DNA from: Dehalococcoidia bacterium
GTDB lineage: Bacteria > Chloroflexota > Dehalococcoidia > Dehalococcoidales > SURF-40
DNA: 36,006 nt
Reading direction: 5' to 3'
Assembly (NCBI GenBank): GCA_003599745.1
Contig: QZJL01000063.1
Span: 1-36,006 of the forward strand
Shown here: piece by piece, positions 1 through 36,006 of the stretch
Position numbering within the stretch: the first letter of the stretch is position 1
Layout of the letters: each line of letters opens with the position of its first letter
The notes under the pieces: model-generated
Database searches by the model: none
The model's input: the letters and a program-made list of their open reading frames with translations, nothing else
What the model was told of the DNA's origin: nothing
Program-made: the position numbers and the translations under genes

Positions 1-150
1 CTGCGGGCCTGGAGGACCCTGGGGGCCTACCGGGCCGGTATCGCCTGTGGCGCCGGCCGGGCCGGCCGGGCCGGCCGGGCCACAGGCAACCGCCAGCAGG
101 AGCGAGAAGATTACGGCGAGGCCAATTGCCGCTTTAAACCATAGCTTCAT
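1..150 (-). CDS. Collagen-like repeat lipoprotein, N-terminal part (runs off window)
   Basis: This is the first 50 codons of a gene that continues beyond base 1. The reverse strand reads ATG at 150-148 behind a purine-rich AAGGGGGA site. The peptide starts MKLWFKAAIG and has a hydrophobic stretch ending in a lipobox (LLAVAC), so a secreted lipoprotein is expected. Straight after the cysteine come collagen-type Gly-X-Y triplets (GPAGPAGPAGATGDTGPVGPQ). The first triplets are encoded by a 9-base GC-only tandem repeat near 52-82. Such collagen-like stretches often form the stalk of surface proteins, and in anaerobes they also precede binding domains; the domain that follows here is outside the window. 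The frame is open over all 150 bases and too short to have been listed by a length-limited ORF search. Confidence 0.75.
   Translation of the reverse strand, partial: MKLWFKAAIGLAVIFSLLLAVACGPAGPAGPAGATGDTGPVGPQGPPGPQ
52..82. repeat. GC-only 9-bp tandem repeat coding collagen triplets
   Basis: About three copies of a nine-base unit (ccggccggg) occur here. Read on the minus strand they encode repeated Gly-Pro-Ala triplets of the collagen-like lipoprotein. Such a repeat can change length by slippage in whole triplets without breaking the frame. Confidence 0.7.
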
Positions 151-172
151 TTTGTCCCCCTTTTTTGAATAA

Positions 173-231
173 TGGCGCCCTTCAACCAAAGGGCGCCAGT
201 CTGGCTGGGGACGAATAATCCCCAGCCAGAC
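173..231 (-). terminator. Two tandem perfect hairpins after the binding-protein gene
   Basis: Two perfect inverted repeats stand side by side. Arms 173-182/189-198 form a 10-bp stem with a 6-base loop, and arms 199-210/220-231 form a 12-bp stem with a 9-base loop. They begin 9 bases past the stop codon of the minus-strand binding-protein gene (240-2426) and lie before the next minus-strand gene (start 150). Neither is followed by a clear U-run on the minus strand, so they may be weak terminators or mRNA-stabilising structures rather than classic intrinsic terminators. Confidence 0.55.
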
Positions 232-239
232 CTTTCGTA

Positions 240-2426
240 CTACTTGTTCAGGTAGGGACGGGTTATCACTATCTCAGTACCGTCAGCCTTTTTAAGGGTG
301 AGTTCGAGAGTGCCCTCGCCAGCATTGACGTGCGGGTGTATGGCGAATGAGAGCGTGACTTTACCGTCAGCACCGGCTACCTTGCTGTCGAGGCTGGAAG
401 TGCTGCGAGTGCCGGAAACCGGCAGGATGTAGAGCACTGTGACCAGTGAGCCGGGCGGCGCCTGAATAACGATGGTAACCGTGGTACCGGTGCCGGCCAA
501 TGCCTCGGGCGGGTCAATGGACTCCCATATGATTGGAATGTCGGGCCGGTCGTACGACTCCGGGGTGGTCGGCGCTGGCGGAGTGGTGGCTGCCGGCGGT
601 GTCTCGTTGTCTGAAGGTGCCGGCGTGGTCGGCGTCTCCGCCGGTGGCGGCGTGGTCGGTGTCGTGGTTGGCGTGGTCTCTAAACCGGCCTGCTTCGCGA
701 TAGACTGGTCAATCCAGACGTCTTCAAAGCGACAGACATTCGAATAAGAGGTGTATGTCCACCGGATGTTTTTCACCCAGTTGTAGTAGGGCATGAGGTT
801 GGCGGTGAATGTCCCGGTAGGCAGGGCCGGCAGGTCGGTGAGCAGTAGTCTCTCGATGTCCCAGAGTGCCTCCCGCCTCTCTTCCGGGTCAATGATGTGG
901 TCGAGTTCGGCAAGCATGCTGTCAAGCTCGGTGTTGGAGTAATGCGCCGAGTTGCCGGAGCCGTTGGTGCCGAAGTAGTCCGCCAGCTTCACCAGGTTTT
1001 CCCCGATGTAAATTATGTCGGTATGCAGGTCGTAGCTGCCGTCCCTCAACCGCTGGTTCTTTTCCGACGTCCCGAGCGCCAGCACGTCGGCCTCAATGTT
1101 AAGGTACCTGCGCAGCAGGTCGGCATAGACCAGGTTAACGCCCCCGGAACTGCTCGTCGCACCGGTAGCTATCATGGTTATCTTGAAACCGTTCGGGTAT
1201 CCGGCTTCCGCCAGCAGCTGCCTGGCCTCGGCGGCCCTCTCATCAAGAGGCTTGTCCCAACCAAGCAGTTCGAGAATTTCTTCGCTGGGAAGGCCAACCC
1301 CCGGCGGCAGGATACCGATGTCAGTGACGCCGAATATGGCGTCATCGGAACTGCCGATGATGAGGCTTTCTTCATCAACGACCATCGCCATCGCCCGCCT
1401 CACCCGGACATCGTTCAAAGGCGGGTGGTCGAGATTAAGGAATATCACGTCGCCATCCGGCCTGTCCCGCCGCTGCCAGAGCAAATCCGGAGCGCCATCC
1501 TTTAAAAACTGGTAAGTGTTAAGAGTGCCGGCTCCGGTTACCGGGTTCTTGAGGTCCAGCCGCCGGGCGATGAGCATCTCGTTCGAACCAACGTTGGCGG
1601 TATGGAAGAACTGGATACCGTCAAGATAGGGCAACTGGTTGCCGTACTTGTCTTTTTTCCAGTAGTTGGGGTTCCGTTCCCACTTAAGGTGAACACGTAC
1701 CTTGAAGTCGTCAATGATAAAAGGCCCGGTGCCGACCATGAAATCAGGCGACTGGGGGTCAGTACCCGCCAGATGCGTGGCCTGGATAACGGCGTCACCG
1801 CTGGCCAGGACCATCATAAAGCCGGCTGAAGGGTATTTCAGACGGACTTTCACGGTGTAATCATCGAGCTTTTCGGCACTCTGGTAGGCCGGGAAAGAGG
1901 TCGCAATCGCGCTGCGGTTGGGGTCGGTCATTTTCTCCAGGCTGTAGACCACGTCACCGGCGGTGAATGGTTGGCCGTCGTGCCATCTGACCCCCCGCTG
2001 CAGCTTGAAAGTGATTTCCAGGCCATCGGCGCTGGTCTCCCAGCTTTCGGCCAGGTCGCCGACGATGTTCTCCGGTACGGTCTCTTTATAATCAAGGCTG
2101 AACATCACCAGCTGGTTAAAAGTTGGTAGAGTGACCACCGGGCCGTAAGCGACCTTCTGGTGGCCATCAAAGTTCATGGGAAGCTGCTGGCCGAACCGGA
2201 TGATACCGCCGTACTGGGGCATGGCGGTCTCGACCGGGTTGGGAGTGAGGAAAGAAGTGCTTCCGGATTCCCCTGTTGGCGGGGTTGGCCGCGGTGTTTC
2301 CAGCTCGGGCACGCTTGCGCCCGGCGTCTCACTGACGGGCCTCGGGCTGCAGCCGATAAGAAGTGTCACGCCCACAATTGCTATCAAAGCGATGACACTC
2401 ATCAGGATAGTAACCTGTTTTCTCAT
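240..2426 (-). CDS. ABC transporter substrate-binding lipoprotein, family 5 (DppA/OppA/NikA type), with extra C-terminal domain
   Basis: A 728-residue extracytoplasmic binding protein. The N-terminus has a signal peptide with lipobox LLIGC (Cys26), followed by a Thr/Pro linker. Residues about 70-600 resemble family-5 binding proteins: the stretches LAESWETSADGLEITFKLQ, WHDGQPFTAGDVVYSLEK and VGTGPFIIDDF are typical. After residue 600 a Thr/Pro-rich linker of about 45 residues leads to a compact beta-rich C-terminal domain of about 100 residues that looks Ig-like; most family-5 proteins end near 550-600 residues. A GGAGGAGGGG ribosome site precedes the ATG. It is a clear paralogue of the protein at 18454-20181, sharing the TPNPVETxMPxYGG motif after the linker. 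No oppBCDF-type permease or ATPase genes are in the window, so the partner is unknown. The family binds peptides, nickel, haem and other ligands; the ligand cannot be told. Confidence 0.9.
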   Translation of the reverse strand: MRKQVTILMSVIALIAIVGVTLLIGCSPRPVSETPGASVPELETPRPTPPTGESGSTSFLTPNPVETAMPQYGGIIRFGQQLPMNFDGHQKVAYGPVVTLPTFNQLVMFSLDYKETVPENIVGDLAESWETSADGLEITFKLQRGVRWHDGQPFTAGDVVYSLEKMTDPNRSAIATSFPAYQSAEKLDDYTVKVRLKYPSAGFMMVLASGDAVIQATHLAGTDPQSPDFMVGTGPFIIDDFKVRVHLKWERNPNYWKKDKYGNQLPYLDGIQFFHTANVGSNEMLIARRLDLKNPVTGAGTLNTYQFLKDGAPDLLWQRRDRPDGDVIFLNLDHPPLNDVRVRRAMAMVVDEESLIIGSSDDAIFGVTDIGILPPGVGLPSEEILELLGWDKPLDERAAEARQLLAEAGYPNGFKITMIATGATSSSGGVNLVYADLLRRYLNIEADVLALGTSEKNQRLRDGSYDLHTDIIYIGENLVKLADYFGTNGSGNSAHYSNTELDSMLAELDHIIDPEERREALWDIERLLLTDLPALPTGTFTANLMPYYNWVKNIRWTYTSYSNVCRFEDVWIDQSIAKQAGLETTPTTTPTTPPPAETPTTPAPSDNETPPAATTPPAPTTPESYDRPDIPIIWESIDPPEALAGTGTTVTIVIQAPPGSLVTVLYILPVSGTRSTSSLDSKVAGADGKVTLSFAIHPHVNAGEGTLELTLKKADGTEIVITRPYLNK

Positions 2427-2481
2427 TTCTCCCCTCCTCCTTTTTCCGCTTCGATTTTGATATACCTAACCTCGCAACGTC

Positions 2482-3792
2482 CTAATGCACCGCCGGCCGG
2501 GCCGGCCGCTCGCCGGTAGCCAAAAGCTTGGCGCTGATTTCCGGCAGCTCTGCCTGGAACTGCGAGCGGTTATCAACCAGGATGTCGTTTATCATGCCGT
2601 GATAGTGGTTTTTGCTAATCCAGCCATAAAGGGTATCAATCTCCCCGTCACCCAGTGTCCGGTGAATCGGATTAACCATCTTCCCCCAGGCGCGGTACTG
2701 GGTACTGAACGAGTTATAGGAATGCTGCCAGTAGTTATTATGATGCTGGTTAGCGTCTTTCCCTTCAAGTGCCATTTTGCTGGCCTTAGCGGCGACATAG
2801 CCCAGGCCGAGCGCCCCTTTCATCGCCGTCTCGGCATAGGCGGTATTGTCGCCGAGGCAGATGACATTGCCGCGAGCGGTGTCTTTCACCTGCGGCCGGA
2901 GTTCCATGTTACAGGCCTGCCTTTCCTCTACCCGGGAATTTTTGAAAAACTGGGCAAACGGGGAATCGGTCATTATCTTCTGCAGGACATCAACCAGGTT
3001 GACCTGGCTGGTGACCGAGGTCGAGCAGCTCAACTGGTAACGTCCCGGCGGCCAGTGGCTCAAGTTAATGTTGCCTTTATGAATCGAGGGCATCAAGAAA
3101 GAAATGTGGCGCGGCTCGGGATAAGGCGAACTGATGCCGTCCAGAATGAAAGCCAGGAACTTCAACTGCGGCGCCCCGGCTGGCCGCCCCTCGTTGAAAC
3201 CAAGCTTCTCTACCAGTTGCGAGAAGGCGCCGTCGGCCACAATTACCCGGCTGGCTTCGATAGTATCTTCACCGGCGCCCGACACTAATTTTGCGCGGAT
3301 GCCGCCGGCCTGCTCTTCGATATCATCACAGCGGGTGCCGGCACGCACCTGGCAGCCCGCCTTGACCGCCTCATCCAGCAGGTCTTTGGCCAGGGTCTCT
3401 TTATCAATGACGAAGCTGGTTATCGCCAGGCTGTTCTCCTCTTCGCCCCAGGAGTTGCCACTCGGCGAAAACGACGTGGCATTGAAACAGGGGCCGAGAA
3501 CACCATGGTAGTCAATCGCGGCGTCTTCAGGTTGATTGGTGAGACGGATGACGGTATGACCTTTGTCCATTTCGAAAGTCAGGTTGGCGCGGTTAATTTC
3601 GATGTCGGTAGGGAGCTTGTTCGTCTTGAAAGCCCCCGGACCCAGACGCATGTTGCGGCTGCAATAGCGCCGGATGCGGGTGATTTCCATGTTTTTCTCC
3701 ACCAGCAGCACCCGCAGCCCGTCACGGGCCGCGGTTCGCGCCGACATCATGCCACCGGGCCCGCCCCCAACCACTAACAGGTCATACTTCAT
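2482..3792 (-). CDS. FAD-dependent oxidoreductase, geranylgeranyl reductase family
   Basis: A 436-residue flavoprotein. The N-terminus carries a Rossmann FAD-binding motif (VVGGGPGG, residues 8-15), and residues near 315-345 carry the second FAD motif (GNVICLGDN followed by a Gly/Ala-rich helix). This layout matches the geranylgeranyl reductase/p-hydroxybenzoate hydroxylase superfamily, whose members reduce isoprenoid chains of lipids or chlorophylls. The substrate here is not known. I place the start at the ATG at 3792, 7 bases behind AGGAG; a TTG 15 bases upstream would lie before that site. The gene has a good minus-strand promoter at 3887-3915 and is divergent from the MarR gene at 3957, so it is probably controlled by it. 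The spacing to the downstream binding-protein gene (55 bases) suggests one transcript. The last residues are Pro/Ala/Arg-rich and probably disordered. Confidence 0.82.
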   Translation of the reverse strand: MKYDLLVVGGGPGGMMSARTAARDGLRVLLVEKNMEITRIRRYCSRNMRLGPGAFKTNKLPTDIEINRANLTFEMDKGHTVIRLTNQPEDAAIDYHGVLGPCFNATSFSPSGNSWGEEENSLAITSFVIDKETLAKDLLDEAVKAGCQVRAGTRCDDIEEQAGGIRAKLVSGAGEDTIEASRVIVADGAFSQLVEKLGFNEGRPAGAPQLKFLAFILDGISSPYPEPRHISFLMPSIHKGNINLSHWPPGRYQLSCSTSVTSQVNLVDVLQKIMTDSPFAQFFKNSRVEERQACNMELRPQVKDTARGNVICLGDNTAYAETAMKGALGLGYVAAKASKMALEGKDANQHHNNYWQHSYNSFSTQYRAWGKMVNPIHRTLGDGEIDTLYGWISKNHYHGMINDILVDNRSQFQAELPEISAKLLATGERPARPAVH

Positions 3793-3829
3793 GACTTCTC
3801 CTTTCAAAACTTACGTGCCTGACACGGTA

Positions 3830-3858
3830 TTGACTTATGGGGAAACGGTGTTTATAAT
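3830..3858 (+). promoter_or_regulatory. Sigma-70 type promoter for the MarR gene
   Basis: TTGACT (3830-3835), a 17-base spacer and TATAAT (3853-3858) lie about 100 bases before the MarR start at 3957. Transcription would begin near 3865. This is close to consensus in both boxes. Confidence 0.75.
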
Positions 3859-3860
3859 AA

Positions 3861-3876
3861 TCGGAGTATGCTCCGA
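3861..3876. promoter_or_regulatory. Candidate MarR operator palindrome
   Basis: The perfect inverted repeat TCGGAG-TATG-CTCCGA lies between the -10 boxes of the two opposed promoters (3853-3858 plus, 3887-3892 minus), across the predicted start sites. A dimeric MarR protein bound here could block both transcripts. The assignment rests on position and symmetry only. Confidence 0.5.
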
Positions 3877-3886
3877 AATTTATCGC

Positions 3887-3915
3887 ATCGTACCACAGCG
3901 ATACCGTTTTGTCAA
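3887..3915 (-). promoter_or_regulatory. Sigma-70 type promoter for the FAD oxidoreductase operon
   Basis: On the minus strand, TTGACA (3915-3910), a 17-base spacer and TACGAT (3892-3887). The start site would be near 3880, so this transcript and the plus-strand MarR transcript overlap by about 15 bases at their 5' ends. The two promoters point at each other across the shared palindrome. Confidence 0.7.
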
Positions 3916-3956
3916 TACTGCGTCAAGGTTATTTTTATTTCAGAAATAGGCGATAA

Positions 3957-4490
3957 ATGAAGAACGTAAAGGACATGATTGAAGGCCATAAAGTAATGGA
4001 AAGGGATTACGTTGCCTGGACGGTCATGCGTAACGTGGGACATCTTATGGAGAGGGTCAGGGACCGGGAACTGGCAAAATACGGCATCAACGCCCGCCAG
4101 GCGGGCCTGCTCCGCCATATCAAGGTGCTCGGCGACGAGGCGACGCCGGCGCAAATCGCCCGGACCATGTTCCGCGAGCCGACCTCGGTATCGGCCATCA
4201 TTATCAGAATGGAAAAACAGGGGCTGGTGAAAAGGCTGAAGGGTGGCAGAAAAAAGAACCAGGTACGAGTTTGCCTCACCGAAAAAGGCGAGAAAGCTTT
4301 CCTGGATGCCGCCGCAAGAGAGTCCATCAAGCGCATAATGTCACGGCTCTCGGAAGAAAACCGCGCCAACCTCCTCGAAGCCCTGCTGGAGCTGCGGCGA
4401 AGCACCCTTGCCGAATTTCTCAAAGACTCAAGAACGCCTTTCCCGACTGACCTGATTGCGAACCTGGAAAAGACCTCCGCCCCCCTGTGA
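3957..4490 (+). CDS. MarR family transcriptional regulator
   Basis: A 177-residue winged-helix regulator. Residues about 50-110 show the MarR DNA-binding core: a helix-turn-helix (ATPAQIARTMFREPTSVSAI), the recognition helix and RMEKQGLV, then the wing (KNQVRVCLTEKGEKA). Flanking N- and C-terminal helices would form the dimer interface. MarR proteins usually repress neighbouring genes and release DNA on binding a small ligand or on oxidation; no cysteine sensor is obvious in the core. The ribosome site is weak (AGGCG). It is divergent from the FAD reductase gene and lies 81 bases before the PCP_red/Fe-S gene, so it probably controls both sides. A second MarR gene lies at 14699 in the same cluster with an equivalent promoter layout. 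Confidence 0.9.
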   Translation: MKNVKDMIEGHKVMERDYVAWTVMRNVGHLMERVRDRELAKYGINARQAGLLRHIKVLGDEATPAQIARTMFREPTSVSAIIIRMEKQGLVKRLKGGRKKNQVRVCLTEKGEKAFLDAAARESIKRIMSRLSEENRANLLEALLELRRSTLAEFLKDSRTPFPTDLIANLEKTSAPL

Positions 4491-4571
4491 AACCTCCCGT
4501 AAGGGCGGATTGTGCGGTGACGCCGCTTTCATTCCGGGCTTCGGATAGCCCAACCTGGAGGAGAGGATTTT

Positions 4572-5567
4572 ATGAAATGGGATAGGGAAGCTGCCGACGA
4601 GTTTGTCAGCATGCCCATCGCCAAAAGCGCCAAGGAAAACACCAAGGTGTTCGCCGAAAAGCTGGCGCGCAAGGCCGGGAGCGCCCGGGTGACCCTAAAG
4701 GAAATCGAGGCTGCTAAAAAAATCACCTACGAAGACGTCACCGAGGAAAAACGGCAGCGCGAACTGGACAAGCGCATTGCCGAGGGCGAGGCCGACCTGC
4801 GGCAGCGCATCGAGAAAGAAGGCCGGGAAATCCTGGCGCGGGAGATTGACCTCTTCAACGTCGAGATGTGCCACGCCCAGTATTTCCGCTGCCGCTGCCA
4901 GCTCATTGAAGTCCGGGGACTGCAAAAGGAAATCGAGCAGAAACTTCGTGAGCTTAAAGTAAGCGAGATGGTGGCCGATTCGCTGCCCGACGACGAAAGG
5001 ATAATGGCTCACCACCGTGTCAGCGTTTCCATCTCGGGATGCCCCAATGGCTGCACCGGGCCGGAGACACGGCCATTCGGCATACACGGCATCTGCCCGC
5101 CAGTTATCACTGATGTCACCTGCAGTGAGTGCATGGCGTGTGTCCGGGCCTGCCGCCGTGGCGCCATCGCCATTCTGGACGGCGGGCCGGTGATAAGCGC
5201 CGCCCGCTGCGACCTCTGCGGAAGCTGCACCCGTACCTGCCCGACCGGCAAGCTGGTTGAAGAATCCAGAGGCTACCGCATCATGGTCGGCGGCAAGTTC
5301 GGCCGCTTTCACCGTGAGGGAAGCGAGCTTTTCCGCCAGGCCGACAAAGATAGCCTGATGGGTGCTCTCGAAGCCACCATCAACACCATCAAAGAAGAAT
5401 CAATTGGTCACGAAGACATCACCTCAATCGTCAACCGCATCGGCGTCGCCCCCATCTTCCGCAGGATGTACGCAAACGGCAAAGCCGCCAAGGCCAGCCC
5501 CCGGTCAAAACCGGCTGCCGCCCGGCAGAAACCTTCAGCCGACGCTGCCTGCGAGCATTGCCAGTAA
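4572..5567 (+). CDS. PCP_red / sulfite-reductase-type Fe-S / two-cluster ferredoxin fusion protein
   Basis: A 331-residue multi-domain redox protein. Residues 3-52 match the small PCP_red domain found at the C-terminus of the dark protochlorophyllide reductase B subunit (W-x2-EA at the start, then IEAAKK). A charged coiled-coil-like stretch follows (55-95). Residues 100-175 resemble the siroheme/[4Fe-4S] region of nitrite and sulfite reductases: C100, C107 and C109, then the SGCPNGC motif (C157, C161). The first pair is spaced unusually for that family (C-x6-C). Residues 184-223 form a ferredoxin with two CxxCxxCxxxC motifs (C184/187/190/194 and C213/216/219/223). The protein is too short to be a full sulfite reductase. 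A GGAGGAG site precedes the ATG. It heads a run of plus-strand genes with hemE and CbiK domains, so a role in electron transfer to a tetrapyrrole is plausible but inferred. Confidence 0.78.
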   Translation: MKWDREAADEFVSMPIAKSAKENTKVFAEKLARKAGSARVTLKEIEAAKKITYEDVTEEKRQRELDKRIAEGEADLRQRIEKEGREILAREIDLFNVEMCHAQYFRCRCQLIEVRGLQKEIEQKLRELKVSEMVADSLPDDERIMAHHRVSVSISGCPNGCTGPETRPFGIHGICPPVITDVTCSECMACVRACRRGAIAILDGGPVISAARCDLCGSCTRTCPTGKLVEESRGYRIMVGGKFGRFHREGSELFRQADKDSLMGALEATINTIKEESIGHEDITSIVNRIGVAPIFRRMYANGKAAKASPRSKPAAARQKPSADAACEHCQ

Positions 5568-5598
5568 ATGAAAAATTATCGGTGAAAGGTGGCTCTGA

Positions 5599-6627
5599 AT
5601 GAACGACACGTTTTTGAAGGCCTGCCGCGGTGGGAAAACCGACTACACTCCGGTCTGGTTTATGCGGCAGGCGGCGCGGTTTTTACCCGAATACCGGAGG
5701 GTAGCGGCAAAAGCCGATTTTCTGACCATCTGCCGCACCCCGGAACTGGCCGCCGAGGTGACCGTCCAGCCGGTGGATGCCCTGGGGGTTGACGCCGCCA
5801 TCTTTTTCTCGGACATCACCACCACTATGGTGCCGATGGGCATCAAGCTCGAATATGCCGATAGCAAGGGGCCTTACTACCCCGAACCGCTGCGCACCGG
5901 AGCCGATATTGACCGGCTCACCGTCCCTGAGCCGGAAGAAGGCCTGGTCTTCGTCTACGAGGCTATCAAGATACTAAATAAAGAACTGGCCGACCGGGTG
6001 CCGCTCATCGGCTTTGCCGGCGCTCCCTTCACCATGTCAGCCTTCATGGTCGAGGGATCGATGAGCCACGCCTTCACCAAAACCCGCAGCCTCATCTTCA
6101 GCGAACCCGGGCTGTTCCATCGCCTGATGGATAAAGTTTCCCGTTTCACCGCCAGGTATCTGAAAGCCCAGGCGAAAGCCGGCGCCCGGGCGCTGATGCT
6201 ATTCGACTCTTTCGCCGGCATGCTCGGGCCAAAAGACTTCATCGAATTCAACTTCCCCTACCTCAAAAGTACCGTCGCCGACCTCAAGACCGCCGGGGTG
6301 CCGGTCATCTATTTCGGCCTCGGCCAGCACGGGGCGCTGGAACAGATTGGCAGCCTGGGAGCCGATGTCATCGGCGTTGACTACGGCATAAGTCTCGATA
6401 ATGCCGTTTCCCGGCTCGGCTCGGGCGTCACCGTCCAGGGCAACATCGAGCCCTACGTGCTCCTGCAGCCAGAAATGCCGATGCGCCAGCGGGTAGCAGA
6501 GGTGCTGGCGCAGGGACGGCTCGCCCGCGCCCACATCTTCAACCTGGGTCACGGCGTGCCGACAAACACCCCGGTAGAAAATGCCCGGGCGATGGTCGAG
6601 ATGGTACACGAGCTTTCTCGAAAATAA
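5599..6627 (+). CDS. hemE: Uroporphyrinogen decarboxylase
   Basis: A 342-residue cytoplasmic enzyme of usual HemE length. In the classical pathway it converts uroporphyrinogen III to coproporphyrinogen III. Visible family motifs are the N-terminal PVWFMRQAAR (canonical MRQAGR), FSDI with the catalytic Asp, GFAGAPFTMSAFMVEG, FDSFAG, and NLGHGVPTNTPVEN with the conserved His. Two changes stand out: Gly to Ala in the RQAGR signature, and Phe where the family usually has Tyr in the FAGAPWT...Y segment. The key Arg, Asp, Ser and His residues remain, so activity is likely, although methyltransferase members of the superfamily exist. The ATG at 5599 lies 8 bases behind AAAGGTGG. It sits between two Fe-S proteins, one with a PCP_red domain and one with a chelatase domain. 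Confidence 0.87.
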   Translation: MNDTFLKACRGGKTDYTPVWFMRQAARFLPEYRRVAAKADFLTICRTPELAAEVTVQPVDALGVDAAIFFSDITTTMVPMGIKLEYADSKGPYYPEPLRTGADIDRLTVPEPEEGLVFVYEAIKILNKELADRVPLIGFAGAPFTMSAFMVEGSMSHAFTKTRSLIFSEPGLFHRLMDKVSRFTARYLKAQAKAGARALMLFDSFAGMLGPKDFIEFNFPYLKSTVADLKTAGVPVIYFGLGQHGALEQIGSLGADVIGVDYGISLDNAVSRLGSGVTVQGNIEPYVLLQPEMPMRQRVAEVLAQGRLARAHIFNLGHGVPTNTPVENARAMVEMVHELSRK

Positions 6628-6651
6628 TCAAAAGTCTAGAAGGGAGAAATT

Positions 6652-7722
6652 ATGGCTTATCGAATCAATGAAGAATGCGCCGCCTGCGGCGCATGCGAGC
6701 CGGAATGTCCCAACCATGCCATCAGCGAGGGGACAGAAATCTACGTTATTGACCCCCAGAAATGCACCGAGTGCCTGGGGTTTTATGATTCTCCCCGGTG
6801 CGCCAAGGTCTGCCCGGTGAACGCCCCCGTACCCGACCCGGCGCGCCGGGAAAGCGACCGCGACCTCCTGGCGCGCTTCCAGAAGCTGCACCCCGGGCTG
6901 GAACCAAAGGGCTTCGTGCTACGCACGGAAAATGACCGGCCGGTCATCGCCCTGGTGGCCGACGGTTCGGGCGACGCCGAAGGTCAGGCCGCCCTCGAAG
7001 AGCTTGACGACCACATCCGGCGACAGTTCCCCGATTACGACGTGGTTTGGGCGGTGCAGGCTTCCTATATGATTCAGGGGCTTAAATATAAGGGGCAAAC
7101 AACCCAGTTCAAGCGGGCGGTGCCGCTGATGCTGGCCGACGACCTGCTAAAACGGCTGGCGGCAGCGGGACGAACGAAAGTCGCCATGCAGCTCTTTATG
7201 AGCGGCGAGAGCAATTTCTCGAAAAACGCCATCAAAGCCGATACCCTGGGCATGGACGTAAAGTACGGCCTGCCGTTCCTGGCGGCGGCGCACCCGGAAA
7301 ACGAGCTTAAACTGATAAAGTCCCTGGAGCCGCTATTTGCCGGCGACGGCAAAACCGCCACCGTCCTGGTGGGGCACGGCTCGGAGAAAGATTTCGAGTA
7401 TAACGAGTGGTTCATCAACATTGATAAATACCTGCGGGAACACTACAAAAACGTCTTTTTGGGGACGATTCATGGCCCGCCGGGCACCGATTTTGTCGCC
7501 AGCGTCAAGGCCTCGGGCTGCGACAAGGTACGCTTTGTCTCACTGATGATGAGCCGGGGCGGCCATATGCCGCTCGACATCGTGAACGACACTAATCCCG
7601 AGTCCTGGAGCCGCCAGGTCGGCCTGCCCGCCGAGCCGGTTGACAGTTTCAGCACCAACCCGGCGCTCCGGGAATACTTCACAAGCAGCATCCGGACGCT
7701 GCTCGGCCAGTTCAAATCCTGA
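6652..7722 (+). CDS. Ferredoxin-CbiK fusion: sirohydrochlorin cobaltochelatase-like protein
   Basis: A 356-residue fusion. Residues 1-60 form a ferredoxin with two [4Fe-4S] motifs (C9/12/15/19 and C38/41/50/54; the second has a long insertion). Residues about 95-350 match the CbiK/anaerobic cobalt chelatase family: the VGHGS motif with H242, the TIHG segment with H274, and SRGGHMPLDIVND...SW with H305. In CbiK the metal site is His-Glu-His; here the middle position appears to be His. The family inserts a divalent metal (Co, Fe or Ni) into sirohydrochlorin or a related ring. The attached ferredoxin suggests that chelation is coupled to electron transfer or that the cluster has a structural role. 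The gene follows hemE by 24 bases with a GAAGGGAG site. A second CbiK without ferredoxin lies at 15202. Confidence 0.82.
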   Translation: MAYRINEECAACGACEPECPNHAISEGTEIYVIDPQKCTECLGFYDSPRCAKVCPVNAPVPDPARRESDRDLLARFQKLHPGLEPKGFVLRTENDRPVIALVADGSGDAEGQAALEELDDHIRRQFPDYDVVWAVQASYMIQGLKYKGQTTQFKRAVPLMLADDLLKRLAAAGRTKVAMQLFMSGESNFSKNAIKADTLGMDVKYGLPFLAAAHPENELKLIKSLEPLFAGDGKTATVLVGHGSEKDFEYNEWFINIDKYLREHYKNVFLGTIHGPPGTDFVASVKASGCDKVRFVSLMMSRGGHMPLDIVNDTNPESWSRQVGLPAEPVDSFSTNPALREYFTSSIRTLLGQFKS

Positions 7723-7749
7723 GGCATAGCCGCGTAAAAGGAGACTAAA

Positions 7750-8331
7750 ATGGAAACCAGAACCGCCTACTTTGAAAAACCGGGGCCGGCGAACACCGAG
7801 ACCACCCTGCGCCTGGCGCGGGAGCGCGCCGATGAGCGGGGCACCCGCCAGGTCGTGGTGGCTTCTACCTGGGGAGACACGGCGCTTAAGGCGATGGAGG
7901 TGTTCAGCGGGTTCAAAGTGGTTATCGTCGGCATCGTCACCGGCCCACGCGAGCACGACCCCCAGTCCACCATCTACCAGCCCTTTTCCCCCGAGGCAAA
8001 AAAGGCCATCGAGGCTAAAGGCGGCGTGGTGCTGCACACCACCCACGCTTTCGGGGGCATCACCCGCGCCCTGCGCGACCAGCAGGACTGGAAGACCAGC
8101 CCCATCAGCCTCATCTCTACGGCGCTGCGCGTTTTCGGGCGCGGTATGAAGGTCGCCTGCGAGATAACCATGATGGCCGCCGACTCCGGGCTGGTAAGCC
8201 TCACCGAGGACGCCATCGCCATCGCCGGCAGCGGCCGCGGCGCCGATACCGCAGTCGTGCTGCGCCCGGTGAACGCCCACCGTTTCTTCGACCTGAAGGT
8301 CAAGGAGATTATCTGCAAACCGCTCTCTTAA
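7750..8331 (+). CDS. Stand-alone pyruvate kinase C-terminal (alpha/beta) domain protein
   Basis: A 193-residue protein resembling only the C-terminal domain of pyruvate kinase, which in the full enzyme carries the allosteric site, not the active site. Visible segments are TLRLARERADERGTRQVVVA near the start, KVVIVGIVTGPR in the first half, and the terminal AIAGSGRGADTAVVLRPVNA. No barrel domain or PEP-binding residues are present, so it is not a kinase. Stand-alone copies occur in anaerobes and archaea with unknown role; a nucleotide- or phosphate-sensing role is only a guess. It lies 27 bases after the ferredoxin-CbiK gene and 20 bases before the flavodoxin-split-barrel gene, each with a strong ribosome site (AAAGGAG, AGGAGG), so it belongs to the same transcript. 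Confidence 0.75.
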   Translation: METRTAYFEKPGPANTETTLRLARERADERGTRQVVVASTWGDTALKAMEVFSGFKVVIVGIVTGPREHDPQSTIYQPFSPEAKKAIEAKGGVVLHTTHAFGGITRALRDQQDWKTSPISLISTALRVFGRGMKVACEITMMAADSGLVSLTEDAIAIAGSGRGADTAVVLRPVNAHRFFDLKVKEIICKPLS

Positions 8332-8351
8332 GTTAAGCTAGGAGGCCAATA

Positions 8352-9206
8352 ATGGCACGCACCGCAATCATCTACGAAACCCAAACGGCCGAGCAGGCCG
8401 CCGCCGTCAAAAACCTGATGCTCATCCTTGGGGCAGGACGCTACTTCAAGACCGGGGAATTCGTCCCGGAACTGAAAGACACCTATGATTTCTATTTCAT
8501 CGGCGGCCCGGCGGGTGGGGGCAATCCCGACACCAGGCTCACCGACTTCGTCTCGAACAACCTCGACTGGCTGCAAAAGAAGAGGTTGGTGCTCTTCGCC
8601 CTCGGAACGGCCGGCACGGCCAGTAACGACAGCTTTGCCCCGTTACACGAAATGCTCGGCGGCGCCGTGCTGGGCAAGGAAGTTATCAATGTCGCCAACC
8701 TGCCCGCCATCGCCGAGGCCGGTCTCCGTGTCAAGGCAATTCGTGACGACGGCGATGTAAAACTCCCGGCGCCGGAACTAAAACAGCACATCGAGAAGCT
8801 CCTCGAAGGTCACAAGTACTGCACCCTCTGCACCGGCCACGGTGACCGGGTGCGCGGCACCGCCGTGACCTACAAATACCACGACGGTCACATATACATC
8901 ATCTGCGAAGGGGCGGCCAAGTTCGCCAACCTGATATTGAACGACAACGTCTGCATCTCGATTCACGCGCCCTTCGGCGGGGTGGGCACCGCCGGCCTCC
9001 AGCTGACCGGCAAAGTCAAAATCCTCGACCCGGCAAGCGACGCTTATCGCCGCATGATGGAAATCAAGGGCAGCGATTACCAGCGCCTGACATCACTGCC
9101 CTGGATTGTCTGGGGACTGGATGTCAAACTGGAAAAGGCCGAGTTCTGGTGGGCCGAGTGGCGCAACCGGGGCATCGGCCCCAAGCAGACCTACCACTTC
9201 GAATGA
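8352..9206 (+). CDS. Flavodoxin-like / pyridoxamine 5'-phosphate oxidase-like split-barrel fusion
   Basis: A 284-residue cytoplasmic protein. Residues about 1-115 look like a flavodoxin fold (strand TAIIYETQ, then DFYFIGGPAGGG and LVLFALGTAG), though the phosphate loop is poorly kept. Residues about 135-280 match the FMN-binding split beta-barrel of the pyridoxamine 5'-phosphate oxidase family, starting at the CTLCTGHGDRVRGTAV motif. Members of this fold include flavin reductases, F420-dependent enzymes and haem-binding or haem-degrading proteins, so the name does not fix the reaction. The same CTLCT-type motif opens the split barrel in the proteins encoded at 9232 and 9781, so three related domains follow each other. 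AGGAGG precedes the ATG. Confidence 0.75.
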   Translation: MARTAIIYETQTAEQAAAVKNLMLILGAGRYFKTGEFVPELKDTYDFYFIGGPAGGGNPDTRLTDFVSNNLDWLQKKRLVLFALGTAGTASNDSFAPLHEMLGGAVLGKEVINVANLPAIAEAGLRVKAIRDDGDVKLPAPELKQHIEKLLEGHKYCTLCTGHGDRVRGTAVTYKYHDGHIYIICEGAAKFANLILNDNVCISIHAPFGGVGTAGLQLTGKVKILDPASDAYRRMMEIKGSDYQRLTSLPWIVWGLDVKLEKAEFWWAEWRNRGIGPKQTYHFE

Positions 9207-9231
9207 TAGGGTCTATCGCGAGGACAGGAAA

Positions 9232-9765
9232 ATGACGGAACTGACCGAATTCGGGCGGCTGCGCACCTCGGGCATCAAGACCCGGCTCCCGCGACCGGAA
9301 CTGGAACGGCGCATCACGGCGGCGTTCAAAGCATACAACGTCTGCGTGCTGGCGACCTGCCTTAACGACGTACCGAGGGCGACACCGATCGAGTATTACT
9401 CTGACGGCCTGGTAATTTACGCGCTGGGTTCGCGCCAGACCAAGCTCATCAACCTGGAGGGTAACCCCCGTATCAGCGTCGGCATCTATAACAAATCGTT
9501 CACCGACTGGACGGACTGGTACGAGATTGTCGGCCTCCAGATTACCGGCCTCCCCGAGCTTTTGCGCTATGCTGATGACCCCGAAGCTTATCTGGCAGCC
9601 TTGAGCCACTATGACTGGCACAAATACCGCCGCGCCATGGGACGGCCTGACGACGAACCGCGAAATTCCACCATCATCAAAATCACTCCGACTAAAATCG
9701 AATACCGCGACTTGGGGATGTTGCGCGAGGGTTATGCTGCCTCACAGGTCTGGACCGCACCATAA
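9232..9765 (+). CDS. Pyridoxamine 5'-phosphate oxidase family protein (split barrel), copy 2
   Basis: A 177-residue single-domain protein. I place the start at the ATG at 9232 behind AGGACAGGAA; an open frame continues upstream but overlaps the previous gene and has no ribosome site. The motif CVLATCLNDVPRATPIEYY (residues about 39-57) and the NLEGNPRISVGIY strand are typical of FMN-binding split-barrel proteins. The C-terminal IIKITPTKIEYRDLG is shared with its neighbour at 9781. These two genes look like a tandem duplication. True pyridoxamine 5'-phosphate oxidase activity is not implied; a flavin- or cofactor-dependent reductase or a haem-binding role is equally possible. Confidence 0.8.
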   Translation: MTELTEFGRLRTSGIKTRLPRPELERRITAAFKAYNVCVLATCLNDVPRATPIEYYSDGLVIYALGSRQTKLINLEGNPRISVGIYNKSFTDWTDWYEIVGLQITGLPELLRYADDPEAYLAALSHYDWHKYRRAMGRPDDEPRNSTIIKITPTKIEYRDLGMLREGYAASQVWTAP

Positions 9766-9780
9766 GAGGAGATGGTAAAA

Positions 9781-10302
9781 ATGGCAACCCAGTTTCGCCG
9801 GCTGATGACCGCAAAAGCCGATAAGCAGCTCCCCAAGGACGAGCTCTGGGGACGCATCGTAACCCTGTTAAAGGGACAGACGATGTGCACCCTCTGCACC
9901 TGCCTTAACGACGTGCCCCGGGCGACGCCGCTGGAATACTACCTCCACGATGCTTCGCTCTACATGGTGGGGCACAAGGGCGTTAAACTGGAAAATATCA
10001 GGCAAAACCCCGGGGTGAGCATCGGGGTATATAACCACGTGCACCCCCGGTGGGGCGACGGCGGCAACTGGCTCGGCGTCATCGGCGCCCAGATTACCGG
10101 CACGGCGCGGCTCGTTCCCGATGATGTGCCAGAGTTTTTCGAGGCCTACAAACGCTTCGCCTCGCCTACCTCGACACCGGCTAACCCCGGGGAAAAACCC
10201 CGCGGACGCATCATGATTGTGACTGATATGGAGCGTGTCGAGTATAATGACATCGCCCTCAAGCTCGAAGGCTACGCCTCGAAACAGGTCTGGCGGGCGT
10301 AA
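9781..10302 (+). CDS. Pyridoxamine 5'-phosphate oxidase family protein (split barrel), copy 3
   Basis: A 173-residue protein related to the one just upstream. The motif CTLCTCLNDVPRATPLEYY and the NIRQNPGVSIGVYN strand mark the FMN-binding split barrel. I choose the ATG at 9781, which is 9 bases after GAGGAG; the in-frame ATG at 9772 directly abuts that site and is unlikely. Two cysteines in CTLCTC are shared with the barrel fused to flavodoxin (8352-9206), and could bind metal or form a disulfide. The gap to the previous gene is 15 bases, so the copies are cotranscribed. Confidence 0.8.
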   Translation: MATQFRRLMTAKADKQLPKDELWGRIVTLLKGQTMCTLCTCLNDVPRATPLEYYLHDASLYMVGHKGVKLENIRQNPGVSIGVYNHVHPRWGDGGNWLGVIGAQITGTARLVPDDVPEFFEAYKRFASPTSTPANPGEKPRGRIMIVTDMERVEYNDIALKLEGYASKQVWRA

Positions 10303-10356
10303 CGGCCTGACCCGCCTAAAGCCGTCGTTTTCATACTTTTGCACAGGAGGCTAATT

Positions 10357-11379
10357 TTGCCGTCACCGAAAAAACTTACCGCTGATGCCGAACAGGCCCT
10401 GGCTACCGTGCTTGGCTGGTGCGCCCCCATTCTACACGCCCGGCGCCGGGAAAATATCCTGCGCCTGGCCGGTCTCCTGGCTCTGGAGAAGGGAATTCCG
10501 GAGATTGACCGCGCCACCCTGATTGAGGCCGCCAGACTTGTCCTCCACCCCGGCCACGCCCCGCTTTTCGCGAGAATGGAGGCGCCGCTTGACCCCTCGG
10601 GGGTCAAGCAGACCTACCTCAACCTGGAGTCTTACTACGCCGCCACCCGGATTGCCAAGCGCTGGGAATTCACCGGCCCCAAACCGGAGAAACCGGCCGG
10701 TGAGATGAAAGTTCTGGCCCTGAACGCCAGCCCGCGCCGGGAAGGCAACACCGGCACCCTGATTGACGAGGCGCTGCGCGGCGCCGCCGCTGCCGGGGCC
10801 GATGTCGAAAAAATCCACCTTGCCGAAGTGAACATCGGCCACTGCGTCAACAACCTCATCCAGCGAGACTACTTCATAGCGAAAAAACAACTGCCCGCGC
10901 TTGAGATTTCCTACTGTGAATACGCCCGTGGTTGCGAAGACGAAGCCCATAAGGGCGCCTGCGCCCTGAGGGACGACATGCCGTCTCTCTACGCTAAAAT
11001 CCAGGCGGCGGACGCCGTCATCGTGGGCTTCCCCATCTACAGCGGCTGGGAATCAGCCCTGCTCTCCAACTTCCTGGAGCGATGGGACCGCTACCGGAAC
11101 TGCACCCAGAACCAGCCCATCGGCGGCCGCAAAAAACGCGGTATGGTCATAAGCACCTGGGGCTACCTCGACATCACGACCAACGACCACATTCTCGAAA
11201 ATAACATCACCAAGCTGTACTACCGCGGCGTAAGCGCGGTCGAAGTGGTCGTGGCCTGCGGCGTGGTCGGTATGTTGAGCGGCCTGGACACCGAGGGCCG
11301 TGCCATCATCCGGCGTTTTCCCGATGAGATGGCCAAGGCCTACGCCGCCGGGCGGACGCTGGTCACCGGAGAACGCTGA
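10357..11379 (+). CDS. PCP_red-like domain fused to NAD(P)H-dependent FMN reductase-type flavoprotein
   Basis: A 340-residue protein. The start is a TTG at 10357, 6 bases after AGGAGG; an upstream TTG (10339) precedes that site. Residues about 5-65 form a helical domain that resembles PCP_red (DAEQAL near the start, IDRATLIEAARLV at the end), weaker than the copy at 4572. Residues about 118-335 are a flavodoxin-fold FMN reductase: VLALNASPRREGNTGTL is the FMN phosphate loop, and FPIYSGWESALLSNFLERW lies near the flavin. Cysteines in YCEYARGC...ACAL sit where iron-sulfur flavoproteins carry a cluster, but the spacing (C-x6-C-x8-C) is not the usual one. Last plus-strand gene of this run; the next genes are on the other strand. 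Confidence 0.75.
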   Translation: MPSPKKLTADAEQALATVLGWCAPILHARRRENILRLAGLLALEKGIPEIDRATLIEAARLVLHPGHAPLFARMEAPLDPSGVKQTYLNLESYYAATRIAKRWEFTGPKPEKPAGEMKVLALNASPRREGNTGTLIDEALRGAAAAGADVEKIHLAEVNIGHCVNNLIQRDYFIAKKQLPALEISYCEYARGCEDEAHKGACALRDDMPSLYAKIQAADAVIVGFPIYSGWESALLSNFLERWDRYRNCTQNQPIGGRKKRGMVISTWGYLDITTNDHILENNITKLYYRGVSAVEVVVACGVVGMLSGLDTEGRAIIRRFPDEMAKAYAAGRTLVTGER

Positions 11380-11395
11380 CGGCCGGTGGCCGCCA

Positions 11396-11677
11396 TCATT
11401 GCGGGTTTTTTAGCTCTTCCAGCGCAGTGCGGATAGCCTCGGTGATGGGGATTTGCTCGGTGCAAATGCCGTCGCAGCCCTCGCACAGGGTACAGTCCTC
11501 AAGTATCCGGCGCGCCATTTTATCCGGCGGCGTTCCGTCAAGCATCTTGCGGATGATGAGCAGGCGGTACATCGGCGAAAATCGCTCGTCCAGGTAAAGC
11601 TGGTAGCTGTGGCAGACGTCAAAGCACATGCGGCAGGCCCCGCAACGGATAATCTCATCACGTATGGACTCGTCCAT
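11396..11677 (-). CDS. Small two-cluster [4Fe-4S] protein, HdrC/GlpC-like
   Basis: A 93-residue protein with two cysteine motifs, CGACRMCFDVC (residues 12-22) and CTLCEGCDGIC (residues 62-72), separated by helices (MYRLLIIRKML). This matches the ferredoxin half of HdrC, GlpC and LldE-type proteins, which pass electrons to a partner with CCG domains. No HdrB, HdrA or CCG domain gene is in the window. The ATG lies 3 bases after the stop of the flavodoxin-TAXI gene, with GAGGGG upstream inside that gene, so translation is probably coupled. It may be an electron donor to the flavodoxin domains encoded upstream in the same minus-strand transcript. Confidence 0.8.
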   Translation of the reverse strand: MDESIRDEIIRCGACRMCFDVCHSYQLYLDERFSPMYRLLIIRKMLDGTPPDKMARRILEDCTLCEGCDGICTEQIPITEAIRTALEELKNPQ

Positions 11678-11680
11678 AGG

Positions 11681-13270
11681 CTAAAGCCCCTCGAACGGCC
11701 TCAGCGGGGGTAGCGCCTTTTCTTTCTTATAGCCTTCCCACAGGTCAACCCATGCCGGGTTTTCGGCACGCACCGGGATGCCGCGCTCGTCGGCGGTATC
11801 AATGCACTCCTGATAGGCCTCGCAGTAGCGGTCAACCAGGGCGGCGTTAGCCTGGCTGCGTTCTTCGAGGGCGTTAGTCCAGACGCCCTCTTCCTTGAGG
11901 GTCTGCCGCAACCCTTCGTGCACCGGTAAAAACGTCTGTTTCAGCTCGGCCAGGACGGTCTCAAGGTTAGCCCACTTCAGCTTCTCGTGGCGGTCTTTGA
12001 TGACATCGTAATGGCGGTGAAGCCAGCTCACGGTGCGGTAGACCAGGATTCTGTCGGTGTCGCGGTGCGCCAGCATCAGGTGGGTACCCACGATGCCCCA
12101 TTTGCCGATGCAGGAGGGCACGCCGACAAACATCACTCCGAATCCCTCCATCGGGTCAACTTCGTGAAAACGTTTGGCGCCTTCGGGGTCTTTTTCGGCG
12201 TTCATCTCAAGCCATCGAATGCCCCCGGACTGTTTCTCCGCCTCGGCAACCACCGGTGACAGCGGCATGGCAAAGGCGAGGTCGGTTCTCCCCTCTATCA
12301 CCGAACGCACCGTGTCGGCGTAAGATTTATGCTCAATCCACTTGATATCCGCGGGGCTGACTTTTGCCCAGGCGAGCAGCCCTTCCACGATGTTACGGCT
12401 CGCCGGGTTACCCGCCAGGCTGGCAAGCCGAGTGCCCGGCTTGACGTCGTAAATCTCTTTGATAGGCGAGTCGCCGCGCACCATGAAACCGGCGTTGTTT
12501 TTCGACTGCGCCCAGACGGCGCAGACGGGGAAGGGGCCGCCCTCGCGGTCGGCATATTCGCCTTCCGCCGTCAGCATCTGGCCGGTCTCGACGCGCGCCC
12601 CGGTGGTATAGTGGAAACGCCCCGCCTTGATATGTCTGAAACAATTTGAGGCGCTTTCATCGGAAGTCACGATGAGCTTTGAACCAACCTCCTGTGCCAG
12701 CGGGTCACCCCAGCCGTGAGCAACCTCGGCGCCAATCCCCTTCCAGGCGATGACGCGCATTTTCGGCGGCCACTTCCAGCGCCCCGACTTCTTCGGCGGG
12801 TCGAGGTCAACGTAATCGGCCGCCGGCGCCAACTCCGCCATCTGCCGCCCGAGCTTGCGGCAGTTAACCAGGTCGTCGGTGGTAGGGTCTTCAAAAGCGA
12901 CCACGGTGGGGAAGACACGCCGGAAATTAAGCTGCTTCATCAGGTTATCAACCGTGGCGATACAGGCATCGCCGCCGACCCCGGCGCTCACCACCCAGGC
13001 ATAAGGCTTGATGCCAATCTCTTTCTTCATCTTGAGCCAGTCGTAGTCGTAGCGGTCCCAGTAGTCGCGGAACATGCCCGATTCCTTCTGGAAATAATTG
13101 CCGGTACCCATGATGACGGCGTCGCAGTTGACCAGGTCTTCCCGCCTGGCATCCAGCGTCTTCCGGACGATAGCCTCGCTCCCGGCCTCGCGCACTCCCT
13201 CGGCAGCGGCGAGTATCATCTTCTCGGTATGGCCGCTGTGCGAGTAATAGAGAAAGAGGACCCTTTTCAT
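11681..13270 (-). CDS. Flavodoxin-TAXI solute-binding-like fusion protein, cytoplasmic
   Basis: A 529-residue fusion I do not recognise as a described family. Residues 1-150 are a flavodoxin: FLYYSHSGHTEKM is the FMN phosphate loop and GTGNYF a flavin-contact loop. After a Pro/Lys linker, residues about 165-525 resemble TAXI-type TRAP transporter binding proteins (KWPPKMRVIAWKG opening; YDVKPGTRLASLAG; VIEGRTDLAFAMP; end at ENPAWVDLWEGYKK). TAXI proteins are normally exported, but this one begins with flavodoxin and has no signal peptide, so it should act inside the cell. The proteins encoded at 16007 and 17145 are paralogues of its TAXI half. GGAGGT lies 8 bases before the ATG. No TRAP membrane subunit is present. 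Confidence 0.8.
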   Translation of the reverse strand: MKRVLFLYYSHSGHTEKMILAAAEGVREAGSEAIVRKTLDARREDLVNCDAVIMGTGNYFQKESGMFRDYWDRYDYDWLKMKKEIGIKPYAWVVSAGVGGDACIATVDNLMKQLNFRRVFPTVVAFEDPTTDDLVNCRKLGRQMAELAPAADYVDLDPPKKSGRWKWPPKMRVIAWKGIGAEVAHGWGDPLAQEVGSKLIVTSDESASNCFRHIKAGRFHYTTGARVETGQMLTAEGEYADREGGPFPVCAVWAQSKNNAGFMVRGDSPIKEIYDVKPGTRLASLAGNPASRNIVEGLLAWAKVSPADIKWIEHKSYADTVRSVIEGRTDLAFAMPLSPVVAEAEKQSGGIRWLEMNAEKDPEGAKRFHEVDPMEGFGVMFVGVPSCIGKWGIVGTHLMLAHRDTDRILVYRTVSWLHRHYDVIKDRHEKLKWANLETVLAELKQTFLPVHEGLRQTLKEEGVWTNALEERSQANAALVDRYCEAYQECIDTADERGIPVRAENPAWVDLWEGYKKEKALPPLRPFEGL

Positions 13271-13299
13271 ATTATGTTACCTCCGGTCTATTTTTGACT

Positions 13300-14511
13300 T
13301 TATTGCGAAAGAAACTGGCTGGAAACTGCGGCAAACCCGTCCAGCGCCCGGGTGACACCATCGAGCCAGACCGCCAGTACCGGGGCATAACAATCCAGGC
13401 CGCGCTCCAGCCGGCACTCGACCCCGGCGGCTTTGAGCCGGCCCGCTAGTTCCGTCATCAATGCCCCGCACTCCCCGCTTACCGGCGTCATGGCAAGCGG
13501 GCGCAGGCACACCGCGCTCCCCAAAGCTCCGACTTCGCGAGTCAGGCCGTCCGGGTCGCCGGTAAAAGCCAGCGCGCCCTGCCGCCTCAGATAACGGTCG
13601 AGACGCAAAAGCGAAGGACCAGGCCCGCCGCCCGACGGGCAGACGACGGTTACGGTGCCAGTTTCACGTCCGGTAAGCATCGCCTTTGCCACCCGCGCTA
13701 GACTATCCGGAGAGCCAAGGAGCGGCCAGGCATACTCTACGGTAAGGCCAGGGGCAGGCACAGCGAGAATGCTTCGGCAGAGATCGTCATCGGCCAGCGT
13801 CAAAGGCGCCACCACCAGGTTGGTCTTCCCCTGTGCGGCCAGCTCGCGGAAAACGCCGTCCAAATCACCCACCGCAACCAGCCTTACCTCGTGCTCCCGG
13901 AAACGGTCGCAGGCTATCTCCAGAGTTTTGGCGGCGTCATCACCGCCGGCTTGAACGATGAGGATAACCGGCTTCGGGACGGCCTCGGCCTTCTTCGTCG
14001 GTACATCAATCGGCACCGGCACGTAGAGGTCAACCATTACGCTGGCATCAGCGCTCACCAGCTCCCGCCCGCGCTCCCGGCACCGCGCCAGCACCTCTTC
14101 CGACGGCCGGCCTTTCGAGGTTACCGGCTCGAAAGCCTTTTTCAGGTTCATGCCGGCGCTCATGCGCTCGATGATGGGCAACTGCCGGTAGGGGTTTGCC
14201 GAGGCCGAAAGACAGCAGAAGTACGGCCGGGGCTTCATCCCGCCGGCCTTGTTTTTCTTGTTGAGACGCATGTGCTCGCGGTCGAACCAGTCCTTGAGGC
14301 GGCCATGAATGTAGCCGTAGTAGTTGCCGCTGCCCCAGATGAGGGCGTCGCACTGTTCGACATCGGCGCCGGTGGCATCGGCGGCCTCCTTGATGTTGAC
14401 GGTAGCGCCCGCCGCCTGAGCGCCTTCCGCCGCCGCCCGTACCATCAACTCGGTATTACCGCTGCGCGAAACGTAAATGATGCTGATAACCCGGTTGGCT
14501 ATTTTCTCCAT
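13300..14511 (-). CDS. Flavodoxin fused to a degenerate CbiK-like domain
   Basis: A 403-residue fusion. Residues about 8-160 are a flavodoxin (IIYVSRSGNTELM loop; WGSGNYYG). Residues about 180-395 follow the CbiK layout seen in the proteins encoded at 6652 and 15202: VILIVQAGG opening, VTVVCPSGGGPG where those have LVGHGS, and CLRPLAMTPVSGECG where the second copy has VPLMITAGEHV. The catalytic or metal-binding His positions are replaced (Pro292 and Cys348), and the middle ligand is absent. I infer a chelatase-like domain that has lost chelatase activity but may still bind a tetrapyrrole. The domain match is by eye and needs a profile search. The ribosome site is weak (GGGGAA). The gene is divergent from the second MarR gene with a promoter at 14638-14665. 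Confidence 0.72.
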   Translation of the reverse strand: MEKIANRVISIIYVSRSGNTELMVRAAAEGAQAAGATVNIKEAADATGADVEQCDALIWGSGNYYGYIHGRLKDWFDREHMRLNKKNKAGGMKPRPYFCCLSASANPYRQLPIIERMSAGMNLKKAFEPVTSKGRPSEEVLARCRERGRELVSADASVMVDLYVPVPIDVPTKKAEAVPKPVILIVQAGGDDAAKTLEIACDRFREHEVRLVAVGDLDGVFRELAAQGKTNLVVAPLTLADDDLCRSILAVPAPGLTVEYAWPLLGSPDSLARVAKAMLTGRETGTVTVVCPSGGGPGPSLLRLDRYLRRQGALAFTGDPDGLTREVGALGSAVCLRPLAMTPVSGECGALMTELAGRLKAAGVECRLERGLDCYAPVLAVWLDGVTRALDGFAAVSSQFLSQ

Positions 14512-14557
14512 CTAACGATTCCCCATATTAACCGGTCTGCCAGTCTGGTGGAATATT

Positions 14558-14646
14558 TTGGTATCCAACGACGCCCCATTTGAAATGGGCTAGCGAAAAC
14601 GTATTGACAATTATCTTGGTATCCTTTAATATTTCGAATTATACCA
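14558..14646. promoter_or_regulatory. Candidate MarR half-sites (TTGGTATCC direct repeat plus inverted copy)
   Basis: TTGGTATCC occurs at 14558-14566 and again at 14616-14624, and the inverted core ATACCA is at 14641-14646. The pair TGGTAT (14617-14622) / ATACCA (14641-14646) brackets both -10 boxes. Placement suits a repressor site; no binding evidence exists. Confidence 0.4.
14604..14632 (+). promoter_or_regulatory. Sigma-70 type promoter for the second MarR gene
   Basis: TTGACA (14604-14609), a 17-base spacer and TAATAT (14627-14632), about 67 bases before the MarR start. The start site would be near 14639, inside the -10 box of the opposing promoter. Confidence 0.75.
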
Positions 14647-14665
14647 TAAAATAGCTCCGAGTCAA
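14638..14665 (-). promoter_or_regulatory. Sigma-70 type promoter for the flavodoxin-CbiK-like / flavodoxin-TAXI operon
   Basis: On the minus strand, TTGACT (14665-14660), a 16-base spacer and TATAAT (14643-14638). It faces the MarR promoter: the two -10 boxes are only 5 bases apart and the transcripts would overlap. One protein bound here could shut both. Confidence 0.72.
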
Positions 14666-14698
14666 CGCTGAAGGGCGATAATTTCTCACGAGGTAACG

Positions 14699-15178
14699 AT
14701 GCCCCCGATACCGAGAGACGTTTTCAACGAGAGCCTGCACCTTCTGAGCGCGGTAAACCGCTCCCTGTACGAAGCCCGCAACGACGAACTCCGGCCTCTG
14801 GGCATAACCAGCCAGCAGTCGGCTATGCTGCACCAGATTAAGTCACTGGGTGACGAAGCCACCGTGACCAACGTCGCCCAGCGCCTCCACCGCGACGTAA
14901 GCTCAGTCTCGGATATGCTGGCGCGCCTGGAAAAACGGGGGCTGGTGCGCCGGTTTATTGACCCCGGCGACCGCAGACAGGTCTACGTGTTTCTCACCGA
15001 AAAAGGCCAGGAGGTACGCGACCAAAGCCAGAAGGAAAACAGCATCATCAAGCGGGCCAGGTCGCAGCTCGGCGATGGTGAAATTGAGGAACTCAACCGG
15101 ATATTGAAAGAGCTTTACCGAATCTGTCTGGAAAACCCGAAAGTCCCGGAGAGCGAAACCGAAGTCAGCCTTAGATAA
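14699..15178 (+). CDS. MarR family transcriptional regulator, second copy
   Basis: A 159-residue winged-helix regulator. The helix-turn-helix reads ATVTNVAQRLHRDVSSVSDM, followed by LARLEKRGLVRR and the wing with the conserved Asp/Arg (DPGDRRQVYVFLTEKG). The conserved wing makes this a more typical MarR than the copy at 3957. The ATG at 14699 lies behind CGAGGT. It is divergent from the flavodoxin-CbiK-like gene and is followed after 23 bases by the second CbiK and the TAXI genes, so it probably controls both arms. No sensory cysteine is obvious. Confidence 0.92.
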   Translation: MPPIPRDVFNESLHLLSAVNRSLYEARNDELRPLGITSQQSAMLHQIKSLGDEATVTNVAQRLHRDVSSVSDMLARLEKRGLVRRFIDPGDRRQVYVFLTEKGQEVRDQSQKENSIIKRARSQLGDGEIEELNRILKELYRICLENPKVPESETEVSLR

Positions 15179-15201
15179 AATTCATTTGAGAAGGTGCAAA
15201 G

Positions 15202-15996
15202 ATGCCTGTTAACCGACCGGTAATCATCATCGCCGCCTACGGCACCGGCGAACCCGAGGCGCAAAAATGCCTGGAGGCCCTAGACGGTCAGCTCCGCCGC
15301 CATTTCGCCGGCTACGAGGTAAGGTGGGCCATCCTGGTGGACTGGCTCATCAAGCGGTTTAAGAAAGAGGGCAAAATAAACCTTTTTGCCCGGGGCGAGC
15401 CGGTACAGGGGCTTGCTGAGCTCTATAAGGAGCTGAAAGCCGCCGGGAAGACCGAGGCGGTGGTGCAGGGGCTGCTGGTGCACGAGGGTTCAATCAGTGA
15501 CGGCGTCTACCAGATGCCGACCGAGGGGCTGCGGGTCGAATACGGCAAGTCTCTCCTGGATGCCGCCGGGCGCAACGTTGACGAGGTGCTTAAAGCCGTC
15601 TCGCCCTATTTCGGCAAAGAAAAAGAGATTACCATCCTCATCGGGCACGGCTCGGGCGACGACGAGCGCGCCAACGTGCCTTTCCAGCGCATGGATAGTT
15701 ATCTGAAAGAGCATTATGCCGACGCCTACATGTGCATGATTCACGGCTCGCCCTCGCCCGATGAAATTCTGCCCGGAATTGACAGCGCGCGCTTCCGCCG
15801 CGTGGTCTTCGTGCCCCTGATGATTACCGCCGGCGAGCACGTGCTGCACGAGGTCGTCGCCGATAATCCCAAATCCTGGGTCGGGCGGCTGAAACTGCCC
15901 TATAAAGTTGCCCCCAGCTTCAGCGAGATACCCGAGGTCGTGGCGATATATATCAAAAGCATCGAAGACGCCTTGCGGCGGCTGGGCGCTGGATAG
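15202..15996 (+). CDS. CbiK family sirohydrochlorin cobaltochelatase-like protein
   Basis: A 264-residue stand-alone CbiK-type protein, the usual length for the family. Opening strand PVIIIAAYGTG; LIGHGSGDD with H149; CMIHGSPSP with H181; and PLMITAGEHVLHEVVADNPKSW with H213. Known CbiK enzymes use His-Glu-His to bind the metal; as in the copy at 6652, the middle ligand position here seems to be His (IHG). The family inserts Co, Ni or Fe into sirohydrochlorin-type rings. No signal peptide, unlike the periplasmic CbiK of some sulfate reducers. AGAAGGTG precedes the ATG, and an AGGAGG directly after the stop serves the next gene. Confidence 0.82.
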   Translation: MPVNRPVIIIAAYGTGEPEAQKCLEALDGQLRRHFAGYEVRWAILVDWLIKRFKKEGKINLFARGEPVQGLAELYKELKAAGKTEAVVQGLLVHEGSISDGVYQMPTEGLRVEYGKSLLDAAGRNVDEVLKAVSPYFGKEKEITILIGHGSGDDERANVPFQRMDSYLKEHYADAYMCMIHGSPSPDEILPGIDSARFRRVVFVPLMITAGEHVLHEVVADNPKSWVGRLKLPYKVAPSFSEIPEVVAIYIKSIEDALRRLGAG

Positions 15997-16006
15997 GAGG
16001 CCATTT

Positions 16007-17143
16007 TTGAAAGCCAGTCGAAACTACCGCAAAGAGTATAAATGGCCGGCAGAGTATCACATGATTACCTGGCTGGGTACCCCGGTCATCGCCGCCCACA
16101 GCTGGGCCGACCTGCTTGCCCAAGATACCGGTATGAAGATGCACATCGGCGGCACCACCATGACGGTGAACCGTTTCCGCTGGCTGCGCTCCGGGCTTTC
16201 CCAGCAGACCGAGGGCACGCCTTCCGAGACCAGTCAGATGGTGATGGCCGACCGCCGCTACGCGGTGCGCGACGGCGGGCCCTTCCCGGTGCGGGTACTG
16301 TGGATTAAGTCCAAGGGCAACGCCACTTTCTTCACCCGCGGCGATTCCAAAATCAAAACGCCGCACGGCATCAAGCCGGGCACGCGCATCACCGACATGA
16401 ACCCCTACGTGGCGGCGACGCGGGTGGTTGACGGCCTGCTCGCCTGGGCACAGGTTAAACATGAGGACATCGTGTGGGTGCCGGTATACAACTCCGACGA
16501 TAACATCGGGGCGGTGGTCGAGGGGCGAGCGGACATCTGTTTCAGCATGCCCTCGACAACACAGGCGGCCAGGGCTGCCACCAACCCTTTCGGGCTATCC
16601 TGCGTCGAGCTTAATGCCGAGGCCGACCCCGAGGGCGCCCGCCGCTACCGGCAGTGTGACCCCCTCATCAACTTCGGCATCATCCCGAAAGAGGTGCTGC
16701 CGGCTATCGGCGGCAAGTGGGGTACCCAGGGGCTGAACCTGGAGTTTACCAGCGCCCGCGAGCCGGCGGAGCAGGTCTACCAAATCGCCCGCTGGCTCGA
16801 CGAAAACCACGAACGCTACAAAGACGGCAACATCGCCAACCTCTTCCGCACCCGCCAGTGGCTCATGAAAGCCCTCGAGGAAACCTTCGTGCCGGTGCAC
16901 GAAGGCCTGAAAATGTATCTGCGGGACCTGGGGCTCTGGACGGCCAAACACGAAAAGCGCGACCGCAAGAACCTGGAAATCCTTAACGGCTACATCACCG
17001 AATTCCAGAAGATCATCTGGGCGGCAGACGATAAGGGGCTTGACCTGGTGCCGGAAAACGAAGAATGGATACATTTCTGGGAAAGCCATCGCGATAAGAC
17101 CCTGCCGCCCATCAAGCTCTGGGCAAATTTAGAGGAGGAATAG
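16007..17143 (+). CDS. TAXI family solute-binding-like protein without signal peptide
   Basis: A 378-residue protein. The start is TTG at 16007, 7 bases behind AGGAGG; longer reading starts inside the preceding gene. The N-terminus (MKASRNYRKEYKWPAEY) is charged, so no export signal is visible. The body resembles TAXI-type TRAP binding proteins: the KWP-x-EY opening, HGIKPGTRITDMN, VVEGRADICFSMPS, and the end ENEEWIHFWESHRDK. It is a paralogue of the next gene product and of the TAXI half of the protein encoded at 11681. The TAXI fold binds small organic anions outside the cell; here an internal role such as ligand sensing or carrying is inferred. No TRAP membrane component is near. Confidence 0.8.
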   Translation: MKASRNYRKEYKWPAEYHMITWLGTPVIAAHSWADLLAQDTGMKMHIGGTTMTVNRFRWLRSGLSQQTEGTPSETSQMVMADRRYAVRDGGPFPVRVLWIKSKGNATFFTRGDSKIKTPHGIKPGTRITDMNPYVAATRVVDGLLAWAQVKHEDIVWVPVYNSDDNIGAVVEGRADICFSMPSTTQAARAATNPFGLSCVELNAEADPEGARRYRQCDPLINFGIIPKEVLPAIGGKWGTQGLNLEFTSAREPAEQVYQIARWLDENHERYKDGNIANLFRTRQWLMKALEETFVPVHEGLKMYLRDLGLWTAKHEKRDRKNLEILNGYITEFQKIIWAADDKGLDLVPENEEWIHFWESHRDKTLPPIKLWANLEEE

Positions 17144-17144
17144 C

Positions 17145-18269
17145 ATGAATCAAGAAAAACAATTCCAATGGCCCGAGAGGTTCCGGGTGATTGCCTGGAA
17201 AGGCGTCGGCGTGGAGGTCACCAAGGCCTGGGGCGGCCTGCTGGCGAAGGACAAAGGTATGAGGCTGGTGGTCGCCCCCGAGGTGAACAGCGTTAACCGC
17301 TTCAAGTGGGTCGGGCTGCGGCTTTTCCACATCACCGCCGGCGGCACCACCGAGACCAGCCAGATGATTGAGGCCGACCGCAAGTACTCCGCCCGCGACA
17401 CTGGCCCTTTCCCGGTGCGCGCCGTCTGGGCGCAGTCTCGGTCGCACTCCGGCTATTTCGTGCGGGCGGACTCGCCCATCAAAACCCTCTACGACATCAA
17501 ACCGGGCACGCGTTTCGCCGATATGTCACACTTTGTCGCCAACGTGCGCATCGTGGAGGCCTTCCTCGCCTGGGCGAAGGTTAACCCCAAAGACCTCGTC
17601 TGGGTGCGGGGCGACAGCTACAAGGAGAATGTGGATTCGGTACTCGAAGGCCGGGCGGACGTCTGCTTCGGCATCCCCACCTCACCGGCGGTCTTCGAGG
17701 CCGAAAAGCACCCAATCGGCATAAGATGGATTGATATGAACTCGGCGGAGGACCCCGAGGGCGCGGCGCGCTTCCGGGTAATTGACCCCCTGGTTGACTT
17801 CGGGCCGATGTTCAACGGCGTGCCCTCCAGCATCGGACGCTGGGGCACCGTCGGCACGAGCCTCTACGTCACTCACCGAGATACCGATACCGGCCTGGTC
17901 TATGGCATCGCGAAATGGATGCACGACAACTACCCGCGTATCAAGCAAAGCCACTCCTGGGGCACCTGGATGAACCTGGAGACCCTGCTCGACGAACTGG
18001 GGCGGACTTTCATACCGGTGCACCCAGGGCTGGAGCAGTTCCTTAAAGAGACCGGCAAATGGGATAAGACGCTAGAGACACATAGCCGGGTTAACGCCGC
18101 CCTCATTGACCGCTACCACGAGGCCTTCCAGGACTGCAAGGACATAGCCGATGATAAAGAGGTTGTCATTGACCCGGAAAACCCCGAATGGACCAAGATG
18201 TGGGAGGACTATAAGAAAGAGCTGGGGATTCCCCAAATCGTCATGACGCCGAAGGACGCCAGAGCCTGA
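17145..18269 (+). CDS. TAXI family solute-binding-like protein without signal peptide, second copy
   Basis: A 374-residue paralogue of the previous protein. The ATG at 17145 is one base after the previous stop, behind GAGGAGG, so the two are translated together. The start MNQEKQFQWPERFRVIAWKG has no hydrophobic signal. Shared blocks are YDIKPGTRFADM, VLEGRADVCFGIP, DPEGAARF and the end ENPEWTKMWEDYKKE. It is closer to the TAXI half of the flavodoxin fusion (RVIAWKG, RDTDTGLVYG versus HRDTDRILVYR) than to its direct neighbour. The last residues lead into a gene-free 184-base stretch. Confidence 0.8.
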   Translation: MNQEKQFQWPERFRVIAWKGVGVEVTKAWGGLLAKDKGMRLVVAPEVNSVNRFKWVGLRLFHITAGGTTETSQMIEADRKYSARDTGPFPVRAVWAQSRSHSGYFVRADSPIKTLYDIKPGTRFADMSHFVANVRIVEAFLAWAKVNPKDLVWVRGDSYKENVDSVLEGRADVCFGIPTSPAVFEAEKHPIGIRWIDMNSAEDPEGAARFRVIDPLVDFGPMFNGVPSSIGRWGTVGTSLYVTHRDTDTGLVYGIAKWMHDNYPRIKQSHSWGTWMNLETLLDELGRTFIPVHPGLEQFLKETGKWDKTLETHSRVNAALIDRYHEAFQDCKDIADDKEVVIDPENPEWTKMWEDYKKELGIPQIVMTPKDARA

Positions 18270-18362
18270 AACTGGCATTTTGAGACCGCCACACCGGGAC
18301 ACGCCACCCCCGTCCCTTGATAAATCCCGGCAGGGTCCTGATTAAATACCCATAAAACGGGA

Positions 18363-18393
18363 TTGACGGTAGTGATAGCATTGCTGGTATAAT
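18363..18393 (+). promoter_or_regulatory. Candidate promoter for the second family-5 binding protein
   Basis: TTGACG (18363-18368), a long 19-base spacer and an extended -10 TGGTATAAT (18385-18393), 60 bases before the ATG at 18454. The extended -10 partly compensates for the long spacer. The stretch 18270-18360 before it shows no clear terminator. Confidence 0.5.
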
Positions 18394-18453
18394 GCTTGAC
18401 AAACTTAGTTGAAGCGGGCTTTTCGGCAGCTAAAACTATTAGGAGGTGGTGTG

Positions 18454-20181
18454 ATGAAAAGGTGGACGGTTTTAATGGTGGTGGCGGTGTTACTGGCGCT
18501 CACGGCCTGCCGCCCGGCGACACCGACCCAGACGACTCCAGAACAAACCCCGGTCGGCGAAACGCCGACCCTGGTTAAAGAGGGTGACAAAACTCCGGTC
18601 TCCACCGGAGTTCTCACGCCTAACCCCGTGGAAACTTCGATGCCCATCTATGGTGGCACCCTTTCTTACGCCACCAAGCTCCCCACCAGTTTCGACGGCC
18701 ATAAAAAATTGGCTTATTCACAATCTTCTTATATGCCGGTCTTCAACCAGCTGGTGATTTACAACCTCGATTACAAGGAGACCACTCCCGAGAATCTCAT
18801 CGGTGACCTGGCCGAGAGCTGGGGAATAAGCGATGACGGCACCGAAATCACCTTCAACCTGCGCCAGGGGATAAAGTGGCACGACGGCATGCCCTTTAGC
18901 GCCGATGACGTGGTCTACAGCCTGGACAAGATGACCGATGTAAACCGTAGCGCCATCTCGGACTGGTTCCCGGCCTACGAGAGGGCCGAGAAGGTCGGTG
19001 ACTACACGGTGAAAGTCCATCTCAAGTACCCGTCGGCGGGCTTCTTAACAGTCCTGGCTGAGGGCGAAGCGGTCATCCAGCCCAAGCACCTGGCGGGCAC
19101 CGATGACCAGACGAAGGAGTTCATGGTCGGCACCGGCCCCTTCATGGTGGACGAATTCGTGGTGCGCGTTCATATCAAGTACCAGCGGAACGCGGACTAC
19201 TTCAAAAAAGACAAGTACGGCAACCAGCTGCCTTACCTCAACCAGTTAATAATCTACGAGGCCCAGAATGTGGTGGTTAACGATATGCTGATTGGCCGGC
19301 GGATTGACTTCCGGGGGCCCACCGCCGGCGTCGCCACAGTCAATTCCTATCAGCAACTGACGGAGGGGGCGCCGGAGTTGCTCTGGCAGAAGCTGGAACT
19401 GGATTTCAGCGCGGTGATGTTCCTCAATACCGAGCATGCGCCACTGGACGACATCCGGGTGCGACGCGCCCTGGGGCTGATCGTTGACCAGGAGAGCCTG
19501 ATTGTCGGCTTCACCGGCGATGCCCGGTTCGGCATCACCGATATCGGCATCCTGGGACCTTCCCTGGGCCTGCACGAAGAAGAGATTCGTCAGCTGATGG
19601 GCTGGGACAAGCCCTATGAGGAAAGGATCGCCGAGGCTCAGCAACTGATGGCCGAAGCCGGCTACCCCAAAGGCTTCAAGCTGAACATGCTGTCCGACGG
19701 GGGGGCCACTATGACCGAGGGCAGCCTGTCCCTGGTATTCGCCGACGCGCTGCGCAAGTACCTGAATATTGACGCCGAGGTGAACATCGGCCTCGGGCAG
19801 ACCGAAATCTACAAGCGCCGGGCAGAAGGCAACTTCGACCTCTACACATCGTCGCTGAGAGTCGAGCGAGACCCGACCCGGCTTGCCGAGTATGCCACCA
19901 CCGGCGGTTTCGCCAACTACTCGCATTACTCCAACCCCGAGGTGGACAGGATACTCGGCGGGCTGGACCGCATCTTCGACCCGGTCGAAAGGCGGGAGGC
20001 GGTCTGGGAAGTCGAGCGCATACTGCTCACCGACCTGCCGATGCTACCCACCGGGACGTTCATCGGCAACCTGATGCCCTATTATCCCCACGTGAAAAAC
20101 CTGCGGTGGGTGAACATGCGCTACTCCAATACGGTGCGTCTTGAGGACGTCTGGATTGACGAATCGCTACGCGTCAAGTAG
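18454..20181 (+). CDS. ABC transporter substrate-binding lipoprotein, family 5 (DppA/OppA/NikA type)
   Basis: A 575-residue exported binding protein. I start at the ATG at 18454, 7 bases after AGGAGG; a frame opening 45 bases earlier includes the ribosome site itself. The signal peptide ends in lipobox ALTAC (Cys19), then comes a Thr/Pro linker. Family-5 blocks are visible: LAESWGISDDGTEITFNLR, WHDGMPFSADDVVYSLDK and VGTGPFMVDEF. It is a paralogue of the protein encoded at 240-2426 but lacks that protein's C-terminal extension. The two copies bracket the redox/tetrapyrrole cluster. No permease or ATPase of its own is in the window. Ligands of the family include oligopeptides, nickel chelates and haem. 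Confidence 0.9.
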   Translation: MKRWTVLMVVAVLLALTACRPATPTQTTPEQTPVGETPTLVKEGDKTPVSTGVLTPNPVETSMPIYGGTLSYATKLPTSFDGHKKLAYSQSSYMPVFNQLVIYNLDYKETTPENLIGDLAESWGISDDGTEITFNLRQGIKWHDGMPFSADDVVYSLDKMTDVNRSAISDWFPAYERAEKVGDYTVKVHLKYPSAGFLTVLAEGEAVIQPKHLAGTDDQTKEFMVGTGPFMVDEFVVRVHIKYQRNADYFKKDKYGNQLPYLNQLIIYEAQNVVVNDMLIGRRIDFRGPTAGVATVNSYQQLTEGAPELLWQKLELDFSAVMFLNTEHAPLDDIRVRRALGLIVDQESLIVGFTGDARFGITDIGILGPSLGLHEEEIRQLMGWDKPYEERIAEAQQLMAEAGYPKGFKLNMLSDGGATMTEGSLSLVFADALRKYLNIDAEVNIGLGQTEIYKRRAEGNFDLYTSSLRVERDPTRLAEYATTGGFANYSHYSNPEVDRILGGLDRIFDPVERREAVWEVERILLTDLPMLPTGTFIGNLMPYYPHVKNLRWVNMRYSNTVRLEDVWIDESLRVK

Positions 20182-20206
20182 ATTTTTAAACGAAGGGAGT
20201 TTGGTT

Positions 20207-20779
20207 TTGAAAATTCTCGCCATCATCGGCACCAACGTAACCAATGGCACCGGGAAAAAGCCGTCAGCGGAGAGGATGGCCGACTACTTTCTCGACCGGC
20301 TGGCCGGCTCGGGCCACACCGCCGAACAGGTCGTTCTCAGCGGCTACCGGATTGACTACTGCGACCACTGCGAAATCTGCGACAAGGAAGAGGACTGCTC
20401 GCTGGGGGACGATTTCTGGCCTATCTACGAAAAGATGAAGGCCGCCGACGCCATCGTTTTTTTCACCACCGTAACCTACGGCATGATGAACCCCAAGCTG
20501 GCCGCCTTCCTGCAGCGGACCGGCCGCATCGCCCGCTCAAACGGCAAACAGTTTGCCGGCAAGATTACCGGCCTGCTAACCGAAGAAGTGCGGACTACCG
20601 GCATGCCGGTGCTGGAACAGTTCAAGCTCTGGACTGAGAGCGAGGACATGAAGCCGCCGCTGGTGGCGAGGGTCAGTTTCGGTTCGAATGCCGAGGGCAA
20701 GCACGTCAGTCTCGCGGAAATAGAGCCGGTGCGCCAGGCGAAGGCCCGGGAACTGGCGGAAGCCTTCATTGACCGCTGA
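20207..20779 (+). CDS. Iron-sulfur flavoprotein / NAD(P)H-dependent FMN reductase family
   Basis: A 190-residue flavoprotein. The start is TTG at 20207, behind GAAGGGAG; the longer frame begins inside the preceding gene. MKILAIIGTN opens the flavodoxin fold. Cysteines C52, C55, C58 and C64 form the compact C-x2-C-x2-C-x5-C cluster motif typical of archaeal and bacterial iron-sulfur flavoproteins, which move electrons from ferredoxin to oxygen, peroxide or other acceptors. FFTTVTYGMMNPKLAAFLQR is the flavin-side loop. It is the last gene of the plus-strand run and follows the binding protein by 25 bases. The electron acceptor is unknown. Confidence 0.85.
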   Translation: MKILAIIGTNVTNGTGKKPSAERMADYFLDRLAGSGHTAEQVVLSGYRIDYCDHCEICDKEEDCSLGDDFWPIYEKMKAADAIVFFTTVTYGMMNPKLAAFLQRTGRIARSNGKQFAGKITGLLTEEVRTTGMPVLEQFKLWTESEDMKPPLVARVSFGSNAEGKHVSLAEIEPVRQAKARELAEAFIDR

Positions 20780-20855
20780 GAAAGAGCCTTTCATCACGGT
20801 TGACTCGGAATACGCCGGCGGCGGCGCCTGGTGCGGCCGGAAGTGACAGCCGGAC

Positions 20856-21371
20856 TCATTTCAGCTTGCCCGCCTGCTGGAGAGATTGCATTGCTGACGG
20901 GTCAGTCCTGGGGTCACCGCCGCGGAAAAAGCTTTCCGAAGGGTAGCCGAGCGCCAGCCGGATGGTGTGCCCCTCCGGTGAGAGGGGCTTCACTATCGTT
21001 ACCCCGTCAAATGAGGCCGAAGAAAGGGGCGTCCAGAAAGCGCCCCAGTAAACTGGCTGGCGATTAACCGCGACAGCAAAGGCCTTCCCGCCAACCGGGA
21101 TGGGAAGCTCGAAAATCCTTTGCGCCGCCGCTGGCACAAGCTCCATCTCGTGCGTTTGGCGGTCGTAAGAGACGATGTCCTCCAGTGACAGGAGCGGCCT
21201 TTCGGCAATCTCAATGTGGCTGAACTTCGGCATCTGCGACACCGGTACGTCCTGCGCCGTAAGATATATGGCAAACCCTTCGCCGCCGGACAGGGGACGG
21301 ACCGCAGTACAGCCTCCCGCAAACAGGGCCGGAAGCATCAGCATCGCCAGAAGTACCAGCCTGAACATCAT
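20856..21371 (-). CDS. Hypothetical lipoprotein
   Basis: A 171-residue protein of unknown function. I place the start at the ATG pair at 21371/21368, right behind GAGGGG; a longer frame to 21443 would add residues without membrane character and overlap the ferredoxin-like fragment. The N-terminus MMFRLVLLAMLMLPALFAGGC is a signal peptide with a lipobox (AGGC). The mature part is beta-rich with no motif I recognise (IAERPLLSLEDIVSYD; ELPIPVGGKAFAVAVN). It may bind something at the cell surface, but nothing in the sequence fixes a role. Confidence 0.6.
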   Translation of the reverse strand: MMFRLVLLAMLMLPALFAGGCTAVRPLSGGEGFAIYLTAQDVPVSQMPKFSHIEIAERPLLSLEDIVSYDRQTHEMELVPAAAQRIFELPIPVGGKAFAVAVNRQPVYWGAFWTPLSSASFDGVTIVKPLSPEGHTIRLALGYPSESFFRGGDPRTDPSAMQSLQQAGKLK

Positions 21372-21393
21372 CCCCTCAGCCGAAATAAGTCCC

Positions 21394-21477
21394 CTACGGC
21401 CTGCCCCAGGAATACCTGACGGCCTTATTCGGGCATTTGTCAACGCAGGTGCCGCAGAGGGAGAAGAGCAAGACCAT
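21394..21477 (-). pseudogene. Short [4Fe-4S] ferredoxin-like remnant
   Basis: On the minus strand a 27-codon frame reads MVLLFSLCGTCVDKCPNKAV and ends at a TAG (21396-21394). It contains C-x2-C-x3-C-P, the second half of a ferredoxin cluster motif, but the first cysteine and the second cluster are missing. I read it as the 3' remnant of a decayed polyferredoxin-type gene. It could also be chance; the conserved spacing and the Pro after the last Cys argue for a relic. Confidence 0.4.
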
Positions 21478-21487
21478 AAGGCTAGCC

Positions 21488-21790
21488 CTACCAGGGGGCC
21501 TCACGGGACTTGAGCGAGGCTATCAGGGTATCAAGCGGGATGGCGGCCAGCGTCATGGTCTGCATCGTGCCCCGGGCGGAGAGCCGGGTGGAAAGCCGGG
21601 CCATCACCTCGTTTGACGGCGCTTCCAGGATGTTGACGAAGTCGTACTGCCCCAGAAGGGCGTACTGGTCGAGGATTTTCGCCCCCAGCATCTCCACCTC
21701 TTTATTGATTTCCCGCAGTGTTTCCGGGTTCTCGTTGGTCGCTTCCCGGCCCTTGTCCGTGAGCGTGGTGAGCATCAGATATACCGGCAT
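21488..21790 (-). CDS. GYD domain-containing protein
   Basis: A 100-residue protein matching the GYD family. YLMLTTLTDKGRE near the start, KEVEMLGAKILDQYALLGQYDFVNILEAP in the middle, and the terminal AIPLDTLI are typical. The family has a ferredoxin-like alpha-beta fold and no known reaction. GAGGAGG lies 6 bases before the ATG. It may be transcribed with the lipoprotein gene downstream on the same strand. A weak promoter candidate lies upstream at 21822-21852 (TTGACA, 19-base spacer, CATAAT). Confidence 0.85.
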   Translation of the reverse strand: MPVYLMLTTLTDKGREATNENPETLREINKEVEMLGAKILDQYALLGQYDFVNILEAPSNEVMARLSTRLSARGTMQTMTLAAIPLDTLIASLKSREAPW

Positions 21791-22004
21791 AGCAGCCTCC
21801 TCTTGCTGGCGATTTCCCTACATTATGTGGCTAAAGAGGCGGCGTTTGTCAATGCGGCATTCCCTTCGAAAACTGGCCATCTTAAAGAAGCAGAGCTGCC
21901 GTACCATTGATCAAATACCCCGATATGGGTCTGGCTTTAGTTTTGAGTTCTATTCCACAAGATGGGTTAGCCTCATTACAGCCTGAAGGCGGAAGGATTC
22001 CCGC

Positions 22005-22607
22005 TTAGCTTAATTTTTTAATCACGGACTCGATGATCTTTCTGGATTCGGATTGATTATACCCTAAGACGCTAGCGGAAAATATGAGGTCATTCTGCTC
22101 CCACAAGTACTGAAATGAAGATACTGGAAACCGTTGACCAGACCGAAGAACTGTGCCGAAACCGCTGTACTCTAAAACTTCAATCCCTGCTAACTCTATC
22201 GGGGTGTAATCGGGATTCTCTTCGGCAAGAGTGTACCTTGGCGATGTTGGAGGATACCAGTCTTGTAACCGGCTTTCGGAAAGATCGATATCTCTGGCGC
22301 TCGGTAAATAATGGAAAAAAATCGACAAACTCGGAACTTTGCCATCAGGACCAGGTACATAACCGAAGACCATATCAATGTCGTAGGATTTCATTCCACC
22401 CGGTAGATAATCAGGTAGTATTATGGGGAAAGGCACCTTCTTTTGAAGCTCTTGTAGCCGTGTTAGATCATTTGTCCGGACTGTACCATCTGGATATTCC
22501 TCCCAATAAATAGGACCGCCACGATTTACTGCTGTGCATGAAACAACTTGAAATAGAGATAAGATTATTGTAAGTATCACCATTACAATTTTCGTTAATC
22601 TTCTCAT
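22005..22607 (-). CDS. Hypothetical lipoprotein, AT-richer than its neighbours
   Basis: A 200-residue exported protein. The signal peptide MRRLTKIVMVILTIILSLFQVVSC ends in a lipobox (VVSC). The mature part has FPIILPDYLPGG and, near the end, an LIFSASVLGYNQSESRKIIES block reminiscent of DUF4367-type domains found in anti-sigma and lipoprotein families, but I cannot confirm this. AAGGGA lies 8 bases before the ATG. An extended -10 promoter (TGATATAAT, 22655-22647 minus) lies upstream. Base composition is lower in GC than the flanking genes, which suggests recent arrival. Confidence 0.65.
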   Translation of the reverse strand: MRRLTKIVMVILTIILSLFQVVSCTAVNRGGPIYWEEYPDGTVRTNDLTRLQELQKKVPFPIILPDYLPGGMKSYDIDMVFGYVPGPDGKVPSLSIFFHYLPSARDIDLSESRLQDWYPPTSPRYTLAEENPDYTPIELAGIEVLEYSGFGTVLRSGQRFPVSSFQYLWEQNDLIFSASVLGYNQSESRKIIESVIKKLS

Positions 22608-22767
22608 TAATATGTCCCTTATGGCATCTCTCTAGTTTATACACGTATTATATCACGCAGTTTTAATCTCAGATTGCTTGGACGTACGCGTGGAAGGGCA
22701 AACATCCCAATACCCGACCCCGATTTTACAAGAACTCCGGTTGACCTATGCCCATCGCCCGCAGCAT

Positions 22768-22797
22768 ATGACACCCGCAACGCAAATGGGCTATAAT
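22768..22797 (+). promoter_or_regulatory. Promoter for the iorA-iorB-thioesterase operon
   Basis: ATGACA (22768-22773), an 18-base spacer and TATAAT (22792-22797), 57 bases before the GTG start of iorA. The rest of the 247-base gap (22608-22854) holds the minus-strand extended -10 at 22647-22655 and nothing else I can support. Confidence 0.6.
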
Positions 22798-22854
22798 GGT
22801 GTTCGTATTTTCCAGTTGATTCACGGATAACCCTGGTACAGAGGAAACAAGCGC

Positions 22855-24633
22855 GTGAAAATACTGCTTTCCGGCAACGAGGCCATCGCGCTCGGCGCTT
22901 ACCACGCCGGCGTTAAAGTCGCCACCGCCTATCCCGGCACCCCCTCCACCGAAATCCTCGAAGCCGTCGCCCGCTTCCCCGACGTCTATGCTGAGTGGTC
23001 AACCAACGAGAAGGTCGCCATGGAAGTGGCGATGGGGGCGGCCTACGCCGGCGCCCGCGCGCTTTGCTCGATGAAGCAGGTAGGACTCAACGTCGCCAGC
23101 GACCCCTTTATGGCGGCTTCGGTGACCGGCATCCAGGCGGGGCTGGTGGTGGCCAACGCCGATGACCCCGGTATCCACAGCTCGCAGTGCGAACAGGACA
23201 ACCGCTTCTATGCTCCCTTCGCCAAAGTCCCGATGCTGGAGCCGTCCGACAGCCAGGAAGCCTACGACCTGATGGCTTACGCCTTCGACATCAGCGAAAA
23301 GTTCGATACCCCGGTGCTGGTGCGGACGACCACCCGCATCGCCCACGCCAAGTCGGCGGTCAACGTGAGCGGCAAACGGCCATCTCCGGGACAGGCCAGC
23401 TTTCAGCACGACATGGGTAAGTACGTAATGCTGCCCACCAACGCGAGAGTAAGATGTCGGGTGGTAGAAGAGCGCAGCCGAAGGCTGGCGGAGTACGTTG
23501 AGAGCTTTCCCTTGAACGAGGTGGTCTGGGGTAAGCACCGGCTGGGCATCGTCACCAGCGGCGTCGCCTACCAGTATGCCCGCGAGGTCTTCCCCGGGGC
23601 ATCATTCCTCAAGCTCTGTATGACCTGGCCGCTGCCCGCTAATCTGATACAAAAATTTGCGGATAAAGTGGCAAAACTGATTGTCATCGAAGAATTAAGC
23701 CCCTACCTTGAAGGGCGCATCCGGGAGATGGGTATTGAAGTCTCCGGCAAGGATTTTATTCCGGCGCTCGGCGAGCTGAACCCCGCCATCATCGAGCAGG
23801 CGGCGCATAAAGCCGGGCTGCTACCGAAGAGTTTCCCGGTTACACCGGTACGTCTCCCGACGGATTTGCCAAAACGCCCGCCGGTGCTCTGCCCCGGCTG
23901 CCCGCACAGCGGCGTTTTCTTTGTTTTGAGTATGCTGGGGCAGCGTACTAAGGGCAAAAACCCAAAAATCACCGTGACCGGTGACATCGGCTGCTACACG
24001 CTGGGAGCCTACCCGCCGCTCAATGCCCTGGACACCACCGCCTGCATGGGGGCGAGCATCGGCCAGGCCATCGGCATGGCAAAGGCCGGCGTCGGCGAGA
24101 AGGTGGTGGCGGTCATCGGCGACTCGACCTTCATGCACTCCGGTATTACCGGCCTGGTCAACGCCGTCTATGATAAAGCCAACATCGCCCTGCTCATCCT
24201 AGATAACGGCACCACCGCCATGACCGGCCACCAGGAGCATCCCGGCACCGGCGTAACCGTTCGAGGAGAAAAGACCCAGCCTGTCGAGCTGGAAAAGCTG
24301 GTGCGGGGCATCGGGGTAAAAGACGTGCGGGTGGTGGATGCCTTCGACCTCAAAGCTCTACGGACTAACCTGCGAGAATCCCTGCAAAGCCCGGAGCTTT
24401 CGGTGCTCATTGTCCGCGGGCCGTGCGCCGTGCAGGCCGAGCGGCAAACGCCGGAAGCGGTTGACGCCGCTTTGTGCAACGACTGCGACACCTGCCTGCT
24501 GGTGGGCTGCCCGGCGATTTTGGGCGGTGACGGCCAGGTCAAGATTGACGAAACGCTCTGCATCGGCTGCACCGTCTGCCAGCAGCTCTGCCCCAGGCGC
24601 GCTATCGCGCCTGAGTCCAGGAAGGCCGCCTGA
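22855..24633 (+). CDS. iorA: Indolepyruvate:ferredoxin oxidoreductase, alpha subunit
   Basis: A 592-residue subunit that, with IorB, oxidises aryl pyruvates and CoA to aryl-acetyl-CoA, CO2 and reduced ferredoxin. Residues about 1-190 form the pyrimidine-binding domain (AYPGTPSTEI; WSTNEKVAMEVAMGAAYAG). Residues about 340-530 bind thiamine diphosphate: CPGCPHSGVF, GDIGCYTLGA, VIGDSTFMHSGI and LDNGTTAMTGHQEHPG. The C-terminus is a two-cluster ferredoxin (CNDCDTC-x4-C and CIGCTVCQQLC). All typical IorA parts are present and the length fits. The start is GTG at 22855, 9 bases after GAGGAA. It overlaps iorB by one base. Confidence 0.93.
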   Translation: MKILLSGNEAIALGAYHAGVKVATAYPGTPSTEILEAVARFPDVYAEWSTNEKVAMEVAMGAAYAGARALCSMKQVGLNVASDPFMAASVTGIQAGLVVANADDPGIHSSQCEQDNRFYAPFAKVPMLEPSDSQEAYDLMAYAFDISEKFDTPVLVRTTTRIAHAKSAVNVSGKRPSPGQASFQHDMGKYVMLPTNARVRCRVVEERSRRLAEYVESFPLNEVVWGKHRLGIVTSGVAYQYAREVFPGASFLKLCMTWPLPANLIQKFADKVAKLIVIEELSPYLEGRIREMGIEVSGKDFIPALGELNPAIIEQAAHKAGLLPKSFPVTPVRLPTDLPKRPPVLCPGCPHSGVFFVLSMLGQRTKGKNPKITVTGDIGCYTLGAYPPLNALDTTACMGASIGQAIGMAKAGVGEKVVAVIGDSTFMHSGITGLVNAVYDKANIALLILDNGTTAMTGHQEHPGTGVTVRGEKTQPVELEKLVRGIGVKDVRVVDAFDLKALRTNLRESLQSPELSVLIVRGPCAVQAERQTPEAVDAALCNDCDTCLLVGCPAILGGDGQVKIDETLCIGCTVCQQLCPRRAIAPESRKAA

Positions 24634-25226
24634 TGGAGAAACTGGATATTTTACTCACCGGGGTCGGCGGGCAGGGAATAATACTCGCCAGCGACATTAT
24701 CTGTCAGGCGGCGCTCGGCGCGGGCTACGACACCAAGAAGACCGACGCCCTGGGCATGGCGCAGCGCGGCGGCGCGGTGGTGAGCCACGTGCGGCTCGGC
24801 GAAAAGGTCTGGTCGCCCCTCATCAAGGAGAGCGCGGCGGATATTTTAATTGCCTTCGAAAAGCTGGAGGGGGGGCGCTGGTGCGGCTACCTCCGCCCGG
24901 AGGGGACGGCCATCATCAATAACCAGGCCATCCCGCCGCTATCGGTAAACACCGGCACTGAAAAATACCCCGCCGACAAGGATATCAGGAGCATTTTTCG
25001 GCAGCGAACAAAGCACATTTACTTCGTCGAAGGCACGCAGACCGCAAAACAGCTTGGCGACGCCCGTGCCTTAAACGCCTACCTGCTGGGGTGCCTCTCG
25101 GCTCTTTCGCCTGCTATCAAGGTGCGGGACTGGAAAGCCCGGCTCGGCGAGAGAGTCCCGAAAAAAGCTCTCGAAATCAACCTGGCCGCCTTCGACCGGG
25201 GAAGAAAGGACATCAAAAATGCCTGA
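24633..25226 (+). CDS. iorB: Indolepyruvate:ferredoxin oxidoreductase, beta subunit
   Basis: A 197-residue partner of IorA, belonging to the gamma-domain family of 2-oxoacid:ferredoxin oxidoreductases. LLTGVGGQGIILASDI opens the domain, and KKTDALGMAQRGGAVVSHVR is the conserved block. The ATG shares one base with the iorA stop (TGATG), so the two are coupled. Its own end overlaps the thioesterase start by 8 bases. Together with PaaK-like and acyl-CoA ligase genes downstream, the pair points to fermentation or assimilation of aromatic amino acids or other 2-oxo acids. Confidence 0.92.
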   Translation: MEKLDILLTGVGGQGIILASDIICQAALGAGYDTKKTDALGMAQRGGAVVSHVRLGEKVWSPLIKESAADILIAFEKLEGGRWCGYLRPEGTAIINNQAIPPLSVNTGTEKYPADKDIRSIFRQRTKHIYFVEGTQTAKQLGDARALNAYLLGCLSALSPAIKVRDWKARLGERVPKKALEINLAAFDRGRKDIKNA

Positions 25227-25644
25227 GTCGCAGGACGGCGTTGCTAAACTCCGGGAAATGGCGAAAGTCGAGCCGATTGCCCGGTTCTTTGACTTTAAGG
25301 TGCTGGAGCTTGGCCCCGGCTACGCTAAAGCCAGCATGCAGATGAAGCCCGAGTACCTCAACGTCAACGGCATGGTCTTTGGCGGCATCATCATGTCTAT
25401 CGCCGACCAGGTGTTTGGCCTGGCGGTCAACACCATCGCCCACCCCAGCATCGCCGGGCAATTTAACATCTACTTTCTCGCCCGCGTCGAACCCCGGGAT
25501 GAGCTGGTTGGCGAATGCCGGATGATTAAAAACGGCAAGCGCCTGGGCGTTTCCGAAATCACCGTCACCAACCAGCGGGGCGAGGTGGTCGCCAGAGCCA
25601 CCGGCACGACGATTCCGGTAGGCAAGGGAACACGAGTTCCTTGA
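25219..25644 (+). CDS. PaaI family hotdog-fold thioesterase
   Basis: A 141-residue hotdog protein. YLNVNGMVFGGIIMSIADQ (residues about 42-60) aligns with the family motif N-x-GxxHGG-x5-D; the usual His is Phe here, while the catalytic Asp is kept. Such enzymes hydrolyse aryl- or acyl-CoA esters, and PaaI acts on phenylacetyl-CoA derivatives. Placed directly after iorB with an 8-base overlap, it could release arylacetic acids from the CoA esters made by IorAB. The loss of the His may change rate or substrate. TTGACA at its stop codon may be part of the next promoter. Confidence 0.85.
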   Translation: MPESQDGVAKLREMAKVEPIARFFDFKVLELGPGYAKASMQMKPEYLNVNGMVFGGIIMSIADQVFGLAVNTIAHPSIAGQFNIYFLARVEPRDELVGECRMIKNGKRLGVSEITVTNQRGEVVARATGTTIPVGKGTRVP

Positions 25645-25670
25645 CACCTCATTCGCCGTTATGTTACTCT
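25641..25670 (+). promoter_or_regulatory. Possible promoter for the ligase-liv operon
   Basis: A perfect TTGACA (25641-25646) overlaps the thioesterase stop codon, with TACTCT 18 bases further (25665-25670). The -10 is poor. A start near 25677 would give a leader of about 170 bases that contains a short frame and a terminator. Confidence 0.35.
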
Positions 25671-25695
25671 TTTGAAGATTTGTCGGAGCGTAGCC

Positions 25696-25773
25696 GTGTC
25701 CACAATGGGGAATAACAAGTTCATCTTTACCCGGCGCACCCTGGGTGCGCTCGGGGGTAGGATAGCTGACTAA
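25696..25773 (+). CDS. Possible leader peptide
   Basis: A 25-codon frame runs from a GTG at 25696, 7 bases behind GGAG, to TAA at 25771-25773 (an ATG lies three codons in, at 25705). It reads MSTMGNNKFIFTRRTLGALG and ends GRIAD. A strong hairpin (25730-25755) lies within the frame, and an intrinsic terminator follows 22 bases after the stop, just before the acyl-CoA synthetase. This is the layout of transcription attenuation, but the peptide has no striking run of one amino acid. The frame may be chance. Confidence 0.3.
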   Translation: MSTMGNNKFIFTRRTLGALGGRIAD

Positions 25774-25794
25774 CACTCACTATCACTCGCAGGT

Positions 25795-25821
25795 AATACC
25801 TCCCGGGCGGGAGGTATTTTT
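25795..25821 (+). terminator. Intrinsic terminator or attenuator before the acyl-CoA synthetase
   Basis: Arms 25795-25804 and 25809-25818 (AATACCTCCC / GGGAGGTATT) form a perfect 10-bp stem with a GGGC loop, followed by TTT. It is 150 bases after the thioesterase stop and only 23 bases before the TTG start of the synthetase, so it may act as an attenuator for the downstream operon as well as ending the iorAB transcript. Confidence 0.7.
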
Positions 25822-25844
25822 GTAATGCCGGAAGAGGCGGCCAT

Positions 25845-27743
25845 TTGGGAAAAAGGGAAACACTACCGCAAATCGTCGTAGATAACTACCAGAAATGGGG
25901 CAGCCAGACCGCCATGTGCATGAAGCGCTACGGCATCTGGCAGAAATACTCCTGGCAGGATTACCACCGGCAGGTGAAGCATTTCTGTCTCGGCCTCATC
26001 GGCCTGGGGCTGGAGCGCGGCGACGTCGTCGCCATCATCGGCGATAACGAACCGGAATGGTTCTGGGGCGAGTTCGCCGCCCAGGCGGCGGGCGGCGTCA
26101 CCACCGGCGTCTTCGTTGACTCCATCCCCTCAGAAGTAAAGCACATCGCCGCCCACTCCGGGGCGAAGTTCGCCATCGTCAACGACCAGGAGCAGACCGA
26201 CAAGTTCCTGGAAATCAAGGACGAGCTGCCTGCCTTGAAAAAAATCATTTACTGGGACCCCAAAGGGCTCAGAAATTACGACGACCCCATTCTCACCAGC
26301 TTCGATGACGTCCTCCGGCTGGGGAGAGAATACGAAAGCACCCACCACGGCCTGTTCGAGGAGAATGTAGAAAGGGGCAATGGCGACGACACCGCCTTCA
26401 TTTACTACACCTCGGGGACGACCGGCCTGCCCAAGGGGGCGCTGCTCAGCCACCGCGCCCTCATCAACACCGCCGCCCGTTTTACCGACCGATATCCGCT
26501 AGACAAAAATGACGACCTGATGAGCAACTTTCCGGCAGCCTGGGTAGGCGACAGCTTCTTCGCCACCGTGCCGCACCTGCTCACCGGGGCACGCCTCAAC
26601 TTTCCCGAGGAACCGGAGACCATCGCCGAGGATACCCGGGAAGTCGGCCCCAACTTCGTCATCTACGGCCCGCGCCAGTGGGAAAGCATTGTCAGCGAAA
26701 TCCAGGTCAAGATTATGGATACCCACCCCATGAAGCGGTTTTTTTACAACCTCTTTTTGCCGGTGGGCTACAAAATGGCAGATATGCAGTTCGAGGGCAG
26801 GACACCGAACCTGTTCTGGCGGGCGCTCTACCTTATTGCCCATCTGATTTTGTTCCGGCCGCTCAAAGACCGCCTGGGGTTGAGCCGGGTAAAGTTCGCC
26901 GTCACCGGCAGCTCGGTGCTCAGCCTCGACACCTTCCGCCTGATTCACGCCGTCGGCATCGAGCTAAGGCAGAACTACGGCTCAACCGAAGCTGGCTATA
27001 TCTCCTCACACAGTAAAGGGGAGATAAGGTTCGAAAGCCTGGGACGGCCGGCGCTGGGCACCGAAGTAAGAATCACCGATGAGGGCGAGCTTCTGGTGAG
27101 AAGCCCCTGCATGTTCGGCGGCTACCATAACGACACCGCAAAAACGGCGGCGGTGCTGTCAGGCGGCTGGTGCCGCACCGGCGACGCCGTCAACATTGAT
27201 GAGCAGGGTCACATCATCTTCATGGACCGGCTGGAGCATATGGGCGTGCTCAGTTCCGGCACAAAGTACGCCCCGCAGTATATTGAAGGCCGGCTGCGGT
27301 TCAGCCCCTACATCAAAGACGCCATGGTCGTCGGCGGCAAGGACAAGGAATACGTCTCCGCCATCATCAATATTGACTTCACCATGGCCTCAAAGTGGGC
27401 GGAGCGGCGCCGCATCCCCTTTACCACCTTTGTTGACCTGTCGCAGAAAAATGAAATCGCCGAACTGGTGCAAAAAGACCTGGCACGGGTCAATAGTTAC
27501 CTGCCGGAAGGCTCACGCGTGCGAAAATTTGTCCTGCTGCACAAGGAGTTCGACCCGGACGAGGCGGAGCTTACCCGCACCAGGAAAATCCGCCGAGAAT
27601 TTATGGAGACACGCTACTCCGACCTCATCAGCGCCATGTACCAGGATAAAGAAGATGTGGAAGTGGTGGCGCCGGTCACCTACCGCGACGGGCGCAAGGG
27701 CACGGTTACCACCAGTATCAAGATAAGGACAATCAGCGGATGA
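25845..27743 (+). CDS. AMP-dependent long-chain acyl-CoA synthetase
   Basis: A 632-residue adenylate-forming ligase that activates a carboxylic acid to its CoA ester with ATP. Motifs are in order: YYTSGTTGLPKG (phosphate loop, residues about 185-196), YGSTEAG (A5), WCRTGDAVNIDEQGHI (A7), and TRTRKIRREF near the end with the likely catalytic Lys. A hydrophobic segment (FFYNLFLPVGY; LFWRALYLIAHLILF) in the middle is typical of the FadD15/long-chain type. The start is TTG at 25845, 7 bases after GAGG. It overlaps livH by 4 bases, so uptake by the Liv transporter and activation are probably linked. The substrate may be a long-chain or aromatic acid. Confidence 0.9.
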   Translation: MGKRETLPQIVVDNYQKWGSQTAMCMKRYGIWQKYSWQDYHRQVKHFCLGLIGLGLERGDVVAIIGDNEPEWFWGEFAAQAAGGVTTGVFVDSIPSEVKHIAAHSGAKFAIVNDQEQTDKFLEIKDELPALKKIIYWDPKGLRNYDDPILTSFDDVLRLGREYESTHHGLFEENVERGNGDDTAFIYYTSGTTGLPKGALLSHRALINTAARFTDRYPLDKNDDLMSNFPAAWVGDSFFATVPHLLTGARLNFPEEPETIAEDTREVGPNFVIYGPRQWESIVSEIQVKIMDTHPMKRFFYNLFLPVGYKMADMQFEGRTPNLFWRALYLIAHLILFRPLKDRLGLSRVKFAVTGSSVLSLDTFRLIHAVGIELRQNYGSTEAGYISSHSKGEIRFESLGRPALGTEVRITDEGELLVRSPCMFGGYHNDTAKTAAVLSGGWCRTGDAVNIDEQGHIIFMDRLEHMGVLSSGTKYAPQYIEGRLRFSPYIKDAMVVGGKDKEYVSAIINIDFTMASKWAERRRIPFTTFVDLSQKNEIAELVQKDLARVNSYLPEGSRVRKFVLLHKEFDPDEAELTRTRKIRREFMETRYSDLISAMYQDKEDVEVVAPVTYRDGRKGTVTTSIKIRTISG

Positions 27744-28624
27744 CCGAACTTCTGCAATTTATAATCACCGGCCTGGCGCTGGGCATCGTCTATGCCCTGA
27801 TTGCCCTCGGTTTCGTCGTCGTCTGGAAGTCCAGCGGGGTAGCCAACCTGGCGCTGGGGCAACTGGTACTGATTTCTGCGTGGTTCACTTACAGCATGCT
27901 GGCTCAGGCGCAGCTGCCGGTCTGGCTCGGCCTCCCGCTGGTGATAATTTTCGCGCTGTTTTTAGGGTGGGTCATCGAGAGAATCATCTTGCGCCCGCTG
28001 ATTGCGCAGCCAATTCTTTCTCTGATTACCGTCACCCTCGGACTGGGCTATTTCCTCCAGGGACTGGTCGGCATCATCTGGCCCATGAGCCTAGCCGCCA
28101 TGCCCCCCCTCTTCCCCAAGACACCGGTCCGCATCGGCACAGCGGTGGTCTCCCAGGAATACCTCTGGGCGGCGATTATCTCACTGGTGCTTTTCGGCCT
28201 TTTGACTTTATATTTCCGCTACAACCGGATGGGCATCGCTATGCGGGCGGCGGCGGATGACCAGAAAGCGGTGCAGGCCTGCGGCATACCGGTCACCCGG
28301 ATTTTCTCCCGTTCCTGGATGTTTGCCTGTGTGCTGGCAGCGGTGGGCGGTGTTCTCATCTCCAGCATCGGGAATATCACCGTCGGCCTCACCCACACCG
28401 GGCTGCAGGCTTTTTCCGTCGTCATACTGGGCGGGTTAGACTCACTGCCAGGCGCCATCATCGCCGGGCCCATTATTGGTCTTTCGGAAACCATCGGCGC
28501 CGGTTACCTGACCCCGCTTACCTGGCCGGGTATCAGAGAGGTAATTCCTTTCATCATCATCATTATCGTGATGTTCGCCAGGCCCTACGGCCTGTTCGGC
28601 GAAGAGCGCATCGAGAGGATTTAG
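27740..28624 (+). CDS. livH: Branched-chain amino acid ABC transporter permease LivH
   Basis: A 294-residue membrane protein with about eight hydrophobic segments. ALGIVYALIALGFVVVWKSS, with a following NLALGQLV, is the LivH signature at the N-terminus, and SVVILGGLDSLPGAIIAG near the end is the conserved loop that meets the ATPase. It starts on the ATG that overlaps the ligase stop (ATGA). With LivM it forms the channel for a branched-chain amino acid type transporter; given the two CoA ligases in this operon, the true substrate may be an organic acid rather than leucine. Confidence 0.92.
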   Translation: MTELLQFIITGLALGIVYALIALGFVVVWKSSGVANLALGQLVLISAWFTYSMLAQAQLPVWLGLPLVIIFALFLGWVIERIILRPLIAQPILSLITVTLGLGYFLQGLVGIIWPMSLAAMPPLFPKTPVRIGTAVVSQEYLWAAIISLVLFGLLTLYFRYNRMGIAMRAAADDQKAVQACGIPVTRIFSRSWMFACVLAAVGGVLISSIGNITVGLTHTGLQAFSVVILGGLDSLPGAIIAGPIIGLSETIGAGYLTPLTWPGIREVIPFIIIIIVMFARPYGLFGEERIERI

Positions 28625-28625
28625 C

Positions 28626-29675
28626 ATGGACTTACCTGCCGGTACGAGAAATTACTCCTACGCCCAGGACATGGCGATTTTCCGTACCAAGACGCACTGG
28701 ATCCTGCTGGGAGTGCTCATCTTGCTATTGTTTGCCATGCCCGCCTACTGGCACGACTGGCTCTCCGTCGTCAACCGCATCGGCATCACCATCATCGCCG
28801 TGATGGGGCTCAACATCCTAACCGGTTACTGCGGGCAGCTCTCCATCGGGCACGCCGGATTCATCGCGGTCGGCGCTTATACCTCGGCCATCCTCGTGCA
28901 GCGTTTCGGGGTGCCTTTCCCGGTAGCCCTGATTTGCGCCGGCCTTTTCGCAGGCGTGGTGGGAATGTTATTCGGCGTACCGTCCTTAAGGGTGAAGGGC
29001 TTTTACCTAGCGATCAGCACCATCGCGGCCCAGTTCATCATCATCTGGGTAATCCAGCACTGGACATCCGTCACCGGCGGTTTTTCCGGCATGGACGTTA
29101 AAGCGGCTTCTATCGGCCCGATGGTTTTCCGGAGCCAGGCAAGCCAGTATTACCTGATTTTGATTATCACCATCATCAGCGTTTATTTCGCCAAAAACCT
29201 CTCGCGTACAAGGGTGGGGAGAGCCTTCATCGCCGTGAGGGACAATGACCTGGCCGCCGAGGTTATGGGCATCAGCCTCTTTCGCTACAAGCTCACCGCG
29301 TTCTTTATCGGCTGTTTTTTTGCTGGCGTTGCCGGCTCGCTGCTGGCGCATACCAGCCTCTCAATCAGCGCCGACTACTTCCCGCTCACCGACTCCATCC
29401 TGTTCATCGGCATGATTATCATCGGCGGCATGGGCACCATCCTCGGCCCCATCCTGGGTGTGATTTTCATACGCCTGATTGACGTGCTGGTTACCGAGCT
29501 GTCCCCAGCCCTGCAGAACGCTTTCCCCAACTTGCCGTCCGGCTTCACCTCGGGGATTGCACCGCTTTTGTTCGGTCTGGCTATTATCCTCTTCATCATC
29601 TTCGAGCCGAGAGGGCTGGCCCACCGCTGGCAGTTGTTCAAAGCGTCTTACCGGCTCTGGCCTTTCTCATATTGA
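28626..29675 (+). CDS. livM: Branched-chain amino acid ABC transporter permease LivM
   Basis: A 349-residue membrane protein with about ten hydrophobic segments. NILTGYCGQLSIGHAGFIA is the LivM signature, FSGMDV and RVGRAFIAVRDNDLAAEVMGI the cytoplasmic ATPase-contact loop. A charged N-terminal extension of about 25 residues precedes the first segment. The ATG follows the livH stop by one base. It pairs with LivH in the inner membrane. A 96-base gap with an AAAGGGGG ribosome site at its end leads to the binding protein gene. Confidence 0.92.
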   Translation: MDLPAGTRNYSYAQDMAIFRTKTHWILLGVLILLLFAMPAYWHDWLSVVNRIGITIIAVMGLNILTGYCGQLSIGHAGFIAVGAYTSAILVQRFGVPFPVALICAGLFAGVVGMLFGVPSLRVKGFYLAISTIAAQFIIIWVIQHWTSVTGGFSGMDVKAASIGPMVFRSQASQYYLILIITIISVYFAKNLSRTRVGRAFIAVRDNDLAAEVMGISLFRYKLTAFFIGCFFAGVAGSLLAHTSLSISADYFPLTDSILFIGMIIIGGMGTILGPILGVIFIRLIDVLVTELSPALQNAFPNLPSGFTSGIAPLLFGLAIILFIIFEPRGLAHRWQLFKASYRLWPFSY

Positions 29676-29771
29676 AACTTTATCAAAAAGGTGGTGGTGA
29701 GTTCCATGTATATATGACCAAAGCACATACAGGACACCGCGAGCAATGAAAACCATATAAAAGGGGGAAAA

Positions 29772-31034
29772 ATGAAAACCAATAGGTGGCTGCTGCTATC
29801 AGCGATTTTCCTAGTTTCAATACTGGCAATCACCCCGCTCCTAGCCGCCTGCGGGCCAAAGGCGCAGCCAAGCCAGGTGCTGAAAATAGGGATGATGACG
29901 CCGTCAACCGGGCCGGTGCCGGAGAAGGGCCTTCCCGGCCAGCACGGCATTCAGGACGCCATCGAATATATCAATACCGAGCTCGGCGGCGCCGGAGGTT
30001 ACCCAATTGAGGTGTTATGGCGGGACAGCGCCTACGATATGGCGAAAGTCGGCACCATCGTGCAAAACTACATGAACGAAGGCGCTATCCTCTTTACGAC
30101 TCACTCGTCATCCGAGATGAAAGCGGCACAGGGCAAAGCCAATGATGCCGGGTTCCCAGGACTCGCCACTTTTATTTCCACTATGAACCTGCACCCGCCG
30201 CAGCACATCTACGGCCCCACCCCGGACTATGGCGACGACTGGGTAGCATTCGCCAGGTACTATAAAGAAAACGTCTGGAAGGGCACCGGCAAACCCAAGA
30301 TGGCGATGCATTTGCTCTCGGGCACGGTCGGGCAGGGCACCCTGGACGGCGCCCAGGCCATGGCCGACGAGATTGGCATCGAGCTGGTGGATGTTCAGAA
30401 CCATCTCATCAACACCACCGATGAAACCGCAAGCCTGACGGTTATTAAGTCGAAGAACCCTGACGTTCTCTTTATCTCCAGCGTACCCGCGCCGACTGCG
30501 GTCATCATCAAAAACGCCAAAGACCTGGGTATGTATCCCGGCATCACTATCGGCGCCGCTTCGGCCAGCTTCACCAAGGCACTAGTTGACCTGGCAGGCG
30601 CCGACGTGGTCGAAGGCGTCTATGGCGTCTTCCACACCGTGAGCTGGGACGACGACGTGCCGGGCGTGGCCAAAGCAAAAGAGTACGTGATGAAAAATCA
30701 CCCCGAAGACTACGGCAACATGGACTACTTCTCCACCTGGTCAACCACCCTCATCATCAGGGAAATTCTGGAACTGGCGGTGAAGAATGTCGGCTATGAC
30801 GTCCTGGCAAAAGGCGATGCCGCCGCCTGGAAAGCAGTGGAGGAACAGGGCATCCAGAAGCTCAAGGGCTACACCGTGGAGGGCTTACAGGGCGGCACCG
30901 TGACCTATACGCCGGGCGACAACCGACTTAACAAATTCCTGAGAATATACCAGATCCAGGACGGCAAGATTGTGGCGCTCGGTGACTGGCAGGAAGCCCC
31001 GCTCATCAAGTACGCCGCCTACGGCGACCAGTAA
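29772..31034 (+). CDS. Branched-chain amino acid type ABC transporter substrate-binding lipoprotein
   Basis: A 420-residue exported binding protein of the LivJ/LivK (type I) fold. The signal peptide MKTNRWLLLSAIFLVSILAI continues to a lipobox LLAAC (Cys27). KIGMMTPSTGPVPEKG and QHGIQDAIEYINTELGGAGG open the first lobe, and VIKSKNPDVLFISSVPAPTA the second. It delivers substrate to LivHM. Many family members bind aromatic or aliphatic acids, which would suit the adjoining CoA ligases. The gene is followed by a strong hairpin at 31076-31107. Confidence 0.9.
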   Translation: MKTNRWLLLSAIFLVSILAITPLLAACGPKAQPSQVLKIGMMTPSTGPVPEKGLPGQHGIQDAIEYINTELGGAGGYPIEVLWRDSAYDMAKVGTIVQNYMNEGAILFTTHSSSEMKAAQGKANDAGFPGLATFISTMNLHPPQHIYGPTPDYGDDWVAFARYYKENVWKGTGKPKMAMHLLSGTVGQGTLDGAQAMADEIGIELVDVQNHLINTTDETASLTVIKSKNPDVLFISSVPAPTAVIIKNAKDLGMYPGITIGAASASFTKALVDLAGADVVEGVYGVFHTVSWDDDVPGVAKAKEYVMKNHPEDYGNMDYFSTWSTTLIIREILELAVKNVGYDVLAKGDAAAWKAVEEQGIQKLKGYTVEGLQGGTVTYTPGDNRLNKFLRIYQIQDGKIVALGDWQEAPLIKYAAYGDQ

Positions 31035-31075
31035 AGTTTAAGAAAAGAGCCATTACGGCTGGAAAAAACTCTTCC

Positions 31076-31107
31076 CATCCCCCTCCCCCAGTTGGGGGAG
31101 GGGGATG
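31076..31107 (+). terminator. Perfect 14-bp hairpin between binding protein and livF
   Basis: Arms 31076-31089 and 31094-31107 are fully complementary (CATCCCCCTCCCCC and its mate) around an AGTT loop. No U-run follows, so it is unlikely to be a full terminator. Such structures after binding-protein genes commonly protect the upstream mRNA from 3' decay, giving more binding protein than ATPase. It could also be a copy of a dispersed repeat. Confidence 0.65.
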
Positions 31108-31141
31108 GCCGGGATGGCAGTGGCCTTTTGAGGTTCGGAAT

Positions 31142-31933
31142 ATGCTCAGGCTGAACAATATCGAAGTCGCCTACCTCGGTGTCATCCGGGTGCTGCACGG
31201 CGTCTCACTTAGTGTCCCGGAGGGGACGATTGTTGCCCTGCTCGGGGCTAACGGCGGCGGTAAGAGCACCACCCTCAAGGCAATCAGCGGCCTGTTACGG
31301 GTCGAAGAGGGAGAGGTAACCGACGGCAGCATCGAATGGAATGGGGAAAGAATTGACCGCAAAAGCGGCGAAGAAATCGGCAAGCTCGGCATTATCCAGG
31401 CGCTCGAAGGCCGACACGTCTTCGAGCACCTGAACACCGAAGAGAACCTGCTGGTGGGGGCTTTCAACAATCCCAACCGCGGTCTGGTAAAACATGATCT
31501 GGAAATGGTCTATGATTACTTCCCCCGTCTCAAAACGCTACGCGCCAGTACCGCCGGTTACCTCTCCGGCGGCGAGCAGCAGATGCTCGTCATCGGGCGG
31601 GCGATGATGGCACGACCCAAACTCATGATGCTCGACGAGCCATCTTTGGGGCTGGCGCCGCTGATGGTGAAAGAGATTTACGACATCATCCACCGCTTCA
31701 ACGCCGAGCAGAAGACCTCGGTGCTGCTGGTCGAGCAGAACGTACGCATCGCCCTCTCCATCGCCCACTACGGCTACGTGATGGAGAACGGCCACATCGT
31801 GCTCGACGGCACGGTTGATTTTCTCAAGAACAACGAGGACATCAAGGAATTTTATATGGGACTCTCCGCCGTGGGCACCAAGCGGAGCTACCGGGAAGTA
31901 AAACACTACAAGAGGCGCAAGCGATGGCTTTAA
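31142..31933 (+). CDS. livF: Branched-chain amino acid ABC transporter ATP-binding protein LivF
   Basis: A 263-residue ATPase. Walker A is GANGGGKSTT (usually GANGAGKTT), the signature is YLSGGEQQM, and Walker B is LMMLDEPSLGLAP, which with the KEIYDIIHRFNAE stretch marks the LivF rather than LivG type. It powers transport through LivHM. No LivG gene is present between 25845 and 33210, although the transporter normally needs both ATPases. The last residues are Lys/Arg-rich (HYKRRKRW). GAGG lies 8 bases before the ATG, and the end overlaps the next gene by 10 bases. Confidence 0.92.
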   Translation: MLRLNNIEVAYLGVIRVLHGVSLSVPEGTIVALLGANGGGKSTTLKAISGLLRVEEGEVTDGSIEWNGERIDRKSGEEIGKLGIIQALEGRHVFEHLNTEENLLVGAFNNPNRGLVKHDLEMVYDYFPRLKTLRASTAGYLSGGEQQMLVIGRAMMARPKLMMLDEPSLGLAPLMVKEIYDIIHRFNAEQKTSVLLVEQNVRIALSIAHYGYVMENGHIVLDGTVDFLKNNEDIKEFYMGLSAVGTKRSYREVKHYKRRKRWL

Positions 31934-33210
31934 GGCAGGGCGAGTATTTTGACGGCCTCGAAACAATGACCTCTGGCGAAAGGGAGAAATATACCGACCG
32001 CAAGCTCGCACAGACGGTAAAATACGCCTACCGCCACGCCCCGGCGGCAAAGCGGCTGCTGGATAGGGCTGGCATCAGTCCGGCACAAATCCGTACCGTG
32101 AAAGACCTCGAAGTGCTGCCCGTCACCCGCAAGACCGACGTCATCGAATGGCAGAAAGCCGACCTCCCCTACGGCGGGCTGCTCGCCGCGCCCCCGGAGG
32201 AGGTGGAAAGAGTCTTCATCTCGCCCGGCCCAATCTACGAGCCGCATCAGCGGGCCGCCGTAAAATGGTTTGCCAAGTCGCTCTGGGCGGCGGGTGTCAG
32301 AAAAGGAGACGTTGCCTTAAACACCTTCACCTACCACATGTCGCCGGCGGGCATCTTGATTCACGAAGGCCTGCGGGACTGCGGGGCGACGGTGGTCCCC
32401 ATCGGCACCGGCAACACCGACATCCAGGTGCAGACCATGCGCGACCTCGGCGTCACCGCTTTCGTGGGCACGCCGAGCTTCCTTTTGAGCGTCATCAAGC
32501 GGGCGGAAGAACTGGGTTATAACCTGAAAAAGGATTTTGCCCTGAAGCGCGCCTGGTTCACCGGCGAGATGCTTTCTCCTTCGCTACGCCAGACCTTCGA
32601 ACAGGACTACGGCATTGCCACCTTCCAGACTTACGCCGTCACCGAGCCGGGCGGCGCCATCGCCTACGAGTGCCGCGAAAAATCCGGCCTGCACTTTATG
32701 GACGAGTACATTATCGAAATCGTTGACCCCCAGACCGGTAAGCAGCTCGGGCCGGGCGAAGTCGGCGAAATCGTGGTGACCCCCGTCCATAACAAAATCT
32801 GGGGATTGCTGCGCTTCGGCACCGGCGACCTTTCTTCTTACATCGCCGAGCCATGTCCCTGCGGCCGCACCGCCCACCGGCTCGCCGGCATACTGGGGCG
32901 CACCGGGGATGCCGCCAAAGTGAGAGGTATGTTCGTCGTTACCCGGCAAGCGGAGCAGGTCATGGCTAAATTTGCCGAGGTGGCGCGCTTCCAGATGGTG
33001 GTAACCCGCGCCGCCGAGCGCGACGAGCTTGCCCTGAAAGCCGAGCTTAAACAGGACACAACCGTTGAAGTTAAAGAAAAGCTGGCCGAGGCGATCGGCA
33101 AGGGTTTTCAGGACGCCTGCCGCATCAAGCCCGATAAAATCGAGTTTTTAGCGGGCGGGACTCTGCCTGAGCCTTACCAGAAGCTGGTTGACCAGAGGGT
33201 CTGGAAATAA
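31924..33210 (+). CDS. Phenylacetate-CoA ligase family protein (PaaK-like), divergent phosphate loop
   Basis: A 428-residue member of the PaaK/adenylate-forming family. Typical parts are the N-terminal AQTVKYAYRHAPAAKRLLDRAG, FVGTPSFLL, AWFTGEMLSPSLR, YAVTEPGGAIAYEC, RFGTGDLSSY, and the small C-terminal domain ending GTLPEPYQKLVDQR, where the Lys is the usual catalytic residue. PaaK proteins normally have an SSGTTGKPT phosphate loop; here that position reads FISPGPIYEPHQ, so ATP use may be altered. It overlaps livF by 10 bases and is the last gene of the operon. Likely substrate is an aryl or other carboxylic acid, if it is active. Confidence 0.85.
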   Translation: MALRQGEYFDGLETMTSGEREKYTDRKLAQTVKYAYRHAPAAKRLLDRAGISPAQIRTVKDLEVLPVTRKTDVIEWQKADLPYGGLLAAPPEEVERVFISPGPIYEPHQRAAVKWFAKSLWAAGVRKGDVALNTFTYHMSPAGILIHEGLRDCGATVVPIGTGNTDIQVQTMRDLGVTAFVGTPSFLLSVIKRAEELGYNLKKDFALKRAWFTGEMLSPSLRQTFEQDYGIATFQTYAVTEPGGAIAYECREKSGLHFMDEYIIEIVDPQTGKQLGPGEVGEIVVTPVHNKIWGLLRFGTGDLSSYIAEPCPCGRTAHRLAGILGRTGDAAKVRGMFVVTRQAEQVMAKFAEVARFQMVVTRAAERDELALKAELKQDTTVEVKEKLAEAIGKGFQDACRIKPDKIEFLAGGTLPEPYQKLVDQRVWK

Positions 33211-33241
33211 TTAGTGCGAAGTTGTAAAATATCTCCTCATC

Positions 33242-33283
33242 ACCTGGGACGCCGAGAACCGGCCGGTATCAATCTCCCATAAT
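33242..33283 (+). repeat. RHS-coding direct repeat A, copy 1 (relic)
   Basis: These 42 bases match 33989-34030 at 39 positions. Read forward they encode ITWDAENRPVSISHN, a standard RHS repeat segment, then the frame ends within 12 codons. This is the remains of a second RHS cassette. Confidence 0.8.
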
Positions 33284-33307
33284 CATTATGTCGAAAAAAG
33301 CATTAAA

Positions 33308-33346
33308 AGCTAAAATGGAGAGCAAATCACTCTTGAGGGGGAGTGT
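33308..33346 (+). repeat. Direct repeat B, copy 1
   Basis: AGCTAAAATGGAGAGCAAAT and the next 19 bases match the window end (35965-36004) closely, with a one-base gap and a few changes. Copy 1 lies only 24 bases after repeat A copy 1, while copy 2 lies 1.9 kb after repeat A copy 2. It carries a purine-rich GAGGGGGAG near its end. Confidence 0.75.
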
Positions 33347-33383
33347 GCGCTCAAGCCGAAGTCGCCGCAAGCCTCATTCTATT

Positions 33384-33593
33384 TTAGTGTTTGTCAAAAT
33401 CTTCTTTTCGGATACCGAGGTCTCTAAGTATCCCTGAGATAGTTCCTGACTTCAAGTCTCGGTTACCCCAATTAGGGATGGTGGTTCGTGCCTTTGTCTT
33501 TAAATTGAGCCAGATCTCGTGGCTGCCTTTGGCATATCGGTCAGGGACACAGCCTAAATTCTTTAGTCTTCGTGCAAGCTCGCGGTAATTCAA
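33384..33593 (-). CDS. hicA: HicA family toxin (mRNA interferase)
   Basis: A 69-residue HicA toxin, which cleaves mRNA when free of HicB. The dsRNA-binding-like fold is shown by YRELARRLKNLGCVPDR, the active-site GSHEIW with the catalytic His, TTIPNWGNRDLKSGTISGIL and a final helix. It starts at TTG (33593), which overlaps the hicB stop (TTGA), so it is made by coupled translation. The order hicB then hicA is the reverse of the classical pair. The pair lies on the minus strand between two RHS relics. Confidence 0.88.
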   Translation of the reverse strand: MNYRELARRLKNLGCVPDRYAKGSHEIWLNLKTKARTTIPNWGNRDLKSGTISGILRDLGIRKEDFDKH

Positions 33594-33853
33594 AGATAAA
33601 GTGTAACCTCAGCCGAAACCCTGGGACCAACGAGCTCGTAAGCGGTTCTTTCCACCTCTTCAGGAAGGTGCTCTCCGTGTTCTTTGAATGAGCGCATAAA
33701 TTCAGCGGCAACGCTACGAAGGTTTTCCATGGCCTCGTCCGGGGTGTTACCCCAAGCCCGACAGCCAGAGAGCAAAGGAATCTCAGCCATATACTTGTTC
33801 TCGGTATCAGCGCTTGGTTGGTACATAATGACAGGCAATCTGTACTGCTTCAT
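33590..33853 (-). CDS. hicB: HicB family antitoxin
   Basis: An 87-residue HicB-type antitoxin. I start at the ATG at 33853, 9 bases behind AAGGTG; a GTG four codons earlier overlaps that site. The partly degenerate RNase H-like fold is visible as YMAEIPLLSGCRAWGNTPDEAMENL. There is no added helix-turn-helix or ribbon-helix-helix domain, so its DNA-binding ability is uncertain. It neutralises the toxin encoded immediately after it. A minus-strand promoter is at 33886-33914. Confidence 0.85.
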   Translation of the reverse strand: MKQYRLPVIMYQPSADTENKYMAEIPLLSGCRAWGNTPDEAMENLRSVAAEFMRSFKEHGEHLPEEVERTAYELVGPRVSAEVTLYL

Positions 33854-33885
33854 AGAATCGCACACCTTATCCGGTAACTACCCGA

Positions 33886-33914
33886 AGTGTACCTTTTCCT
33901 TCGTATAAAAGCAA
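33886..33914 (-). promoter_or_regulatory. Promoter for hicB-hicA
   Basis: On the minus strand, TTGCTT (33914-33909), a 17-base spacer and TACACT (33891-33886), about 33 bases before the hicB ATG. No clear operator is visible. Confidence 0.5.
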
Positions 33915-33988
33915 ATTGAACGAAGGGATGAGTCTCTCAGTCACATACTGGAGAAGAATAGAATTCCAATCGGGGCAGCGACAACATA

Positions 33989-34030
33989 ACCTGGGACGCC
34001 GAGAACCGCCCGGTAACCATCTCCCATAAT
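33989..34030 (+). repeat. RHS-coding direct repeat A, copy 2
   Basis: The full-length partner of the 33242-33283 repeat (39 of 42 identical). It is in frame with the RHS tip downstream and encodes ITWDAENRPVTISHN. Confidence 0.8.
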
Positions 34031-34066
34031 GGTACTTTAAGCTCCTTTGTTTACGACGGTAACGGC

Positions 34067-35185
34067 GTGCGCGTCAAGAAGACCACGGACAACGGAACCA
34101 CCGAGACCATCCTCTACATCAACCAGTACTACGAGAAGAACTTGACCACCGGCGAGGTTACGACTTACTATTACCTGGGAAGCAGGCTGGTGGCTTCAAA
34201 ACAGGATACCGATTTGAGATACCATCATAAAGACCACCTGACAGGAACTTCGCTGATGACGGACACTAACGGGGAACCTTTAGGCGCGATACTCTACCGG
34301 CCTTTCGGCGAAACCAGAGGTGGCTCGGTTCCCACCGACAAACTCTTTACCGGCCAACGGCTCGATGACACCGGGCTTTATTACTATGGGGCAAGATATT
34401 ATGACCCGGGTATCGGGAGGTTTATCAGCGCTGACCCAACTGTGCAAGACTTCTCATATGCGCAGACTTTTAATAGATATTCATATTGTCTTAATAATCC
34501 TCTAAAATACATTGATGTTAGCGGGTACTGGGTTTCGCGACCATGTGATATGGAAGCTGCCTGGAGATTATTTGCTGAAAATATGCCGTTATTGGCGGCT
34601 ATCATGCTTGAATCGGATATTGAGTTCCGCTTTAGATGGGATGTTCCTGGAGGCAAAACGGGTTCAACGGAGGCAAAAGGTACGGCAGGAGCAATAGAAT
34701 ATCTCGATATAAAAGTCGAGGGGGGTCGTCGTCATCTTAAGGATGTTGCCGGGACAATTGCACATGAGGCAATGCATGCCATTTTAAGATATATATATTC
34801 TGACTTGCTTGACGTAAGATATGGTCGGCTTAATATGCAAGGTGACTCATTAATTGAAGAAGCATTCTGTACAGAAATTCGTAATATTTTACACGGTATT
34901 ATTGGTTCTGGTTCTGACAAAAGAATTGGTATCGGTTTGGACCTGACTAATTTCAACGAAATTATGAGCGCCGATTTGGGAAATGAATTACCTGATCTCT
35001 TTCTGGCCTACGCTTATTATATAGAATTGGGTATGCCTCTCAGGCCAGAGGATCCCTTGGTTATAAAGATGCTAATTGTTTTATTGGAATTTGCGATAAC
35101 CGGTTCAATAGATGTAACGCAATTCAATGAGGACATTAACGAGGAGACTCTGCCACTTCCTCCTCGCTGGTGGGAATTACAATGA
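34067..35185 (+). CDS. RHS tip with putative HExxH metallopeptidase toxin domain, 5'-truncated
   Basis: A 372-residue frame from GTG at 34067; the reading frame is open back to 33962 and encodes more RHS sequence, but a TAG at 33959-33961 cuts it off, so the rest of the RHS shell is missing. Residues 50-125 hold the conserved RHS core (YHHKDHLTGTSLMTDTNGE; LFTGQRLDDTGLYYYGARYY; DPGIGRFISADP) and the junction NRYSYCLNNPLKYID near 137-150. After this the base composition drops to AT-rich, as in variable toxin tips. The tip has AHEAMH (HExxH, H233-H237), and EEAFCTE at 264-270 could supply the third zinc ligand. I infer a zinc metallopeptidase toxin. No ribosome site for the GTG is evident; it may be a silent cassette. 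The stop overlaps the next ATG. Confidence 0.75.
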   Translation: MRVKKTTDNGTTETILYINQYYEKNLTTGEVTTYYYLGSRLVASKQDTDLRYHHKDHLTGTSLMTDTNGEPLGAILYRPFGETRGGSVPTDKLFTGQRLDDTGLYYYGARYYDPGIGRFISADPTVQDFSYAQTFNRYSYCLNNPLKYIDVSGYWVSRPCDMEAAWRLFAENMPLLAAIMLESDIEFRFRWDVPGGKTGSTEAKGTAGAIEYLDIKVEGGRRHLKDVAGTIAHEAMHAILRYIYSDLLDVRYGRLNMQGDSLIEEAFCTEIRNILHGIIGSGSDKRIGIGLDLTNFNEIMSADLGNELPDLFLAYAYYIELGMPLRPEDPLVIKMLIVLLEFAITGSIDVTQFNEDINEETLPLPPRWWELQ

Positions 35186-35916
35186 GGACTTCATTATCTA
35201 GCTTAAAGAGTCAACGTTTTGAATACCGGGCTATCCATCGGTTCCTTATACTTTTAGTTGGTGTGGGGATTATGATAATTTCGTCATTTAGCTGTGATTC
35301 AGATTACGATTCAGATTACCAAAGATTCACTTTCAATAAAGAGGATTACCCTCGCCCTCCTTATGATTTGGGGAGTGTGATTCCACAATTCACGCTGGAA
35401 TACCCACACAGTTTTGAATCCGTTGGAATCTCTCCACACTATGATGAAAATAGTTTTTTTATTTATTTCCCCAGGAGTGACCCCACAGAACAAATAGATG
35501 AACATATATATGTTGATGTTCAGACAACCGATTTTGAACCTTATTTCCCCTTCGACTTTACCTTACCTGACATTGTCATACCCACGGATTTGCTTTATGG
35601 GGGAAGTCCCTCTATTTTTACCTATGACATTATTACCAAAAAAAGTTATTTCCCTGGGCATAGGCACAGTGATGTCCTTTTATTGGAAGACAAGAAGGTC
35701 AAGATCAGTGGCGTATCGGGCAGGTATGCTGCCTATTCGTATAACTGGAGACCATATTTGGAAAAAGCTTACACTGTTGAGGTTATTCTAAGACGTGTGT
35801 CCTTTAATCATTCAGACTACGTGTGGATATTGAGCATGGAATCCTATGCTGAAAACTCGGAAGAAACAGAGGCATACTTCAACCATTTAATGAAAACCTT
35901 CCGGGTTCTTGATTAA
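35182..35916 (+). CDS. Putative immunity lipoprotein for the RHS tip
   Basis: A 244-residue protein of no known family. It starts on the ATG overlapping the RHS stop (ATGA); an in-frame GTG 12 bases earlier is less likely. The N-terminus has a basic stretch and a hydrophobic helix (FLILLVGVGIMIISSFSC) ending near a cysteine that fits a lipobox poorly. The mature part is rich in Tyr, Asp and Phe, starting with a DSDYDSDYQRF repeat, and ends EETEAYFNHLMKTFRVLD. Tight coupling to a toxin-like tip is the classical place for an immunity gene, so that role is inferred from position. It is AT-rich like the toxin tip. Confidence 0.6.
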   Translation: MRTSLSSLKSQRFEYRAIHRFLILLVGVGIMIISSFSCDSDYDSDYQRFTFNKEDYPRPPYDLGSVIPQFTLEYPHSFESVGISPHYDENSFFIYFPRSDPTEQIDEHIYVDVQTTDFEPYFPFDFTLPDIVIPTDLLYGGSPSIFTYDIITKKSYFPGHRHSDVLLLEDKKVKISGVSGRYAAYSYNWRPYLEKAYTVEVILRRVSFNHSDYVWILSMESYAENSEETEAYFNHLMKTFRVLD

Positions 35917-35964
35917 CAACGAGAATATAACCATATCTTGTGTCTAGCCAAGCGTTAATATTCA

Positions 35965-36004
35965 AGCTAAAAATGGAGAGCAAACCACTCTGGAGGAGGA
36001 GTGT
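35965..36004 (+). repeat. Direct repeat B, copy 2
   Basis: The partner of 33308-33346, closing the RHS cassette at the window edge. It contains GGAGGAGGAG (a strong ribosome-site-like sequence) and the start of a frame (ATG at 35973) that leaves the window. The 90 bases from 35917 hold nothing else I can support. Confidence 0.75.
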
Positions 36005-36006
36005 AA

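Follow-up and report, generated by a model that had tools for sequence, protein, structure and literature searches.

A flavodoxin-TAXI fusion gene and a family of TAXI proteins without export signals in a Dehalococcoidia bacterium

Solute-binding proteins (SBPs) are usually described as extracytoplasmic. Thi5, the HMP-P synthase, which has the NMT1/THI5 fold, is a cytosolic enzyme. In a survey of 49 proteomes only about 1% of the retrieved SBP-type proteins were cytosolic (PMC9602780), and according to the paper on the TAXI-GltS system, whose binding protein BP0403 carries an extra N-terminal domain, every other SBP is either secreted or held by a lipid anchor (PMC12344293). For VcGluP, a TAXI-type TRAP binding protein, the roles of individual residues have been described, including the contacts H123, E125, Y200 and M201 (PMC11574862). 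Our literature search found no papers on cytoplasmic TAXI proteins, or on TAXI proteins occurring together with AhbD.

The window analysed here is a stretch of 36,006 nucleotides from a Dehalococcoidia bacterium (assembly GCA_003599745.1, contig QZJL01000063.1). At the coordinates that the initial annotation gave without a strand, 11681..13270, and on the minus strand, a single uninterrupted frame with an ATG start and zero internal stops, preceded by a Shine-Dalgarno sequence GGAGGT (13279..13284), encodes a protein of 529 aa (P0001). It consists of a flavodoxin domain (residues 1-150; 12821..13270), an inter-domain linker (residues 151-165; 12776..12820) and a TAXI-type binding-protein domain with a helical C-terminal extension (residues 166-529; 11684..12775), all on the same strand. 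The flavodoxin domain was recognised by TIGR01753 (E 4.9e-9 over residues 5-145), by the phosphate-loop motif SHSGHT and the further FMN-loop (isoalloxazine loop) motifs GTGNYF and VSAGVGG in the translation, and by the dN against a second copy described below; the best flavodoxin-type NCBIfam match had an E value of 2e-9, and all flavodoxin matches, that to TIGR01753 included, were under the curated cut-offs. In the second part PF16868 (NMT1_3) matched residues 179-462 above its cut-off (E 2.8e-8, 34.2 bits, cut-off 27), whereas TIGR02122 (TRAP_TAXI) scored 61.6 bits (E 5.6e-17), under its cut-off of 84.35, thus the TAXI part is a divergent member of this family. A PHROGs search gave no match, and the fusion protein has neither a lipobox nor a hydrophobic N-terminal stretch.

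An AlphaFold2 model computed from an alignment of the paralogues of the same genome had pLDDT values over 90 at most positions beyond about residue 170. It agreed with a second model, for which flavodoxin and exported TAXI rows were added, and in which residues 151-163 were of low confidence (pLDDT <50); the flavodoxin part of this second model was less confident (block means 51-90) because few sequences cover it. The models support an anatomy of two separately folded domains joined by a predicted flexible linker. When the PDB was searched with Foldseek, the top seven matches were all TAXI-type structures (9ibp, found twice, 8u79, 4ddd, 1us4, 9ibo and 8s4j; TM by target 0.68-0.75), and the profile match of the TAXI part to 8s4j had an E value of 4.4e-6. 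Next in the ranking were Thi5, which superposed poorly (TM by target ~0.45, rmsd ~14 Å), and other NMT1-like proteins. The initial annotation, made from the letters of the DNA, had read the protein as a flavodoxin followed by a TAXI-type domain with a type II binding-protein fold; the profile matches, the predicted structure and the fold search bear out both the order of the domains and the fold.

A frame error joining two genes, which the initial annotation had named as a danger to this reading, is contradicted by a second flavodoxin-TAXI copy on contig C71 (L013:199-1380). This copy is 74% identical to the fusion over the first 260 residues and has the identical junction, in frame. Since the same flavodoxin-linker-TAXI junction occurs on a second contig, a frame error can be rejected, and so can a chimera. 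The C71 copy shows an in-frame loss of ~136 residues within its TAXI part, which may reflect either pseudogene formation or an assembly fault. Between the two copies the flavodoxin parts differ with a dN of 0.10 at saturated dS, and the N-terminal portions of the TAXI parts with a dN/dS of ~0.18; these substitution values indicate that purifying selection is acting on both parts. That the fusion is nevertheless an artefact, be it a frame error, a chimeric assembly or a pseudogene, we consider very improbable: the assembly is a draft (1.56 Mb in 74 contigs, 78% complete) and the C71 copy carries a deletion, but the junction is shared by two contigs at 74% identity, selection appears to maintain both domains, and the frame is clean with a ribosome site in front of it.

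The search of this genome, which alone represents its family in the set of genomes covered, identified 18 further TAXI genes with 34-51% identity (two of them cut by contig ends), along with the second fusion copy and three TAXI fragments. With the fusion there are 19 near-complete TAXI genes, none of which encodes a lipobox or a hydrophobic N-terminus, whereas all 18 exported homologues with a readable N-terminus have a lipobox. The cytoplasmic location that had been predicted for the fusion is thus supported for all TAXI proteins of the genome. Two stand-alone signal-less paralogues lie in the window, at 16007..17143 (plus strand; TTG start assigned in this analysis) and 17145..18269 (plus strand; PF16868, E 1.1e-15). 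A conserved WP motif is found ~7-37 residues from the start in all rows of our alignment A1 except the fusion, and the fusion junction coincides with the mature N-terminus of the family (WKWP). DctM, the TRAP permease family, is present in the three relatives checked and was not found in the 78% complete genome, nor was a TRAP permease seen in those of its TAXI stretches that were read. The absence of DctM, like that of HemB and HemC discussed below, may partly stem from the incompleteness of the genome; the absence of signal peptides does not. The fusion is known from this one genome; overlapping samples of 61 relatives and of 156 genomes of the order, 393 of the class and 400 of the phylum contained none.

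In other genomes, homologues from the order and the class show 32-37% identity across the TAXI part. Wherever enough flanking sequence is available, the exported TAXI gene is adjoined by a TRAP fused permease; the one tested matched TIGR02123 with an E value of 5e-122. An AhbD-related radical SAM protein accompanies TAXI-TRAP in twelve loci, in two gene orders, nine of them recognised by phmmer (L050, L051, L088, L089, L090, L091, L092, L093, L095) and three judged from the neighbouring ORF (L063, L064, L070). Two of the radical SAM proteins were tested against the AhbD equivalog and scored 450 and 447 bits, under the cut-off of 500, so the family is called AhbD-like here, with heme b synthase as a candidate role only. 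The triad of AhbD-like radical SAM protein, TRAP fused permease and TAXI lipoprotein is conserved in other genomes. In the relative G006, which contributes six of the 20 exported sequences, TAXI-TRAP adjoins FAD oxidoreductases and one UbiD, not a radical SAM protein. Many copies of FAD oxidoreductases related to that encoded at 2482-3807 of the window were observed near TAXI or TAXI-TRAP genes of G006 (L044, L045, L048, L049).

Four exported TAXI proteins encoded on plasmids served as the outgroup of a rooted tree. In it, the 19 TAXI sequences of the genome fell within the exported ones as a single clade (100/100), and the TAXI domain of the fusion was the sister of the 17145-18269 product (100/99); the exported rows close to this clade are placed tentatively. 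The most economical reading of the tree would be that export was lost once, that the signal-less form then expanded, and that the fusion arose late, at what had been the mature N-terminus.

Judged by alignment, the fusion differs from VcGluP at contact positions. In the profile alignment with 8s4j, which does not include the region of the glutamate-site residues Y45 and Q93, the VcGluP contacts H123, E125, Y200 and M201 align with S256, N258, M335 and P336 of the fusion. The contacts Y200 and M201 are glutamate contacts. Of the 19 members from this genome, 18 have K or R at residue 257, which aligns with T124 between the contacts H123 and E125; of the 20 exported ones, 15 have L or M there. 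This shift suggests that the ligand has changed and is probably anionic. Near-invariant polar residues of the clade are R242, K257, K271, R367, H428 and D361.

The fusion gene is the middle one of a minus-strand operon encoding a flavodoxin-CbiK-like fusion, the flavodoxin-TAXI fusion and a ferredoxin, with gaps of 29 and 3 bp. The upstream product (13300..14511; 403 aa) combines a flavodoxin with a degenerate CbiK-type domain (PF12724, E 1.5e-7); by BLASTP it is 30% identical to a CbiK paralogue over 203 columns (E 9e-14), and the CbiK catalytic or metal-site histidines are replaced in the alignment. The downstream gene (11396..11677) encodes a 4Fe-4S ferredoxin-like protein of 93 aa (PF13534, E 5.6e-9) with cysteine motifs. 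Divergently, on the plus strand, lie genes for a MarR-family regulator (14699..15178; PF01047, E 1.5e-12), a CbiK-type chelatase family protein (15202..15996; PF06180, E 9.2e-25), the two signal-less TAXI paralogues and an SBP_bac_5 lipoprotein (18409..20181; PF00496, E 7.6e-59). Promoter-like sites on both strands, all of them consensus matches only, flank an AT-rich palindrome (14629..14642) that is a candidate MarR operator; the minus-strand site (14638..14665) reads TTGACT-16-TATAAT with TG and agrees with the consensus in 11 of 12 positions. The left part of the window contains, on the plus strand, genes for a NIR_SIR siroheme-reductase-like protein with 4Fe-4S domains (4572..5567; PF01077, E 5.2e-10), a uroporphyrinogen decarboxylase of the HemE type (5599..6627; PF01208, E 4.2e-121) and a ferredoxin-CbiK fusion (6652..7722; PF06180, E 7.6e-18), as well as genes for PPOX-type and FMN_red proteins. 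The ferredoxin-CbiK fusion keeps the GHG and GxH motifs.

Genome-wide, four of the six CbiK genes (P 7e-4) and nine of the 18 SBP_bac_5 genes (P 5e-6) are within 5 kb of a TAXI gene, the probabilities assuming random placement, which makes the SBP_bac_5 lipoprotein a recurring TAXI neighbour. Some neighbouring genes were assigned by similarity to proteins of the window, and many ORFs are unnamed. Many of the 18 SBP_bac_5 genes are close to TAXI genes, and a general reading of part of their flanks revealed no recognisable permease. Small lipoproteins with collagen-like Gly-X-X or similar sequences recur beside SBP_bac_5 and TAXI genes (L016:5668-6258, the only one tested with PF01391; L018:11955-12185; L022:2572-3135; L022:4925-5536; L013:5094-5435). 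At L021:2-4343 three ORFs for BchI/BchD/cobaltochelatase-type ATPases stand in a row; the stretch of contig that holds them also carries an SBP_bac_5 gene and a flavodoxin.

The initial annotation had also pointed to the fold shared with porphobilinogen deaminase (PBGD). HemC (PF01379) had no match in the genome, hence none at the fusion gene, and HemB was not found in it either. We considered whether a TAXI protein might replace the deaminase and rejected the idea: HemC is equally missing from seven of nine relatives tested, in which the TAXI proteins are lipoproteins, one of these genomes being 99% complete in a single contig and carrying one lipoprotein TAXI, therefore its absence is uninformative about TAXI. 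PBGD was also not among the first 50 Foldseek matches of the fusion. The tetrapyrrole connection comes from the gene neighbours, not from the shared fold: in its favour are UroD, the two CbiK-type genes and NIR_SIR in the window, the nearness of CbiK genes to TAXI genes, and the AhbD-like radical SAM proteins beside exported homologues. The hint drawn from PBGD is not supported; of the function suggested by the initial annotation, a putative reductase or sensor holding its substrate in the TAXI cleft, it is the redox setting that finds support, with the FMN-type flavodoxin, the ferredoxin gene just downstream and the second flavodoxin fusion upstream.

With a little less than even confidence we propose that the fusion binds a ligand in the cytoplasm and couples this to redox chemistry, as a reductase module that holds its substrate, within a region of tetrapyrrole salvage or modification. 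As far as sequence comparison supports the scenario, the TAXI lipoprotein of a TRAP transporter would have lost its export signal in this lineage and multiplied to ~20 copies, in one of which an FMN-type flavodoxin would have replaced the former signal region and tether; the resulting gene would have its place in the compact operon with the flavodoxin-CbiK-like fusion and the ferredoxin, divergent from the MarR-CbiK-TAXI-TAXI operon. The ferredoxin could then reduce the FMN presumably bound by the flavodoxin domain, the TAXI domain would close around an anionic small molecule, most probably one of the carboxylate-bearing compounds, tetrapyrroles among them, that the neighbouring enzymes handle, and the tethered flavodoxin might pass electrons to the ligand, or to a CbiK-type or siroheme-type partner receiving it. 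Several observations count against this reading: TAXI-TRAP in G006 stands beside FAD oxidoreductases and UbiD, a protein associated with aromatic acids, several TAXI paralogues of the genome have no tetrapyrrole neighbours, and some CbiK-type paralogues, the fused one included, are without the usual metal-binding histidines, so the chelatase theme may be ancestral only. We think it rather doubtful that the signal-less clade is a new class of cytoplasmic enzymes or carriers with a binding-protein fold for modified tetrapyrroles, with the fusion as a self-contained FMN-dependent reductase of a tetrapyrrole held in the cleft.

It is also conceivable, if unlikely, that the TAXI domain serves for sensing or regulation, its ligand altering its shape and so tuning the destination of the electrons without itself being reduced. 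The flexible linker between separately folded domains, the common use of binding-protein folds as sensor domains, the nearby MarR regulators and the fact that some SBP-type Pfam matches are cytosolic proteins with other functions (PMC9602780) would fit such a ligand-gated flavodoxin; however, the flavodoxin would be its sole output domain, and the 18 sisters without a partner domain agree better with a binding or catalytic role than with a sensor built around a flavodoxin. A similarly low likelihood can be given to the clade having turned into enzymes, as Thi5 did in the NMT1/THI5 fold, with the flavodoxin as a built-in electron source. Thi5 structures were the next best in the PDB behind the TAXI proteins, the near-invariant polar residues are specific to the clade, and there are ~20 diverged cytoplasmic copies, but no catalytic motif was identified and, as noted, Thi5 superposes poorly. 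Ordinary transport, by an intracellular orphan TAXI protein serving a transporter or by a protein exported without a recognisable signal, seems improbable. Orphan TRAP binding proteins are known (PMC12344293) and SBP_bac_5 lipoproteins cluster with the TAXI genes, yet neither DctM nor a permease beside the TAXI genes read was found, 19 of 19 proteins are without a signal, and flavodoxins are cytoplasmic cofactor proteins.

Under the reading that we prefer, the redox-coupled binding protein, an entire TAXI family would have moved inside the cell once and expanded ~20-fold in a genome in which no TRAP permease was found, and one member would have gained an electron carrier, so that a familiar binding fold seems to have taken on a novel redox-linked role within the cell. 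With exported and cytoplasmic sister proteins at hand, it can be tested directly how a transport partner came to function inside the cell, and how its ligand changed along with this.

It is instructive to compare the fusion with the systems that resemble it. With the TAXI-type TRAP binding proteins VcGluP (8s4j/9ibo) and TtGluBP (1us4/8u79; PMC11574862) it shares the fold (TM by target ~0.7), PF16868 and an HxG that is conserved where the TAXI profile nears its end; unlike them, it is predicted to be cytoplasmic, is fused to a flavodoxin, has a C-terminal helical extension and was found without a TRAP permease. The closest homologues found, with the same WP domain start, are in the loci of the same class that combine a lipoprotein TAXI with TRAP_fused and an AhbD-like protein; these are exported, have a permease, mostly occur once per genome (six in G006) and have no flavodoxin. 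Thi5 shows that a TAXI-like fold can serve as a cytosolic enzyme, but it is not close in sequence, superposes less well, and no shared active site was recognised. Flavodoxins and WrbA-like FMN proteins have in common with the fusion a short-chain flavodoxin domain with FMN loop motifs; the fusion differs in scoring under the family cut-offs and in being joined to a binding-protein domain. BP0403 is similar in that a TAXI domain has recruited an N-terminal domain and there is no TRAP permease gene. However, BP0403 is exported as a lipoprotein and works with a membrane transporter, whereas the fusion would work in the cytoplasm, and the domain added to it is a flavodoxin.
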